NCBI RefSeq assembly: GCF_015207825.1
Contig: NZ_JADEWC010000008.1
Coordinates: forward strand, 1-64,000
Direction of reading: 5' to 3'
Origin: Cyanobacterium stanieri LEGE 03274
GTDB lineage: Bacteria > Cyanobacteriota > Cyanobacteriia > Cyanobacteriales > Cyanobacteriaceae
DNA: 64,000 bases
The first letter of the stretch is position 1, and every line of letters starts with the position of its first letter. The translations under genes were made by a program, and so were the position numbers. This document shows, one piece after another, positions 1-64,000 of this stretch. The notes under the pieces are model-generated. The model saw only the letters and a program-made list of their open reading frames with translations. It had not been told where the DNA came from and did no database searches.

Positions 1-68
1 GAGTAGGGGTGATGGGGAGACAAAAAAATACTAAAGAATTACCATTATTAGTTAAGTGAGCTACATTG

Positions 69-713
69 TTAAACTGTTTCTTTATCTATGGTAATGGGGG
101 TAGATTCTTCTTTTTTGTCAGAATTTTCTTCTTTATTTTTTAGTTTTAAATCGGCTAAAGTTTTTTCGTAATCATCTTGAATAAAGTCTTTAACTTTGCC
201 TAAGGTTTCTCCTAGTCCTTTACTGTATTGAGGGGCGTTTTCTATGGCTTGATTGTCGGCAATAATACGTTTGTTGGTAATGGCAATGACATCGTCGGGG
301 GCTAGGGCATAGACTCCTTTTTTGATACCTTGCCAACCACTGGAGCTGAATAAATAGTTAATGACTTTTCCTGTGTCGGTGGAAAGGGTATAGTCAATGA
401 TGTTACCTGCTTTGTCTCCTGAGTTTGACCATAATTCGGCACCGATGAGAAAGGCGCCCCATTCATCCAGTTGAATTTCGATTTCTTGATCGTAGTGAAC
501 GATAATGCTATCTTTGCCGATGCTTTCTATTTGTTGCCATAAAAAACCGTGTTTTTCTCTGCCTAATAAACCTGCTTTTGAGATGATTCCTTTTACTTGA
601 TGGGTTTCTAATTCTAGGACGATATTTTCTAGTTTGCCGATATTTTCGGTGGTTTTATAGTTAATAATTAAGCGATCAATTAGTTCGCTGCGTTTTGTTT
701 CTGGGTTAGACAT
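69..713 (-). CDS. PRC-barrel domain protein
   Basis: The 214-residue product has two PRC-barrel-like halves (about residues 10-80 and 85-155). The family is known for a small beta-barrel fold that serves as a protein or RNA interaction module in photosynthetic reaction centres and RimM. The first half begins with a run of strands around LIINYKTTENIGKLENIV, and the second around WGAFLIGAELWS and GKVINYLF. The tail from about residue 170 is charged and probably disordered. No signal peptide or membrane segment is visible, so it is probably cytoplasmic or peripheral to thylakoids. It lies tail-to-tail with nothing I can see at the window edge. The specific role is unknown; the domain call is confident, the function is not. 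Confidence 0.75.
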   Translation of the reverse strand: MSNPETKRSELIDRLIINYKTTENIGKLENIVLELETHQVKGIISKAGLLGREKHGFLWQQIESIGKDSIIVHYDQEIEIQLDEWGAFLIGAELWSNSGDKAGNIIDYTLSTDTGKVINYLFSSSGWQGIKKGVYALAPDDVIAITNKRIIADNQAIENAPQYSKGLGETLGKVKDFIQDDYEKTLADLKLKNKEENSDKKEESTPITIDKETV

Positions 714-782
714 GATAATAAAGACTATGAATAGCTAAAATATATGGTCATTATAGCTAAACATGATTGAATGGTTATAATT

Positions 783-1052
783 TTAGTCTTGCCAGAGGTT
801 ACTTAGGGCGAGGAAGATAAAGCCGATGGCCGCTAAACTTTTTAATAATTTAACGGGTAAAAATTCGCCGATTCCTACTCCCACGATTACCCCTAAAAAA
901 CTAGCGAGAATGAGGGCGGCAATGGAGCCTAAAAAAACTGCTTGGGGTGATTTTGAACTACCACTAAGGGCGATCGCCGCTAACTGACTCTTATCACCTA
1001 TCTCAGCCACAAAAACCGTAATAAAAGTCAAACTCAAAATATCCCAATTCAT
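783..1052 (-). CDS. Half-size GDT1/UPF0016 cation transporter
   Basis: The frame is open to 1151, but homology-like sequence starts at the ATG at 1050-1052, giving 89 residues; the upstream 33 codons look like untranslated AT-rich DNA. The product has the family signature E-x-G-D-K-S near residue 15 (VAEIGDKSQLAA) and three hydrophobic segments. Full-size GDT1/TMEM165 members carry two such motifs in about 200 residues and move Mn2+ or Ca2+ across membranes. This protein has one motif, so it must pair with itself or with a second half-size subunit. No second half is adjacent. It is divergent from the UDP-glucuronate decarboxylase gene. Manganese export is inferred from cyanobacterial relatives. 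Confidence 0.75.
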   Translation of the reverse strand: MNWDILSLTFITVFVAEIGDKSQLAAIALSGSSKSPQAVFLGSIAALILASFLGVIVGVGIGEFLPVKLLKSLAAIGFIFLALSNLWQD

Positions 1053-1176
1053 AAAATATAATTGCAATTTAATTAATATAAAACGAACACAAAAAGAAAC
1101 TATAAATAAAAATTTGCAAACATCAACACAACGGGTAAAATTATATAACAAATTGAACTTATTATAAATAATTATA

Positions 1177-2115
1177 ATGAAAATTCTAGTTACAGGGGGT
1201 GCGGGATTTATCGGCTCTCACCTTATCGACTGTTTGATGAGTCAAGGTCATGAGGTTTTATGCTTAGATAACTTCTACACAGGGGAAAAAACCAACGTAG
1301 ATCATTGGTTAGACCATCATAACTTCGAGTTAATTCGCCATGACATCACCGAACCTATCCGCCTAGAAGTAGATCAAATTTACCATCTCGCTTGTCCAGC
1401 TTCTCCCGTTCACTATCAATTTAATCCTGTCAAAACCATAAAAACCAATGTGATGGGAACATTGAATATGTTAGGTTTAGCTAAGAGGGTTAAGGCAAGA
1501 TTTTTACTAGCTTCTACCTCGGAAGTGTATGGAGATCCTACCGTACATCCCCAAACCGAAGAATATCGGGGCAATGTCAATTGTATTGGGCCTCGTTCTT
1601 GTTACGATGAAGGAAAGAGGGTAGCTGAAACCTTAGCTTTTGATTATTACCGGGAACATAAGGTTGATATTCGGGTGGCTCGTATTTTCAACACCTATGG
1701 GCCAAGAATGTTAGAAAAAGATGGTAGGGTAGTTAGTAATTTTGTGGCTCAGGCAATTCGGGGTATTCCTTTGACGGTGTATGGTGATGGTAGCCAAACC
1801 CGTAGTTTTTGTTATGTGTCTGATTTGGTGGCGGGGTTAATGGCGCTGATGGAGGGAGATTATATTGGGCCGGTAAACTTAGGTAATCCGGGGGAATATA
1901 CTATTTTAGAATTGGCAAAAACCATACAAGAAATGGTTAAACCCGATAGTGAATTGGTTTATAAACCTTTACCTGAAGATGATCCTCTCCAGCGTCAACC
2001 TGATATTACTAAGGCGAAACAATATCTTAATTGGCAACCAACTATTCCTTTAAGGGAAGGGTTAAAGTTAACCATTGAGGATTTTCGGCAAAGAATTAAG
2101 GGAGAGGGAAATTAA
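1177..2115 (+). CDS. UDP-glucuronate decarboxylase (UDP-xylose synthase)
   Basis: This is a 312-residue short-chain dehydrogenase/reductase of the extended NAD-dependent epimerase type. Residues 7-13 give the NAD-binding TGGAGFIGS loop, and the catalytic Y-x-x-x-K is in the UXS-typical context SCYDEGKR (about residues 141-148). The family converts UDP-glucuronate to UDP-xylose using bound NAD+. The next gene, 136 bases downstream on the same strand, encodes UDP-glucose dehydrogenase, which makes the substrate, so the pair forms a two-step UDP-glucose to UDP-xylose pathway for surface polysaccharide. Length is normal for bacterial UXS. A related dTDP-glucose dehydratase is less likely because of the RSCYDEGKR context. 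Confidence 0.9.
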
Positions 2116-2251
2116 GAGATAAGGAATGGTGGATAATTGAAAGTCTGAGAAATATGGTTTTTGATTATCCATTATTAATTTTTTGGTGGTATTTTCTGCT
2201 TTTTTGTATTAACTTCGATTATATAAAACCTTTGGAAAAGATAAATTTATT

Positions 2252-3631
2252 ATGAAAGTTTGTGTTATTGGTACAGGTTATGTTGGTTTGGTTACGGGGG
2301 TATGTTTAGCCCATATTGGTCATGATGTCATCTGTATAGACAATAACGAGAATAAAGTTAATTTAATGAAACAGGGGCAATCTCCTATTTATGAGCCTGG
2401 GTTGTCGGATTTGATGCGCTCTTCCATGGAGTCGGGTAGGCTTTCTTTTTCTACGGATTTGGGGGCAGGGGTAAACCATGGGGAGATTTTATTTATTGCG
2501 GTGGGTACTCCGCCCTTACCCACGGGGGAAAGTGATACTCGTTATGTGGAGGCTGTGGCTAAGGGCATTGGGGCTAATTTAAGGGGTGGTTATAAGGTAA
2601 TTGTTAATAAATCTACGGTGCCGATTGGTTCGGGGGATTGGGTGCGAATGATTGTCTTAGATGGACTTAAGGAAAGGTTGGGGGTAACTCAGGGGGAGGG
2701 TTTTACCATGACTGAGGAGGTGGAAGCCTGTTTTGATGTGGTGAGTAATCCTGAGTTTTTGCGTGAGGGTAGTGCGGTGTATGATACTTTTAATCCCGAT
2801 CGCATCGTATTGGGTGGTTCTAGTGATCGGGCGATCGCCATGATGAGTGAGTTATATCAACCGTTGGTTAACCGTGATTTTTCGGAGAATAAATCTTTGC
2901 CCCCTGTGCCTATTGTGGTAACGGATTTGAGTTCGGCGGAGATGATTAAGTATGCGGCGAATGCTTTCTTAGCGACTAAGATTAGTTTTATTAATGAGGT
3001 GGCCAATGTGTGCGATCGTGTGGGTGCTGATGTTACTCAGGTGGCTAAGGGTATTGGTTTAGATTCCCGTATCGGTGATAAATTCCTTCAGGCGGGAATT
3101 GGTTGGGGTGGTTCTTGTTTTCCTAAGGATGTGTCTGCCCTGATTCATACGGCGGAAGATTATGGTTATAGTACAGAATTACTTAATGCGGTGGTTAATG
3201 TCAATAAAAAGCAACGGGTAATGGCGATCGAGAAGTTGCAACAGGAGTTAAAAATCTTGAAGGGGAAGGTTGTTGGTTTGCTGGGTTTAACTTTTAAGCC
3301 TGATACCGATGACATGAGAGATGCTCCCGCCCTAAATATCATTGAGGAGTTAAATCGCCTTGGGGCTAAGGTAAAAGCCTATGATCCCATTGTTTCTCAA
3401 ACGGGTATTAGTCATGGTTTATCGGGGGTCATTATTGAAAGTGATGCTTCTATGTTGGCTGATGGTTGTGATGCCCTTGTTTTAGTCACCGATTGGCAAG
3501 AGTTTTTGGATCTTGATTTTGAAAAGATGGCTAAGGTAATGAAACAACCTTTGATTATTGACGGGCGTAATTTTCTTGATAAAAGGGCGATCGAGGAATT
3601 AGGTTATCGTTATGTTGGTATGGGAAGATAA
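2252..3631 (+). CDS. ugd: UDP-glucose 6-dehydrogenase
   Basis: The 459-residue protein has the UDP-glucose/GDP-mannose dehydrogenase architecture: an N-terminal Rossmann domain starting GTGYVGLVTG, a central dimerisation domain, and a C-terminal UDP-binding domain. The catalytic cysteine lies in GIGWGGSCFPKD (about residue 290), and the conserved FKPDTDDMRDAPA segment is present. It oxidises UDP-glucose twice with NAD+ to UDP-glucuronate. It follows the UDP-glucuronate decarboxylase gene in the same direction, so the two probably supply UDP-xylose together. The coding region contains a HIP1 octamer near 2831. There are no truncations. Confidence 0.95.
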   Translation: MKVCVIGTGYVGLVTGVCLAHIGHDVICIDNNENKVNLMKQGQSPIYEPGLSDLMRSSMESGRLSFSTDLGAGVNHGEILFIAVGTPPLPTGESDTRYVEAVAKGIGANLRGGYKVIVNKSTVPIGSGDWVRMIVLDGLKERLGVTQGEGFTMTEEVEACFDVVSNPEFLREGSAVYDTFNPDRIVLGGSSDRAIAMMSELYQPLVNRDFSENKSLPPVPIVVTDLSSAEMIKYAANAFLATKISFINEVANVCDRVGADVTQVAKGIGLDSRIGDKFLQAGIGWGGSCFPKDVSALIHTAEDYGYSTELLNAVVNVNKKQRVMAIEKLQQELKILKGKVVGLLGLTFKPDTDDMRDAPALNIIEELNRLGAKVKAYDPIVSQTGISHGLSGVIIESDASMLADGCDALVLVTDWQEFLDLDFEKMAKVMKQPLIIDGRNFLDKRAIEELGYRYVGMGR

Positions 3632-3938
3632 TTATTAGGTGATAGGTGTTAGGGAAATTTTAAATATCAAAATCATAGGGAATATGACGTTAAAAATTTA
3701 GACACCAAAATATTATCACTATTGCCTGTTCCCCGTTCCCCGTTACCTATTCCTTATTATTACAAAATTTTAAGTTTCCTATAACGACTCTTAATTTGGT
3801 AAAGTATATTACGATAAATCTAATGAAACTTAGACAAGCTAGTTTTTTTCCCACGCCAATCGAAAAAAATAGCAAACATAAGTAAAATACGAGATTTAAA
3901 ATTAAAAATTTAGAAAAAATCGAAAGAGAGGTCAAATC
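3632..3938. promoter_or_regulatory. psbO upstream region with a dispersed repeat
   Basis: These 307 bases hold no convincing gene. The left part (3698-3741) carries a dispersed repeat with tandem CCCCGTT units that recurs inverted near 51873-51919. The right part is AT-rich and should contain the psbO promoter and leader; AGAGAGG at about 3924-3930 is a plausible ribosome binding site. A 62-codon minus-strand frame here is low-complexity and is rejected. Confidence 0.55.
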
Positions 3939-4772
3939 ATGAGGTTTCGTAACCTATTAGTAGCTTTCTTGATTGTATGCTTAGGGTTTTTAGGCGCTTG
4001 TAGTGATGGACAAGCAAAAGCATACGATCCCAACACAATCACCTATGATGAAATTGTTAATACTGGACTAGCTAATAAATGTCCTCAAATTAATGAATTT
4101 ACCCGTGGTTCTATTGATATTAGCCCTGATCAGCCCCTTGCAGTGGTTGATATGTGTTTAGAGCCTGAAGAATATTTTGTTAAAGAAGAGCCTGTTAATA
4201 AAAGAAAAGAGGCGGAATATATCCAAGCCAAAGTATTAACCAGAGATACCACCAGTTTGGAACAAATCAGAGGAAGTATTGTTGCTGATGAGGAAGGAGT
4301 TTTAACTTTCAAAGAGTTTGATGGCATCGATTTCCAAATCATCACTCTTTTATTACCTGGTGGAGATCAAGTTCCTTTTTTCTTTACCATTAAACAATTA
4401 ACTGCTCAAACAGAACCAGGTTTTACTTCTGTTAACAGTTCTACTGATTTTAAAGGTGATTTTAAAGTGCCTTCCTATCGTGGGGCTTCTTTCATCGATC
4501 CAAAAGGACGTGGTTTAACCATTGGTTACGATAATGCTGTGGCTCTTCCTGCTGGCGCTGATAAATCTGAATATGCCCGTAATAATATCAAGAAAGCTGA
4601 GATTATGAAAGGTGAAATGTCTTTACAGATTACCAAGGTTGATGCTGAGACTGGGGAAATTGCTGGAATTTTTGAAAGTGAACAGCCTTCCTCTACTGAT
4701 TTAGGTGCTGAAGATCCTGAAGAAGTTAAAATTCGTGGTTCTTTCTATGCTCGTTTAGAGCCTCAAATTTAA
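3939..4772 (+). CDS. psbO: Photosystem II manganese-stabilising protein PsbO
   Basis: This extrinsic 33-kDa subunit stabilises the Mn4CaO5 cluster on the lumenal face of photosystem II. The 277-residue product starts with a basic and hydrophobic export signal and the lipobox-like LGAC ending at Cys21, followed by an AKA site near residue 28 where signal peptidase I could also cut. Family hallmarks follow: GLANKCPQINEF and VVDMCLEPEEYFVKEE, whose two cysteines form the conserved disulfide, then RGSI and the long beta-barrel to the C-terminus. Length and motif order are complete. It is monocistronic, with a hairpin terminator just downstream. Confidence 0.98.
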   Translation: MRFRNLLVAFLIVCLGFLGACSDGQAKAYDPNTITYDEIVNTGLANKCPQINEFTRGSIDISPDQPLAVVDMCLEPEEYFVKEEPVNKRKEAEYIQAKVLTRDTTSLEQIRGSIVADEEGVLTFKEFDGIDFQIITLLLPGGDQVPFFFTIKQLTAQTEPGFTSVNSSTDFKGDFKVPSYRGASFIDPKGRGLTIGYDNAVALPAGADKSEYARNNIKKAEIMKGEMSLQITKVDAETGEIAGIFESEQPSSTDLGAEDPEEVKIRGSFYARLEPQI

Positions 4773-4801
4773 TCTAGTTCTGGATTTGATAGTTTTTTAT
4801 T

Positions 4802-4837
4802 CCTCAGGCATACTTTTTAAGCTGTCTGGGGATTTTT
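4802..4837 (+). terminator. Putative Rho-independent terminator of psbO
   Basis: A nine-pair stem (CCTCAGGCA at 4802-4810 pairing with TGTCTGGGG at 4823-4831, two G-T pairs) is followed immediately by ATTTTTG. It sits 30 bases after the psbO stop codon. Confidence 0.7.
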
Positions 4838-4991
4838 GTTGGCTAGGATGTTTTAAGGGCGATCGATCAATAATGTTTAGATTCGGTTAACTAATCCGAT
4901 TTAGTATTATTTATGAATGGTTATTAAAAACCTAAATTTTTATCTTCGGTAATTTATTTGATTTTTGAATGTGTAGAAAATATCTATTTCT

Positions 4992-7400
4992 TCAATCAAC
5001 CCCAGGTTTAGGAATATCATCACCAGTTGCATTACCATCTAATAATCGGGCAAATAACTCATTTAAACTGCCATCATTTTCATGATTAACCAATTTAGAT
5101 CTAATTTGATAATTTTCTAGTTTATTTACCAGTTGCTTTGCCAACTCATAATGATGGCTATTTTCTAGCACAAAATCATAATTAATCTCTCGAAATGTTA
5201 ATAGATAAACTAAACAAATTAAAGCGTTTTGAAAATAACCTTTATTTCTATTTTCTTCATAATTTAGAGTTAAACAATAGTGGATAATATCAGAAAAATG
5301 TTGTTTATAATTTAACCATTTATTGGCTTCTTCAAAGTTAAGATACCATAGTAAAATTCTTGCATATCCCCATAAATAGGCTTCTATTTTATAAAACTCT
5401 TTATCTTCCTTTTGAGAATAATTTGAAAATAAATTAAAATACTGTTTTTGTCTATTTAAAACACAAGCTAGTCTCGCCATATTTTGTAAGTGTTCTTTAA
5501 AACTTTTGACATTATTTAAATTTAGTATATTAGAGTCAAAAAGATAATTTAAAGACATATTTTGAGTTAAACCATAACTTTTGCCTAAAAATAATAGAAT
5601 ATCCAGATAAACATTATTTATTGATAGTGCATTTTCTCCTCTAATACTATGAGGTATTCTTCCTCTTAATCTACTTAAATTTTTATTAATTACATCTTCT
5701 AAATCGAAATAGATATTCAATATTTGATTCAGATGCTTTTCACTGTTTATTGGAATAGAATTTAAAATAGGAGGAAAATTGTTATTTGCATCTAATCTTA
5801 ACTTTCTTATTTCTTGAGCATTCCTAATAAAATAAGAACTATTATAGTTAGCTGATTTAATATTGCTTAGTTTCTCTTTTATATTTAATAATATTTGTTC
5901 AAAATATAAATAATTTTCCGATATTTTATCTAGCCCCGCATTGGATAAATTGTTTCGAGTAAATTCACTCATATTTTTAGTAGATATACAAACTAAATTA
6001 TCTAATTCTGGTTTATTTTCTAAAAAGGAATTTAAAACACGATTATATTGATCAATAACTTCTAATTTTGGTGGTTTACCAGGTTGAAGAATAAAACATA
6101 TTTTTATCAATAAATTCTTATCTTTATTTCCATCGTAATATTGATTCTCAATTTTATAGATTATCTTTTTTGATGTTTGTTCATCAATTAAGTATTCTCC
6201 ATTAATAGTAAAAGGTAAATAAACAGAAGAATTTGACATAGTAAACTCTTGTCTAAATTCTTGATTATTCTTACTATAATATTCCCCATAGATTTTTTCC
6301 TCTTTTTCCCCCTGATAGCAAATTTTTTCAGGTAAACTAATTTCTATCTCTTGATTTTTTTCTTCTCCTGCCACAAAAAAGCTAATTTTGTCTAAATGTT
6401 GCCCATAAAGAGGAAATTCTTGATTTTTTGCCTCTAACCAAATATCTTTAAATTTTTTAAAATTATCAGTTTTAACGCTTATTCCATAACTTGACAATGA
6501 AGTATTAACTAATGGTAAATCATAGCTACTAATCACTAAAAAGTTATACTTATCTTGATTATTTTCGATAATCTTATTTAATTCTTGTAAAGGTAATTCT
6601 TTACTGATAATTTCTTTAATTTCCTCTCCGTTAAGATGATAATGATAAAATTTTTCTCCCAAGTAAATTATGATAGGGAAAGATGTGATATTATTATCCT
6701 GTTGAGAGTTGATTAGTTTAAAAATATTAATTTTCTGAAGATATTTAATTAAATCTTTTTTCAGAGTAATATCTAATTTTAGTTGTTTTAGAATATTTTG
6801 TGCTATTCTGGAAAAGATACGTGCTACGTAGCATATCCCTTCGGGATCGCACCTCTCCTCATACATAAAAGACAATTTTAAATATTGATAATTGTCGAGA
6901 TTACGAGTATCAATGATAGGAATAGAATAGTTGCTTTTTGGATGAGATTCAGAAGTTAAAGGAATAATTTGAGAAGGGGTAAAATCATCTAAATTATAAA
7001 TAATCAAAGGCTTATCCAGATTATCAAATTTAATAATATCATCAACAAAATTCCAATAGTAAAAAACAGGTGAAAATAGATAAGATGCCCTTAATAAACT
7101 TAAACCAAAAGCATTAATAGGGGGAATAATAAAAATTTCTTCCTCCCGATTATCTTCAATAAAAAAACCTAACTTTTCCTTAGATATTCTTGATTGATGA
7201 CTAGGTGTTAATTGTGAAGGCAACAAAGAAGGTAAAAAAGGAAACTCTAAAAACTCAATATTTTTATTTCTGTCAATAAAATGTTTATATTCTAATAGTA
7301 AATCTTGCTTATTTTTGTGATTAAGATTAATATTTTCTACAAAAATTTGGGCGTATTGACAATATTCTATATAGGATTCAAGGTTAAAAAATTTACTCAT
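4992..7400 (-). CDS. Large protein of unknown function, last gene of the McrB-like operon
   Basis: I do not recognise this protein. The frame is open to 7463, but the ATG at 7400 (MSKFFNLESY) is the more natural start, giving 802 residues; the upstream 21 codons are short, basic and hydrophobic. The N-terminal third mixes helices with hydrophobic strands. The centre is strand-rich, including LIKICFILQPGKPPKLEV near residue 455. The C-terminal 300 residues are helical, with WGYARILLWYLNFEEANKWL, and the very end is polar. No transmembrane helix, nucleotide-binding loop or nuclease motif is evident. It is fifth and last in the operon behind the McrB-like, DUF2357, helicase and PLD genes, so a role as a target-binding or scaffold subunit is inferred. 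It is very AT-rich and contains an in-frame palindromic repeat at 6821-6852. Confidence 0.6.
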   Translation of the reverse strand: MSKFFNLESYIEYCQYAQIFVENINLNHKNKQDLLLEYKHFIDRNKNIEFLEFPFLPSLLPSQLTPSHQSRISKEKLGFFIEDNREEEIFIIPPINAFGLSLLRASYLFSPVFYYWNFVDDIIKFDNLDKPLIIYNLDDFTPSQIIPLTSESHPKSNYSIPIIDTRNLDNYQYLKLSFMYEERCDPEGICYVARIFSRIAQNILKQLKLDITLKKDLIKYLQKINIFKLINSQQDNNITSFPIIIYLGEKFYHYHLNGEEIKEIISKELPLQELNKIIENNQDKYNFLVISSYDLPLVNTSLSSYGISVKTDNFKKFKDIWLEAKNQEFPLYGQHLDKISFFVAGEEKNQEIEISLPEKICYQGEKEEKIYGEYYSKNNQEFRQEFTMSNSSVYLPFTINGEYLIDEQTSKKIIYKIENQYYDGNKDKNLLIKICFILQPGKPPKLEVIDQYNRVLNSFLENKPELDNLVCISTKNMSEFTRNNLSNAGLDKISENYLYFEQILLNIKEKLSNIKSANYNSSYFIRNAQEIRKLRLDANNNFPPILNSIPINSEKHLNQILNIYFDLEDVINKNLSRLRGRIPHSIRGENALSINNVYLDILLFLGKSYGLTQNMSLNYLFDSNILNLNNVKSFKEHLQNMARLACVLNRQKQYFNLFSNYSQKEDKEFYKIEAYLWGYARILLWYLNFEEANKWLNYKQHFSDIIHYCLTLNYEENRNKGYFQNALICLVYLLTFREINYDFVLENSHHYELAKQLVNKLENYQIRSKLVNHENDGSLNELFARLLDGNATGDDIPKPGVD
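6821..6852. repeat. Palindromic repeat inserted in frame within the operon's last gene
   Basis: Two palindromes stand side by side: GCTACGTAGC at 6823-6832 and ATCCCTTCGGGAT at 6835-6847, followed by CGCAC. This GC-rich block is conspicuous in an AT-rich gene and resembles short intergenic palindromic repeats of cyanobacteria. It is translated as part of EERCDPEGICYVARIF without breaking the frame. Confidence 0.6.
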
Positions 7401-7477
7401 AATCTTTACCATTAATTTTAATAATAATTTCAACTTATAAACTGCTTTGCAATAAATTGACAAAGCTAATAGATAAC

Positions 7478-7493
7478 GTTCAATAAATTGAAC
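7478..7493. repeat. Half-copy of the two-hairpin repeat family
   Basis: A perfect 16-base palindrome GTTCAATAAATTGAAC followed by TA matches the first hairpin of the family seen complete at 31064 and 51976. It lies in the 221-base gap between the PLD gene and the last operon gene. Confidence 0.6.
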
Positions 7494-7621
7494 TAAAAAA
7501 ATGTCATTTTAACTTTACATTAGCTTTTAAATATCATATTTTTATTAAGGTGGTTTAGATAGTATTTTATCTTTATTAAAAAAAGCGAAGGGGAATAAAT
7601 ATTTTTATAAATTATTGAAAA

Positions 7622-9286
7622 TTAGTATAAATGATGTAATTGTTGTTTAATAGTTTCTATTAGTTTTAAATTAGTAATTTTATAGGTTAAATCATGAAGA
7701 CCATAATGAGTAAAAGTGAAATCTTGACTACTAATATAGGCAACTTCATTGCTAAGAATCACAACCTTACCATGCAGAAAAGGAATTTTTTTCGCCGGTA
7801 AATCACTACCATTAAAATTGCCATAGTAAATTTCACAAGATAGACTTTTTAACAAATTAGCTTGTATTCCATTGGGTTTAAAATTACGAGTATAAATAAT
7901 AATTTTGCTGCGAGGATTTTCCCTAAATTGTTGCAAACTAAGAGTTAAATCTTCTTCATATTGATAAGAATTGAGAAAACAACTATCGAAATCAATACTA
8001 ATATTTTTAGGTGTTAAGTTTTGTATTTGAAATTCTCCCATCTTCGGCACAAATTGTGCCTTACTTTTATTTTCCCAAAGGTAGTTAAAATAATTAATTA
8101 AACATTGATATTCAGGGGAATGAGAAAACAAGATTCCTGTCTCAATATTTCTGCTTAAACTACCTCCCGTTAAATTACACGAACCCAAATAAGCTGATTT
8201 TTCGCTAATATAAGTTTTAAGGTGAAAATAGCCACTACGAAAACCAATTCCTTTTTCTGCTAATAATTGTAAGCATTGTGTTTTCTTTTCATTAGATGAG
8301 CCATATTCTAAATAATCCTCTTTATCTTCTACATTTTCATCAACTGTTTTTATCACCTCATCGTTAAAATCCGTCAAAATCCAAATTCCTAAAGGTAAAC
8401 TAGAGGCTTTATTAACAATTAGATTAATAATATCTTTATCTTCAAGACGATAACTACTAATTAATAAAAATTTCTCAGCTTTTTCAATTAAATCATAAAG
8501 CAATTCTCGATGTTTTCCTTTATTTATTGTTATCTGATTATCGTCAGTCATCATTATATTATCTGATAAAGACGAAATTAAATTAATAGGAGATAAAGTT
8601 AAATATTTTTGTCGATAAGTCTTTACTAATAAATTCTCAGAAGTCAAAGAAGAATTATTTTTAAGAATCGTGATAGCTTCCTGTAAATTCATATGTAAAT
8701 CTTCTATTTTTAATAAAACTATACAGTCATCATAGAGAGAAATAACACAATTTTCGGTATCAGGATTTTGGAGAAATTTATCAATAATTGTTAGGGGTTG
8801 CTCTTGGATGATAAGATTAAGTTCATAAAAAGCATTTTCTCTTTTTTGCTTGATAATTGGATTATTCTGATTTTCTGATAACTTAAGTTGATAAACCCCC
8901 TCACATACATAAATTAAGTTGACTGGAATTTGCTGATTATCTGAAGCCAAAATTAAGGTATCAATTCCTTCCGATTCTTCAGGGATAAATTGATAGTCAA
9001 ATTCTTTCGGTTGAAAATTACGACTTGATTCTAGTGATGGTTTAATTTTCTGATTGATTAAGATTGCCGATTTACCTAGATTTTTTTCTAATAAATTATT
9101 AACTATACTGGGAGGAAGGAAATTTAAGCCAAAAGATTTATTAATAGTCGATACATTAGATATTTTTTGTTGAGTGGCGATGGCTTGAATATCATTAATG
9201 ATAGTTTTTAATGGAGTTGCTTTTCTGATTTCTCCATCCTTTGCTATTTTCTGATATTTACCTTTAATGTGCCAATATATTTCCAT
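7622..9286 (-). CDS. Phospholipase D-type (HxK) protein, probable nuclease of the operon
   Basis: The 554-residue protein carries two phospholipase-D signature sites. The first is H355-x-K357 followed by G368-S-x-N371 (YFHLKTY, then YLGSCNLTGG); the second is H505-x-K507 followed by S519-S520-Q521 (FLHGKVV, then AYISSQD). The Asp of the HxK(x4)D motif is Glu362 in the first site and not obvious in the second. The two HxK histidines normally form one active site for phosphodiester hydrolysis. The N-terminal 250 residues are not recognisable. A good ribosome binding site (GAGGTGA) precedes the ATG. Position four in the operon next to an SF1 helicase suggests a nucleic acid substrate; lipid hydrolysis is less likely in this context. 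Confidence 0.8.
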   Translation of the reverse strand: MEIYWHIKGKYQKIAKDGEIRKATPLKTIINDIQAIATQQKISNVSTINKSFGLNFLPPSIVNNLLEKNLGKSAILINQKIKPSLESSRNFQPKEFDYQFIPEESEGIDTLILASDNQQIPVNLIYVCEGVYQLKLSENQNNPIIKQKRENAFYELNLIIQEQPLTIIDKFLQNPDTENCVISLYDDCIVLLKIEDLHMNLQEAITILKNNSSLTSENLLVKTYRQKYLTLSPINLISSLSDNIMMTDDNQITINKGKHRELLYDLIEKAEKFLLISSYRLEDKDIINLIVNKASSLPLGIWILTDFNDEVIKTVDENVEDKEDYLEYGSSNEKKTQCLQLLAEKGIGFRSGYFHLKTYISEKSAYLGSCNLTGGSLSRNIETGILFSHSPEYQCLINYFNYLWENKSKAQFVPKMGEFQIQNLTPKNISIDFDSCFLNSYQYEEDLTLSLQQFRENPRSKIIIYTRNFKPNGIQANLLKSLSCEIYYGNFNGSDLPAKKIPFLHGKVVILSNEVAYISSQDFTFTHYGLHDLTYKITNLKLIETIKQQLHHLY

Positions 9287-9398
9287 GTTTTCACCTCAAA
9301 ATTAATATAATATTGTGTTAAAAATCAAACAGAAAGATAGAAAAATTAAACAAGTATATAGGCAAGATGCCTGTTTTACGGAGACAGATTATTATGAG

Positions 9399-10823
9399 TT
9401 AAATAGTTGCTGATGTTAAGGCTAGATCTCGTTTAATCGTTATGGTATTATCTTGCAGTAAGATGTTTAAGTTTGAATTTTCATAGTGGGTTTTATCTCC
9501 TAAAATTGTGATGGAATATTTTGCCCTAGTTAAGGCTAGTTTTAATTCTGTTAAGGTAGGATTATCTTGATTATTTTTATCAACGACGATTAGTAAATTT
9601 TCTGTTTCTTCCCCATACCAGTTAGAGATAGATTTTATTATCTGATTGTTTGAATTAGAGTCTAATAGTTGTTGAATGAGAGTAGATGTATTTTCCGAAA
9701 AGGTTAGTATTTGATAATCCTTATTTTCTAGTAAATATTGTTTTAAGACGATAATCATTTGTTGAAAATTGACAATATCATGCCAGATTAAACAGTTTTT
9801 TTCTAGTAACACAGGTAGATTGTCTGTCTTTCTGGGGGTGTTTAATGAATGAGAAACGGGGGTATAAGGATAGTCATTGTAAAACAAGGGAAAAATTTTT
9901 CTGGCTAAGTCGATAGTTAAGCGATGGTTTTCTTTTATTTCCAGACGATAAGCAGGAGATAAATTATAAAATAGTCTTTTCAAAAAATTATCATTATCTT
10001 TGTCTAATTCTCCCAATAAGATTAATTTTTGACTATTCTTTGCTATTCTTTCAATTACATTTTGAGTCAATAAATGACTATCTTCAATAATGACTACATC
10101 AAAAATTTTGTCGGGAATTAAATCAATATCACTCACTAAACAGGTGTGAGGAAAATTGACAGTATTAATAGTTAATTGGGTTAATTCTTCTAAGTCGTTA
10201 TCGGCAAGATTTTGATAGTTTTGTTTTAGATATTCTCTTTGAGTTAGGAGGTGAGAAAATTTTTTGATTTTTGCCATTAATAACATACATCTGTTATCGG
10301 AGATTTGCGGAAATTTTTGCTTAATCCTTTTTCTCAATTTCTCTTGATTTGTTTCTGTTATTAACTTTGACAATTTTTGGATGTTAATTTCTAAATTATC
10401 AAAGATAGTATCGGGTAAAAGATAAGGAGGAGTGAAGTTTATTTCTGGATTTTGTATTTTTGATTTTAACCAGTTTTTGACTATTTCATAATATTTTATT
10501 TCCTGATTTATCTGTAATGGTTTAAGACTAAGATTTTGATATTGATTTAAACTACTTTGATGGGGAGAAATAATTAAGGTTGAGTTTTGATTTTTTATAG
10601 CCGTGTCAAGAATAGCTTTGGCTATTTCTGTTTTTCCACTAGCTGGATTTCCTGCAATGATGACTAGAGGAAAATTCGATAATCCTAATTCAATGGCTTC
10701 TTTTTGTTTCACTCGAAAGGGGAAGTTACCTTGATAATGAGGTAAGTTTAATTGGTTTCTTGTGTTAATAAAACTTATAGGTTTTTCCGTTATTTGATTG
10801 ATTATCTCTAAGGGTAAATTCAT
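9399..10823 (-). CDS. Compact SF1-type helicase/NTPase
   Basis: The 474-residue protein shows superfamily 1 helicase motifs in order: a Q-motif-like FPFRVKQKEAIELGL (about 34-48), Walker A GNPASGKT (58-65), a Walker B position reading VVIIED (243-248), motif III LILLGELD (267-274), ENHRL (about 298-302) and motif VI ALTRAK (430-435). This order fits UvrD/Dna2/UPF1-like enzymes, but the protein is short, lacking large 1B and 2B insertions. The usual D-E of motif II reads E-D. It is third in the operon, between the DUF2357 and PLD genes, 79 bases and 112 bases away. ATP-driven unwinding or translocation feeding a nuclease is inferred. A non-processive NTPase is the alternative. Confidence 0.78.
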   Translation of the reverse strand: MNLPLEIINQITEKPISFINTRNQLNLPHYQGNFPFRVKQKEAIELGLSNFPLVIIAGNPASGKTEIAKAILDTAIKNQNSTLIISPHQSSLNQYQNLSLKPLQINQEIKYYEIVKNWLKSKIQNPEINFTPPYLLPDTIFDNLEINIQKLSKLITETNQEKLRKRIKQKFPQISDNRCMLLMAKIKKFSHLLTQREYLKQNYQNLADNDLEELTQLTINTVNFPHTCLVSDIDLIPDKIFDVVIIEDSHLLTQNVIERIAKNSQKLILLGELDKDNDNFLKRLFYNLSPAYRLEIKENHRLTIDLARKIFPLFYNDYPYTPVSHSLNTPRKTDNLPVLLEKNCLIWHDIVNFQQMIIVLKQYLLENKDYQILTFSENTSTLIQQLLDSNSNNQIIKSISNWYGEETENLLIVVDKNNQDNPTLTELKLALTRAKYSITILGDKTHYENSNLNILLQDNTITIKRDLALTSATI

Positions 10824-10902
10824 AGTGTTTAATTAATTTAGAATGATGATTTTTGCGTTAATTCATAAAGGATAGAAGGGATAAATCCCTAACTACAAAC
10901 CT

Positions 10903-12447
10903 CTATTGCCATTCTGCTAACCAATAACAAATGTTTTCTATAATTAGCTTGACTCCTGTTTCTAAATTTTCTTTTAAAGGATGAGATATTTTGATAAGAT
11001 TAATCTTACTCTCTATAATTTCTTCTGTTTCTTTTTCTGATGATTCTGGGGAGGGATAAAGATAAAAACAAATAGGCAACTTATCTTTAGATTTTTCTTT
11101 TATCTTCTTTAAGATTTCTGCTTCTGGTTGATACCAAAATACCCATATTAACCATTGATAATTAGAAAATTCTGGCTCTCTGTCTGTTATTCTTTGTATG
11201 GTGATATTTAACTGAAAATCTCCTTTTGTTATGTTATTAGTATGTTGTTGAAGATTGAAAATAAATGCTGATTTGTTTAATAGGCATAATATCTTAAATT
11301 GTTGGTTATCTTTTAAATATTTGCCTTCTTTGGGTATGTCTAAAATTTCTATTTTTGTTTGACAATCAAGATAACTTCCTTCTAATTTTAATAAGGCTTC
11401 TAACCATAAAATTTTGACAACATCCACTAATAAGGCTTGACGAAATCCCCAAAATTTTTCTTTCTCTGTGCGTCTTTTTAAGTAGTCTTGATAGGCTTGA
11501 TAAAAACTTCGATAAATGGGATTTTGTTGTAAAACATAGTTGGGCTTTCCTGTAAATATTGTTGTACGAGGAATTGTTTTGACACTTGGCTCTTGACGAA
11601 AACGCTCTATTGCTATATATAATGATTTAGCTTCTTCATAATCACTGCGATAGTCTTGACATTCTAAATGTAATAAATCGCAAAATCCTTTTAAAAATCG
11701 ATTTTCTGGGGTATTATAGTTTTGATAGCGTTTAATGCCCATTAATTCTTGTCTTGCTCCTGCTTTTTCGATCGCATCTTGCCCCGGGCGACGTACATAA
11801 TCTCTTAAACAATAGGCATCCATTTCTTGAATATGTCCTAAAGGCATCATCTCCGCTACACGATTAAGTTGAGAGCGTAATTTAGGAGCAATTAATTCTA
11901 ATTTATGTCTTAGTTCATAGCGTTTATTGAGTGCTAAAATAAGGGGTAAACGGGCATCTTCTTGACTTAATTTTTCTAAACTTTTTTCAATATTTAAAGG
12001 AGTAGTTTTTTTGTTTTGATGATGGTTAGTTAAACTGTGAAATAATCCAATAAAAAGGCTGATGCTTTCTGCTGTGGTGCGATCGCACTTTTGTCCTAAC
12101 TCTTTTAGTAAATTTTTAGCTAAATCCTCATCATTGGTTAATTGTGTCTCGTCTAATACCTCATCTTCAAGGTAAAATTTAATTACTTCTCCTTGTTTAG
12201 TTTGAATATTAATTAATTGAGTTAAATTATTATTAGTCTCAAAATCAGCAACTTGTATCAAGGGAAATCCAATTTCATATAATCCTTTATCTCTTTCCAT
12301 TAAGAAATGATATTGATGTTGTAAATCTTCATCATCGGCTAATTTGAGAAAAGGGCGATTTTTACTTTTTAAGGTGACAATAGACTCTGAGTTAAACGAG
12401 TTAAATTTATTGTCTAAATAATCAGCAATACTCGGATAATAAAACAT
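10903..12447 (-). CDS. DUF2357 (McrC-like) protein without visible nuclease motif
   Basis: The 514-residue protein has the DUF2357 hallmark NTPENRF at residues 245-251, followed by a helical segment and the LWLEALLKLEG stretch (about 350-360) that precedes the nuclease domain in McrC-like relatives. In those relatives a PD-(D/E)xK core follows; here I see no clear D...(D/E)xK arrangement in residues 360-514. It may therefore be a structural adaptor for the McrB-like ring, or a strongly diverged nuclease. It is second in the operon, 99 bases after the AAA+ gene, the usual McrB-McrC order. A HIP1 site lies near 12081. Confidence 0.75.
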   Translation of the reverse strand: MFYYPSIADYLDNKFNSFNSESIVTLKSKNRPFLKLADDEDLQHQYHFLMERDKGLYEIGFPLIQVADFETNNNLTQLINIQTKQGEVIKFYLEDEVLDETQLTNDEDLAKNLLKELGQKCDRTTAESISLFIGLFHSLTNHHQNKKTTPLNIEKSLEKLSQEDARLPLILALNKRYELRHKLELIAPKLRSQLNRVAEMMPLGHIQEMDAYCLRDYVRRPGQDAIEKAGARQELMGIKRYQNYNTPENRFLKGFCDLLHLECQDYRSDYEEAKSLYIAIERFRQEPSVKTIPRTTIFTGKPNYVLQQNPIYRSFYQAYQDYLKRRTEKEKFWGFRQALLVDVVKILWLEALLKLEGSYLDCQTKIEILDIPKEGKYLKDNQQFKILCLLNKSAFIFNLQQHTNNITKGDFQLNITIQRITDREPEFSNYQWLIWVFWYQPEAEILKKIKEKSKDKLPICFYLYPSPESSEKETEEIIESKINLIKISHPLKENLETGVKLIIENICYWLAEWQ

Positions 12448-12495
12448 TTCCTATCGTGAATAGTTGATGGTAAATAGTTAATAATTCCTCCTTTG

Positions 12496-12516
12496 TTAAG
12501 GGGGGCTAGGGGGGAT
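12496..12516. repeat. G-rich short dispersed repeat
   Basis: The sequence TTAAGGGGGGCTAGGGGGGAT, here broken as TTAAGGGGGG, CTA and GGGGGGAT, is a known kind of cyanobacterial intergenic repeat. It lies in the 99-base gap between the AAA+ and DUF2357 genes. Confidence 0.5.
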
Positions 12517-12546
12517 CATTGTGGTATATTGATTATTGAGAATCAC

Positions 12547-15135
12547 CTAATCGTTACTTGTTTCCTGATAAACCATCCCCTTCCATTGAAACTGCCCATA
12601 TTGCCCATTTCGTGCCACCTCAAAAGCCTGTTTTAAAGACTCATCCCCCAATTCATCAATGATTCTTTTCAACTCCTCTAACTGGGGTTTAACATTGCTA
12701 TCCTCTACCATCAAACCCCTTAACTTCGGTAACAATTTTTGTCCAAATTGATCTGAGATAGCTTTTTTTCTGATATTATCGTCTTGTAGAGCATTCGGAT
12801 AGTTTACCACATACTTTGCGATCGCCTGATAAACTCGATGGGCAAAAGGTCTTCCCAAAGCCTCCATAATGTTATTAACTCGATTAACATAGTCTTTGAC
12901 ACTCTCTAAAACACTGCTACCCTCTTGGGGTTGTTGACACCAACTGTTAAAAGTTTCCCAAGACAAGTATTCTTTAGGAATGTCAACCTTCCGTTTAACT
13001 CCCCTTAACTTCAATTCGGGAGGTTTGCCAAAAGTTAATACATTTGCCCTATCTAACACTTTATCTGATAAAGACTGAGTGGTTTCATCCTCATTCATTG
13101 TGCCTACAAACAAAAATTGATCGGGAATTTTTACCCTTTTGTCTTCCTTTGATAACTTTAAACTACCTGCCTCAATTTCTAAAAAAGTATCGTCATTTCT
13201 TCTGCTTTCTAACTTAGATAAAAAATCACTAAAATAATATTCAACCCTTGCTAAATTCATCTCATCAAGCAATACTAAAACCATGCGATTTTTTAAGTCA
13301 TTTTGCCTTTCATGTTGATAGAGATAACGCATTAACTCAGTAGGTTTATATTTCTTTTCAATATAGTTAAAAAACCCTTGTAAGTCTTGGGGAGAATCCC
13401 AACGGGGTTGCACAGGTAACATCACCAAAGGTGCACCAATAAACTCACCATAGGCTTGGGGTAACTCACTTTTTCCCGTGCCACTAATCCCGGCTAAAAT
13501 TACTAAAGCAGAAATATCTTGCACCTTTAAAGAAGTGTGAAAAGCATTAATAACCCTATCAGAAAAAGTTAAGCCTTTTGCTTTTAAATAACTCTTCAAT
13601 TGATTTAAGAAATCAGATTCACTCTCAAAATATTTTTCTATTTGTGCTTTAACTTCTACGGGAATCTTTAAGGCTTGGAAAGCATAATCAACACTATTTT
13701 TTATCTCCTCTAAATCCTCTTTCAATCTTTTAATTTCCTTTTGTAACTCTTTAATTTTACCTTCTTTTCTTTGTATCTCTATTTCTCTCCATTTAATTTC
13801 ATTTTCTAAATTTTCTTTTTCTGTTTCTAAATATTCTATTTTGCGTTTTAAACTACCTAAATCATTCCTTTTAATTCTAAATTGTGCCTCTAATTCATCT
13901 AATTCTCTTCTTAATATATCAGCCTGTTGAGCCTTTGTTTCAATCGTTTGAATTTCTTGTAAAATTCTATCTCTTTCTGATTCTAAACGAGGAATTTCTA
14001 AAACTAAAGTTTGCTGTTGATTTTCTAAGGTTTCGTATTCATTTTTTAGGGCATCATAGCTACTTCTAAAAATTTCTAATTCAGCAGTTTTTTGATTGAG
14101 ATTTTCTAGCTTATGGTTTAAGTTTATTAATTCATTTTGTTTTTGTTCAAATTCTTCTTTTATGTTATTTAATTTAATCTCATATTTTTCATTCTCATTA
14201 ATTTTATTTTGAATTATCTCTTTTTGATGATTAAGATTGTCAATATCATCTAAAATTTGATTTTGCTTATTTTCTAAAATGCTATATTCTTCTTTTAAAG
14301 CATTATAATTTACATTAAATATCTCTAAATCTTCTTTTTTTTGCTTAAAATTATTTATTTGATTATTTAATTCTTTTAGTCGATATTTTTTATGTTCAAA
14401 TTCTTCTTGAATATTATTTAATCTTATCTGGTACTTTTCCTGCTCAATAATTTTTTCTTGAATTAATTTTTTCGTGTTGTTAAGAATCTCAATTTCTTGT
14501 AAGATTTTATTCTGTTCCTTTTCCAAGATGGTATATTTTTGGTTTAAAGCCTCATAGTTGACTTTGGCAATCTCTAAATTTTCTTTACTTTTACTTAATT
14601 TGTCTATATTTTGCTTTAAATCATCTAATTCAGCTTGTTTTTGCAAAAATTGACTAGATACTAAAGATAAATTATTTTTTTGATTTTCTCTTTCTTTTAT
14701 TTGCTCTTTAATATTATTTAATTCTGCTGTTGATTCATCAATTTTTATTTTTAATATTTTATTTTGTTTAATTCTTGCTTCTAACTCTTCTAAATTATAA
14801 TGTTCTTGTTTAATGGTAATAATTCTTGTTTCTAAATCTTCTTTTTCCTCATTTAAATTATTAATTTTTGTTGTCAATAATTTTTGCTGTTGTTGTAAAT
14901 AATCCAGTTGTGGTTTAAATCCAAATGCTTCTTTCAATTCCCGATTTTTTTCGTCTAATTTATCTACGTCTTTCTTAATTAAAGTAGTAGAAATATAGCC
15001 TCCAGAAGTTGTAGCGAAAAAACCGACTATACTTTGTGATAAATTACCACCAGTCACTGCAATAACTAACGTTGCTAAACCACCAGTAACAGCAGAGGGA
15101 ATGATTTGAGAAATAAACTGAGGTGGTTTTTTCAT
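12547..15135 (-). CDS. Membrane-anchored coiled-coil McrB-like AAA+ ATPase/GTPase
   Basis: The 862-residue protein has three parts. Residues 8-53 contain two hydrophobic segments separated by a GGN turn, a likely membrane hairpin. Residues 55-480 are almost continuous coiled coil, including tandem 83-residue units at 187-269, 270-352 and a diverged third from 353. Residues 480-862 form an AAA+ domain of the McrB branch: Walker A GISGTGKS (549-556), VQPRWDSPQDLQGFF (575-589), Walker B LVLLDEMN (620-627), sensor GTMNEDETT (678-686) and LDRAN (694-698). McrB-type rings power type IV restriction. It is first in the operon, followed by the DUF2357 partner. A membrane-tethered sensor or motor is inferred. 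No methyltransferase is nearby. Confidence 0.85.
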   Translation of the reverse strand: MKKPPQFISQIIPSAVTGGLATLVIAVTGGNLSQSIVGFFATTSGGYISTTLIKKDVDKLDEKNRELKEAFGFKPQLDYLQQQQKLLTTKINNLNEEKEDLETRIITIKQEHYNLEELEARIKQNKILKIKIDESTAELNNIKEQIKERENQKNNLSLVSSQFLQKQAELDDLKQNIDKLSKSKENLEIAKVNYEALNQKYTILEKEQNKILQEIEILNNTKKLIQEKIIEQEKYQIRLNNIQEEFEHKKYRLKELNNQINNFKQKKEDLEIFNVNYNALKEEYSILENKQNQILDDIDNLNHQKEIIQNKINENEKYEIKLNNIKEEFEQKQNELINLNHKLENLNQKTAELEIFRSSYDALKNEYETLENQQQTLVLEIPRLESERDRILQEIQTIETKAQQADILRRELDELEAQFRIKRNDLGSLKRKIEYLETEKENLENEIKWREIEIQRKEGKIKELQKEIKRLKEDLEEIKNSVDYAFQALKIPVEVKAQIEKYFESESDFLNQLKSYLKAKGLTFSDRVINAFHTSLKVQDISALVILAGISGTGKSELPQAYGEFIGAPLVMLPVQPRWDSPQDLQGFFNYIEKKYKPTELMRYLYQHERQNDLKNRMVLVLLDEMNLARVEYYFSDFLSKLESRRNDDTFLEIEAGSLKLSKEDKRVKIPDQFLFVGTMNEDETTQSLSDKVLDRANVLTFGKPPELKLRGVKRKVDIPKEYLSWETFNSWCQQPQEGSSVLESVKDYVNRVNNIMEALGRPFAHRVYQAIAKYVVNYPNALQDDNIRKKAISDQFGQKLLPKLRGLMVEDSNVKPQLEELKRIIDELGDESLKQAFEVARNGQYGQFQWKGMVYQETSND

Positions 15136-15310
15136 AAATTGTATTTGATTAATAGCCTATGTATGTAATCTTAATACTCGAGCTTAGAGAGAATAAATAT
15201 TTTCATGATTTTTAACATTCCATTTTTGTCAGACATTCTAAGCCCTTAAATAAGCTAAAGTAGTTAATATACATAACTTATAGAAGCAATCATATATAAA
15301 TAACTACTCC
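15136..15310. promoter_or_regulatory. Divergent promoter region between the McrB-like operon and metH
   Basis: This 175-base AT-rich gap must start both the leftward five-gene operon and rightward metH. TTGTCA at 15226-15231 could be a -35 element for metH, with no strong -10 at ideal spacing. I see no cobalamin-riboswitch-like conserved box. Confidence 0.4.
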
Positions 15311-18300
15311 ATGAAAAGCCTATTCTTAGAAAGACTCCATAGCAAAGATCGCCCCGTGCTAGTATTAGATGGTGCTATGGGTACAAACCTACAAGTGCAA
15401 AACCTCACCGCCGAAGACTTTGGCGGGGCAGAATATGAAGGATGTAACGAATATTTAGTCCACACCAAACCCGAAGCCGTGGAAATCGTCCATAGGGGCT
15501 TTTTAGAAGCAGGGGCTGATGTTATCGAAACCGACACCTTTGGGGGTACACCCCTAGTATTAGCAGAATATGATCTTGCGGATCAATCCTATTATCTAAA
15601 TAAAACCGCCACTGTACTCGCCAAAAGAGTAGCCCAAGAATATTCCACCCCCGAAAAACCCCGTTTCGTGGCAGGAAGCATTGGCCCGGGTACAAAATTA
15701 CCCACCCTCGGACACATCGACTATGATACCCTAAAAGATGCCTACGTCACCCAAGTTCAAGGGTTATACGATGGTGGTGCCGACTTACTGTTAGTGGAAA
15801 CCTGTCAAGACGTACTACAAATAAAAGCCGCCCTCAACGCCATCGAAGAAGTATTCAAAGAAAAAGGAGAAAGACTCCCCCTGATGGTATCTGTCACCAT
15901 GGAAACCATGGGTACTATGTTAGTGGGTACAGAAATCAGCGCAGCCCTTGCCATTCTTGAGCCTTATCCCATCGATATATTGGGGCTAAACTGTGCCACA
16001 GGCCCTGATTTGATGAAACCTCACATCAAGTATTTAAGCGAAAATTCCCCCTTTGTGGTTTCCTGTGTACCCAATGCAGGTTTACCTGAAAACGTCGGAG
16101 GACAAGCACACTACAAACTATCTCCCATTGAGTTAAGAATGCACCTAATGCACTTTATCGAAGACTTGGGAGTACAAATTATTGGTGGTTGTTGTGGTAC
16201 TCGTCCTGATCATATCAAAGCCTTGGCGGAAATTGCCACTACCCTCAAACCCAAAGAGCGTCATTATAATTATGAGCCTTCCGCTGCGTCTATTTATGGC
16301 ACTCAACCCTACCAGCAAGATAATTCTTTCTTAATTGTGGGGGAAAGATTAAACGCCAGTGGCTCGAAAAAATGCCGTGATATGCTCAACGCCGAAGATT
16401 GGGATGGTTTGGTATCCCTTGCCAAAAGTCAGGTAAAAGAAGGGGCGCATATCCTTGATGTCAACGTCGATTATGTGGGGCGTGACGGGGAAAAAGATAT
16501 GCACGAATTGGCTTCCCGTCTGGTGAATAATATCACCCTCCCCCTCATGCTAGACTCCACGGAATGGCAAAAAATGGAGGCAGGATTAAAGGTGGTGGGG
16601 GGTAAATGTATCCTAAACTCCACTAACTATGAGGATGGAGAGGAAAGATTTTTTAAGGTATTAGAATTGGCGAAGCAATATGGCGCTGGGGTGGTAATTG
16701 GTACTATCGATGAGGATGGTATGGCGCGCACGGCGGATAAAAAATATGAAATTGCTAAACGTGCCTATAACGATGCGCTGAAGTTTGGTATCCCTGCCCA
16801 TGAAATCTTTTTTGATACCCTTGCTTTGCCCATTTCCACTGGGATTGAGGAAGACAGGGAAAATGGTAAGGCGACTATTGAATCTATTGCGCGCATCCAT
16901 GCAGATTTCCCCGAATGTCATTTTATGTTGGGGGTTTCTAATATCTCCTTTGGTTTGAATCCTGCTGCCCGTCAGGTGTTAAACTCGGTGTTTCTCCATG
17001 AGGCGATGCAGGTAGGGATGGACGGTGCGATCGTTTCTCCTAATAAAATATTACCATTAGCTAAGATTGACGAAAAATCTTTAGAAATTTGTCGGGATTT
17101 AATCTACGATAATAGAAAATTTGATGGGGATATTTGTACTTATGATCCTTTAGGAGAATTAACCACCTTATTTCAGGGTAAAACCACTAAAAGTAATAAG
17201 AAAAATGTGGCTGATTTACCCATCGAAGAAAGATTAAAACAACATATTATTGAAGGGGAAAGAATTGGCTTAGAAGATGCTTTGAATATTGCCCTAGAAA
17301 AGTATCCTCCTTTAGATATTATTAATGTTTTTTTATTGGATGGTATGAAAGTTGTGGGAGAGTTATTTGGTAGTGGACAAATGCAATTGCCTTTCGTTTT
17401 ACAATCTGCCCAAACCATGAAATCGGCCGTAGCTTTTCTTGAACCTTTTATGGATAAATCCGATAGTGATGGCAGTGGTAAAGGTACATTTTTAATTGCC
17501 ACAGTGAAGGGAGATGTCCATGATATTGGTAAAAATTTAGTAGATATTATTCTTTCTAATAATGGTTATAAAGTGGTTAATATTGGTATTAAACAACCTG
17601 TGGAAAATATCATTAAAGCGTATCGAGAATCTAATGCAGATTGTATCGCCATGAGTGGTTTATTAGTAAAATCCACGGCATTTATGAAAGATAACTTAGA
17701 AACCTTTAACCAAGAGGGAATAAATGTTCCCGTCATCTTGGGTGGGGCTGCCTTAACTCCTAAATTTGTTTATGAAGATTGTCAAAATGCTTATAACGGT
17801 AAAGTGGTTTATGGTAAAGATGCCTTTGCCGATTTACATTTTATGGACAAATTAATGCCTGCAAAAAACAGCAGTCAGTGGGATAATTTACAGGGATTTT
17901 TAGGAGAATTTGAAGAAGAAAATAATCTCTTTAAAGGTCGTAATTTTGATGATTCAGGGGAGGTAAAAACTGAGGATAAAAAAGAGAAAGAAGAAGAAAA
18001 AGACCAGGTAATTGATACCCGTAGAAGTGAAGCAGTGGACGTAAATATTGAACGTCCGACTCCTCCTTTTTGGGGTACAAAAATTATGTATCCCGATGAG
18101 TTTGATTTTGACGATCTTTTCTGGTATTTAGATTTACAAGCCTTGTTTGCTGGGCAATGGCAATTCCGTAAACCCCAAGGGCAACCAAGGGATGAATATA
18201 ATGAGTTTTTAGCGGAAAAAGTACATCCTATTTTGGATGAATGGAAAGCGAAAATTCAAGCGGAAAATTTATTACATCCCACCCTCATTTATGGTTATTT

Positions 18301-18862
18301 CCCTTGTCAATCGGAAGGTAATACTTTATATATTTATAACCCTGAAAATCCTGAAGCGAAGGAAGAAATTGCCAAATTTGAATTTCCTCGCCAAAAGTCT
18401 GGTAAAAGACTATGTATTGCCGACTTTTTCGCTTCTAAAGATTCGGGTATTATCGATGTTTTCCCCATGCAGGCGGTGACAGTGGGCGAAATTGCCACAG
18501 AATACGCTCAAAAACTGTTTGCCAATGATGAATATACCAATTACCTCTATTATCATGGTATGGCGGTACAAACGGCGGAAGCCATGGCGGAATGGTGTCA
18601 TGCAAGGATTCGACGGGAGTTAGGTTTTGGCGATTTAGAGCCTGATAATATCCGTGATATGTTTAAACAACGCTATCAGGGTTCACGGTACAGTTTTGGT
18701 TATCCTGCTTGTCCTAATATGTTAGATCAATATGTGCAGTTAGATCTGTTGGATACTAAGCGCATTGATATGTATATGGATGAGTCTGAACAAATATACC
18801 CTGAACAGTCCACCAGTGCGATTATTTGTTATCATCCTGTGGCGAAGTATTTCAGTGCTTAA
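15311..18862 (+). CDS. metH: Cobalamin-dependent methionine synthase
   Basis: The 1183-residue enzyme has all four MetH modules. The homocysteine domain (about 1-320) contains the zinc-ligand [10 protein letters not shown]. The methyltetrahydrofolate domain (about 340-620) includes [11 protein letters not shown]. The B12 cap and binding domains (about 640-880) contain the cobalt-ligand motif DVHDIGK. The S-adenosylmethionine reactivation domain (about 950-1183) follows an acidic linker. It transfers the methyl group of 5-methyltetrahydrofolate to homocysteine in the cytoplasm. Length is typical. It is transcribed alone, divergent from the McrB-like operon, and is followed directly by a palindromic element. 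Confidence 0.97.
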
Positions 18863-18916
18863 GTTCGTAGTAAGCCCTTTAGGGCTTTTTGAAGGGCTTC
18901 AGCCCTCACTACGAAC
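18863..18916. repeat. REP-like palindromic element, left of the transposase
   Basis: Outer arms are GTTCGTAGT (18863-18871) and ACTACGAAC (18908-18916). Inside are two smaller hairpins, AGCCCTTTAGGGCT and AGGGCTTCAGCCCT. It begins right after the metH stop codon and may terminate metH transcription. Confidence 0.75.
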
Positions 18917-18921
18917 TTGGT

Positions 18922-19515
18922 TTAATCATCCCATCCTTTACCATAGTCTTTTACAGGGTATTTTACCCAACTATCTCTTAACCAGTCTCTACCTTTCTCC
19001 TGTAAATACCAATGTACGCTGCTTTCTAACCAATCATAAGGAGAGTTAATGTAGTTATGTTTCACAGGATTATAATGTATGTAGTTCAGGGTTGTGTAAT
19101 AATGTCTTTTGGAGCGAATGGCGCGATCGCTAAAACGATACCATACTTTACGTCCTCTTTGATTATCTTCTAAATTCCATTGATAGGAAGTAACACCATG
19201 AATTGCTTTAAAAATTGAGGAGAGAATTAATAAATTGGGCAAATAGACCAATAAATGATAATGATTCACCAAAATTACCCATCCTCTAATTTCTATTCCT
19301 TCATGGATAAATTTTTCAAACAAGAGGTTTAATAATTGTTGACGACGAGATGAAGTATTTAAAATTTTTTGATGTTGATAACAGGCAATTGTAAGTAAAT
19401 AAAAGCCCTCAATTTGTATGGGATGAGGCGGAGAATGAGCGGGAAATCCTTTTTTAAGTCTCTCTTGCACTAATTCCAATTTTTGTTGATGACTTAATTT
19501 ATGATACTCATACAT
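18922..19515 (-). CDS. REP-associated tyrosine (Y1/HUH) transposase
   Basis: The HUH motif reads NHYHLLVYL (about residues 85-93 from the chosen start), and the catalytic tyrosine lies in LNYIHYNPVKH. These are characteristic of the RAYT branch of IS200/IS605 Y1 transposases, which act on single-stranded REP hairpins. The frame is open to 19569, but that extension runs into the right palindromic element, so the ATG at 19513-19515 (MYEYHKLS) is preferred, giving 197 residues. Length is normal and the gene looks intact. Domesticated RAYTs often stay single copy and mobilise only REP elements. Confidence 0.85.
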   Translation of the reverse strand: MYEYHKLSHQQKLELVQERLKKGFPAHSPPHPIQIEGFYLLTIACYQHQKILNTSSRRQQLLNLLFEKFIHEGIEIRGWVILVNHYHLLVYLPNLLILSSIFKAIHGVTSYQWNLEDNQRGRKVWYRFSDRAIRSKRHYYTTLNYIHYNPVKHNYINSPYDWLESSVHWYLQEKGRDWLRDSWVKYPVKDYGKGWDD

Positions 19516-19522
19516 AATCCTA

Positions 19523-19588
19523 GTTTGTAGTAATGGCTTTAGCCTTGATTCTACTGATAATAATGCCACTAAAGTGGCAACTACAAAC
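19523..19588. repeat. REP-like palindromic element, right of the transposase
   Basis: Outer arms GTTTGTAGT (19523-19531) and ACTACAAAC (19580-19588) enclose GGCTTTAGCC and GCCACTAAAGTGGC hairpins. It shares the arms of the left element and of the solo copy at 56259. Confidence 0.75.
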
Positions 19589-19625
19589 TTAATTCAATAA
19601 TTTTTGATTTATTTTCTACTCGAAA

Positions 19626-20078
19626 TCAAATTAAGGGTAAGAAAATAGCAGAACTTAAGATGCCTAAAATCAATCCTACTACTACCTGAAAAGGAGTATG
19701 CCCCAATAACTCCTTAAGTCTTTCTTCGTTAAAATCTTCATGGTTAATCATGCCTTCCATAATTTGATTTAATACTCTTGCTTGTTTTCCTGCGGCCTGA
19801 CGTACCCCCGCAGCATCATACATGACGATTCCTGCAAAAATAGAGGCGATCGCAAATTCGGGGGAAGACCAACCCAAAGTTTGCCCTATACCCGTTGCTA
19901 AAGAGCCTACAAGGGCAGAGTGAGCGCTAGGCATACCCCCCGTACTCACAATGTAACGGAAGCTAAATTTGCGGTTGTGAACTGTATCTACGGTAACTTT
20001 GATGATTTGAGAGATAATACAAGATAAAAGGGGAATGACAATTAACTTATTGCTTAAAATTTCACTGACTATCTGCAT
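19626..20078 (-). CDS. Divergent PAP2 family membrane protein (DUF212)
   Basis: This 150-residue membrane protein has about four hydrophobic segments and the family signature GGMPSAHSAL, resembling the SGHS motif of PAP2 phosphatases. Members are called divergent PAP2 or YuiD-like. A phosphatase acting on a lipid or isoprenoid phosphate is plausible but unproven. It starts 12 bases after the geranylgeranyl diphosphate synthase stop codon on the same strand, which suggests a two-gene operon and supports an isoprenoid-phosphate link. Confidence 0.85.
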   Translation of the reverse strand: MQIVSEILSNKLIVIPLLSCIISQIIKVTVDTVHNRKFSFRYIVSTGGMPSAHSALVGSLATGIGQTLGWSSPEFAIASIFAGIVMYDAAGVRQAAGKQARVLNQIMEGMINHEDFNEERLKELLGHTPFQVVVGLILGILSSAIFLPLI

Positions 20079-20090
20079 TTTTCACTCCTC

Positions 20091-21011
20091 TTAATTTTTT
20101 CTATTAACAATATATTCCGCAAGAGCTTTTAAGGGTTGAGCTTTTTCCCCATAGATAGTTAACTGTGCGATCGCACCTTCAATCAACTCATCAGCCTTAA
20201 CCTTAGACTCCTCAAGCCCCCACAACTTAGGATAAGTAGCCTTATCAGCCGAAACATCCTTACCAGCAGTTTTCCCTAACTCCTCGCTAGTAGCCGTGAC
20301 ATCCAAAATATCATCAATAATTTGAAAAGCTAAACCGATATTTTTCGCATAAATAGAAAGACGATTTAAATCCTCCTGATTCGCCCCAGCCAAAACAGCC
20401 CCAGAAGTTACACAGGCTTCCAACAAAGCCCCCGTCTTGTGAATATGAATAAAACTCAACATCTCCGCCGTCACATCAGTTTTACCCTCACACTCTAAAT
20501 CCATCACCTGCCCCCCTACCAAACCTTGAGCGCCCACGGCCCTAGTTAAAATCTTAATAACCTCCAACACATTTTCAGGAGGTACCCCCTTAGTTTCCCT
20601 CGCTACATACTCAAAAGCATAGGTTAACAAACCATCCCCAGCCAAAATAGCAATATCTTCCCCATAAACCTTATGATTAGTTAACTTACCCCGACGATAA
20701 TCATCATTATCCATAGCAGGTAAATCATCATGGATTAAAGACATAGTATGAATCATTTCCAAAGCACAAGCAGAAGGAATCGCCATCTCATCATTACCCC
20801 CCATCAACTCACAAGTAGCCAAACACAAAATAGGGCGCAATCTCTTGCCCCCCGCCAACAAAGAATAACGCATCGATTCATAAATCTTCTCAGGCTTACC
20901 CATGGGTAAAGACTCATCCAAAGACTTTTCTACTAACCCTTTCTTTTCCTTTAAATAGCTTTGTAAATCAAACACAGAATTCAACTTTCCTTTACTTGCC
21001 TTTATTTCCAA
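20091..21011 (-). CDS. crtE: Geranylgeranyl/farnesyl diphosphate synthase
   Basis: The 306-residue trans-isoprenyl diphosphate synthase has both aspartate-rich motifs: DDLPAMDND (first, in the bacterial DDxxxxD form) and DDILD (second), with GGKRLRP near residue 55. It condenses isopentenyl diphosphate with allylic diphosphates to provide precursors for carotenoids, chlorophyll phytol and quinone tails in the cytoplasm. It is first in a pair with the DUF212 gene. Chain length is inferred as C20 from cyanobacterial CrtE; C15 cannot be excluded from sequence alone. Confidence 0.9.
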
Positions 21012-21138
21012 CGAAAAAAAGAGACTAATAATCCCTTCCTAGATATACCAGATATTATTATCAATGATCACCGACCATTAAGCAATAAAAAATAGGGCAT
21101 AAAAATTTAATTATCAACTATCCATTATGCATTATCCA

Positions 21139-22641
21139 TTATTTAGCCCTTGCCACCGCCGCCAAAATAGTTTTCTTCACCGACTCAAACTGCTTTTTCA
21201 AAATAATTTTACTCGCCTCAGGTTGCCTCTCCCCTCCCCAAGAAGAAGCCCTCATCACAAAACTTTGTAACTGTTTAAGTTTCTCAACACTAACATTAAC
21301 CGTCAACTTCTGCTTATAACCAGAAGGATTTCCCAACTCAAACAAAAGAATATAATATTTTTTCTGACTCACTAAATGGGTGCTAATTTGATAACCAATA
21401 TCCGTTTTTAAATCCAAATAACAAGGCAACCACTTCGGCTCATAACTGCGATTATAAAGTAGATTTACCCATAAAATCATTGGATGTGGGGTAGCCTGAA
21501 ACATAAAATGGGTAAAGCAAAAAGTTGACTTAGGCTGAAAATGTAACACCTCATCAGCGTCAAGCATACTCCATAAACTAGAAAACGTACCCTCTTGGGC
21601 TTCCGTTAAATTGGGGAAAACAATCTTTTTCTGGGGCTTATCTTTTGGCCAAACACTTTGACGATATACCGTGCTTAAAGGCAAATTAGAAGAAGCCTCC
21701 TGACTTTTGTGGTTAATTTCTTCATCAGCGCCACTATATTCCCTTTCCAAAGGAATAATTAGTTTCAAAATTTCCCTAATACTCTGAGGGCGACGGGCGG
21801 GAGACTTATTTAAACACTTCATGATTAAGTCGTCCAACTCTGGGGGTAATTCTAAATAACTAGGTAACTTTTTCGGGGCAAACTCATTATGGGCTTTGTA
21901 CCATGATTGAAAATTATGAGCCTCGGCCTTAATGGGAGTTTCACGGGTTAACATTTGATACATTAATACCCCTAAACTATATATATCAGAAGTAGGTTTT
22001 AATTCTTCCTCTGCCATTTGCTCAGGGGAGCAATATTCAGGAGTACCCATGAAGGATTTTTGTGTTAAAGATTCGTCGGGATTATGAATTTGAGCAATAC
22101 CAAAATCAAGAATTTTTACAAAATGAACTTGTTTTGGATCTTTACTCAAAAAAATGTTACTTGGTTTTATATCTCGATGAATAATCGGTGCTAATTCATT
22201 GTTAACTAAAATACCGTTATGAGCGCACTCTAACCCCAAACATATCTGATAAATTAGAGATAGAAATTTGGGTAAAGAAAGGGGCTTTTTCTTAATCAGT
22301 TGATCTAAATCATAACCTTCCAAATATTCCATCACATAAAACGGCACTTGACTATCATCTACACCGTAATCCTTTACCCTGACAATATGATCACTTTGTT
22401 CACCCAATAAAGCACTTATTCTAGCTTCTTTTTGAAAACGATCGCGCATCTTCCCATCCAATAAAGCCTGAGAAAGAAATTTAATCGCCACTACCCCATC
22501 ATTATTATTAGTATCAAAAGCCTTGTAAACCTGCCCCATGGCGCCCTTCCCCAAAAGATTACCGATTTTGTAACGATTAACCAATAATTCTCCTGAATCT
22601 TTTTGTAAAGACTTAACCAAATCCGAGATGGGCTTAAACAT
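21139..22641 (-). CDS. Serine/threonine protein kinase
   Basis: This is a 500-residue Hanks-type kinase. The glycine loop is GKGAMGQV (31-38), the catalytic lysine K54 in VAIKFL, the HRDIKPSN loop at 155-162 with D157, DFG at 179-181, and GTPEYCSPEQ closes the activation segment. The kinase domain ends near 295. The remaining 200 residues form a globular region I cannot name; no transmembrane helix or PASTA domain is visible, so the enzyme is probably cytoplasmic. It is divergent from minC. The substrate is unknown. Confidence 0.92.
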   Translation of the reverse strand: MFKPISDLVKSLQKDSGELLVNRYKIGNLLGKGAMGQVYKAFDTNNNDGVVAIKFLSQALLDGKMRDRFQKEARISALLGEQSDHIVRVKDYGVDDSQVPFYVMEYLEGYDLDQLIKKKPLSLPKFLSLIYQICLGLECAHNGILVNNELAPIIHRDIKPSNIFLSKDPKQVHFVKILDFGIAQIHNPDESLTQKSFMGTPEYCSPEQMAEEELKPTSDIYSLGVLMYQMLTRETPIKAEAHNFQSWYKAHNEFAPKKLPSYLELPPELDDLIMKCLNKSPARRPQSIREILKLIIPLEREYSGADEEINHKSQEASSNLPLSTVYRQSVWPKDKPQKKIVFPNLTEAQEGTFSSLWSMLDADEVLHFQPKSTFCFTHFMFQATPHPMILWVNLLYNRSYEPKWLPCYLDLKTDIGYQISTHLVSQKKYYILLFELGNPSGYKQKLTVNVSVEKLKQLQSFVMRASSWGGERQPEASKIILKKQFESVKKTILAAVARAK

Positions 22642-22774
22642 TGTGATACTATACCTCTACCATTACGGGTTGCCACGGAGATAAATTCTCAGCACCCCTC
22701 TAAATATATTATAAAATTGAAACCATTAGTTTTTTGTCCTTCCCTAAAAAAACAATTTACCTCCTTCAATAATA

Positions 22775-23665
22775 ATGATCAATCCAGCTGATAACATACC
22801 CCCTGAAAGTGATAACCTTAATTCCCCAGAATCATCTATTACCGAAGAAGTTTCAGAAAACCCCCCCCTATCTAGTCAAGAGCAAATAAAACTGAAACAA
22901 GAAGGAGATTTTGTCTATCTTTTTTTACCCCTCCAAAAAGCTAACGACAATCATCAATGGCTAAGGATGGTTGAAGACTTCAAAACTAGATTACAAAAAA
23001 TGGATAAGTCATGGCTTCCTGACACAAAAGCCCACTTAGAAAGTCACGATAAATTATTAGATACCCGACAAATTAGAGAATTAGACGAAATCCTTGAGCA
23101 AAATCAACTAAAACTCGATTTAGTAGTCACCCAACGTCGTCAAACCGCCGTAGCGGCCGCTAGTGCTGGTTATTCCGTCAAACAAAATCCATCTATTTCC
23201 CTTTTCGTTAAACCGAAGGAAAATCCCCAACAAAATTTGACTGAACCTTTGTATATTAAAACTAACTTACGCTCGGGGGTGCAAATAGCCCATGATAGTA
23301 CAGTAATTGTTTTGGGGGATGTTAACCCGGGGGCGACGATTGTGGCGGGGGGAGATGTGTTCGTTTGGGGTACGTTAAAAGGTATTGCCCACGCAGGGGC
23401 CAGGGGTAATCGAGAATCACTTATCATGGCACTAAAAATGAATCCTACTCAATTGAGGATTGCCGATTTAGTCGCTAGGGCGCCCGATGATAATCCCGAT
23501 AATAATGTGGCGGAGGTGGCTTATATCGGTGAGGAGGGCATTAGAATTAGAGATGCGGATACTTTTCGTAAGTTGAATGTTTTTGATAAGCAAAAGCAAT
23601 ATTGGCAGAATCGTCATTCTGAGTTGAGATTCGAGCGCACCGAAAACCTAACCATTGAAAATTGA
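22775..23665 (+). CDS. minC: Septum site-determining protein MinC
   Basis: The 296-residue protein ends in the MinC beta-helix, with regular turns such as IVLGDVNPGATIVAGGDV and WGTLKGIAHAGA. MinC inhibits FtsZ assembly away from midcell and is positioned by MinD. The N-terminal 40 residues are acidic and proline-rich, as in cyanobacterial MinC. A C8 tract lies at 22861-22868 within the N-terminal coding region and is in frame. Unusually for cyanobacteria as I know them, minD and minE do not follow; a VOC-family gene does. Confidence 0.93.
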   Translation: MINPADNIPPESDNLNSPESSITEEVSENPPLSSQEQIKLKQEGDFVYLFLPLQKANDNHQWLRMVEDFKTRLQKMDKSWLPDTKAHLESHDKLLDTRQIRELDEILEQNQLKLDLVVTQRRQTAVAAASAGYSVKQNPSISLFVKPKENPQQNLTEPLYIKTNLRSGVQIAHDSTVIVLGDVNPGATIVAGGDVFVWGTLKGIAHAGARGNRESLIMALKMNPTQLRIADLVARAPDDNPDNNVAEVAYIGEEGIRIRDADTFRKLNVFDKQKQYWQNRHSELRFERTENLTIEN

Positions 23666-23678
23666 TTATTTTATAACC

Positions 23679-24107
23679 ATGAGTGATATTCTTTTTCATC
23701 TAGCAATTCCCATGATTAATAGGGAAGATACCGAAAATTTTTACGCTAATATATTGGGAGCTAAGTTGGGCAGAAATAATGATCATGCGATGATTTTTGA
23801 TTTTTATGGACATCAATTAGTTACCCACACTAGCAAAGAAAATATTGCTCCCCCTCGGGGTATTTATCCCCGTCATTTTGGCATTGTTTTTACTCAGGAA
23901 TCTGATTGGGATGAATTAGTTTATAACTGTGAAAATAAACAAGTTAATTTTTATCAACCCCCTCGCATTCGCTTTTTAGGGGAATTAACGGAACATAAAA
24001 CCTTCTTTTTACAAGATCCAGCCTATAACATCCTAGAATTTAAGTTTTATCGTCACTATGAAGCTATTTTTGGGGCGAATAATATGACGGCTATAGGCGA
24101 TCGTTAA
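23679..24107 (+). CDS. VOC (glyoxalase/bleomycin resistance) family protein
   Basis: The chosen ATG at 23679 gives 142 residues; a TTG at 23655 overlapping minC is less likely. The fold is read from MSDILFHLAIPMINREDTENFY, a typical first VOC half, and FFLQDPAYNILEFKFY, the typical last strand with a metal-ligand glutamate (E in LEFKF). H7 of FHLAIP and that glutamate are likely metal ligands. Members include glyoxalase I and extradiol dioxygenases; the substrate cannot be deduced. It lies 13 bases after minC and is probably co-transcribed. Confidence 0.8.
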   Translation: MSDILFHLAIPMINREDTENFYANILGAKLGRNNDHAMIFDFYGHQLVTHTSKENIAPPRGIYPRHFGIVFTQESDWDELVYNCENKQVNFYQPPRIRFLGELTEHKTFFLQDPAYNILEFKFYRHYEAIFGANNMTAIGDR

Positions 24108-24324
24108 ATTAATATTATCCTCAATAAATTAATTTTTATCCATTAATAAAAACAGTTCTTATTTTTGAAGGAAAACTTCTTATAAATTTTAACTATAATT
24201 GTTTCTTTATATTGTTTATAATTGTCATTAACCTAAAAAAATAAAGATATAATTACCATTTATTTTAAACGGTTTAAAAAACCACTCTTTTAGGTTTACT
24301 TTTATATATTTGTGTTATTATTCT

Positions 24325-24354
24325 AGTCATTATCTATAAAGTCATTATCTATAA
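24325..24354. repeat. Perfect 15-base tandem repeat before the RemA-like gene
   Basis: AGTCATTATCTATAA occurs twice head to tail at 24325-24339 and 24340-24354, ending 15 bases before the ATG. Its position in the leader suggests an operator, possibly for the RemA-like protein itself. Confidence 0.6.
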
Positions 24355-24369
24355 TAAATTACAAAATTG

Positions 24370-24630
24370 ATGGATAGCAAATTAGTAAATATCGGTTTTG
24401 GGAATATCGTTTCTGGTAGTAGAATTATTGCCATCGTCTCTCCCGAATCAGCACCCATAAAAAGGATTATTAACGAAGCTAAAGATAAAGGTCAGTTGAT
24501 TGATGCTACCTATGGCAGAAGAACAAGGGCAGTGATTGTCACCGACTCCAACCATATTATCCTATCTTCCATTCAACCTGAAACCGTTGCTCAACGATTC
24601 TCCTCCCCTAAGGATGGAGAAAATAAATAA
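24370..24630 (+). CDS. remA: RemA-like DNA-binding regulator (DUF370)
   Basis: The 86-residue protein matches the RemA/YlzA family: [22 protein letters not shown] at the start and [18 protein letters not shown] in the middle, with the arginines of GRRTRA that contact DNA in Bacillus RemA. In Bacillus it is a ring-forming activator of matrix genes; in cyanobacteria its regulon is unknown to me. The ATG at 24370 is used rather than the TTG immediately before it. A tandem 15-base repeat lies just upstream. Confidence 0.85.
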
Positions 24631-24691
24631 AAAAAGTTGTACATTAAGTAATCAACCTTCTTTTGTGAGTCTTGAAAAACCGTTGCCATAG

Positions 24692-24711
24692 CCGTGTAAT
24701 TGATTACACGG
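24692..24711. repeat. Second-hairpin copy of the two-hairpin repeat family
   Basis: A perfect palindrome with arms CCGTGTAA and TTACACGG around TTGA, between the convergent remA-like and glyQ genes. Neighbouring GCC/GTGGCC bases also match the family edge. It could act as a bidirectional terminator, but no T-run follows. Confidence 0.65.
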
Positions 24712-24729
24712 TGGCCAAACTAAAAAGAT

Positions 24730-25605
24730 TTACTGTGCCATGAGAGGAAAATTTAAACTCTCCCTTTGCGCCAGATATTGATGGGCTACCTCACGGGCAA
24801 GATTTCTAATCCTACCAATATAACGAGTTCTTTCCGCCACAGCTATTACCCCCCGAGCGTCAAGAAGATTAAAACAATGGGAACATTTAAGAACATAATC
24901 AAGGGCAGGTAAAACCAAATTTTTATTAATTAATTGATTGGCTTCTTCTTCATATAAGCTAAAAAGTTTAAACAAGAAATCGGGGTTGGATGCCTCAAAA
25001 TTATAGGTACATTGTTCAATTTCCCCTTGTAGAAAAATATCACCATATTTAAGGTTATCATTCCACTGAATATCATAAATACTATCCACATCCTGCAGAT
25101 ACATGGCTAAACGTTCTAAACCGTAGGTAATTTCGATCGCCACGGGTTTACAATCAATACCGCCACACTGTTGAAAATAGGTAAACTGAGTAATTTCCAT
25201 ACCATCTAACCACACTTCCCAACCCACACCCCAAGCACCAAGGGTGGGAGATTCCCAGTTATCCTCCACAAAACGAATATCATGATCTTCAGGATGAATA
25301 CCAAGGGCTTGGAGAGATTCGAGATAAATTTCTTGAATATTATTGGGGGAAGGTTTAATTAATACTTGATATTGATAATAATGTTGTACACGGTTAGGAT
25401 TTTCCCCATAACGGCCATCGGTAGGACGACGACAGGGTTCAACATAAGCCACCGCCCAAGGCTCGGGGCCTATAGCCCTTAGGAATGTATGATGATTCAT
25501 TGTCCCTGCCCCTTTTTCTGTATCGTAAGATTGGGCAATCATACAACCCCTGTTGCTCCAAAAGTCATTTAGACGAGCGATAATATTTTGAAAGTTAATA
25601 GTCAT
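24730..25605 (-). CDS. glyQ: Glycyl-tRNA synthetase alpha subunit
   Basis: The 291-residue protein is the class II catalytic alpha chain of bacterial alpha2-beta2 glycyl-tRNA synthetase. Recognisable segments are [12 protein letters not shown] near the start, [20 protein letters not shown] and [16 protein letters not shown]. It charges tRNA-Gly with the beta chain GlyS, which is not in this window. Length is standard. Confidence 0.97.
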
Positions 25606-25726
25606 GAATTACAATAAAAGTTATTGAAATAAAATTTTAAATTTCCTACTAATCCACTAAACTGATTAGAAAGTATAAGACTATACTAGGATCAGTTTTG
25701 CTCAGCATACATATAATTTATCACTA

Positions 25727-26905
25727 ATGGATACGCCCCCAACCCAAAACTATAGTGTCCCCATCAAGGAGTTTGTAGCTTCAAAGCAGACTTATTTATT
25801 TAATACCCTGAAAAAACATCAATTTACGGGGGAATTAACCTTGAGTTATCCTGGTAATACGGAATGGAAGTTTTATCTTAATTTGGGCCGCATTGTCTAT
25901 GGTACGGGGGGAGAACATTCGGTAAGGCGATGGAGGCGTAATTTAGGGGCTTATTTACCTGAAATCGCTACGGATCAGGCTTTTTTGGAACGGGAGTTAC
26001 AGTGGATTGCGGATCAAAGGGAGATTAAAATCTGTTGGGATTATGATTTGTTGAAGCGTTGGTTATCTTTAGAAAAAATTTCCCGTAATCAGGTATTAGC
26101 GATGATTAATGCGATGTTGATGGAGATATTTTTTGATCTTAATCAAGTTCCTGAGATTGTTTTTCGCCTTGATCCTGATTTTGATATTCCTTTATCTGAA
26201 CAGATTTTTTTGATTGATAGTAATAAGATTATCACTCCCGCTTGGAAGTCTTGGCAACAGTGGCTGGGGGCAAAAATGGCCGATCGCTCTCCAAACAAGG
26301 CTTTAATGATAAAGTATTCTGAGGAGTTAAAGTTAAAGTGTCCTCCGAAGGTGTATCAGGTATTTACTAAGTTAATTAATGGGCGTAATACCATTCGGGA
26401 TTTGGCATGGCAACTAAAAAGGGATTTACACCAAGTGGGTAAGTTACTTTTGCCTTACATTGAGGAGGGTTATATTAGTCTTAATTCCATTGCGGATTTA
26501 CCGCCCCCTGTGTCGGCTACTACTATTGTTCAACCTGAAAATACCATTTTAGTGGCTTGTATTGATGATAGTCCTGCCATTTGTCAGACTCTCCATAGTA
26601 TAGTCAAACCTGCGGGTTATCGTTTTGTGGCCATTACTGATCCCATAAAGGCGATCGCCACTATCCTTGCATCAAAACCTGATATAATCTTCCTGGATTT
26701 GGTGATGCCCAATGCCAATGGTTATGAAATTTGTGCCAGTATTCGTAAACTTTCTTTTTTTCGTAATACTCCCATTGTTATTCTTACTTCCAATGATGGG
26801 ATGGTGGAAAGGATGCGCACCAAAATTGTTGGGGCAACGGATTTTCTCTCGAAACCCATACAGCCCGATGAGGTTTTAAATATGATTAGTAAACATCGAC
26901 CGTAA
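25727..26905 (+). CDS. PATAN-domain response regulator (PatA/PixG type)
   Basis: The 392-residue protein has an N-terminal PATAN/DUF4388 region (about 15-260), starting VPIKEFVASKQTYLFNTLKK, and a C-terminal CheY-like receiver from about 273. Receiver residues are the acidic pair D280-D281, the phosphate acceptor D324 (IIFLDLVMP), T354 and K376 (LSKP). In cyanobacteria such proteins control pili, phototaxis (PixG, PilG, LsiR) or heterocyst pattern (PatA). The usual partners CheY, CheW, methyl-accepting protein and CheA are absent, so this is an orphan copy. Confidence 0.9.
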   Translation: MDTPPTQNYSVPIKEFVASKQTYLFNTLKKHQFTGELTLSYPGNTEWKFYLNLGRIVYGTGGEHSVRRWRRNLGAYLPEIATDQAFLERELQWIADQREIKICWDYDLLKRWLSLEKISRNQVLAMINAMLMEIFFDLNQVPEIVFRLDPDFDIPLSEQIFLIDSNKIITPAWKSWQQWLGAKMADRSPNKALMIKYSEELKLKCPPKVYQVFTKLINGRNTIRDLAWQLKRDLHQVGKLLLPYIEEGYISLNSIADLPPPVSATTIVQPENTILVACIDDSPAICQTLHSIVKPAGYRFVAITDPIKAIATILASKPDIIFLDLVMPNANGYEICASIRKLSFFRNTPIVILTSNDGMVERMRTKIVGATDFLSKPIQPDEVLNMISKHRP

Positions 26906-26988
26906 AAAAATTGACAATGGACGATGGACAATGGACAATTACGGTAAGCTAAAATCTTCTGATTCATACCATACAAACATAATTCTTC

Positions 26989-29823
26989 ATGGATTCTTTA
27001 TTTCTCCTCATCGATGGACATTCCCTTGCTTACCGTGCTTATTATGCCTTTGCCAAGGCTAGAAAAGGGGCTTTGCGCACCTCCACAGGGATTCCCACCA
27101 GTGTTTGTTATGGTTTTCTCAATTCCTTATTTCAATTGATTGACGGTTATCAGCCTGAGTTAGTGGCGATCGCATTTGACCTCCGAGAAGCGACTTTCCG
27201 CCATACTGCTGATGCTAATTATAAGAGCGATCGCAAGGAAACCCCCGATGATTTTATGGAAGATTTATATAATTTACAACAGTTATTACAAGCCCTTAAT
27301 ATCAGCATTGTTACCGCTTCAGGCTATGAAGCCGATGACGTTTTAGGCACTCTTGCTCTCCAAGGTTCTCAACAAGATTATACCGTTAAAATTGTAAGTG
27401 GCGATCGGGATTTATTTCAATTAGTGGATGATGAGAGTAAAATTAGCGTTCTTTATCCCGACAAAAACTTTGGTAAATACAACGAATTTACCGAAAAGGA
27501 AGTTTTTGACAAAATGCAAGTCCAAACCAAGCAAATAGTCGATTTTAAAGCCCTCTGCGGAGATAAATCCGATAGCATACCAGGGGTGTTAGGTATTGGA
27601 GAAAAAACCGCCGTTAAATTATTACAAGAATACGATAATTTAGCCAATATTTATACCAATATAGACCAGATAAAAGGAGCAACTCAAAAAAAACTAATAA
27701 ATGGCGAAAAAGATGCCCTTCATTCCCAATATTTAGCCCAAATAATTACCGATATAGACTTAGAAAATAACTTAGAAAATTATCAATTGACAGGAATTAA
27801 TCAAGAACAAACTATCACATTATTAGAACAACTAGAATTAAAGAGTTTTATCAACCAAATTAATAAAATTCAACAAAAATTAGGCGGTCAAGAATTTAAA
27901 CTCACCTCTCCTAACGAAGCTCAAGAAAATGAGCAATTATCTTTATTTAACACTCCCAACAAACAAGAAATTATCAAGCCCATAATTATTGATAGTCAAG
28001 AAAAATTAACCAATTTAATTACGACCTTAAAACAACAAACTGACAGTAAAAAACCCACCGCATGGGATACCGAAACCAACTCCCTAGATACTCAAAAAGC
28101 CGACTTAATTGGTATTGGTTGTTGTTGGGGTGAAACAGAAAAAGAAAGCGCTTATATTCCCCTAAAACATACCCAAGGGCAACAATTAGGCTTTGATATG
28201 GTATTAGAAAAACTAAAACCTATTCTCGAGAATAAAACCTATCCCAAAACCTTACAAAATGCTAAATTTGATCGTTTAGTTTTTGCCCATCAAGGTATAA
28301 AATTACAAGGGGTTGTATTCGATACCATGTTGGCTAGTTATGTGTTACAGCCCGAACAAAGTCACAAGTTAAGTAGTCTTTGTTTACAATATTTAACCGA
28401 TATTATCTCCCAAGAATATGATGACTTAGGTATAAAAAAAGGAGAAACCATTGCTAATTTATCCATTGAAACCGCTGCTTCTTACTGTGCCTTAGATGCG
28501 ATCGCCACTTATAAATTAACGATAATTTTACAAGAAAAATTAAACAAAATTCCCGAACTACAAGAAGTATTTAACCTTGAAATAAAACTCGAGCCAATTT
28601 TGGCACAAATGGAAAAAGACGGCATCAAAATTGATAAAGAATATTTAGAACCATTATCCCAAGAAATAGGAAAAGATCTAGAAAAAATAGAACAAAAAGC
28701 CTACGAATTAGCAGGAGAAAAACTTAACCTTTCCTCCCCCAAACAACTAAGCGAATTACTGTTTGAAAAACTAGGACTCGATACCCGTAAAACAAAGAAA
28801 ACTAAAACAGGATATTCCACCAATCAAGTAATACTAGAAAAACTAGAAAAAGATCATCCCATCATTCCCGAAATCCTACAACATCGCACCCTTTCCAAAC
28901 TTAAATCCACCTACATAGATAGCCTCCCAACCCTAATCAATCCCCATACCCAAAGAATTCACACCAACTATAACCAAACCGTCACCGCCACAGGCAGACT
29001 CTCATCATCTAATCCTAATCTACAAAATATTCCCATCCGTTCTGAATTTTCCAAACAAATTAGAAGGGCATTTATTCCCCAAGAAAACTGGTTATTTTTA
29101 GGGGCAGACTATTCCCAAATAGAACTAAGAATTCTAGCGCACCTTAGCCAAGAACCAATATTAATTGAAGCCTATCAAAATAATCAAGATATTCATACCG
29201 TAACCGCCCAATTATTATTAGATAAAAAAGAAATAGATTCCTATGAAAGAAACCTCGGAAAAACCATTAATTTTGGTGTAATTTACGGCATGGGAGCGCA
29301 AAAATTTGCCCGTAAAACAGGAGTGAGCGTCAAAGAAGCACAAAAGTTTATTCAAATATACCAAGAAAAATATGCAGGTATATTTAATTACTTAGAAAGA
29401 ATGAAAAAAGAAGCCCTAGGCAATGGTTATGTCACAACAATTTTAGGGAGAAGAAGATATTTTAATTTTGGAAATAGCGTTTTAAATTCCTTAAAAGGAC
29501 AAGAAATAAACTCCATTAACCTAGCAGAATTAAAATTAAATAATTATGATGCCCAAGCCCTAAGAGCAGCGGCTAATGCACCCATTCAGGGTTCTAGTGC
29601 CGATATTATAAAAATGGCTATGGTAAAAATCAGTGAATTACTCTCATCCTATGAAACTAAATTATTATTACAAGTTCATGACGAATTAGTATTTGAAATC
29701 CCCCCCCATGAAGTAGAAGAATTAACCATAAAAATTAAAAATATCATGGAAAATGTAATTAATTTATCCATACCTTTAATTGTGGATATAAATATAGGAA
29801 AAAATTGGATGGAAGCAAAGTAA
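26989..29823 (+). CDS. polA: DNA polymerase I
   Basis: The 944-residue enzyme has three domains: a 5'-3' exonuclease (1-300, with LLIDGHSLAYRAYYA and GYEADDVLG), a 3'-5' exonuclease (about 325-520) and a family A polymerase (about 560-944, with DYSQIELRILAHLS and the catalytic VHDELVFE). The proofreading acidic residues are present: DTE in AWDTETNS, D in NAKFDRLVF and YxxxD in YCALDAIATY. It fills gaps and removes RNA primers. A C8 tract at 29700-29707 is in frame near the C-terminus. Downstream argF is on the same strand. Confidence 0.97.
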   Translation: MDSLFLLIDGHSLAYRAYYAFAKARKGALRTSTGIPTSVCYGFLNSLFQLIDGYQPELVAIAFDLREATFRHTADANYKSDRKETPDDFMEDLYNLQQLLQALNISIVTASGYEADDVLGTLALQGSQQDYTVKIVSGDRDLFQLVDDESKISVLYPDKNFGKYNEFTEKEVFDKMQVQTKQIVDFKALCGDKSDSIPGVLGIGEKTAVKLLQEYDNLANIYTNIDQIKGATQKKLINGEKDALHSQYLAQIITDIDLENNLENYQLTGINQEQTITLLEQLELKSFINQINKIQQKLGGQEFKLTSPNEAQENEQLSLFNTPNKQEIIKPIIIDSQEKLTNLITTLKQQTDSKKPTAWDTETNSLDTQKADLIGIGCCWGETEKESAYIPLKHTQGQQLGFDMVLEKLKPILENKTYPKTLQNAKFDRLVFAHQGIKLQGVVFDTMLASYVLQPEQSHKLSSLCLQYLTDIISQEYDDLGIKKGETIANLSIETAASYCALDAIATYKLTIILQEKLNKIPELQEVFNLEIKLEPILAQMEKDGIKIDKEYLEPLSQEIGKDLEKIEQKAYELAGEKLNLSSPKQLSELLFEKLGLDTRKTKKTKTGYSTNQVILEKLEKDHPIIPEILQHRTLSKLKSTYIDSLPTLINPHTQRIHTNYNQTVTATGRLSSSNPNLQNIPIRSEFSKQIRRAFIPQENWLFLGADYSQIELRILAHLSQEPILIEAYQNNQDIHTVTAQLLLDKKEIDSYERNLGKTINFGVIYGMGAQKFARKTGVSVKEAQKFIQIYQEKYAGIFNYLERMKKEALGNGYVTTILGRRRYFNFGNSVLNSLKGQEINSINLAELKLNNYDAQALRAAANAPIQGSSADIIKMAMVKISELLSSYETKLLLQVHDELVFEIPPHEVEELTIKIKNIMENVINLSIPLIVDINIGKNWMEAK

Positions 29824-29937
29824 ATAAACCAATGCAAAATCATTAATTGATAACAGAGATTAAAAAAAAGTCAACATCATAGACATTGTTCGTTAAAATG
29901 AGAGATTATTAAAATCTGGATAAAAAAAGCATAATTT

Positions 29938-30861
29938 ATGACTAATTTGACAGGCAGAGACTTACTAAATATCACAGACTTAAACACCGCAGAAATCAAA
30001 ACAATTCTTGATTTAGCCACCGACTTAAAAAATGGTAAAAAAGAATTTAACTGTAATAAAACCCTAGGACTACTATTTTATAAAGCCTCCACCCGTACCC
30101 GTGTATCCTTCAGCGTAGCCATGTATCAATTAGGAGGCAATGTTATTGATTTAAACCCCAGCCGTACCCAAGTGGGTAGAGGAGAACCAATCCAAGACAC
30201 TGCAAGGGTTTTAAATCGTTATTTAGATATTCTTGCCATTCGGACTTTTGCCCAAGAAGACATCCAAACTTTTGCCGATTACTGTGATATTCCTATCATT
30301 AACGCCCTCACAGATTTAGAACATCCCTGTCAAATTCTCGCCGATTTACAAACCATCCAAGAAACCTTTGGACAATTAGAAGGTTTAACCATGACTTACT
30401 TAGGAGATGGTAACAATGTGGCTCATTCTTTGCTTTTAGGGGGTGTGTTAATGGGCATGAATGTGCGTTTGGCTTGTCCAGAGGGTTATCTTCCCTCCCC
30501 TGACATTGTGGCACAAGCCCAAGCCTTAGCGACAAAACCCGAACAGGTGATTATCACCCAAGACATTCAAGGGGCGGTGGAAAATGCCCATGTATTATAT
30601 ACAGATGTATGGGCAAGTATGGGGCAGGAGGAAGAAACTGAACAACGGATTCCCATTTTTATGCCCTATCAAATTAACCAAGAATTACTTAATTTCGCTC
30701 ATAACGATGCCATTGTCTTGCATTGTCTTCCTGCTTATCGAGAAAAAGAAATTACCGACGAGGTGATGGAAGGCTCTCAATCTCGTATTTGGGATCAAGC
30801 CGAAAATAGGATGCACGCCCAAAAGGCTCTCATGGCTTGTTTATTGGGGTTAAATAACTGA
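29938..30861 (+). CDS. argF: Ornithine carbamoyltransferase
   Basis: The 307-residue protein has the carbamoyl-phosphate loop KASTRTRVSF (around residue 50), HPCQILADL (ornithine and phosphate contacts) and the HCLPAYR active-site loop near the C-terminus. It makes citrulline from ornithine and carbamoyl phosphate in arginine synthesis. The preceding 114 bases have no other gene. Ornithine rather than aspartate specificity is read from HCLP and the DxxxSMG-type VWASMG. Confidence 0.96.
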   Translation: MTNLTGRDLLNITDLNTAEIKTILDLATDLKNGKKEFNCNKTLGLLFYKASTRTRVSFSVAMYQLGGNVIDLNPSRTQVGRGEPIQDTARVLNRYLDILAIRTFAQEDIQTFADYCDIPIINALTDLEHPCQILADLQTIQETFGQLEGLTMTYLGDGNNVAHSLLLGGVLMGMNVRLACPEGYLPSPDIVAQAQALATKPEQVIITQDIQGAVENAHVLYTDVWASMGQEEETEQRIPIFMPYQINQELLNFAHNDAIVLHCLPAYREKEITDEVMEGSQSRIWDQAENRMHAQKALMACLLGLNN

Positions 30862-31063
30862 TGTTACGCAAAAAAGATAATTAGTTCTTGGTTTGAGGTG
30901 TCAGGTATCGGGTATCAGGTTCAAAAATTTAGAAAAACTGTATGTTAATTAATGGTCTGATTTTCGCTTTCTCAATAACCTAATAAAAACTTTTCGTATT
31001 TTTAACCTGCCACCTGTTATGTCAAGTGCGCTTGATCACTTATAAATTAGCAGTATTAATATC

Positions 31064-31140
31064 TTAGTTCAATTTATTGAACGAACTACTATTAGTCGTG
31101 TAATTCATTACACGGTGGGCGAAGATACAATCTATTTATA
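31064..31140. repeat. Two-hairpin dispersed repeat, copy 1
   Basis: Hairpin one is GTTCAATTTATTGAAC (31067-31082); hairpin two is CGTGTAATTCATTACACG (31097-31114). The trailing GGTGGGCGAAGATACAATC is shared with the copy at 51976 and, inverted, with that at 36141. Confidence 0.8.
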
Positions 31141-31169
31141 AAAAAAAGCCCCTCTCCATGGGAAAGGGG
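31139..31169 (-). terminator. Putative Rho-independent terminator of the DUF4912 gene
   Basis: On the minus strand CCCCTTTC pairs with GAGAGGGG around a short CCATG loop (31149-31169), followed by a run of T. It lies 24 bases after the stop codon at 31193. Confidence 0.75.
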
Positions 31170-31192
31170 ACAAAAAATTGATTATTATTTAT

Positions 31193-32569
31193 TTATTGCT
31201 TTTTGACGGGGGGAAACCATTCAAGGGTGGCTTCCTCCTTGGTGTTGGTATTGCGAGAAGGGGTTTCACGGGTAAATTCCATGTGAATAGAGCGGGTTTG
31301 CTCACCATCCGCAGCCACGGCAACGATGGGATAATCAATTAGGCCGTCTTGGAAGGACATCTGGAAGCGGAAAGTACCATCAGGGTTGAGTTTGATCGGT
31401 CTTCCGCCAATGGTAACGGTGGCATCGGGTTCGGTAGCTCCGTAAACGATTAATTCAGCATCGGCTACTAACCAGAATTTGCGAGGTTGGGCGGTAATGC
31501 CTAATCCAGCCCCTGAGCCACTAGCCAATAATCCAGCACCAGAGCCACTGGCCATCATGCCTACCCCTGAGCCTCCTGCATAGCTCACCATGCCCATTCC
31601 TGCGCCTGAGGCGGTGGGTACAGCCCACATACCAATCCCTGAAGGGAATACGTAGGAACTAACGGCATTTTCGGGAATCATAGAACTAGGGGCTTGTTGC
31701 ATACTGCCATAGAGTGAACCTGCTACTCTTTGAGCCTCAGCGCCCCGGGCCATACCAAAGATTTCGTCGTAGATTTTATTTTCTCTTTGTCGGGCTTCTT
31801 GGGCTTGTTGCTGGGCGATCGCAACTTTTTTCGCAGGGGGAGTTAACTCATAAACCTTCTTACCCTTAAGCTCTTCTTCCCAATTAACGGTAATAAATAC
31901 ATCTTCTACCCAATCACTAGGATACACAGGGGGAACACGTACAGGGGTCGAACGGGCTAAAATTAACCAACGACCATCAGCACAACGGTAACCAATGTCG
32001 ATCAAATAATCGCGATCGCTCACAGGAATAGGTAAATACCACTCTCTAGCCAACTCATCACAAAGATACTCTTGAATATTATGGGGGCTTTGATGCTCAA
32101 TATTAATATCAGTAACATCATATAAACGTAAAGCTAACTGTTGCCCCCCTTGCATTCTTAAACTTTCTTTTTGCTCATGGGGTACATCCCAATAGGCATA
32201 AGCCCACTGAGGATCTCTGGGTAATAGTACTATTCTACTTTCTCCATAACCCCCCGGAAGCTCTCCGATTCCTTCATCAACAGATGCTAAGGTTGCCATG
32301 GAGAGATCTTCTTGCCCTTGTCCGACATCAAATTTTGATACTTCCATTTTCGGTTCTCTCTGATTATTAACTGGACTTGATTTTGATAAATTATTGGTAT
32401 TAACAGAATTTATTGCATTAGTGGGTATAAGTTCTTTTTGTCTGGCTTGAATAGCACTTAATAACTGTGCTTTCCTCATGCGACTATAGCGAGGAATATT
32501 TAGCTCACTCGCTACCTTGCGCAGTTGCCTTAAAGTCATTTCCTCAATAGGTGGTCGTGATTTTGACAT
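31193..32569 (-). CDS. DUF4912 protein with Rho-N/SAP-like N-terminus
   Basis: The 458-residue protein has a Rho-N-like helical motif at residues 10-47 (MTLRQLRKVASELNIP, then RKAQLLSAI), which commonly binds nucleic acid or acts as an adaptor. A DUF4912 domain follows (about 105-225), with LLPRDPQWAYAYWDVP. A glycine/alanine/serine-rich stretch spans about 310-350 (units such as ASGSGAG), and a second sugar-binding-like strand domain closes the protein, with VYGATEPDATVTIGG. The family is widespread in cyanobacteria and of unknown function. It is monocistronic with a clear terminator. Confidence 0.8.
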   Translation of the reverse strand: MSKSRPPIEEMTLRQLRKVASELNIPRYSRMRKAQLLSAIQARQKELIPTNAINSVNTNNLSKSSPVNNQREPKMEVSKFDVGQGQEDLSMATLASVDEGIGELPGGYGESRIVLLPRDPQWAYAYWDVPHEQKESLRMQGGQQLALRLYDVTDINIEHQSPHNIQEYLCDELAREWYLPIPVSDRDYLIDIGYRCADGRWLILARSTPVRVPPVYPSDWVEDVFITVNWEEELKGKKVYELTPPAKKVAIAQQQAQEARQRENKIYDEIFGMARGAEAQRVAGSLYGSMQQAPSSMIPENAVSSYVFPSGIGMWAVPTASGAGMGMVSYAGGSGVGMMASGSGAGLLASGSGAGLGITAQPRKFWLVADAELIVYGATEPDATVTIGGRPIKLNPDGTFRFQMSFQDGLIDYPIVAVAADGEQTRSIHMEFTRETPSRNTNTKEEATLEWFPPVKKQ

Positions 32570-32839
32570 GAGATCAAATCTCCGTGGGATTGATAGTTTA
32601 ATATGTTTAGGTCATATTAGAACCTGATTTTTTAGCAATTTTATTCCTATATAACTAGGATGGGGATCGCTTATATTAGCTTTATGTAAACCAATAAACC
32701 CCTTACTTGTCAAGAGGTTTGAGCAATTGTTTTCTTTCTATCACGAAATATTAAGGCTTTGGGGATCGTTATTGTCAAATTTTCATGACATTTTGAGATC
32801 AAAAGTTTAGGCATCCCTTAACCGTAAAAAAAATAACCC

Positions 32840-34015
32840 CTAATTAATGGCTTTCCTTACTTCCAACATTACTTCACCTAAAGGAATTTGTAATCTTTTA
32901 GCCACTGAAACACAATCATCATATTCTGGTTGAATATTGACAACTTCTGAACCATTTTGAGCAATTTTTACCCTCACATCACCATATTTGGTACTCACGG
33001 TTTGCAGATGCCGACTCAAAATAGAGCGAGTTTGTATCTGTTTACGAATGCCCAGAGTAGAAGTTTCTCGAAAAATAAACCCTTCACAAACACCAACTCT
33101 ATCCAAATCACAAATCACCGTCAATAAAACCCCTGGGCGATTCTTCTTCATGGCTACAGGTTGAGTAAAAACATCCCTAGCCCCCAACTGTAATAACTCA
33201 TCCATCACATAACCAAAAATCTGTGGCGACAAATCATCGATTTGGGTTTCCAATACTGCAACAGTTTCTTCATCAATAACCTCATCTTTTTCCCCTATCC
33301 AAAGACGGAGAATATTAGGCATTGCTAAATCCTGATTCCCTGCCCCTAAACCCACTTTATCTAAATTCATAGTGGGGGGTTGACCAAATTTTTTAGCTAA
33401 AGTTGTCACAATGGCCGCGCCTGTGGGGGTGACTAACTCTTTATCAATACCATTGCTATATAAAGGCACTTTGCCCATTTGACATAATTCTAACACTGCA
33501 GGGACAGGGACAGATAATTTTCCATGGGCAGCTTTGATAGTGCCTCCCCCAGTGGGTAATGGAGAACATTCCAAGCTATTAATATTAAAATAATCTAAAC
33601 CAATACAAGTGCCGATAATATCAACTAAGGCATCCGTTGCACCTACTTCGTGGAAATGAACTTTTTCTGGAGAGATACCGTGAACTTTCCCCTCTGCGAT
33701 CGCCAGTTGCCGAAAAATTGCTAAACTATTGTTAGTGACAGTTTCGGGTAAATTAGCTTGAGTTATAATTTGCTCAATCTCTGGTAAATGACGATGGTGA
33801 TGGTGATGATGGTGTTTTAAATTAACCTCAACTTTTGTTGCCCTTTGCCCCTGTCTTTGTACATCACGCCCTGTTAAGCTATATTCATCACTTAAATTGA
33901 GACTTTTTAACCTATCAATGAGATACTTAAGGGGCATTCCTGCATCCACCAAAGCACCGAGAAACATATCTCCTGCGATACCCGTTGGACATTGTAAATA
34001 AGCAATTTTCGACAT
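32840..34015 (-). CDS. larC: LarC-type nickel-pincer nucleotide cofactor protein (DUF111)
   Basis: The 391-residue protein aligns by eye with LarC: QCPTGIAGDMFLGALVDAG at the start, FHEVGATDALVDIIG in the middle, and VAVLETQIDDLSPQIFGY. LarC inserts nickel into the pincer nucleotide of lactate racemase-type enzymes. A seven-histidine run beginning at about residue 68 is a likely nickel store. Some larC genes need a programmed frameshift; this one is a single open frame. larB, larE and a racemase are not adjacent, so the client enzyme is unknown. Confidence 0.9.
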   Translation of the reverse strand: MSKIAYLQCPTGIAGDMFLGALVDAGMPLKYLIDRLKSLNLSDEYSLTGRDVQRQGQRATKVEVNLKHHHHHHHRHLPEIEQIITQANLPETVTNNSLAIFRQLAIAEGKVHGISPEKVHFHEVGATDALVDIIGTCIGLDYFNINSLECSPLPTGGGTIKAAHGKLSVPVPAVLELCQMGKVPLYSNGIDKELVTPTGAAIVTTLAKKFGQPPTMNLDKVGLGAGNQDLAMPNILRLWIGEKDEVIDEETVAVLETQIDDLSPQIFGYVMDELLQLGARDVFTQPVAMKKNRPGVLLTVICDLDRVGVCEGFIFRETSTLGIRKQIQTRSILSRHLQTVSTKYGDVRVKIAQNGSEVVNIQPEYDDCVSVAKRLQIPLGEVMLEVRKAIN

Positions 34016-34068
34016 TTGATAAACCTTTTTTTGGATATTTTTTTTAACTAATACTTATTACATATTCT

Positions 34069-34722
34069 ATGGCCACTATATATCAATTAAACTCCGAAAA
34101 TCCCCAAGGGCGATCCATCGAACAAATTACCGATGCCCTAAAACAAGGGGCAATTATGCTTTATCCCACAGATACAGTCTATGCCATTGGCTGTGATTTA
34201 AATGTTAAATCTGCGGTACAAAAAGTAAGACAAATTAAACAATTATCTAGCGATAAACCCCTTACTTTTTTATGTTCTTCTCTATCTCATATTTCGGAAT
34301 ATGCCATGGTAAGCGATGAAGCCTATCGAATTATGAAAAGATTAATTCCGGGTCCCTATACTTTTGTTTTACCTACCACTAAATTAGTTCCTAAATTGGT
34401 CATGTCTCCTAAACGCAAAACCACAGGAATTAGAGTACCAGATAATAATATATGTCAAAGTTTATTGGCATCTTTAGATAATCCTATTATTTCTACATCT
34501 GCACATTTTCCAGATGATGAGGGAAAGTATCCTTCTTATAATTGGGAAAAAGCAAGATTATTTGATCATTTAGAAAAATTAGTTGATATTATCATTGATA
34601 ATGATGATGAACCAGGATTAAAAGTTTCTACAATTATTGACTTAAGTACCTCAGAAGCTACAGTAATTAGGAAAGGTTTAGGATGGGAACAATTAGATAA
34701 TTTATTTAGTTTTTCTAGCTAA
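34069..34722 (+). CDS. YciO/YrdC/Sua5 family protein
   Basis: The 217-residue protein has the YrdC-domain core: IMLYPTDTVYAIGCD, KPLTFLC and TGIRVPDN, with STSAH near residue 145. YrdC/Sua5 proteins make threonylcarbamoyl-AMP for the t6A modification of tRNA; the YciO branch has the same fold but a less certain role. The KRxK-type residues and the length without a Sua5 C-terminal domain fit YciO. It is divergent from larC and upstream of two small genes in the same direction. Confidence 0.85.
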   Translation: MATIYQLNSENPQGRSIEQITDALKQGAIMLYPTDTVYAIGCDLNVKSAVQKVRQIKQLSSDKPLTFLCSSLSHISEYAMVSDEAYRIMKRLIPGPYTFVLPTTKLVPKLVMSPKRKTTGIRVPDNNICQSLLASLDNPIISTSAHFPDDEGKYPSYNWEKARLFDHLEKLVDIIIDNDDEPGLKVSTIIDLSTSEATVIRKGLGWEQLDNLFSFSS

Positions 34723-34761
34723 TTATTAATATAATATCTGTTTTTTATTATAGTAATTTAT

Positions 34762-34908
34762 ATGGCAAAACAGCGGAAAAAATCTGATTTACCTAATAAA
34801 ATATGCCCTGTGTGTGGTTTATCTTTTTCTTGGCGTAAAAAATGGGAAAAATGTTGGAATGATGTTAAATATTGTTCAGACAGATGCCGAAGGCGCAAAA
34901 ATTCTTAA
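34762..34908 (+). CDS. Small cysteine-rich DUF2256 protein
   Basis: This 48-residue reading frame is complete. It reads [15 protein letters not shown] at the start, then [16 protein letters not shown] and [10 protein letters not shown]. The C-x-x-C...C-x-x-x-C pattern and the WRKKWEKCW block define DUF2256, a predicted zinc-binding family often near cryptochrome or photolyase genes. It starts 40 bases after the YciO gene. Function is unknown. Confidence 0.88.
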
Positions 34909-34959
34909 TGGATATTTTAGTAATAAATAAATAATAAAAAACCGAAGGGAGCATAACCT

Positions 34960-35358
34960 ATGAAACCAGATTATAGAACCATTTTAATAAATCCTAATTA
35001 CGCAAATTATGGGTGTCTTTCATTGTTATTGATTTTAACCCTCATTGTGGCTATCGTCGGCTGGGATTGGGTAATCAATGGAGTTGTAATTTTTCTTGCT
35101 TTGCTCATCATCGTACCTGTGGTCGGTGGTTTAATTTTTCGTTGGTGGTTAAAAGCGAATATTATGGAAGATAGTTGCCCTGTGTGCGGTTATACCTTTG
35201 CAGGATTTAATAATAAACAGTGTCGTTGCCCTAGCTGTGGTGAAACTCTGATGGCTAATCATGGAAATTTTGAAAGGGTTACCCCTGAAGGCACTATTGA
35301 TATTGATGCGGTGGATGTTTCTGTTAAAAATATTGATGATAATTTAGACAGTAAATAA
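34960..35358 (+). CDS. Membrane protein with C-terminal zinc ribbon
   Basis: The 132-residue protein has two hydrophobic segments (about 18-35 and 40-60), then a basic turn and a zinc-ribbon pattern CPVCGYTF...CRCPSCGET (four to five cysteines), and an acidic tail. The ribbon should face the cytoplasm if the RWWLK stretch follows the positive-inside rule. I do not recognise a named family. An AGGGAG ribosome binding site precedes the ATG. Confidence 0.7.
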   Translation: MKPDYRTILINPNYANYGCLSLLLILTLIVAIVGWDWVINGVVIFLALLIIVPVVGGLIFRWWLKANIMEDSCPVCGYTFAGFNNKQCRCPSCGETLMANHGNFERVTPEGTIDIDAVDVSVKNIDDNLDSK

Positions 35359-35499
35359 TGATAAAACTTCAATTGTTAAGTTTTAATAATTACTTGTTAG
35401 GTTGCAAAATATCAGAACTAGCATAAAAAAACGATTAAGTAAATCAAGTAAAAATATTCTTTACTAAATTTGCAATCGAATAACTCTACATCACAAAAA

Positions 35500-36132
35500 A
35501 TGAATAAATATTTACCGATCTTTCTTTCTACTGTGTGCATATATGGAGGAATTAATTTATCATTGTCACCGTACAATGTAGAGGCGATTTCAGCCCCGAT
35601 TATTGCACAGAATAGAAATGTAAATGGACGTAACGTAAGAGAAGTTCGCTACCCGCAAAAAGGCGGTGGCTTTTTTCAACAACAGGCTGATGGTTCGTGG
35701 GTTGAAACCAACTCCGATGGAAGGTTTACTTTCCGAGAAGAAAATCGAGATGATTGGTCAGTTTATCTAATTAAATCTGATGGGTTACCTATTCAATTAG
35801 ATTTACACCGAAGGGAAGTTATCTGGCGGGGGCAAGGAAAACTTTATGACATAGAAGGTGCGTATCAAACCGTTAGCACCAACGGATATAATGTCACAGA
35901 AGTTCGTTATCCTCAAAAAGGTGGTGGGGTTTTTCAACAACAGGCTAATGGTTCGTGGGTTGAAACCAACTCCGATGGAAGGTTTACTTTCCGAGAGCAA
36001 AATCGAGATGCTTGGTCAGTTTATTTAATTAAATCTGATGGTTTACCTATTCAATTAGATTTACACCGAAGGGAAGTTATCTGGCGGGGGCAGGGAAAAC
36101 TTTATGATATTATATCTAGTTCGGATAATTAG
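35500..36132 (+). CDS. Secreted protein with two tandem 86-residue repeats
   Basis: The ATG at 35500 gives 210 residues starting MNKYLPIFLSTVCIYGG, a plausible export signal ending near AIA or IIAQ; the frame itself is open from a TTG at 35470. The mature part is two copies of one module, from about 35620 and 35878, with a 258-base period. Each reads REVRYPQKGGGFFQQQ or TEVRYPQKGGGVFQQQ, then GSWVETNSDGRFTF and LDLHRREVIWRGQGKLYDI. Nucleotide identity is very high across the module core, which points to recent duplication or gene conversion. The modules look like beta-rich sandwich units. I do not recognise a function. Confidence 0.75.
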   Translation: MNKYLPIFLSTVCIYGGINLSLSPYNVEAISAPIIAQNRNVNGRNVREVRYPQKGGGFFQQQADGSWVETNSDGRFTFREENRDDWSVYLIKSDGLPIQLDLHRREVIWRGQGKLYDIEGAYQTVSTNGYNVTEVRYPQKGGGVFQQQANGSWVETNSDGRFTFREQNRDAWSVYLIKSDGLPIQLDLHRREVIWRGQGKLYDIISSSDN

Positions 36133-36140
36133 TTATAAAT

Positions 36141-36210
36141 AGATTTTATCTTCGCCCACTGCGTAATTCATTACACGGCTAATGATAGTTCGTTCAATTT
36201 ATTGAACTAA
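36141..36210. repeat. Two-hairpin dispersed repeat, copy 2 (inverted)
   Basis: It is inverted relative to copies at 31064 and 51976: TTCGCCCAC precedes the second hairpin, and GTTCAATTTATTGAAC ends it. The second hairpin is slightly broken (CTGCGTAA against TTACACGG). Confidence 0.75.
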
Positions 36211-36332
36211 TCTATAAGTGATTAAGCAGACTCGATATTACATTTCTACAGGTTACAGGTATTAAGGTGATGGGGAGTAACGGTGATAATAGTTTAATAT
36301 TAGCCTTCATTACTAGACTTGTCCAGCGCACC

Positions 36333-36926
36333 TTACCTGTTTCCCTTCTCCCATTGCAAAATCCAATCTACCGCCTCACTCAAATCCGAGGCAATATAAT
36401 CAGGTGTGGTGTTATGTTGATACTTTCCTTCCACAACCTGTGTACCATAGCCAGTGGTGACGAGAATACCTGTCAAACCTGCATTATGGGCTAAATCAAC
36501 ATCAGTCGCCTTATCCCCCACCATAAAACTACCTTGTAAATCTAAATCATGTTCCCATGCCGCCGCCACCAACATTCCCGTATTAGGTTTACGCCATGTA
36601 CCCCAGTAGGTAAACTCAGGGTTTATTCCCCCCGCATTGGGGCTGAGATAGGGGCAATAATAAAGGGCATCTAATTTTGCTTGGGCTTCTTGCCACAACA
36701 ATTGTTCTAATCTTTGGTGTAATGCTTTCACATGACTATCGGGATAATAATTTCTAGCCGGCCCTGATTGATTGGATACTAGGCAACAGAAAAAGTCACT
36801 ATCGTTAATTTTTTTGACCGCTTTGGCAACATTGGGAATCAGTCGTAAGTCTTCTATATTGTATATGTATCCTGCCTCAACATTCAAAACACCATCACGA
36901 TCCAAAAAAACTGCTTTTTTCGCCAC
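36333..36926 (-). CDS. gmhB: D-glycero-D-manno-heptose 1,7-bisphosphate phosphatase (HAD)
   Basis: The 197-residue HAD-superfamily enzyme has motif I DRDGVLN (8-14), motif II VSNQSG, the lysine in RKPNTGM and motif III VGDKATD. These residues and the length fit histidinol-phosphatase/GmhB-type DxD phosphatases, and the context favours GmhB, which dephosphorylates heptose bisphosphate for LPS inner-core heptose. A glycosyltransferase 9 gene (heptosyltransferase family) lies upstream in the same direction, 225 bases away. Histidinol phosphatase is the alternative. Confidence 0.85.
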   Translation of the reverse strand: MAKKAVFLDRDGVLNVEAGYIYNIEDLRLIPNVAKAVKKINDSDFFCCLVSNQSGPARNYYPDSHVKALHQRLEQLLWQEAQAKLDALYYCPYLSPNAGGINPEFTYWGTWRKPNTGMLVAAAWEHDLDLQGSFMVGDKATDVDLAHNAGLTGILVTTGYGTQVVEGKYQHNTTPDYIASDLSEAVDWILQWEKGNR

Positions 36927-37077
36927 AACTATATCCTTGATTTTTGCTGAAAAGTAATTTTAATTAATTTGATTTAATTTCCTATGTACGGGGTTTACCT
37001 TATATTTTTTAGTCTAGTTTAAGTTAATTAATTTTTGCTTAATCCTGAGCAATTATCTGATTTTTGTCAATTCTTTT

Positions 37078-37094
37078 GGTGGGCATTGCCCACC
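37078..37094. repeat. GGTGGGCATTGCCCACC palindrome
   Basis: A 17-base inverted repeat followed by CTACAC, a widespread type of short dispersed repeat. It lies between the GT9 and gmhB genes. Confidence 0.55.
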
Positions 37095-37151
37095 CTACAC
37101 AAACAATGAGATTTTGAGAATATAAGATTAATTGTCCACCGTCAATTTTCT

Positions 37152-38114
37152 TTACCCTTGCCACATTTTTTCTAAAATTTTCTCGGTGGGTATATCGGCA
37201 ATGTTTTTGCTTAGGGATTGAATACCGATAAATCGATCGCTCTTAGGAGGTAATAATTTATCAGCTTGGGTAGGCCCAAATAAAGCGATGGTATAAGTGC
37301 CTACGGCTACGGATAAGTGCATAGGGGCGCTGTCGGTACATAACATCAGATTTGCCCCAGCGATGAAAGCGGATAATTTGCCAATATCTGGAGGGCTAAT
37401 AACTTTTAGGTTGTTACATAATTGTAACATTTCCGCCGTCCATTCCTGGTCATCGGGGCCGTTTAAAAGGACGATGGGTAGATTAGGCTGTTTTCTTTGT
37501 ACATCTTCGACAATTCTTTGCCATTTGGGTACGGGGTAAATTTTATCGATACCTTTGGTTTTTGCCAGCGCACTCGAGCCCCCGTGGATGAGGATATAAC
37601 CTGATTCTTTGATGTCTAGCCTTCTTTGTTCAGACTCTGCCCATTCAATGTCTTCTTTGGGTACATTAATAGCCAAAGGAGGGCAAGGATTAGAGATATT
37701 CAAACCATGGACAAGATCATGGTACATATAAGCGGCATACTGTTCGGTTTTTAGTTCTACGGGGTTGTTAATAAACCAAGATTTAGGTCCTTGATAACCC
37801 ACACGGGTAGGAATACCATTAAGCCAGAGGAGGAAGCCCACTGCCCAATTACGCCCAAGGGTAACGGCAACTTCATATTCTCTATCTCTAATGATGCCCA
37901 AAAGGTTGAGGTAGTCGGCTAGTCCATTTTTATCTTTATAATCAAAGACTAACACTTCTTTGACGTAAGGACAGACACGGTAAGCATTTTTTGACCGAGG
38001 CTCTACAATGACATCAATAACGGCTTTAGGATATTGATCTTTGAGAGTTTTTAAAGTAGGAAAAAATAAAATTTGATCTCCGATACCACCGGGGATAAGA
38101 GCTAAAATCCGCAT
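37152..38114 (-). CDS. Glycosyltransferase family 9 (heptosyltransferase-like)
   Basis: The 320-residue protein begins MRILALIPGGIGDQILFFPTL, the GT9 nucleotide-sugar domain start, and has the HGGSSA and DSAPMHLSVAVGTYTIALFGPT segments of the C-terminal donor-binding half. GT9 enzymes transfer heptose to lipopolysaccharide core on the inner face of the cytoplasmic membrane. gmhB downstream on the same strand supports a heptose donor, although cyanobacterial LPS often lacks heptose, so another sugar is possible. Confidence 0.85.
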   Translation of the reverse strand: MRILALIPGGIGDQILFFPTLKTLKDQYPKAVIDVIVEPRSKNAYRVCPYVKEVLVFDYKDKNGLADYLNLLGIIRDREYEVAVTLGRNWAVGFLLWLNGIPTRVGYQGPKSWFINNPVELKTEQYAAYMYHDLVHGLNISNPCPPLAINVPKEDIEWAESEQRRLDIKESGYILIHGGSSALAKTKGIDKIYPVPKWQRIVEDVQRKQPNLPIVLLNGPDDQEWTAEMLQLCNNLKVISPPDIGKLSAFIAGANLMLCTDSAPMHLSVAVGTYTIALFGPTQADKLLPPKSDRFIGIQSLSKNIADIPTEKILEKMWQG

Positions 38115-38201
38115 TGTAATAAAATAAATAAAGTATCTATATGAGCTTAATTTTAAGGTATTCGTTGACGATAGCTATTATGTTTTGTTAAAAATTTTAG
38201 G

Positions 38202-38678
38202 TTACTTTTGTAATGCTTTGTAAATATCAAGGGCGATCGCCTCAGGCACTAAATGATCAATTTTACCCCCAAATCGAGCAATTTCTTTGACCACACTACT
38301 ACTAACAAAGCTATGCTCGGTATTAGTCGCCAAAAAAACCGTTTCCACATTATTGGCTAGGGTTTTATTAATATGAGCCATTTGCAATTCCTGCTCAAAA
38401 TCTGACAACACCCTTAAACCCCTCAATAAAACCCCTGCCTTTTTCAACTGAGCATATTCCACCGTCAAACCCGAAAAACTATCCACCTCCACATTAGGAA
38501 TGTCTTGGGTACAAAGGGAAATTTGTTTTACCCTCGTTTCCAAACTAAACAAAGGCTTTTTATTAGGATTTTTCAACACTGCCACAATGACTTTATCAAA
38601 TAAAATACTACCCCGTTGTATCAAATCTAAATGTCCTAGGGTAATGGGATCGAAACTACCGGGGTATATTGCAATCAT
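38202..38678 (-). CDS. coaD: Phosphopantetheine adenylyltransferase
   Basis: The 158-residue nucleotidyltransferase begins [20 protein letters not shown], with the TLGH adenylyl-transfer motif, and has [12 protein letters not shown] and the [12 protein letters not shown] signature. It transfers AMP from ATP to 4'-phosphopantetheine in coenzyme A synthesis and works as a hexamer. Length is standard. Confidence 0.97.
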
Positions 38679-38688
38679 GATTTATGAG

Positions 38689-38730
38689 AATGGGGAATAG
38701 GCAATGGGCAATGGGGAATAGGCAATGGGC
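38689..38730. repeat. Two-unit 21-base tandem repeat (heptad-based)
   Basis: AATGGGGAATAGGCAATGGGC occurs twice in a row and is built of related heptads, the short tandemly repeated sequence type of cyanobacteria. It lies between coaD and the thioredoxin gene, followed by ATTGTCA-type repeats to 38785. Confidence 0.6.
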
Positions 38731-38787
38731 AGGACAAAATTCATTGAAGTTTAATTGTCCATTGTCAATTGTTAATTGTCAATTATC

Positions 38788-39126
38788 TTAAGCAGTTTTG
38801 TGCATCAGATTTAACATTACATCATTAACCGTTTTATATAAATGTTCCCTATTATGGAAACTTTCGAGACGCTCAATGATTTCCCCTCGATGCATCAGAA
38901 TAAGGGTGGGTAAACTGCTGAGACTATAATTATTAGCCAAGCGCAAATTTTGATCAGCATTGATACTGACAATTTTTAAATTTGTTTCCCACTCAGACTC
39001 AAGACGATTGAGAATCGGTTGAAGCATCATACATAAACCACACCAAGGCGCCCAAAAGTTAATTAAAACCATTTGAGAAGACTCTAAAACTTCTCGCTCA
39101 AAAGATTCTTGACTGACAGAAATCAT
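38788..39126 (-). CDS. Thioredoxin-family protein with CGLC active site
   Basis: The 112-residue protein has the thioredoxin fold: NFWAPWCGLCMMLQP around the active site and SSLPTLILMHRGE with the cis-proline. The CxxC reads CGLC instead of the usual CGPC; the change alters redox potential in model thioredoxins. Length has no extension. It is transcribed alone upstream of coaD. Partners are unknown, and it may be a cyanobacterial atypical thioredoxin rather than the main TrxA. Confidence 0.85.
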   Translation of the reverse strand: MISVSQESFEREVLESSQMVLINFWAPWCGLCMMLQPILNRLESEWETNLKIVSINADQNLRLANNYSLSSLPTLILMHRGEIIERLESFHNREHLYKTVNDVMLNLMHKTA

Positions 39127-39294
39127 ATTAATTTGTTTTATCTAAATAACTAAAAAATTTATAAAATTGCGATGTCGAATCAGATAATAGCCTAAGAAGG
39201 GTAATTAATTATTGATTTAACAATTTTTTATTGATGCCATTATTGATCCCCTACCTATATTGTGCAAGATGAAAGGGGAAATCATCCAACTAAA

Positions 39295-40074
39295 TTACCA
39301 ACTTACACGACTAGTAACTGTCATTAACCAGGGATGGATAAACCAAAATAAAAGGGTAAATGCTGTTACACCCACGTAAGCAGGTTTTAAAAATTCTTGC
39401 CATTTTAATTGTTGCCTACCATCAAAGATAGCTAAACCGGGTAAAACGGAGGTTCTTTCCTTGACTTTTAAGAATGCTTCTCCGTAACGTTTGGTAAGTC
39501 TTTTGTCTCCATGCCACACCGCAAAAAGATGATGACCAATTAAACCCAGAGAAGTAACAATGGTAAAGGTTGTACCAAGCCAGATAGTGTGGGCAATACA
39601 CCAAATAACTTGTCCTACCATTTGCGGATGGCGACTAATACGGATAATGCCTGATTCGTACAGATGTACTTGAGGTTTTTGGATAGCTGCAATTTCCAAA
39701 AGGTTGAAGGTGGCAGGGTAAAGAAATATGAAGGAGATGGCTGATAATATCCAAACGGTGGTTTTGACTCCTGATACTTCTTGTATTTGCCATAATAGGG
39801 CGCCATCATAGCGATGGTTAAAAAAGTAAATGATTAATACGGTGGCAAAGGGAATGCTCACCAGGGCAAATAATACTCGATATAGTCTTGCTCCTATTTT
39901 ACTTTCTCCCCATGGTCGTAGAGCAGCTAAACCGCTATGGGCGATCGCAAAGCCCACTAACATACCAAGCATAATAAAATGACTAGAAGTTAACCACCCG
40001 GGAAAGTTAATGATGGTCAGAAAAAAAGTATATGGAGGAAAAAAATTAATAATTTCTACCGCAAAAGGGGTCAT
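39295..40074 (-). CDS. NnrU family membrane protein, possible zeta-carotene isomerase
   Basis: The 259-residue protein has about six hydrophobic segments and the NnrU pattern HSGLAALRP, RVLFALVS and ISRHPQMVGQVIWC. The plant enzyme Z-ISO, which isomerises 15-cis-zeta-carotene with a haem cofactor, belongs to this family, and several histidines here (in IAHSG, SRHPQ, IAHT and GHHLF) could ligate haem. The isomerase role is inferred; a generic NnrU-type membrane protein is the alternative. Confidence 0.75.
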   Translation of the reverse strand: MTPFAVEIINFFPPYTFFLTIINFPGWLTSSHFIMLGMLVGFAIAHSGLAALRPWGESKIGARLYRVLFALVSIPFATVLIIYFFNHRYDGALLWQIQEVSGVKTTVWILSAISFIFLYPATFNLLEIAAIQKPQVHLYESGIIRISRHPQMVGQVIWCIAHTIWLGTTFTIVTSLGLIGHHLFAVWHGDKRLTKRYGEAFLKVKERTSVLPGLAIFDGRQQLKWQEFLKPAYVGVTAFTLLFWFIHPWLMTVTSRVSW

Positions 40075-40241
40075 AAAGTTTATACTTATGGGATAAATAT
40101 ATAATAAATACTTATTTTATTGTTTACCTAGATCTTATCAATAAATAGGGTCAAAACTGATCCCAATCTACTTAATATCTAGTTTTAGTCATTATTTTCT
40201 CAAAATAAATTAAAATTTTAATAACGAAATCTAATTTTACT

Positions 40242-41243
40242 ATGGCTGAGATTCCTTTTTCCCTTGATCAATTACGGATTTTAAAAGCAATTGCCGAGGA
40301 GGGTAGTTTTAAACGGGCGGCGGATAGTCTTTATGTCTCTCAACCGGCCATCAGTTTACAAATACAAAATCTTGAAAAACAATTGACTGTACCTTTATTC
40401 GATAGGGGAGGAAGGAAAGCTCAATTAACCGAAGCGGGTAATCTTTTACTGGCCTACGGTGAAAAAATTATTACCCTCTGTCAAGAAACCTGTAGGGCGA
40501 TCGAAGATTTACAAAATTTACAGGGGGGAACTTTAATCGTGGGGGCTTCCCAAACCACGGGAACATATTTACTACCCCGCATGATCGGTCTATTTCACCA
40601 AAAATATCCCTACGTCTCCGTACAACTACAAGTCCACTCCACTAGGCGCACCTCTTGGGCGGTGGCTAATGGACAGGTAGATTTAGCCATCATTGGGGGG
40701 GAAGTACCTTCGGAATTACAAGAGGTATTAGAAATTATTCCCTACGCAGAAGATGAATTGGCATTGATTATTCCTCCTAATCATCCTTTTGCTGAACAAG
40801 AAACCATCGCCGCTGAAGATTTATATCACCTCAATTATATTACCCTCGATTCTCAATCCACTATTCGTAAAGTAATCGATCAAGTATTAACCAGAAGTGG
40901 TATTAATACCAATGATTTGAGGGTAGAAATGGAGTTAAATTCCATCGAAGCCATTAAAAATGCCGTTTTATCAGGGTTAGGGGCTTCTTTTGTGTCCGTA
41001 ACAGCCATCGAAAAAGAACTCAAAATGGGAGTATTACACCGCGCCCCCATCGAAGGGGTAGAAATCAGACGCACCCTTTCTGTGATTGTCAACTCTAACC
41101 GTTATCGTTCCAAAGCTGCCGAAGCCTTTATTAAAGAGATATTACCCCAATTCTCCACCGAAAACTATAATCAATCCCTTGAAAAACTGTCCAGAGAGAA
41201 TCAAGCATTTTTAGATAAAGAAGTAGAAATTTCTGATGTTTAA
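40242..41243 (+). CDS. rbcR: LysR-type regulator RbcR (CbbR family)
   Basis: The 333-residue protein has a LysR helix-turn-helix (residues 8-66, [18 protein letters not shown]) and a periplasmic-binding-type effector domain starting at [18 protein letters not shown], the RbcR/Ycf30 signature. It regulates Rubisco and carbon-fixation or CO2-concentrating genes in response to metabolites such as NADPH or RuBP. It sits 114 bases upstream of prk in the same direction, consistent with Calvin-cycle control. A G7 tract occurs at 40695-40701. Confidence 0.88.
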
Positions 41244-41357
41244 AATCAAAAAACAAAACAATTAGATATAGAATAGTGTGCAATTGACTGATAAGATAAC
41301 AATCAATAGCAAGATTACTTATATAAAGTATATTTAGTTTCACATATAGAGGAAAAA

Positions 41358-42365
41358 ATGACTCAAGATAAAGTAGTAATTATTGGAGTAGCAGGAGATT
41401 CTGGCTGCGGTAAATCAACTTTTTTACGTCGTTTAGAAGACTTATTCGGTAAAGAATTTATGACCGTTATTTGTCTTGATGACTATCATAGCTTAGACCG
41501 TAAAGGTAGAAAAGCAGCAGGGGTTACTGCTTTAAATCCTAAAGCCAACAACTTCGACTTAATGGCCGAACAAATTAAAGCCTTAAAAAATGGTCAAGCC
41601 ATTGATAAACCTATTTATAACCACGAAACTGGAGAATTAGATCCTCCCGAAAAAATTGAACCTAACAAAGTAATTGTAATCGAGGGTTTACATCCTCTTT
41701 ATGATGCTAGAGTAAGAGAATTAGTTGACTTCAGTGTTTACCTCGACATTAGCGAAGAAGTAAAAATTCAATGGAAAATTCAGCGTGATATGGCTGAAAG
41801 GGGTCATACTTATGATGATGTGGTGGCTTCTATTAATGCTAGAAAACCTGACTTTACTGCATACATCGAACCTCAAAAACAATATGCAGACATTGTTATT
41901 CAAGTATTACCTACTCAGTTAATCGAAGAAAAAGAAGGTAAAATCTTACGAGTTCGTTTAATTGAAAAAGAAGGTATCGAACATTTTGAGCCTACCTATC
42001 TATTTGATGAAGGTTCTACCATTGATTGGCGCCCCTGTGGACGTAAGTTAACCTGTTCTTACCCCGGGTTAAAAATGTATTATGGGCCTGATAACTACAT
42101 GGGTAATGATGTTTCTATTCTCGAAATTGATGGTCAGTTCGACAATTTAGAAGAAATGATCTATGTAGAAAGTCACCTCAGCCGTACTGGTACTAAATAC
42201 TATGGTGAAATGACCGAGTTATTGTTAAAACATAAAGAGTATCCTGGTTCTAACAATGGTACTGGTTTATTCCAAGTTTTAGTGGGTCTAAAAATGCGTG
42301 AAACCTACGAAAAAATTACTGGCACCGTTGCTAATAGCGAGTCTCAAGAGGTTGCTCAGGTTTAA
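41358..42365 (+). CDS. prk: Phosphoribulokinase
   Basis: The 335-residue kinase has the P-loop GDSGCGKST (13-21) and the redox cysteines C17 and C39 of the N-terminal pair. The C-terminal pair lies in RPCGRKLTCSYPG. It phosphorylates ribulose 5-phosphate to ribulose 1,5-bisphosphate and is inactivated with GapDH and CP12 in the dark. An AGAGGA ribosome binding site precedes the ATG. RbcR is encoded just upstream. Confidence 0.97.
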   Translation: MTQDKVVIIGVAGDSGCGKSTFLRRLEDLFGKEFMTVICLDDYHSLDRKGRKAAGVTALNPKANNFDLMAEQIKALKNGQAIDKPIYNHETGELDPPEKIEPNKVIVIEGLHPLYDARVRELVDFSVYLDISEEVKIQWKIQRDMAERGHTYDDVVASINARKPDFTAYIEPQKQYADIVIQVLPTQLIEEKEGKILRVRLIEKEGIEHFEPTYLFDEGSTIDWRPCGRKLTCSYPGLKMYYGPDNYMGNDVSILEIDGQFDNLEEMIYVESHLSRTGTKYYGEMTELLLKHKEYPGSNNGTGLFQVLVGLKMRETYEKITGTVANSESQEVAQV

Positions 42366-42467
42366 TTTTTTTTAAGGTGTGAGGTTTTAAGTGTTAGGAA
42401 ATTTTTATTTTTGATATTCAGTTATCACTATATATTTACTGTCAAGTTTCCGTCGTAAATTGTATTT

Positions 42468-43895
42468 ATGCCTTTTCAAGCTAGTCCGATTAAATTTGGT
42501 ACGGATGGGTGGCGTGGAGTAATTGCCGCTGATTTTACTATGGAGAGGGTGGCGAAGTTAGCTCCTCTTTGTGCGCAGGTTTTGAAGGAAGATAAACCCC
42601 ATGGTAATTTGATGATTGTGGGTTTTGATCGTCGTTTTTTGGCGGAAGATTTCGCTTTGGTGGCTTCTCAGGCTTTACAAGAGTATGGTTACGATGTTCT
42701 ATTGGCGGATAGTTATGCCCCGACTCCTGCTTTTAGTTGGGCGGCTAAGGAAAAGGATGCTTTGGGGGCTTTGGTGTTGACGGCTAGTCATAATCCTGCT
42801 CAATATCTAGGTTTGAAGGTGAAAGGGGCTTTCGGTGGTTCGGTGTCGGGGGAGGTTACGAGTAAGATTGAGGGGTTGTTAGACCATGATTTGCCGAGGG
42901 CTTCTCAAGTCGGCACTTTGACAAAATTTGATCCTTGGGATAGTTATACAAAACAGTTGGCTAAATTAGTGGATGTATCGGCTATTGTAGGGGCGATCGC
43001 CTCTGGGAAACTAGATTTGATTGTTGATGTGATGCATGGCGCAGCTTCTACGGGTTTAAGTCGCATCCTTGGCTGTAGTATTAATGAAATAAATGCCCAA
43101 AGAGATCCGCTGTTTGGGGGTAATGCCCCTGAACCTCTAGCTCGTTATATTCCTGAGTTATTCCGTGAGATTAAAGAAAGGGGTAAAACTAATCCTGATG
43201 CCCTACGAGTTGGTTTAGTGTTTGATGGAGATTGCGATCGCATTGCGGCGGTAGATGATCAGGGAAACTATTGTAGTACGCAAATTTTAATTCCCATTTT
43301 GATTGAACATTTATCTCAAAATAAAGGATTAACGGGGCAAATAGTGAAAACTGTCAGCGGTTCAGATTTAATCCCCAAAGTGGCAAAACTATATGATATT
43401 CCCCTCTCAGAAACTCCCATCGGTTATAAATACATTGCCGAAAAAATGTTAACTAGCCAAGTTTTAGTGGGGGGCGAAGAATCAGGGGGAGTAGGTTACA
43501 GTACCCATATTCCCGAACGAGATGCCCTTTTATCGGCTTTATATGTCCTTGAAGCCATGGTTAAGTTTGGAAAAAATATTGGGGAATTATATGGAAATTT
43601 ACAGGAAAAAACTGACTTTGTTTCCCACTACGATCGCATCGATTTAACTTTAGCAAGTATGGAGCAAAAAAATCAATTACAAGCTACCCTTGCCAGTAAA
43701 CCCTTAGAACAAATTGCGGGAAAAAAAGTAACTGATTGTTTAGCCATTGATGGTTATAAATACCGTCTTGAGGATGAAAGTTGGTTATTAATTCGTTTTA
43801 GTGGTACTGAACCTTTATTAAGGTTATATTCTGAGGGTAATTCTTTAAAAACTGTCCATGAAAATCTTCATTGGGCAAAACAGGAATTTAGTTAA
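42468..43895 (+). CDS. Phosphoglucomutase/phosphomannomutase family protein
   Basis: The 475-residue alpha-D-phosphohexomutase has the four usual elements: the phosphoserine loop TASHNPAQ (about residue 105), the metal loop DGDCDR (about 253-258), the sugar loop GGEESGG and the C-terminal phosphate-binding RFSGTEPLLR. It interconverts 1- and 6-phosphohexoses for glycogen or surface sugars. Exact substrate (glucose, mannose or glucosamine) cannot be told from these motifs. A terminator hairpin follows. Confidence 0.9.
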   Translation: MPFQASPIKFGTDGWRGVIAADFTMERVAKLAPLCAQVLKEDKPHGNLMIVGFDRRFLAEDFALVASQALQEYGYDVLLADSYAPTPAFSWAAKEKDALGALVLTASHNPAQYLGLKVKGAFGGSVSGEVTSKIEGLLDHDLPRASQVGTLTKFDPWDSYTKQLAKLVDVSAIVGAIASGKLDLIVDVMHGAASTGLSRILGCSINEINAQRDPLFGGNAPEPLARYIPELFREIKERGKTNPDALRVGLVFDGDCDRIAAVDDQGNYCSTQILIPILIEHLSQNKGLTGQIVKTVSGSDLIPKVAKLYDIPLSETPIGYKYIAEKMLTSQVLVGGEESGGVGYSTHIPERDALLSALYVLEAMVKFGKNIGELYGNLQEKTDFVSHYDRIDLTLASMEQKNQLQATLASKPLEQIAGKKVTDCLAIDGYKYRLEDESWLLIRFSGTEPLLRLYSEGNSLKTVHENLHWAKQEFS

Positions 43896-43975
43896 AAAAA
43901 TGGTTGATTGTGCTATTCAAATAATCTCGGCTCGGATACAATGCTTACAGCACTAACCAAATTTTATGATGTTTA

Positions 43976-43999
43976 AGGGTGTTTTTCACCCTATTTTTT
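43976..43999 (+). terminator. Putative terminator of the phosphohexomutase gene
   Basis: AGGGTG (43976-43981) pairs with CACCCT (43987-43992) around a TTTTT loop, followed by ATTTTTTG and a second T-run. Confidence 0.7.
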
Positions 44000-44054
44000 G
44001 TCTTTTTTTTGGCAGACTGCTACAACAGACACCATAGCTAATTGATTGTTTTCT

Positions 44055-44576
44055 ATGTCAAAATCTCATTTATTACAACCGGATTTGGTTTTGGGGGATG
44101 TGGTAACTAAGTTAAGTCCTTCTATCATCCAACAATATAATTTAAAGGGTTTAGTTTTAGATGTGGATGAAACCCTTGTGCCTTTTAAGGAAAATACTAT
44201 TTCCCCTGAATTAGAACAATGGATTTCACAAGTACGCCCTTTAGTTGATTTATGGTTGGTTAGTAATAACCTTAGTAAAAGTCGTATAAGTGCGATCGCC
44301 TCTACCCTAGATGTCCCCTTTATTTTTGGAGCTAGAAAGCCATCTCGAAAAAAACTTCGTCAGGCCGTTAATGCCATGAATCACCCCGTAGATAAGGTTG
44401 CGATGGTGGGCGATCGTCTATTTACCGACGTTTTAGCGGGAAATCGCCTAGGAATGTTTACCATTTTCGTTGAACCCATGGAAAACACCGAAATATCAAA
44501 AACTCCTCTTTTTTCAATTCGTAATTTTGAAGTATGGTTATCCCAAAAAATCGGTATTTCTCTTTACAAAAATTAA
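44055..44576 (+). CDS. YqeG family HAD phosphatase
   Basis: The ATG at 44055 gives 173 residues; the frame is open from a TTG nine bases earlier. HAD motif I is LDVDETLVP, motif II VSNN, and motif III VGDRLFTDV, with the KPSRKKLRQA lysine. YqeG/GEP4 proteins belong to the HAD IIIA group; the eukaryotic member is phosphatidylglycerophosphate phosphatase, which is relevant since phosphatidylglycerol is essential in thylakoids. That activity is inferred. Confidence 0.88.
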   Translation: MSKSHLLQPDLVLGDVVTKLSPSIIQQYNLKGLVLDVDETLVPFKENTISPELEQWISQVRPLVDLWLVSNNLSKSRISAIASTLDVPFIFGARKPSRKKLRQAVNAMNHPVDKVAMVGDRLFTDVLAGNRLGMFTIFVEPMENTEISKTPLFSIRNFEVWLSQKIGISLYKN

Positions 44577-44742
44577 CTGCTGTAACATTTCTTATTAATT
44601 CTTTATTTTCCGAAAATAAACATTAAATAAATATTAAGAAAATTAAGAAAACTTTAGATATATGTCATTATAGTTCTCGAAGATAAATTGAGGTCAGCTT
44701 ATATAAAGACCTTAAGCATATATAACTCCATATAAAACAACG

Positions 44743-44779
44743 GGACATTTTGCCAAGGCAGAATGTCCTTTATATTAAA
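44743..44779 (+). terminator. Strong hairpin, terminator of yqeG transcript or of a small RNA
   Basis: GGACATTTTGCC (44743-44754) pairs with GGCAGAATGTCC (44757-44768) with a single G-T pair, then TTTATATT. It is 167 bases after the yqeG stop, so it either ends a long 3' UTR or a separate short transcript beginning near 44670. Confidence 0.55.
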
Positions 44780-44851
44780 TAAAAAAATAGCCCAATCATC
44801 TTAATTTCACAAAAAAACTTCACCTGAATAATTAAAAATTTTCCCTTATTT

Positions 44852-45403
44852 ATGGAGCAAGTTATTAACGCTTCCCACAGCAAAGATTTTGTTACCTATG
44901 CTCACCCAAGTTTAATTATTAATCGTTTTATAATTGACATAACCTACACCGCAGGTAGCTATGGCATGGGAGGTTATGGTTTTCTTGGTTTTCAATTAAG
45001 CCCCACAGAAAAAAGAAAACAAGAATGGCTCATATGTACAATATTTAGTGCCAGTGATTGGTTTACAGTAAACGGTAGATGGTTAAGTTGTCACCCCGCC
45101 CAATATCCTCAGCAACAACCCCTTATGGGGACAATTTACGATCCCCACACCAAAAATAAGTACTCATCACCCCTAAAAACATGGGATGATTTTAAACCCC
45201 TCATTCTAAATAAAAAAATTAGCCAATTTGACTGCAAAAAAAATAGTTGCCAAATGATCATAGAAGAAAATATTATCGCCATAAATCCCAGTAGTAATAA
45301 TCGTCCCCCCTTTTATGGTTCTAGGCAACCCCGTGATTTCGACGAAAAAGACGATTTGCGTAAGGCTTGGATTTTAGCCCGAGAAATCTATTTATATTTA
45401 TAA
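44852..45403 (+). CDS. Conserved-looking hypothetical protein
   Basis: I do not recognise this 183-residue protein. It has no signal peptide or membrane segment. The N-terminal half has strands and a glycine-rich turn (TAGSYGMGGYGFLGF); two cysteines occur in SQFDCKKNSCQM; the C-terminus is LRKAWILAREIYLYL. Codon use matches neighbours. It stands alone behind a terminator-like hairpin, with no partner in the same direction within 300 bases. Enzymatic motifs are not visible. Confidence 0.55.
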   Translation: MEQVINASHSKDFVTYAHPSLIINRFIIDITYTAGSYGMGGYGFLGFQLSPTEKRKQEWLICTIFSASDWFTVNGRWLSCHPAQYPQQQPLMGTIYDPHTKNKYSSPLKTWDDFKPLILNKKISQFDCKKNSCQMIIEENIIAINPSSNNRPPFYGSRQPRDFDEKDDLRKAWILAREIYLYL

Positions 45404-45729
45404 CTTAATTAATAACTCAAAACACACTATATTTGCCAACAAATAATTTTGTTAAGTTTATTACGTTTGCTCCAATCTCTAAACAAATTTAATTTTTACT
45501 ATTCGTTATGAAATTAGATTTTAATAACTATATTTTTTTTTGCTTTTTATATAGATAGCCTGTGATTATCTTCTCTTACTTTAAATTCAAGATAACTTTA
45601 TTTAACGATGAAATAAAATTTGAATGTTACATCTTATCCTAATTTTTAATATTATTATTGACATTGATAATATAATCAAACTATTCAATCTCACCCATAG
45701 AGATAGATACACTTAAAGGAGCGAAACTA
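45404..45729. other. AT-rich intergenic leader
   Basis: No gene in these 326 bases. The right end has AAAGGAGCG as a ribosome binding site for the next gene and an AT-rich TTGACATTGATAATATAAT stretch at about 45658-45676 that may overlap a promoter. Confidence 0.45.
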
Positions 45730-46446
45730 ATGACTACTTCGGGTTTATTTTCATCAGCCACAATTCCAGGAACATTTGATCTTAATGACTTCTATCGTAC
45801 TTTTAACATTGGCGATCCTCAAACTAGACCAGATGCTAGGACTATAGATGAGTTTAATTTCTCAGTTAATGAACCAACAAGCGTTACCGAAGGATTTAAT
45901 CCAGCCGCACAATTTAGCGTTGGTTTTTCTTTACAAACACCCGGACTAGGAAGAACTCGTTTTAATAAACAAATAATACTGGTAGATCTTAATGATAATT
46001 CTGTTAAAAATCTGCGCTCAGGTGATGCTGAAACTATTCTTTTTACTTCTGGTGTAATAGAAATAGGGTCAGATTATCGGGTTTTAGCCGTGGGCAGAGG
46101 ACCAGAGAATACGACTATTAATTTATTTAATCCTCCACTTCCCATTAATTACAATGCATCTGTAAATACGAATACTACTGAAAATTCACCAATTAGACCA
46201 GGATTTACATTTACCCCCAAAATTACTAACTTTGATGATCCTGAAAATTCTAATGGCGGTAGTTTAACTATTCTCGATGGAGTATTAGAACAAGAGGATA
46301 GTCTTTTTATTGCCAAAAACCAAATTAAAGGTTTTCTTAACGCTGATGAGACTTTGGGAGCAACGGTAGGTTATGCTGATGAATTTCTTTTGAGTCCTAA
46401 TGGTAATCAAGGTAATTTTACTATCTTTCTGGCGCAACGCCATTAA
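45730..46446 (+). CDS. Hypothetical beta-rich protein, 3' end possibly broken
   Basis: The 238-residue product has no export signal but is rich in beta-forming and Asn/Thr/Gly residues (FNFSVNEPTSVTEGF, VLAVGRGPENTTINLF), like repeats-containing surface proteins of cyanobacteria. I do not recognise the family. A good ribosome binding site precedes the ATG. It ends (…NFTIFLAQRH) exactly where a different frame begins coding a DUF4214-like tail, so the two may have been one gene or a fusion product broken by a frameshift around 46420-46440. Confidence 0.5.
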   Translation: MTTSGLFSSATIPGTFDLNDFYRTFNIGDPQTRPDARTIDEFNFSVNEPTSVTEGFNPAAQFSVGFSLQTPGLGRTRFNKQIILVDLNDNSVKNLRSGDAETILFTSGVIEIGSDYRVLAVGRGPENTTINLFNPPLPINYNASVNTNTTENSPIRPGFTFTPKITNFDDPENSNGGSLTILDGVLEQEDSLFIAKNQIKGFLNADETLGATVGYADEFLLSPNGNQGNFTIFLAQRH

Positions 46447-46702
46447 TCGAGGAGAAGTAAGCCTACCTGCGATCGCCCTTGAAATAGTATTAGGCGCAAG
46501 AGATAGCGACATCGTCAAAGTCAGAAATAAAATTACCAGTGCCGATTTATTTACCGATGCCTTGTTTGGGGGATTTGAAAATCGCTATATTGGTTCTAAT
46601 GCCGAAACCATAGGAAGAAACTTCCTCAGTAACATAGATACCTCTGTCGCCACCACCAATCAAGTATCAGCAGCAGTTAATAGCTTACCAATTGTCGTTT
46701 AA
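46418..46702 (+). pseudogene. DUF4214-like C-terminal remnant in a shifted frame
   Basis: In a frame one base different from the preceding gene, codons from about 46418 read FWRNAINRGEVSLPAIALE, then VRNKITSADLFTDALF and NFLSNIDTSVATTNQV, ending PIVV. This resembles the C-terminal tails of cyanobacterial Ca-binding or DUF4214-type secreted proteins. It lacks its own ribosome binding site and N-terminus. It is either the frameshifted end of the gene at 45730 or the leftover of another gene. Confidence 0.45.
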
Positions 46703-46814
46703 ATCTTGAAAAAATAAAACATAAATAATGGACAATAAAACCTAAGTTAATTGAGTTCGGGATAAAATTTACAGAAACTGTATTTTATACTGAATCAGCG
46801 AATCAAAATATGTT

Positions 46815-46870
46815 TTAGTTCAATTTATTGAACGATAAATTCCTAGCCTTGTAATTCATTGCAAGGCTTT
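46815..46870. repeat. Two-hairpin dispersed repeat, copy 3 with compensatory change
   Basis: Hairpin one GTTCAATTTATTGAAC (46818-46833) is unchanged. Hairpin two reads CCTTGTAA-TTCA-TTGCAAGG (46847-46866): the third pair changed from G-C to T-A and the stem is still closed. Confidence 0.75.
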
Positions 46871-46959
46871 AACGAGGTGTTGAAAATTAAGTGTTAGGTA
46901 TCACACCTTTAACCAAATAAACCAAGGAAATTGATTAAAAAAAAGCTCTAGGAAATCCA

Positions 46960-47012
46960 GCTTAATTTAACCCATTGAACGTCAGTTATTAGCCTTATAA
47001 TTTATTGGCATT
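46960..47012. repeat. Degenerate copy of the two-hairpin repeat
   Basis: CATTGAACGTCAGTTATTAG followed by GCCTTATAATTTATTGGC resembles the family in order and spacing but both stems are eroded. Confidence 0.45.
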
Positions 47013-47362
47013 GCTGATTTTGAGTGTGAAACATTATTAAATTACAGTACATGTATAGTATTAAAACTATTATGACTATTGCCCATTGCCAAACTAAACT
47101 AAAAATCATACCTTAATTCACCAACACCAATTTATTAAATGGTGGAAAAATTAGCAAAATATTATTTTTCGATAATACATTACTCAACCTCAATATTATT
47201 CACCGTGGGTAATGTTAAACTTTGTCAATCAAATTTGTCATAAAGCCAAAAATAGATTGTAAACTATCAATAATTCATCTCCATAGAGCTTATATCAGAT
47301 TAAAATAAAAGAATTTCCATCTCCAACTTAGGTATTATTTAACTTTACATATAACTTTTACC

Positions 47363-47767
47363 ATGACCAAAAAAAATATTAGAGGGAATAAAACAACCCC
47401 ACTGCGCTCCCATAATCTGGAAATATCTCGCCCCCAAACCCCTAATCGTCAAATGCCAAGAAAATATGCAGTAAAAACCATCCAAAAACAACCCCAAAAC
47501 ACCAGAAAAAAACATCCTACCAAAGTTCACCCCCAGCATACCAACAAAACTAACGTAGCGAATCAAGACAAAAACAGTATTCTTAAATATTTAATCGTCA
47601 TCACAGGCACTATTTTCACCTTTGGTAGTTTAGGCTTTGGCTACACCCTCAGATATGCCCATAAATGGCAACAATTGATGGTCAATGAAACAGATGTTAA
47701 CAATATTATTCAAGGGCAAGAAGTTATCAAACAAGAAATCATTCAAGAATTAAGAATCAACAACTAA
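47363..47767 (+). CDS. Basic single-pass membrane protein, unknown
   Basis: The 134-residue protein has a very basic, proline- and glutamine-containing N-terminal 70 residues, one transmembrane helix (about 75-95, YLIVITGTIFTFGSLGFGYT) and a short acidic/amphipathic C-terminus. The positive-inside rule puts the N-terminus in the cytoplasm. No family is recognised. It resembles small cyanobacterial membrane adaptors only in general layout. Confidence 0.55.
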   Translation: MTKKNIRGNKTTPLRSHNLEISRPQTPNRQMPRKYAVKTIQKQPQNTRKKHPTKVHPQHTNKTNVANQDKNSILKYLIVITGTIFTFGSLGFGYTLRYAHKWQQLMVNETDVNNIIQGQEVIKQEIIQELRINN

Positions 47768-47801
47768 GGGCGCTCTTTTGACAACATCTCCCTATTTTTT
47801 T

Positions 47802-48524
47802 TCATTCAGCCCTAATTAATCTCCATTCCTCCGCCGAAAGAGGTTGATGGATAAACTCACATTCAAAACATTCTTCTGCTGCCCTTAATAAAGTATTAAT
47901 AATATGATTTAGAGAGGGAATTTGAGACAAAATTTGTTTGGGAGGAAGGCAATGAAAAACCTGCTCAAATAGCTCTGATTGTGGCTCTAACAACATTGAA
48001 CCATGTTGGAGGGTAAATTTCCCCTTTTTTAATTGGGCGCTACCAATGAACTTATTTCCCCCATCATCTATTAAATCAGCGTTAGTAGAGAGGGCAAAAC
48101 AATTAGAAGATTTTAAATACTGTCGTTGGGGTTTACCAAAAGAAAGATTTATCCCTAATTTTTGCCAACCCAAGATAAGAAACTGAGAAATTTGCCGATA
48201 AACTTCATCTAAATTCCCCTCAAACTGAGAAGTTATCACTGCATAGGTTAAGTCGCCTTGGTGTAATACAGCCCTGCCACCGCTAGGACGTTTCACTATA
48301 TCTATTAATTTTCCTTGCCATTGCAGGTTATCCCAGTGGGGGGGATATTTTTTTCTCTGGCTAAATCCGAGGGAGATAGTGGGTTGATTCCAAGTATAAA
48401 AACGCAAAATAGGGGGGTGATTACACTTTTGATGTTGGGTTAATAACCATTGATCGATCGCCATTTGCTCTTTTCCTGAAAGGTTCAGCAAAGGGATAAA
48501 ACGCCACGATAGTAGGGGTTTCAT
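47802..48524 (-). CDS. Lipoate-protein ligase A family protein
   Basis: The 240-residue protein has the biotin/lipoate ligase core: LRFYTWNQPTISLGFSQ, RPSGGRAVLHQGDLTYAV (the RRxxGGGAV-type motif) and KFIGSAQLKKGKFTLQHGSML. It attaches lipoate or octanoate to the E2/GcvH lysine, or transfers it between proteins. Whether it uses ATP and free lipoate (LplA) or acyl carriers (LipM-like) is not clear. It is convergent with the small membrane-protein gene. Confidence 0.85.
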   Translation of the reverse strand: MKPLLSWRFIPLLNLSGKEQMAIDQWLLTQHQKCNHPPILRFYTWNQPTISLGFSQRKKYPPHWDNLQWQGKLIDIVKRPSGGRAVLHQGDLTYAVITSQFEGNLDEVYRQISQFLILGWQKLGINLSFGKPQRQYLKSSNCFALSTNADLIDDGGNKFIGSAQLKKGKFTLQHGSMLLEPQSELFEQVFHCLPPKQILSQIPSLNHIINTLLRAAEECFECEFIHQPLSAEEWRLIRAE

Positions 48525-48703
48525 AGTATTAAGAGGAACAAAAAATAACTAAGTTAGTCATATTTTAATTAATTAGGGTATCCTTAAATTGTGACCGAAA
48601 ATAATTACTTTTGCATTTTTGATTCAAGATAACATATAATAAATTTGGCAAATCTTAAATTATTATTAAGAATGTAAAGTAAAATTACCCATAGGAGGTA
48701 GAA

Positions 48704-49060
48704 ATGTTCATAAGACTTGCGCAGGAATATAGAGAGTTTGTGAAAGATTTAGTCATGAATCTCCAAGCCCTAGCGATTGTATTAGAGAGGAGAGGTTATA
48801 TTGCTTCTTGCTACACTTGTGGCACCCAGTTAACTAGCGCTTCTTTTATGGTGAGTTTGGGTGATAATCATTTGATTCGTTTTTTAGTTTCTGATTATGG
48901 TATCACTTGGACAGAAATGCAAGATGATCGAGAATTAATGAAGTTAGAAGGTGCGGAAGCTATTAGCCAGTTAGAGGAGTTAGCTAATTTGGTAAAATAT
49001 CAGATCAAATCTTCTGAAAGTAAAGCTCCTAATTATGATCATAGTCTATTAGTGGGTTAA
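48704..49060 (+). CDS. DUF1815 family protein
   Basis: The 118-residue soluble protein matches the cyanobacterial DUF1815 family by eye (MFIRLAQEYREFVKDLVMNLQ, CYTCGTQLTSASFM, DYGITWTEMQDDRE). An ideal AGGAGGT ribosome binding site lies just upstream. Two cysteines in CYTCG could bind metal or be redox active. Function is unknown. Confidence 0.85.
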   Translation: MFIRLAQEYREFVKDLVMNLQALAIVLERRGYIASCYTCGTQLTSASFMVSLGDNHLIRFLVSDYGITWTEMQDDRELMKLEGAEAISQLEELANLVKYQIKSSESKAPNYDHSLLVG

Positions 49061-49319
49061 TTTTTCCCTGGGATAAACTATTTTTCGTTTAGGAGAATAA
49101 ATTTAACTCTCGTTCTCTTTTTGTATGACTGAGGGCTGATTTTTGGTTACAAATTTTTGGTTTTTTGAATAGCTGAAAATAATAATTTGCATCATCTTCC
49201 TTTAAAATAATTGTAATGCAATGTTTTGCTAACCTCAGCAAAATACTAAGTTGTCTCTATCTTGATATTAATCATTATCAATTCTCCATTATTCATTATC
49301 AGTTATTTTTTTACTTGCT

Positions 49320-51797
49320 TTGATTGAAAAAGAAACTTTCCGACTTTTAGAATGGCAGAGATTATGCCACCATCTTTCCACATTTTCAGCAACAAAGTTA
49401 GGTGCGATCGCATCTAGCCATTTAACTATACCCAAAACCCTGTCGGAAACGAAAAAGTTATTAGAGCAAACCAAGGAAGTATATCACATCGAAACTAGCT
49501 TAAATCCTAACTGGTCTTTCACTGGTATCCATGACATCGGAGACGCATTAGAAAGAGCAAAATTAGGCGGTATTCTCAAAGGAGAAGAATTATTAAACCT
49601 TGCCACTACCCTAGCAGGGGTAAGGAAATTGAGAAGAGTAATTGAAGATTTAGAAGACTCACCCACCCTTAAAGAATTAGTAGAGAGTTTAAGGACTTTC
49701 CCCGAATTAGAGCAAGAAATTCACTATTGCATAGATGATCGTGGGGAAATCACAGAAAGGGCATCTCCCCAATTAGGAGAAATTAGGCAAAAAATAAAGG
49801 GTTTAAGAAATAAGATTCAGCAAACCCTACAAAACATTATCCAGCGCAACGGTAACGCCCTCCAAGAGCCTGTGGTTACCCAAAGGGGCGATCGCTTCGT
49901 ACTACCTGTTAAAGCGTCTCACAGTGGGCAAATATCGGGCATTGTTCATGATACCTCCACCACAGGATCAACCCTTTATACCGAACCAAAATCTATTATA
50001 GATCTAGGCAACCGTTTACAAACCAGCAGGGGGCAAGAAAAAAGGGAAGAAGAAAAAATATTACGCACCCTCACCGAGAAGGTAGCAGAAGTTTGGGAGG
50101 AATTAGAACAATTATTGGCGATCGCCACTGCCCTTGATTTAGCCACTGCCAAAGCTAGGTATAGTATGTGGCTAGAAGGAAACCCGCCCCAGTTTGTGAA
50201 TTTTCAAAGCCAAGAAAATATCACCCTGCGTCAACTACGTCATCCCCTACTTATCTGGCAACAAAAAAAAGAAGAAAGCGCTGCAGTAGTTCCCATCGAT
50301 GTTTTGATCAAATCCGATACTAGGGTAGTGGCTATTACTGGCCCCAATACAGGAGGAAAAACCGTCACCCTCAAAACCATTGGCATTACTGCCCTCATGG
50401 CAAAGGTGGGCATTTTTATCCCCGCTAAAGATCCTGTTTTAATACCTTGGTTTGATCAAGTTTTAGCGGACATTGGCGATGAACAATCCCTCGAGCAAAA
50501 TTTATCTACCTTCTCAGGGCATATCCGCCGTATTATTCGCATTATGGATGCCCTCCATGGCTCTACACCAAGCCAGAACCTTGATGATGACTCCCCCACC
50601 GTAACCGAAGAACAGGGGCGAAATGAGCTTTCTAATAGCCTTGTATTGCTTGATGAAGTGGGGGCAGGAACAGATCCCACCGAAGGCAGTGCGATCGCCA
50701 TTGCCATCCTCAAACATCTTGCCGACCATAATTTACTGACCATCGCCACCACCCATTACGGGGAACTAAAAACCCTCAAATATAACGACAGTCGCTTTGA
50801 AAACGCCTCCGTAGAATTTGACGATGTCAGTTTACAACCCACCTATCGGGTATTGTGGGGTATCCCGGGGCGCTCCAATGCCATCATTATCGCCCAAAGG
50901 TTGGGTTTACCCTCGGATGTTATTGCCGATTCCCAAGAGTTGGCAGGGGGCTTTTCTCAGGATGTCAACCAGTTAATTGGCGAGTTAGAAAACCAAAGAA
51001 GGGAACAGGAGGAAAAACATAAACAGGCTCAGGATTTATTAAGCAAAACCGAGCGTTTCTATCAAGAAGTAGAAGCCAAAGCCACTTCTTTACAGGATCG
51101 AGAAAGGGATTTAAAATCTCAGCAAGAACAAGCGGTGCAAAAAATGCTCCTTGATGCGAAAAGTCAGATTGCCCAGGTGATTAAGGAGTTACAGAAAAAA
51201 GGTAACCCCACCGCTCAGGAAGCCCAACAGGCAAGGGAAAATCTGGAGAAAATAGGCGATCGCTTCTTAAGCCCCATCCAAAAATCCCGTAAAAAATCTA
51301 GTTATAAACCCAAGGTAGGGGAGAGGGTGAGAATATTAAGCCTTGGGCAAACCGCCGAGGTGTTAGATGTGGATGAAACCGCCGAACAGTTAAGCGCTCG
51401 TTTCGGCATAATGAAGATGGTATTGCCCTTTACCGATATTGAATCTTTGGATGGTAAGAGGTTTGAGAAGGAAAAACCCCCGAAAACAGAGGTGAAACAA
51501 AAACCGCCTAAGACGCCAAGTAAAAATCAACCCGCCAAGACTACCGCAAGGGTAAGGGTAGAAAAAAATACTGTGGATATTCGTGGGCAAAGGGTACATT
51601 TAGCAGAACCTGTACTGGAAAGGGCGATCGCCTCTGCCACGGAATTAGGACTATTATGGATTGTCCATGGTAAGGGTACAGGGAGTTTACGCACTGGGGT
51701 TCATGACTTTTTACAACGGCATCCCCAAGTGAGCAAGTATGAAACCGCCCCCCGCAATGAAGGGGGTACAGGGGTTACTATCGCTTATTTGAAGTAG
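49320..51797 (+). CDS. mutS2: Endonuclease MutS2
   Basis: The 825-residue protein has the MutS2 layout: core helices with LEWQRLCHHLSTFSATKLG, an ATPase with Walker A GPNTGGKTVTLK (about 344-355) and LVLLDEVGAGTDPTEGSA, a charged linker helix (about 540-640), and a C-terminal Smr domain (VDIRGQRVHLAEP, IVHGKGTGSLR). It binds DNA junctions or collided ribosomes and can nick DNA. The start is TTG at 49320 because family members begin with the same M-I-x-x-ETL-type residues; no ATG lies nearby. Confidence 0.92.
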   Translation: MIEKETFRLLEWQRLCHHLSTFSATKLGAIASSHLTIPKTLSETKKLLEQTKEVYHIETSLNPNWSFTGIHDIGDALERAKLGGILKGEELLNLATTLAGVRKLRRVIEDLEDSPTLKELVESLRTFPELEQEIHYCIDDRGEITERASPQLGEIRQKIKGLRNKIQQTLQNIIQRNGNALQEPVVTQRGDRFVLPVKASHSGQISGIVHDTSTTGSTLYTEPKSIIDLGNRLQTSRGQEKREEEKILRTLTEKVAEVWEELEQLLAIATALDLATAKARYSMWLEGNPPQFVNFQSQENITLRQLRHPLLIWQQKKEESAAVVPIDVLIKSDTRVVAITGPNTGGKTVTLKTIGITALMAKVGIFIPAKDPVLIPWFDQVLADIGDEQSLEQNLSTFSGHIRRIIRIMDALHGSTPSQNLDDDSPTVTEEQGRNELSNSLVLLDEVGAGTDPTEGSAIAIAILKHLADHNLLTIATTHYGELKTLKYNDSRFENASVEFDDVSLQPTYRVLWGIPGRSNAIIIAQRLGLPSDVIADSQELAGGFSQDVNQLIGELENQRREQEEKHKQAQDLLSKTERFYQEVEAKATSLQDRERDLKSQQEQAVQKMLLDAKSQIAQVIKELQKKGNPTAQEAQQARENLEKIGDRFLSPIQKSRKKSSYKPKVGERVRILSLGQTAEVLDVDETAEQLSARFGIMKMVLPFTDIESLDGKRFEKEKPPKTEVKQKPPKTPSKNQPAKTTARVRVEKNTVDIRGQRVHLAEPVLERAIASATELGLLWIVHGKGTGSLRTGVHDFLQRHPQVSKYETAPRNEGGTGVTIAYLK

Positions 51798-51872
51798 TTT
51801 TCTTGCAAGTTTCCGAAAACGCAAATAATATCGGCGTTGGTGAATTAAGATATGATTTTTTATTGAGGGAGG

Positions 51873-51919
51873 GAACAGGGAACGGGGAACAGGCAATAGT
51901 GATACTATTTTAATGTCTT
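51873..51919. repeat. Dispersed repeat shared with the psbO upstream region
   Basis: The GGGAACGGGGAACAGGCAAT segment, continuing to TGTCTTA, is the inverse of 3698-3741, including the ATAGTGATA block. A shorter relative lies near 52463-52485. Confidence 0.55.
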
Positions 51920-51975
51920 AATTTCTAGTGTTATTCAATTATATTTCACACCATGATTAAGCAATGCCCAATATT

Positions 51976-52050
51976 TTAGTTCAATTTATTGAACGAATTA
52001 CTATTAGCCGTGTAATTCATTACACGGTGGGCGAAGGTATAATCTATTAA
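51976..52050. repeat. Two-hairpin dispersed repeat, copy 4
   Basis: The most regular copy: GTTCAATTTATTGAAC (51979-51994), ACTATTAG spacer, then CCGTGTAA-TTCA-TTACACGG (52008-52027) and GTGGGCGAAGGTATAATC. It lies between mutS2 and the HepT remnant. Confidence 0.8.
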
Positions 52051-52078
52051 TAACGAATTATCTGAACTTGATATAATC

Positions 52079-52414
52079 TCATTCTTGATTGTTTTGGGGA
52101 GCAAGTTTTTCTATTAGCTCTAATAACTGGGGAATATCAATATCCGATGTTTTCCAGACTTCATCTAAGTTTGTATCGCCATATTCATGAATTAGATTAT
52201 CTCTCATTCCTGCGATTAAAGACCAAGGGATTTGTGGATGATTATTTCTTAATTCAAAGGAAATACGTTTAACGGCTTCCCCAATAATCAGCAGTTGATA
52301 TGAAATGGCAGATTGAACTTGATCATTTTCCAAAAATTGTGCTTTATTTAATCCATTTTTATACTTAATAATTTTATGACAAGCATTGACTATATCTATT
52401 AGAGAAGCTCGATC
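52079..52414 (-). pseudogene. HepT-like (DUF86) RNase toxin remnant without start codon
   Basis: The frame codes for a HepT-like protein: [18 protein letters not shown] at the start, [12 protein letters not shown] in the middle, and the RNase motif R-x4-H-x-Y in [11 protein letters not shown] stop codon (52415-52417) replaces the expected start, and no ATG or GTG precedes the family's first helix, so only a truncated product from a TTG at 52333 could be made. The usual MntA nucleotidyltransferase antitoxin partner is absent. The locus is a decayed toxin-antitoxin module. Confidence 0.7.
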
Positions 52415-52537
52415 TTAATTATGGTATGAAATATAGTTCAATGATTAAACTAACCTAGTATTTAAGATACTATCACTATTGCCCCTTCCTTATTCTCCCT
52501 CCGAATTACCCTATTTTTTGATTATGAATACATAAGT

Positions 52538-52924
52538 TTGACAGAGTGTCTTTTGACACAAAAAACCTTTGGTATATATATTTTGGTCATCTCGATATTA
52601 TATGTTTTACCCTCCATGAGACTAACTCTAAAAAACAAAAAACTAATTCAAATCGGTATTGCCCCCCACGATGGCATATTGTGCATCGGTATTTCTCCCC
52701 ATGGTTTAATTTCCATCGGTGCTATTCCCCATGGCGTAATTTCCATTGGATTAGTACCCATGGGAGTATTTTCCATTGGTTTGGTATCTATGGGAATTTT
52801 TGCCCTTGGACAAGTTACCATGGGCGTTATGAGTTATGGAAGACAGGATATGAGTTTGATTAAGCTCAATAACGTTCAACCCCAAGAGTCTTTACCCATG
52901 AATCATGATCACCATCACCATTAA
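52538..52924 (+). CDS. Decapeptide-repeat protein with histidine-rich tail
   Basis: The 128-residue protein has a hydrophobic N-terminal helix (about 10-25), then six to seven 10-residue repeats: IGISPHGLIS, IGAIPHGVIS, IGLVPMGVFS, IGLVSMGIFA and LGQVTMGVMS, and it ends in NHDHHHH. The start may be TTG at 52538 (keeping the helix) or ATG at 52616 (losing it). The repeat predicts a narrow beta-solenoid with inward Ile/Val and stacked His or Met at the turn, and the tail suggests metal binding. I do not recognise a named family. Confidence 0.65.
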   Translation: MTECLLTQKTFGIYILVISILYVLPSMRLTLKNKKLIQIGIAPHDGILCIGISPHGLISIGAIPHGVISIGLVPMGVFSIGLVSMGIFALGQVTMGVMSYGRQDMSLIKLNNVQPQESLPMNHDHHHH

Positions 52925-53052
52925 TGCAATTCTCTACACGGGGTAAAACCACAGAAGATAAGAGCGAAAACCCAACACCTAAGACCTTAAATTATTGTCA
53001 ATTGTTCATCATCCATAGATAATAAGTCAAGTCATAATATTCTTTTCTAGGC

Positions 53053-54651
53053 GTGAACAAAGGTAAAACAAGATCCATTGGCAATATTGCGGGGATAGTT
53101 GGTATTGGTACATTTATCAGTAAATTAACTGGGTTAGTAAGAGAACAAGTGGTGGCGGCTGCCTTTGGGGTTGGTGCGGTGGCCAATGCCTATGCTTATT
53201 CCTATGTGATACCTGGGTTTTTATTAATCCTTTTGGGGGGAATAAATGGACCATTCCACAGCGCTTTGGTGAGTGTTTTAGCAAAACGAGATCAAAAAGA
53301 AGCAGCGCCCTTAATTGAAACCGTTACAACTTTGGTGACGGGTATTTTATTTGTAGTAACCATTATTTTGATTGTTTATGCTAGTCGTTTTATTGATTTA
53401 ATTGCCCCCGGTTTAGATTCAGAAGTAAGGGCGATCGCCATTACCCAATTTAAAATCATGGCACCTTTAGCCATTTTTGCGGGTTTAGTGGGCATCGGTT
53501 TTGGTAGCCTTAACGCCTCAGATCAATACTGGCTACCGAGTTTAAGCCCCCTTTTCTCTAGCTTAACCACCATCATCGGGGTGGGGGGCTTATTGTGGGT
53601 TTTGGGCGGACAAATCAACGATCCTGAATATTTGAGACTAGGGGGAATTGTCTTAGCATCAACAACCCTGTTAGGGGGTATCTGGCAATGGTTAGCCCAA
53701 CAAATAGCCCTCGTCAAATCGGGTATTAGTCGTTTTCGCTTTCGCTTTGAATTTGGTAGGGAAGGGGTAAAAGACGTTATGAAAGTAATGATTCCCGCCA
53801 CCCTCTCATCAGGAATGTTACATATCAACGTTTATACAGACCTATTCTTTGCCTCCTATCTGCCCAATGCGGCGGCGGCCATGCGTTACGCCAATTTTGT
53901 GGTTTTAACCCCTGTAGGCATCCTTTCTAACGTGATTCTCGTACCTTTTTTACCCGTCTTCTCCCGTCTCACTGAGCCTGAAAATTGGGGGGAATTAAAA
54001 TTAAAAATTCGTCAAAGTCTTGTGTTAACAGGATTAACTATGTTTCCCTTTAGTGCTATTTTTGTGGCATTATCCCAACCCATTGTCAGAATTATCTATG
54101 AAAGGGGAGTATTTCGCGCCGATGCTTCCTCCATTGTTGCCCCTGTCTTACTAGCCTATGCTTTGGGGATGTTTTTCTATTTGGCAAGGGATGTATTAGT
54201 TAGGGTGTTTTATGCCCTTGGGGATGGTAATACTCCTTTTAAGATTAGCATTTTTAATATTTTTCTTAATGCTTTCCTCGATTATGTGTTGGTGAGAAGT
54301 TTTGAGGTGCAAGGCTTGGTATTTGCCACCATTGGAGTTAATGTGATTTCTTTAATCATTTTCATTGCTCTTTTACATCGTCGCCTTAATGGTTTGCCTC
54401 TGCTAGAGTGGGCTGGGGTGTTTGTCATCCTCGTGGTTGCTAGTGTGATTTCTGGCTTTGCTTGTTGGGGTATTCATCAGGGTTTAACTTCTTTTTGGGG
54501 TGATGAAAGTTTTATTCTGCAATTTATTAATCTCTCTGTGGCTAGTATAGGGGCGATCGCACTTTTCCTTATTTTTGGCAAACTGTTAAAATTACCAGAG
54601 TTAGAGCTTTTATCTAATAGAGTTTTAGCAAAAATCAAACGCAGTAAATAA
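53053..54651 (+). CDS. murJ: Lipid II flippase MurJ (MviN)
   Basis: The 532-residue protein has about 14 hydrophobic helices and the MviN pattern ISKLTGLVREQVVAAAFG at the start, with LPVFSRL and RGVFRADASS in the middle. MurJ moves lipid II across the cytoplasmic membrane for peptidoglycan synthesis. It starts with GTG at 53053; no clear ribosome binding site is present. The M16 peptidase gene begins four bases after the stop, so the two are probably co-transcribed. Confidence 0.92.
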   Translation: MNKGKTRSIGNIAGIVGIGTFISKLTGLVREQVVAAAFGVGAVANAYAYSYVIPGFLLILLGGINGPFHSALVSVLAKRDQKEAAPLIETVTTLVTGILFVVTIILIVYASRFIDLIAPGLDSEVRAIAITQFKIMAPLAIFAGLVGIGFGSLNASDQYWLPSLSPLFSSLTTIIGVGGLLWVLGGQINDPEYLRLGGIVLASTTLLGGIWQWLAQQIALVKSGISRFRFRFEFGREGVKDVMKVMIPATLSSGMLHINVYTDLFFASYLPNAAAAMRYANFVVLTPVGILSNVILVPFLPVFSRLTEPENWGELKLKIRQSLVLTGLTMFPFSAIFVALSQPIVRIIYERGVFRADASSIVAPVLLAYALGMFFYLARDVLVRVFYALGDGNTPFKISIFNIFLNAFLDYVLVRSFEVQGLVFATIGVNVISLIIFIALLHRRLNGLPLLEWAGVFVILVVASVISGFACWGIHQGLTSFWGDESFILQFINLSVASIGAIALFLIFGKLLKLPELELLSNRVLAKIKRSK

Positions 54652-54654
54652 ACC

Positions 54655-56241
54655 ATGAAAAAAGTTATTGATAACCAGAGGTTTAAACCCCTCAACTCAC
54701 CCTTAAAACCATCAACTTTAACCCTAAAAAAAATATTTTCATTACTCTTAGCAACATTATTAATTTGGAATTTTAATCTTAATTCAGCCGTTGCACGAAC
54801 CATCGAAAATAGATCAATTACCCCCTATTTAGAACAAGTAAAAAATAATATTACCGAATTTACTCTTAATAACGGTTTAAAATTTATTCTGCTCGAAAAT
54901 CACCAAGCTCCCATCATTTCTTTTGTTACTTATGTAGATGTAGGGGGAGTCGATGAACCCCAAGGGCAAACAGGAGTAGCCCATTATTTAGAACATTTAG
55001 CCTTTAAAGGAACATCGGAAATAGGCACCATTAACTATGAACAAGAAAAGCCATTATTAGATAAATTAGCGCAACTCTTTGACCAAATTCAACAAGCAAA
55101 AAAAGAAAATAATCAACCAAAATTAGCTCAACTAGAAACAGAATTTAGACAAGTAAATCAACAAGCTAGTGAGTATGTAAACCAAAACGAATTTGGGCAA
55201 ATTGTCGAAATCGAAGGGGGAGTAGGTTTAAATGCGGCTACCTCCGCTGACTATACCGCCTATTTTTATAATTTTCCTTCCAATAAACTAGAATTGTGGA
55301 TGTATCTTGAGTCTAATCGATTTTTAGATCCCGTTTTTAGGGAATTTTATCAAGAAAAAGACGTTATCTTAGAAGAAAGAAGACTACGCACTGATAATTC
55401 TGCCATCGGTAAAATGGTGGAAGAATTTTTGTTAACTGCCTTTGTTTCCCATCCCTATCGTCGCCCTGTCATTGGTTTTGAGGAAGATATTCGCAATTTA
55501 ACCCAAACTAATGTCCAAGATTTTTTTGATACCCATTATGGGGGCGGTAATATTACCATCGCCATGGTAGGGGATGTTAATCCCAATCAAGCCAGAGAAA
55601 TGGCAGAGGAATATTTTGGACGTTTTCCAGATAGTGTCAAACCCTCTCGTCTTAGTATAAATGAACCAGAACAAAATGAAACAAGGGAAGTTGTGGTAGA
55701 ATATCCCTCCCAACCTTTATACTTTGAGGGTTATCACATTCCTAGTTTAAATGACCCTGATTATCTGGTATATGAAATTATGGGTTCAATTTTAAGTGAT
55801 GGTAGAACTTCTCGTTTATATAAATCCTTAGTAGAAGACAAAAAAGTTGCCCTCAGTGTCTCTGGTTTTAGTGGTTTTCCAGGGGATAAATACGAAAATT
55901 TGATGTTATTTTATGGAGTTTGCGCCCCGGAGCGATCGCCCGAAGAATTAGCCATAGAATTAGATAAGGAGATAGAAAAGCTCAAAACAGAGTTAGTATC
56001 ACCTGAGGAGTTAGAAAGGGTAAAAACCCAAGCCACCGCCAATTTATTGCGCTCGGTTAACTCCAATGGAGGTATGGCAAATCTTTTGGCAGAATATCAA
56101 GCAAAAACAGGGGATTGGCGTAATCTCTTTACCCGTTTAGATGCCCTTAATGCAGTAACAGCCGAAGACATACAAACCTTAGCCCAAAAAACCTTTACCG
56201 ATGAACATAAAACCATTGGCAAGTTGGAAACGGCTAGTTAA
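54655..56241 (+). CDS. M16 family zinc metallopeptidase, exported
   Basis: The 528-residue protein has an N-terminal export signal (about 25-45, FSLLLATLLIWNFNL, ending near AVA). The inverted zinc motif H-x-x-E-H is in VAHYLEHLAFKGT, and the third ligand glutamate lies in ILEERRLR about 110 residues later, after a helical insertion. Such enzymes degrade periplasmic peptides and often work as active/inactive pairs. A second tandem M16 gene is expected in many cyanobacteria; here only a 26-codon remnant of such a gene end remains downstream (56317-56397). It follows murJ by three bases. Confidence 0.9.
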   Translation: MKKVIDNQRFKPLNSPLKPSTLTLKKIFSLLLATLLIWNFNLNSAVARTIENRSITPYLEQVKNNITEFTLNNGLKFILLENHQAPIISFVTYVDVGGVDEPQGQTGVAHYLEHLAFKGTSEIGTINYEQEKPLLDKLAQLFDQIQQAKKENNQPKLAQLETEFRQVNQQASEYVNQNEFGQIVEIEGGVGLNAATSADYTAYFYNFPSNKLELWMYLESNRFLDPVFREFYQEKDVILEERRLRTDNSAIGKMVEEFLLTAFVSHPYRRPVIGFEEDIRNLTQTNVQDFFDTHYGGGNITIAMVGDVNPNQAREMAEEYFGRFPDSVKPSRLSINEPEQNETREVVVEYPSQPLYFEGYHIPSLNDPDYLVYEIMGSILSDGRTSRLYKSLVEDKKVALSVSGFSGFPGDKYENLMLFYGVCAPERSPEELAIELDKEIEKLKTELVSPEELERVKTQATANLLRSVNSNGGMANLLAEYQAKTGDWRNLFTRLDALNAVTAEDIQTLAQKTFTDEHKTIGKLETAS

Positions 56242-56258
56242 AGTTATTCCCTATCTTA

Positions 56259-56310
56259 GTTTGTAGTCATGGCTTTAGCCATAAAAACCCCGTTAGGGGT
56301 TACTACGAGC
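56259..56310. repeat. Solo REP element of the transposase family
   Basis: Arms GTTTGTAGT (56259-56267) and ACTACGAGC (56302-56310) match those flanking the transposase at 18863-19588. Inner hairpins are ATGGCTTTAGCCAT and AACCCCGTTAGGGGTT. No transposase is nearby. Confidence 0.7.
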
Positions 56311-56316
56311 TTTTTT

Positions 56317-56397
56317 GCGGAGGATATACAAAGGTTAGCACAACAAACCTTTATCCCTGAACATAAAGCCGTAGGTAATTTAGAAACTGCTAGTTAA
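56317..56397 (+). pseudogene. C-terminal remnant of a second M16 peptidase gene
   Basis: The codons read AEDIQRLAQQTFIPEHKAV and GNLETAS then stop, matching the last 26 residues of the intact M16 protein at 19 of 26 positions. The piece is separated from the intact gene by the solo REP element. Its divergence argues for a former tandem paralogue, not a fresh duplication. Confidence 0.75.
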
Positions 56398-56499
56398 TTT
56401 TGCTCAGACAGAAAAAATAACAATAAATTAAGATTTTTTTACTCTTAAAAATAGTCATAATGTAGGAAAAGATACATCAAGAGGATTTTATTCCCAGTT

Positions 56500-58886
56500 A
56501 TGCCTAGTATTCATCCCCAATGTCAAGATTTAGCCTCCCAAGTAAATCAAATCATTGAACTATTACAAAAAAATCCTGAACTAAGGGTACATCATGATAC
56601 CTCATCCCTTGAAACTTCGCTACAAAAGGCGATCGCCCCTAAGTTTGAAATCGTATTCGCCGGGGCTTTTAGTGCGGGAAAATCCATGTTAATTAACGCC
56701 CTTCTCGAAAGAGAATTATTATATAGTGCTGAAGGACACGCCACAGGCACAGAATGCTATATTGAATATGCCCCCCCCAAGAAGAAAAGGTAATTTTAAC
56801 CTTCCTTAGTGAAGCCCAAATCAGGAGTCAGGCTTCTATCCTTGCCCAAATTCTCAACATCGACTTAAAAGACATAAACATCAATCAAGCCCCCGTCATG
56901 GAAGAATTAAAAGGCATCTGTGATGATATTATCCGTCAGGAAGGAGGGCATAACAAATCAGAATTAGGAAAACAAGCTAACGCCCTACGGCTTCTATTAT
57001 CAGGATTTGAAGCCAACCGAGACAAAATCCACACCATACAAAATGCTACCTATTCCATGGAGCAATTTAATTTTACCAATCTTAGTGAAGCTGCTAGTTA
57101 TGCCCGACGGGGAAGAAACTCGGCAGTCTTAAAACGTCTTGACTACTACTGTTATCATCCCCTCCTCGAAGATGGTAACGTATTGGTGGATTTACCTGGT
57201 ATCGATGCACCCATAAAAAAGGATGCTGACTTAGCTTATCGTAAAATTGAAGATCCTAACACCTCGGCCGTGGTGTGTGTCTTAAAACCAGCTTCTGCAG
57301 GGGATTTAACCCAAGCTGAAACGGATTTATTAGAAAGATTAAAGACTAATTCTGCCATTCGAGATCGAGTTTTTTATGTGTTTAATCGCATTGATCAAAC
57401 TTGGTATAATGGACAGTTAAGACAGCGTTTAGATGGTTTAATAAACAGTGAATTTAATCATACTAATCATATTTATAAAACCAGTGGTTTATTAGGTTTT
57501 TATGGTAGTCAAATTAAACATACTTCCTTTGATAATCGTTTTGGTTTAGACACTATTTTTGCTGAAAGTATTAAGGGCGCTGGGGGTGAGGAAGAAACTC
57601 CTCAATTTATCAGTGAGTTTAATAATTATTGTGCTAATTCTGGCAAATTAACCCGTACTGATTTTAAAGTTTCTGTTCATGGTTATGAAAGCCCAAATTC
57701 CAACTATGAAAGAATTTTAAATGAATGGGGAACTCCTTTAATTGAACAGTTGATTATCGATAGCGGTATTAATATTTTTAAATTAGAAATTAGCCGTTAT
57801 TTGAGAGAAGAAAAACAACCAGAATTATATAAAAATTTAGCTAATGATTTACAATCTATTTGTATGCCTTTAAAGGAATCTTATCATGATTTACAAAGGA
57901 ATTTAGATAGTGAGCCTCAAGAAATTGAGGCAATGAAAAAGCAAAAGTTAGCAGATTTAAATAATCAGTTAAGGGCAATTGGTCATGAATATGAGCAGTA
58001 TATTAATGAGCAGGTAAATTTGATTATTACCAATGAAAATAAGGCTTTTAATCAAGATTTTCAACGGTTACAAAATCGTTTTGTTAATTACCTTGATGAG
58101 TTGTTGAATAACTTCTCTGTAGCAGATACCTACAGTTTGGCGGTGAAGTCTCATCCTCGCAATCAAACAGCGCCCCTCATTGCGGTTTTGGTGGAAGCCC
58201 TTTATTACATCGCCAATGCTTTAGAGGATTTATTAAAGGATGGTTTAAAGGATTTGGTAGCTAATTTTATTCAAAATTTAACCTACGATGTTCGTCAACA
58301 GGATTGTTATCGTAATTTATATCGTTTATTGGGGGATGATGGGGGTATTGAAAAAGAGTTACAGGATTTAGAAACTAAGTTACTCTATGCGCTACAATCT
58401 GAAGCTAGTACAGAGTGCGATCGCTACGTAAGGGAAAGTCCTCAATTCTACAGCGAAGGTACATTTTCTATCTACCAATTTCGGGAAACCCTCAAACAAA
58501 CTTCCCAAGCCTATGATTCTTCTGCTATGGTAGAATCTGAACCTGCTATCCGTCAACTATTACGCCTAGATTTTGAACCAAAAATAGATCGCACCATACG
58601 CCAAGTTTTTCGTCAAACCATCAATCAAACCATCAAAACCAATTTGATACCCATGGCAAAACAAATGGCAGATAGTATTTTACAAAAGTATGACATGGCA
58701 AGGGAAAATCTCAAACAAACCCTCGAACAGGAAGCAAAGGAAAAAATTGCCTATAATCAACAGTTAACCCAAGAGCTACAGTCTGATGCTATCATCTACA
58801 ACCAGGCGGTTAATAATATCAATAGTTGCTTAGAGGCTATGGATATTAATGGTCATGATTTACCTTTAGTTAATATTATCGATTAA
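56500..58886 (+). pseudogene. Dynamin-like GTPase interrupted by a frameshift in a C8 tract
   Basis: Two frames make one protein. 56500-56793 codes the N-terminus with G1 GAFSAGKS; translation resumes in another frame directly after the C8 tract (56771-56778) as EEKVILTFLSEAQIRSQ and continues to 58886 with G3 DLPGID and G4 NRID, a helical stalk and a hydrophobic paddle (VLVEALYYIANALEDLL). Bacterial dynamins reshape or tubulate membranes. Joining needs one more C or two fewer, giving about 795 residues. The long intact second part suggests a recent or reversible change, or an assembly error in the homopolymer. A downstream ATG at 56898 would lack the P-loop. Confidence 0.8.
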
Positions 58887-58921
58887 TTAGGATTGGGAAT
58901 GAGGAATTTATTTATTTAACC

Positions 58922-59395
58922 TTATTCCTCGTTGTCGGTTTCGGAGGTTGGATTTTCCTCCTCTGATTCCATGGTATCATCAGGGTTTATGTCCGCTTCG
59001 GTTTCATTTTCCGAAATATTACTATCCTCCTCAACTACTTCTCTGAGGTAAAAACTACTCATATCCTTTTCGTCGATGATAATTTCTTCTTCTTGAATGG
59101 TGACAGAAGTAACAATATTTTGTCCTACTTCGGGTTTATCGCCCGTTGTCGTCACCCAAATAGAGCCTGTATTATCTTTTATTTCATAAGCATAGCCATT
59201 AACCAAAGGAATTACTTGGGTTATTTCCCCCTCAACTTTGACTTGATTGTTACCCTCTAAAGCAAAAAATTCCACATCCTCAATGGAAATATTATTTTCC
59301 CCCGCAAATCCCCCATGGATTAAATATCCGCATCCTGTGGTTATAAGTGCGATCGCCATTAACATCGAACGCCAAGAGCCAAAAAATCGATTCAT
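58922..59395 (-). CDS. Putative lipoprotein with OB-fold-like domain and acidic tail
   Basis: The 157-residue protein starts with a signal ending in a lipobox-like ITTGCG (Cys22). Residues 45-115 alternate strands (VKVEGEITQVIPLVNGYAYEI and GSIWVTTTG) as in small OB-fold proteins, and the last 40 residues are strongly acidic (Glu, Asp). An envelope-anchored binding protein is inferred. No named family is certain. It is convergent with the dynamin locus. Confidence 0.6.
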   Translation of the reverse strand: MNRFFGSWRSMLMAIALITTGCGYLIHGGFAGENNISIEDVEFFALEGNNQVKVEGEITQVIPLVNGYAYEIKDNTGSIWVTTTGDKPEVGQNIVTSVTIQEEEIIIDEKDMSSFYLREVVEEDSNISENETEADINPDDTMESEEENPTSETDNEE

Positions 59396-59498
59396 AACTA
59401 AATAATTACAATAAAATGACCATAAAGGAAAATATCCCTATATAATCATCAAAAGTTAAAGTTCAAGTATCATAATAACCCAGATAATTATTACTAAC

Positions 59499-60362
59499 AT
59501 GGTTGCTAAAATCTTAGACGGTAAAAGTTTAGCCCAAAAAATCCAAAATCAGCTACAAACCCAAATCAGTGAAAAAGTAGCCCAAGGAAAAAGAGCGCCC
59601 GGATTAGCAGTATTAATGGTAGGAGATAACCCAGCTAGTGCCGTTTATGTACGCAATAAAGAAAAATCCTGTCAAAAAATAGGTATGGAATCCTTTAGTC
59701 GTCATTTCCAGGCCAATGCTACCCAAGAGGATTTAGAAAGTGCGATCGCACAGTTAAACCAAGACGAGCGCGTAGATGGAATTTTAGTACAATTGCCCCT
59801 CCCTTCCCATCTCGACTCAGTGGGCTTATTACTAAAAATCCTTCCCGAAAAAGACGCCGATGGGCTTCACCCCTACAACCTCGGAAAATTAGTCAGACAA
59901 GAAAAAGGATTACGCAGTTGCACCCCCGCAGGAGTAATGGAAATCCTCAAAGAATATAACATCGACATCGCAGGAAAAAAAGCCGTCGTCGTTGGTAGAA
60001 GTATCCTTGTAGGAAAACCCCTCGCCCTCATGCTACTAGAAGAAAACGCCACCGTCACCATCGCCCATTCTCGCACCCCTAATCTTGCCGAAGTTACCAA
60101 AAACGCCGACATACTCGTTGCGGCAGTAGGGAAACCCGAAATGATTACCGCTGACATGGTAAAACCAGGCGCCGTAGTTATTGACGTAGGCATTAATCGC
60201 ATCGAAACCGCCCAAGGCAAAGGAAAATTAGTCGGCGATGTTGACTACGAAGCCATCAAAGATATTGCCTCCTATATTACCCCAGTACCGGGGGGAGTAG
60301 GCCCGATGACAGTGGCAATGTTATTGCAAAATACCTACCTTAGTTATCTAGCTAACCAATAA
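59499..60362 (+). CDS. folD: Methylenetetrahydrofolate dehydrogenase/cyclohydrolase
   Basis: The 287-residue bifunctional enzyme has the FolD signatures YVRNKEKSC with its catalytic lysine (YxxxK, residues 50-54), [11 protein letters not shown], the NADP loop [11 protein letters not shown] and [10 protein letters not shown] near the C-terminus. It interconverts 5,10-methylene- and 10-formyl-tetrahydrofolate with NADP+. Length is standard. In many cyanobacteria folD lies near crtE; here the two are 38 kb apart. Confidence 0.97.
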
Positions 60363-61321
60363 TAAACCTAAGGGAGAAAAGACAAGGATATACACCAAAA
60401 ACACCCAAGGCAAATCGTAAAATCATGCCCCATTTCTCCCCAAAAAAATCATTAACTCAAACTTCCCTTTAATCAAAAAACTATTTTTTGATAGTAGAGA
60501 TAGCTAAATTACCGAAAAATGGTAAAATTAGTTAAAATAATATAAAATCAATAGCAAACTTTAAAAAACTGTTAATAGTTCCCATAAAGTTTGTCCTATG
60601 ACAATAAATCGTTTTCCATTGTCCCCAAAAAAAGATAAAACCTAATCGTAGGAATCTTTTTCTTCCCTCTCTACTACCAAAAACATTTCACCATCTGAAT
60701 ACTACAGTCTTAGCTCCACTAAATATTAAAGCCATTGAATATCACTCAGAAGATTTATATGTTTTATCTGATAGAAAGTTAATTTCAGTATTCTATGACA
60801 AAATTTTAGTTGTAGGGGTGAGTTATTGTTAAGGTAATTAAATTTATCTTAATTCAATCCCAAACGACAACGGAAAAATTAGATTTGATAAGACTGCAAT
60901 AAAAAAAGTTAATCCAATCAAAATTGTTTAACTAATAAAACTAACTATTTTAGGTAGTCTAGGGATAATAAAAAAGGGATATTTTTGTAAAAAATTGCTA
61001 TTACCATAGCGACTTAGATGGGGATATTTAAAAATAATTAATGGCTTTAGACTTATATGAACAAAAAGAAGTGATCTTGAAATATTAATCGATGAATACC
61101 ATGTTATCAGTCACAATTAACACCAATTAAAGTTAACGAAAACGTCTTATAATAACAAAAAAATAAATCTATATGTGTTTTCACGAGTTATTATAGTGTC
61201 TGTTTTTCATAGTATTTATAGGTGTTGATAAAAAAATCATCAAGTTATTATTGATTTTTTAGTTTGTTTAAAAGTAATTTTTCATATTGATAAAGATTTT
61301 AAAATTTTCGAGGAATATTGA
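60363..61321. promoter_or_regulatory. Long leader region of rne with a decayed gene inside
   Basis: These 959 bases lack an intact gene. The left part holds a DUF2442 remnant (60695-60832). The right several hundred bases are very AT/U-rich (for example TTATTGATTTTTTAG near 61249), matching the known property that cyanobacterial rne has a long A/U-rich 5' UTR used for autoregulation by RNase E cleavage. The transcription start cannot be fixed by eye. A GAGGAATATTG ribosome binding site precedes the rne ATG. Confidence 0.55.
60695..60832 (+). pseudogene. DUF2442 remnant
   Basis: Forty-five codons from a CTG at 60695 read LNTTVLAPLNIKAIEYHSED and LYVLSDRKLISVFYDKIL, which resembles the start of DUF2442 proteins (SDGRxISVPL pattern). 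The ATG is replaced by CTG, a residue of the LSDGR block has changed, and the rest of the domain is missing. DUF2442 genes usually pair with DUF4160 genes in toxin-antitoxin-like modules; no partner is visible. Confidence 0.55.
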
Positions 61322-63364
61322 ATGTCAAAACAAATAATAATTGCTGAAAAAAATCACATTGCGGCAGTTTTCGCAGAAGATCAAATTCAAGAGTTGGTAG
61401 TCGCCACAGGAAATCAACAAGTCGGAGACATTTATTTAGGAACAGTAGAAAATGTTATCTCAGGTATTGATGCCGCCTTTGTTAATATAGGAGACGCAGA
61501 AAAAAACGGATTTATCCACGTCACCGATTTAGGCCCTCTGAGATTAAGAAAAAATTCCGCCTCCATTACCGAACTATTAAGCCCCCATCAAAAAGTATTA
61601 GTTCAAGTGATGAAAGAGCCTACGGGCAACAAAGGACCTCGCTTAACAGGTAATATTAGTTTACCAGGTCGTTACCTCGTATTGATGCCCCATGGTAGAG
61701 GAGTAAGTTTATCTCGTCGTATCAAAAATGAAAATGAAAGGAATCGTCTCAGGGCTTTGTCTATCCTTTCTAAACCGGCGGGAATGGGTTTATTAGTGCG
61801 AACAGAAGCAGAAGGAAAAGCAGAAGAAACGATTATCGAAGATTTAGAATTTTTACAAAAACAGTGGGAAAAAATTAAATTAGAAGCAAACTCCGTTAAA
61901 GCCCCGGCCCTGTTAAACCGTGACGATGACTTTATCCAAAGGGTGTTGCGGGATATGTATAGTGATCAGGTTAATCGCATTGTGGTGGACTCCGAAAGCA
62001 GTGTTAAGCGGGTGAAAAAACAACTCAATGATTGGAGTGCTAACCGTCATCCCAGTGGGGTTGTCATTGAATGTCATCAAGGTTATAATTCCATTTTGGA
62101 TTATTTCCGAGTCAATGCGGCCATCAAAGAAGCGCTTAAACCTCGGGTTGATTTACCATCGGGGGGTTATATTATCATTGAACCGACGGAAGCCTTGACG
62201 GTAATTGATGTTAACTCTGGTTCGTTTACTAATTCGGCAACTTCTCGGCAGACAGTTTCTTGGACAAACCGAGAAGCCGCCCTTGAAATTGCCCGACAAC
62301 TTAAGTTACGTAATATCGGTGGGGTAATCATTATCGACTTTATTGATATGGATTCCCGTAAGGATAAGTTAGAGTTAATCCAAGATTTTGAGAAAGCCCT
62401 CAAGTCGGATAAGGCAGCGCCCCAAATCGCTCAGTTAACGGAGTTAGGGTTAGTGGAATTGACGAGAAAACGTCAGGGTAAAAATATTTATGAGTTGTTT
62501 GGGCAAACCTGTTCCCATTGTGGGGGCTTGGGGGTTATGGCTCATTTACCGGGCCATCAAGATATTGAGATGGTAACTAATTTTACTCAACCTGTTATTA
62601 ATAAGGGGTTTGAAAAACCAACCATTGATGAAAAGCCCATTATTAATGTTAATAATGATTTGGTTATTAACACCGATGGGAAAGATGATGAGTCGGGCAA
62701 TGGTAGTGGTGATAATAATGATAATAGTCGTCGTCGTCGTCGCCGTGATGGAGGTAAGGATGATGTTAATGAGAATCATAAGAATGGGGCTGACACGGAT
62801 TCTCCGAAGCCTGAGCGTAAGGAGCGCAGTTATTTATCTCGCAGTGCTAGACGGGATGAGGCGAAGCTAGAAAAGGTTGTGGTGACGATGTCGGAGGCAC
62901 AACAGGATATTTATGCGATGATGGGGGTTTCTCCTTTATTACATTTGGAGCGGGAAATTAAAGATCCTAAGTCGGTGCTGGTTTATGTGCAGTCTCCCGA
63001 TGAGTCTGGGGGGGGAGATGATGATAATGGTTTGGCGAATGATAATAAAGCCGATGGGGATTCGGAGGTTATTTTTAGTTCCTCTTCGGTGGATGTGGAT
63101 GATAATCATGGCAGTGTGGAGAAAGAAGATCAGAAAATGGAGGTTTCTTTACCTTTGAAGGTTGAGGAAAGTTATGAGGGTGAGTCGGAAATGCTTGATG
63201 ATGATGATGATTTCACTATGGAGGAGAATGGAGATACGGAAACTACTGCTACTAAGGTAGTTGAACCTGAGACTATTGCGGAGGCTGTGGTTAAGGAGGC
63301 TTTAAGTGGCGATCGCCCCGTGGTGCGTACCCGTCGCCGTCGTCGTAAAAAAACAGAGGAATAG
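61322..63364 (+). CDS. rne: Ribonuclease E (cyanobacterial type)
   Basis: The 680-residue endoribonuclease has the S1 domain near 35-125, the 5' sensor and catalytic DNase I-like part with VIDVNSG and IIIDFIDM (about 290-345), and the zinc-link CSHCGG (about 398-403). The C-terminal 270 residues are low-complexity and charged, with two arginine blocks; the final RTRRRRRRKKTEE matches the short cyanobacterial motif reported to bind polynucleotide phosphorylase. It controls mRNA turnover and rRNA processing. An 8-base G tract (63008-63015) is in frame. It overlaps nothing but directly abuts rnhB. Confidence 0.95.
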   Translation: MSKQIIIAEKNHIAAVFAEDQIQELVVATGNQQVGDIYLGTVENVISGIDAAFVNIGDAEKNGFIHVTDLGPLRLRKNSASITELLSPHQKVLVQVMKEPTGNKGPRLTGNISLPGRYLVLMPHGRGVSLSRRIKNENERNRLRALSILSKPAGMGLLVRTEAEGKAEETIIEDLEFLQKQWEKIKLEANSVKAPALLNRDDDFIQRVLRDMYSDQVNRIVVDSESSVKRVKKQLNDWSANRHPSGVVIECHQGYNSILDYFRVNAAIKEALKPRVDLPSGGYIIIEPTEALTVIDVNSGSFTNSATSRQTVSWTNREAALEIARQLKLRNIGGVIIIDFIDMDSRKDKLELIQDFEKALKSDKAAPQIAQLTELGLVELTRKRQGKNIYELFGQTCSHCGGLGVMAHLPGHQDIEMVTNFTQPVINKGFEKPTIDEKPIINVNNDLVINTDGKDDESGNGSGDNNDNSRRRRRRDGGKDDVNENHKNGADTDSPKPERKERSYLSRSARRDEAKLEKVVVTMSEAQQDIYAMMGVSPLLHLEREIKDPKSVLVYVQSPDESGGGDDDNGLANDNKADGDSEVIFSSSSVDVDDNHGSVEKEDQKMEVSLPLKVEESYEGESEMLDDDDDFTMEENGDTETTATKVVEPETIAEAVVKEALSGDRPVVRTRRRRRKKTEE

Positions 63365-63988
63365 ATGAAAGATGATACCTTTGCCCTAGATTCTCTTGCC
63401 CCTACTGCTTTGGTGGCGGGGGTTGATGAGGTGGGGCGAGGGTGTCTATTTGGGGAAGTGGTTGCGGTGGCGGTGGTGATGCCTGTCCACAAAGTTCACC
63501 TATTAACTGATTTGGGGGTGAAGGATAGTAAGAAGTTAAGCCCTAAAAAACGAGAAGGGTTAGTACCTAAAATTCAATCTTTGGTGACGGATTCTGCCAT
63601 GGGGGTGGTGGATGTGGCGACTATCGACAAGGTTAATATTCTTCAGGCTTCCCTTTTGGCTATGTATGAGGCGATAATGACTTTAAAATCTATCCCTGAG
63701 CTTTGTTTGGTGGATGGGAATCAGTCTATTCCCCGTCTTGGTTTACCCCAGATTACTATGATACAGGGTGACGGGCGATCGCCCCTTATTGCGGCCGCTA
63801 GTATTTTGGCAAAGGTATGGCGTGACCAAAAAATGGTGGAGTATAGCCGACAATATCCCCATTATGACCTAGAAAATAATAAAGGTTATGGTACTAAAAA
63901 ACACTTAAGGGCGATCGAGGAATATGGCATCACACCCCATCACCGTTCCTCCTTTGCTCCTGTTTCTCGACAATTAAAGTTATTTTAG
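63365..63988 (+). CDS. rnhB: Ribonuclease HII
   Basis: The 207-residue enzyme has the RNase HII acidic residues: VDEVGRGCLFG (D-E), LVDGN (D) and the KVxRD-type KVWRDQKM segment. It cleaves RNA in DNA:RNA hybrids, including single ribonucleotides. Its ATG starts at the base after the rne stop codon, so the two are almost certainly one operon, as known in other cyanobacteria. Confidence 0.97.
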   Translation: MKDDTFALDSLAPTALVAGVDEVGRGCLFGEVVAVAVVMPVHKVHLLTDLGVKDSKKLSPKKREGLVPKIQSLVTDSAMGVVDVATIDKVNILQASLLAMYEAIMTLKSIPELCLVDGNQSIPRLGLPQITMIQGDGRSPLIAAASILAKVWRDQKMVEYSRQYPHYDLENNKGYGTKKHLRAIEEYGITPHHRSSFAPVSRQLKLF

Positions 63989-64000
63989 TGATTAGAGTAC

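What the first reader, a model, noticed from the sequence alone, without database searches (positions are those of the whole stretch)
4992..15135. Five-gene McrB-like operon with helicase and PLD protein: candidate uncharacterised defence system
Seen: five minus-strand genes with gaps of about 80-220 bases encode, in order, a coiled-coil McrB-like AAA+ protein with an N-terminal membrane hairpin, a DUF2357 protein, a compact SF1 helicase, a two-HxK PLD protein and a large unassigned protein. Known: McrB plus DUF2357/McrC defines type IV restriction, and the coiled-coil nuclease tandem (CoCoNuT) class, as I remember it, joins coiled-coil McrB homologues with SF1 helicase and PLD domains, aimed at RNA. 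Inferred: this is a related but membrane-tethered variant with helicase and PLD on separate genes and an extra large subunit. It has no methyltransferase and sits between the housekeeping genes psbO and metH.
Basis: partly seen in the sequence, partly recalled or inferred. Interest (0 to 1): 0.85.

Follow-up and report, generated by a model that had tools for sequence, protein, structure and literature searches.

The report
Type III-C CoCoNuT defence operon (cyanobacterium)
Five neighbouring genes in this cyanobacterium match a known but apparently laboratory-untested antiviral gene set, the Type III-C CoCoNuT; its motor protein probably carries a membrane anchor and a twin set sits in a standard laboratory strain, which makes it testable.

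Summary
In detail: five intact minus-strand genes at 4992-15135, in a low-G+C block at a synteny break. The interpretation "uncharacterised variant" is not right: gene content matches the Type III-C CoCoNuT described in 2024 (PMC11090510). They are CnuB (coiled-coil GTPase with the NxD motif), CnuC (McrC-like, no conserved nuclease motif), CnuH (UPF1-like helicase), CnuE (two PLD motifs) and CnuD. The "large unassigned protein" is CnuD: its only Foldseek matches at E<=0.001 are Hsp70s, followed by HEAT-like repeats; the model is mediocre and sequence comparison with DnaK is not significant. The gene order recurs across cyanobacteria, patchily (CnuE in 13 of 386 genomes), often decayed, with signs of transfer between genera. 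Two points go beyond what I could read in print: CnuB has a conserved N-terminal two-segment hydrophobic hairpin, so membrane tethering looks general; and Synechocystis PCC 6803 plasmid pSYSX carries two identical copies, whose CnuE is, by my numbering, Slr6074, a protein with a published but unexplained growth phenotype. New member of a known kind; RNA targeting and defence remain untested.

The parts
12547..15135 (-). cnuB: N-terminal hydrophobic hairpin (about residues 11-53), long coiled coil, McrB-like GTPase with Walker A GISGTGKS, Walker B LVLLDEMN, signature NED (NxD)
   Evidence: AAA_5 7.4e-6; PDC-M26A 2.6e-42; motifs; hairpin; rhizobial CnuB 1.6e-85
10903..12447 (-). cnuC: beta-rich N-terminus, DUF2357, C-terminal PD-(D/E)xK-like fold without a conserved catalytic motif
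   Evidence: DUF2357 8.2e-9; model, pLDDT 82; top three VIA rows are McrC, Z 8.8-8.9; no conserved D..(D/E)xK
9399..10823 (-). cnuH: UPF1-like SF1 helicase; motif I intact, motif II degenerate
   Evidence: ZNFX1, UPF1, SMUBP-2, SEN1, DNA2 by profile; motifs in 17 rows
7622..9286 (-). cnuE: N-terminal region followed by two PLD-type HxK active-site motifs (H355/K357, H505/K507), predicted nuclease effector
   Evidence: PLDc_2 1.5e-17, PLDc 1.7e-6; both motifs invariant in 18 of 18
4992..7400 (-). cnuD: probable degenerate Hsp70-like NBD/SBD plus C-terminal HEAT-like helical repeats; start corrected from 7463
   Evidence: alignment; model; five of five Foldseek hits at E<=0.001 are Hsp70; HEAT/ARM at 490-795
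14977..15105 (-). DNA for the CnuB N-terminal hydrophobic hairpin (best 19-residue segments start at residues 11 and 35)
4773..15241 (.). block without DNA match in the fetched 10-12 kb psbO and metH surroundings of three genus mates; low G+C; probable acquired island

Best explanation
The operon is a complete, intact Type III-C CoCoNuT (cnuB-cnuC-cnuH-cnuE-cnuD), probably acquired horizontally. Most likely mechanism: CnuB rings, driven by GTP and stimulated by the CnuC stalk, sit at the membrane through their N-terminal hairpins and reach into the cytoplasm by long coiled coils. CnuC keeps a nuclease-like domain without a recognisable active site, probably to bind nucleic acid. CnuD, an Hsp70-like protein with HEAT repeats, senses or delivers the target, presumably aberrant or viral RNA or stalled translation. 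CnuH, a UPF1-like motor, couples to CnuE, the PLD nuclease that cuts. The expected outcome is destruction of viral nucleic acid, or growth arrest if host RNA is cut. Shown here by computation: composition, predicted folds, conserved order, spread and decay, conserved hairpin. Inferred: complex formation, membrane location, RNA as target, defence. Confidence: identity as Type III-C about 0.9; membrane tether about 0.6; RNA-directed defence about 0.5.
For: The main published components of Type III-C are found: NxD GTPase, DUF2357 with McrC-like fold, UPF1-like helicase, double PLD, separate protein with Hsp70-like and HEAT-like folds. B, C and H are significantly related to a rhizobial operon of Type III-B layout (1.6e-85, 2.3e-22, 4.6e-16). 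Fixed order: of 19 loci found with the CnuD profile, 13 hold all five in order (some genes split or truncated), 4 are cut by a contig end and 2 are decayed. Of 13 genomes found with the CnuE profile among 386 of the phylum, 12 (the window's own included) hold all five in order, one of them (G053) only as remnants; G032 lacks CnuD. The titles of all 19 CnuD loci name cyanobacteria, as Type III-C should. Mobility: window versus another genus (G010) dS 0.15-0.35 for H, D and the readable parts of C and E, but 0.78 for metH and 1.18 for psbO. One of three rhizobial relatives lies beside Shedu and a restriction endonuclease; pSYSX also carries Type I RM, ArdA and a ubiquitin-like cassette.
Against: CnuD's Hsp70 link rests on a model of mean pLDDT 69, pTM 0.47, in which nearly all of the first 114 residues are under 50; the Hsp70 hits have TM-scores of only 0.14-0.21 and rmsd of 16-27. 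Profile-profile comparison with host DnaKs (E 0.53), with the rhizobial CnuD candidate (E 0.37) and a profile search of PDB sequences (no hit) gave nothing. Foldseek alone did not find McrC for CnuC at E<=0.001, and Z near 9 is only a little above what models without a clear match give (note). The wHTH of CnuE was not tested. CnuH motif II is non-canonical in all 17 rows, which may mean weak ATPase. Chromosomal flanks are mostly ordinary genes, not defence islands. No direct evidence on RNA, membrane or phage.
Confidence: 0.8

Rival explanations
1. A distinct, unnamed McrB-based system that only resembles CoCoNuTs.
For: The membrane hairpin of CnuB is not mentioned for Type III in the main text of the CoCoNuT paper or its preprint (word searches). 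CnuH motif II is non-canonical. The Hsp70 assignment of CnuD has no sequence support.
Against: Composition, cyanobacterial distribution, absence of TerY-P genes beside the operon and the separate Hsp70-like gene match the published Type III-C; the hairpin is general in the group.
Confidence: 0.06
2. A Type III-C operon whose target is DNA (phage or plasmid), not RNA: CnuH works on single-stranded DNA and the PLD nuclease cuts DNA.
For: PLD-fold proteins matched here are exonucleases PLD3/PLD4 and a virion nicking-joining enzyme; DNA2 and SMUBP-2 are among the helicase matches; McrBC relatives cut DNA (recalled).
Against: UPF1, SEN1 and ZNFX1, known as RNA helicases (recalled), score at least as well; the Hsp70-like CnuD is argued in PMC11090510 to favour RNA.
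Confidence: 0.3
3. A host physiology or RNA quality-control module rather than defence, tied to carbon metabolism.
For: Slr6074, by my numbering CnuE of PCC 6803, is lowered in five carbon-regulation mutants and its knockout is reported to grow badly (PMC10315926, passages); Slr6012, by my numbering CnuB, is raised about 2.5-fold in one of the engineered producer strains (PMC4526308, one passage).
Against: CnuE present in only 13 of 386 genomes of the phylum, copies frequently decayed, signs of transfer between genera, on a plasmid in the model strain.
Confidence: 0.15

Closest known systems
Type III-C CoCoNuT (Bell et al. 2024, PMC11090510)
   Same: NxD coiled-coil GTPase, DUF2357 protein without catalytic motif, UPF1-like helicase, two-PLD effector, separate Hsp70-like/HEAT gene, no TerY-P, cyanobacteria
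   Different: No difference found in composition; the CnuB membrane hairpin and non-canonical CnuH motif II are not described in the parts I could read (figures and supplements not seen)
Type III-B CoCoNuT-like operon, Rhizobium leguminosarum plasmid p2 (locus L121)
   Same: Significant B, C and H relationship; a further gene of similar size after C; CnuB with one N-terminal hydrophobic segment
   Different: Helicase fused to a C-terminal nuclease domain (MTES_1575), extra coiled-coil protein, no PLD gene in the operon; that it is III-B is my reading of the published layout
Synechocystis PCC 6803 pSYSX operon (slr6012-slr6016 and slr6071-slr6075 by my numbering)
   Same: Same five genes in the same order; CnuC 45%, CnuE 38%, CnuD 31% identical
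   Different: Two identical plasmid copies; genes overlap or touch
Canonical McrBC (E. coli)
   Same: McrB-like GTPase plus McrC-like partner
   Different: NxxD motif, DNA-binding domain and active nuclease in McrBC (recalled and PMC11090510); NxD, coiled coil and no conserved nuclease motif here

Membership tests
CoCoNuT (any type) | McrB-like GTPase with NxD instead of NxxD | tested here: met
   NED in the window and 10 further CnuB rows, 11 of 16 rows scanned; 2 rows are fragments without the domain, 3 are other McrB paralogues that my pattern did not match. A wider set gave the same: only those 3 paralogues and fragments lack it
CoCoNuT (any type) | Long coiled coil fused to the GTPase | tested here: met
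   Matches to coiled-coil families between about residues 166 and 528 and the sequence itself; no dedicated coiled-coil program was run
CoCoNuT (any type) | GTPase falls in the CoCoNuT clade of the published phylogeny | not tested
   Published reference sequences were not on hand; only a profile link to rhizobial CnuB
Type III-C CoCoNuT | CnuC with DUF2357 and inactivated PD-(D/E)xK domain | tested here: met
   DUF2357 above cut-off; top three VIA rows McrC, Z 8.8-8.9 at rmsd 7.6-10.6 over 244-251 residues, then several PD-(D/E)xK enzymes; Foldseek itself gave no E<=0.001; no conserved D..(D/E)xK in 20 rows, though D342 and D410 are conserved acids
Type III-C CoCoNuT | Immunoglobulin-like N-terminal domain of CnuC | tested here: inconclusive
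   Model is beta-rich at residues 24-94 but no Ig match was listed
Type III-C CoCoNuT | UPF1-like SF1 helicase CnuH on its own gene | tested here: met
   Profile A4: ZNFX1 2.4e-22, UPF1 4e-16, SMUBP-2, SEN1, DNA2
Type III-C CoCoNuT | Helical, partly coiled-coil insertion after Walker A of CnuH | tested here: inconclusive
   About 180 residues lie between motif I and motif II; no structure was predicted
Type III-C CoCoNuT | CnuE with two PLD nuclease domains | tested here: met
   PLDc_2 and PLDc; two invariant HxK motifs in 18 of 18 rows
Type III-C CoCoNuT | Distorted elongated wHTH at the N-terminus of CnuE | not tested
Type III-C CoCoNuT | Hsp70-like NBD/SBD plus HEAT-like repeats as a separate gene (CnuD) | tested here: met
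   By fold only: Foldseek's five hits at E<=0.001 (of 834 at E<=10) are all Hsp70, at low TM-scores; HEAT/ARM rows up to Z 13.0 at 490-795, a value helical repeats can reach by common arrangement; model pLDDT 69; sequence-level tests not significant
Type III-C CoCoNuT | No TerY-P triad | tested here: met
   Operon is bounded by psbO and metH
Type III-C CoCoNuT | Mainly in Cyanobacteriota | tested here: met
   19 of 19 loci of the CnuD scan by record title; 4 of 4 plasmid records for CnuD and for CnuE
Canonical McrBC | NxxD motif and DNA-specificity domain on McrB | tested here: not met
   NxD and coiled coil instead

The most novel reading that the evidence does not exclude
[quoted passage not shown] and the unexplained growth defect of the Synechocystis slr6074 knockout comes from an unbalanced CoCoNuT.
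Probability: 0.3. Interest if true: 0.7.

Novelty: new member of a known kind. Interest (0 to 1): 0.48.

Why it matters
My searches of one open-access library listed no experimental work on a Type III-C CoCoNuT. This locus adds an intact, probably recently transferred example, suggests that the whole subtype works at the membrane, and points to Synechocystis PCC 6803, a genetically tractable strain with two plasmid copies and existing proteomics, as the place to test what these systems do. It also offers an explanation for a published orphan phenotype (Slr6074).

Tried and rejected
Sequence-level proof that CnuD is Hsp70-like: hmmsearch of the CnuD profile on PDB sequences gave 0 hits at E<=10; hhalign of 23 CnuD rows against three host DnaK-family proteins gave E 0.53, while the unrelated CnuC, CnuE and CnuH profiles gave 0.037, 0.13 and 0.26 against the same target, so sequence says nothing either way; against the rhizobial CnuD candidate E 0.37. 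Foldseek on the CnuC model gave no hit at E<=0.001 and listed APOBEC and other chance rows first; only the VIA second look ranked McrC first.

Defence-island test: 133 flanking ORFs of 21 loci were listed; 89 of them, from 16 loci, were scanned. No flanking Pfam family recurs in more than 3 of 89; scattered PADLOC matches (Type III CRISPR RAMPs, SNF2-type helicases called ZorD/DpdE by the library; first 25 of 66 families seen) are not enough to call islands. So chromosomal context does not support defence; pSYSX and one of three rhizobial loci do.

Mobile carriers: no CnuC match in 50,697 phage records at E<=1e-5; a pattern-based scan of viral contigs found no CnuD relative; no tRNA in the window; no convincing terminal repeats at the block edges.

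Considered and rejected: type IV restriction of modified DNA by CnuC (no conserved nuclease motif), chance clustering (fixed order across families), artefact of ORF calling (homologues agree; only the CnuD start differed). The statement in PMC7296061 that Slr6012 has an HSDR_N domain looks like a misprint for Slr6102, which the same paper names as the R subunit (passages).

The hairpin test uses a hydrophobicity scale recalled from memory, not a trained membrane predictor. Background: 177 other ORFs of at least 250 aa; 10 have two N-terminal segments, none of these 10 is without further segments. Distinct CnuB rows of at least 600 aa of the Type III-C kind: 15 of 17 in L062-L100 and 4 of 4 further ones in L115-L119 show exactly two. 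L094 has its second segment just under threshold and L069 has both on a separate upstream ORF. Window and pSYSX also show two. The two CnuB of loci without H, E and D (L072, L074) show two; two other McrB paralogues (L078, L079) show none. Split or shorter rows (L063, L093, L075) were left out of the count.

Numbering note: slr6012-16 and slr6071-75 come from counting consecutive protein accessions on pSYSX, anchored by Slr6031, Slr6041, Slr6056, Slr6057, Slr6090 and Slr6095 in papers; no record shown here prints these tags.

Full report
What is there. The window lies in a genome of 3.19 Mb in 67 contigs, cyanobacterial to judge by psbO and by its named relatives. Five uninterrupted minus-strand ORFs occupy 15135-4992. 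Pfam gives AAA_5, DUF2357, weak helicase models, PLDc_2/PLDc and nothing above cut-off. Homologues start at residue 22 of the last ORF, so it probably begins at the ATG at 7400. G+C of the 2-kb blocks over the operon is 0.25-0.33; the rest of the window is 0.33-0.45.

Is it one system? Searches of 100 genomes (own and 99 relatives) found the DUF2357 gene in 15, the large protein in 12 and the helicase in 10. They coincide far beyond chance. The five genes keep one order; in most other loci their ends overlap or touch, while the window has gaps of 79-221 bases. A pattern-based scan of 84,980 species with the large-protein profile gave 19 loci, all with cyanobacterial titles. Thirteen of 19 hold all five genes in order (some split or truncated), four are cut by a contig end, two are decayed. 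Starting instead from the PLD protein, 13 of 386 genomes of the phylum match. Twelve of these, the window's own included, hold all five in order, G053 only as remnants; G032 lacks the large protein. The two sets share several genomes.

What each protein is. CnuB has Walker A, Walker B and an NED signature, that is NxD rather than NxxD. CnuC was modelled at pLDDT 82; the three best VIA rows are McrC structures (Z 8.8-8.9), followed by several PD-(D/E)xK restriction and CARF nucleases, although Foldseek alone gave nothing at E<=0.001. Twenty rows show no conserved D..(D/E)xK pair, though two acids (D342, D410) are conserved. The CnuH profile finds ZNFX1, UPF1, SMUBP-2, SEN1 and DNA2. CnuE has two invariant HxK motifs in 18 of 18 rows. 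The large protein was modelled at pLDDT 69. Its five Foldseek hits at E<=0.001 are DnaK, BiP, Ssb and GRP78 (two chains), at low TM-scores of 0.14-0.21; residues 490-795 match HEAT/ARM repeats. Sequence comparisons do not reach significance. That would fit the degenerate Hsp70-like domains described in print, but this is the weakest link.

Comparison with print. Sections 6, 7 and 9 of PMC11090510 were read, the rest as abstract and passages. Type III-C is described there by these parts: CnuB, CnuC with inactivated nuclease, CnuH, a CnuE with a distorted wHTH and two PLD domains, a separate Hsp70-like CnuD with HEAT-like repeats, no TerY-P, mainly Cyanobacteriota. No tested feature failed; the wHTH and the tree position were not tested, the Ig-like domain and the helicase insertion stayed inconclusive. 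So this is a new member of a known kind, not a new system.

How it got here. DNA homology to three genus mates ends at 4771-4772 on the psbO side and restarts at 15242 on the metH side. psbO and metH are not neighbours in any of the 12 family members that hold both: in seven they lie on one contig at least 25 kb apart, in five on different contigs. Operon genes of the window and of a different genus (G010) differ at dS 0.15-0.35 (H and D whole, C and E in part; B is split there), whereas metH and psbO of the same pair differ at 0.78 and 1.18. CnuB against G007 gives 0.42 versus 0.84 and 1.07. This is what recent transfer predicts. dN/dS of 0.17-0.25 means constraint, looser than for metH or psbO; G010's own copy is interrupted. 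Several related copies are decayed: G007, G010, the second copy of G012, G053, L099, L100.

The membrane hairpin. CnuB starts with two hydrophobic, glycine-rich segments before the coiled coil. Exactly two such segments, and none later, occur in 19 of 21 distinct homologous CnuB rows, and also in the window and in pSYSX; the two exceptions are a near miss and a split ORF. None of 177 other ORFs shows this pattern. Two of two rhizobial CnuB tested, and the coiled-coil proteins beside them, each have one hydrophobic segment at the N-terminus. Word searches for membrane terms in the main text of PMC11090510 and of the preprint PMC10542128 found no such statement for the Type III CnuB; supplements and figures were not available.

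A twin in a model strain. Synechocystis PCC 6803 plasmid pSYSX carries the five genes twice, identical over 9153 bp, inside a known duplication (PMC10899382, passages). Counting protein accessions between published anchors makes them slr6012-slr6016 and slr6071-slr6075. PMC10315926 (passages) reports Slr6074 lowered in five regulatory mutants and states that its knockout has severe growth defects, to be reported separately; by my numbering Slr6074 is CnuE. PMC4526308 (one passage) lists Slr6012, by my numbering CnuB, as raised about 2.5-fold in strain SAW041. Both mappings are inference. The plasmid also holds a Type I RM system, ArdA, a ubiquitin-like cassette and toxin-antitoxin genes.

Mechanism. 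The most likely reading is a membrane-anchored GTPase scaffold (CnuB-CnuC) with an Hsp70-like sensor or adaptor (CnuD) that recruits a UPF1-like motor (CnuH) and a PLD nuclease (CnuE) to viral or aberrant RNA. RNA, defence and complex formation are inferred from family knowledge and from PMC11090510, not shown. CnuH motif II is not the canonical DE in any of 17 rows: the first position is E in 15 and A in 2, so the motor may be slow or mainly a switch. A DNA target and a physiological role remain open rivals.

Verdict. Real, intact, non-random, correctly placed near CoCoNuTs, but already classified. Its value lies in the hairpin and in the ready test strain.

Noticed in passing
L072, L071/L073, L074 (genomes G050, G072, G022): A CnuB with the same hairpin (seen in G050 and G022) and a CnuC occur without H, E and D; side by side in G022, on separate contigs in G050, among ordinary genes. 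Possibly a reduced or domesticated B-C pair.
   Followed up: partly
window 9399-10823 and 16 homologues: CnuH motif II lacks the canonical DE (first position E or A, second D, E, N or S) while motifs I and VI are intact.
   Followed up: partly
metH ends in G004, G011, G013, G014; L103: Short extra copies of the 5' or 3' end of metH lie near metH or, in G013, on another contig, suggesting repeated rearrangement there.
   Followed up: no
window 18922-19569 (minus): ORF that looks like a REP-associated tyrosine transposase (recalled resemblance) just beyond metH; the DNA is also present beside metH in G003 (L104).
   Followed up: no
L119 (genome G425), 10547-12389: Two extra short copies of the 5' part of cnuE and an unrelated 247-aa ORF lie between cnuH and cnuE.
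   Followed up: no
L070 (genome G032): B-C-H-E present but no CnuD beside it or elsewhere in the genome.
   Followed up: partly
L120/L124, plasmid pSYSX: The operon copies sit in exact duplicates (7256 + 9153 + 7231 bp identical), each followed by one of two plasmid replication genes (slr6031, slr6090).
   Followed up: partly
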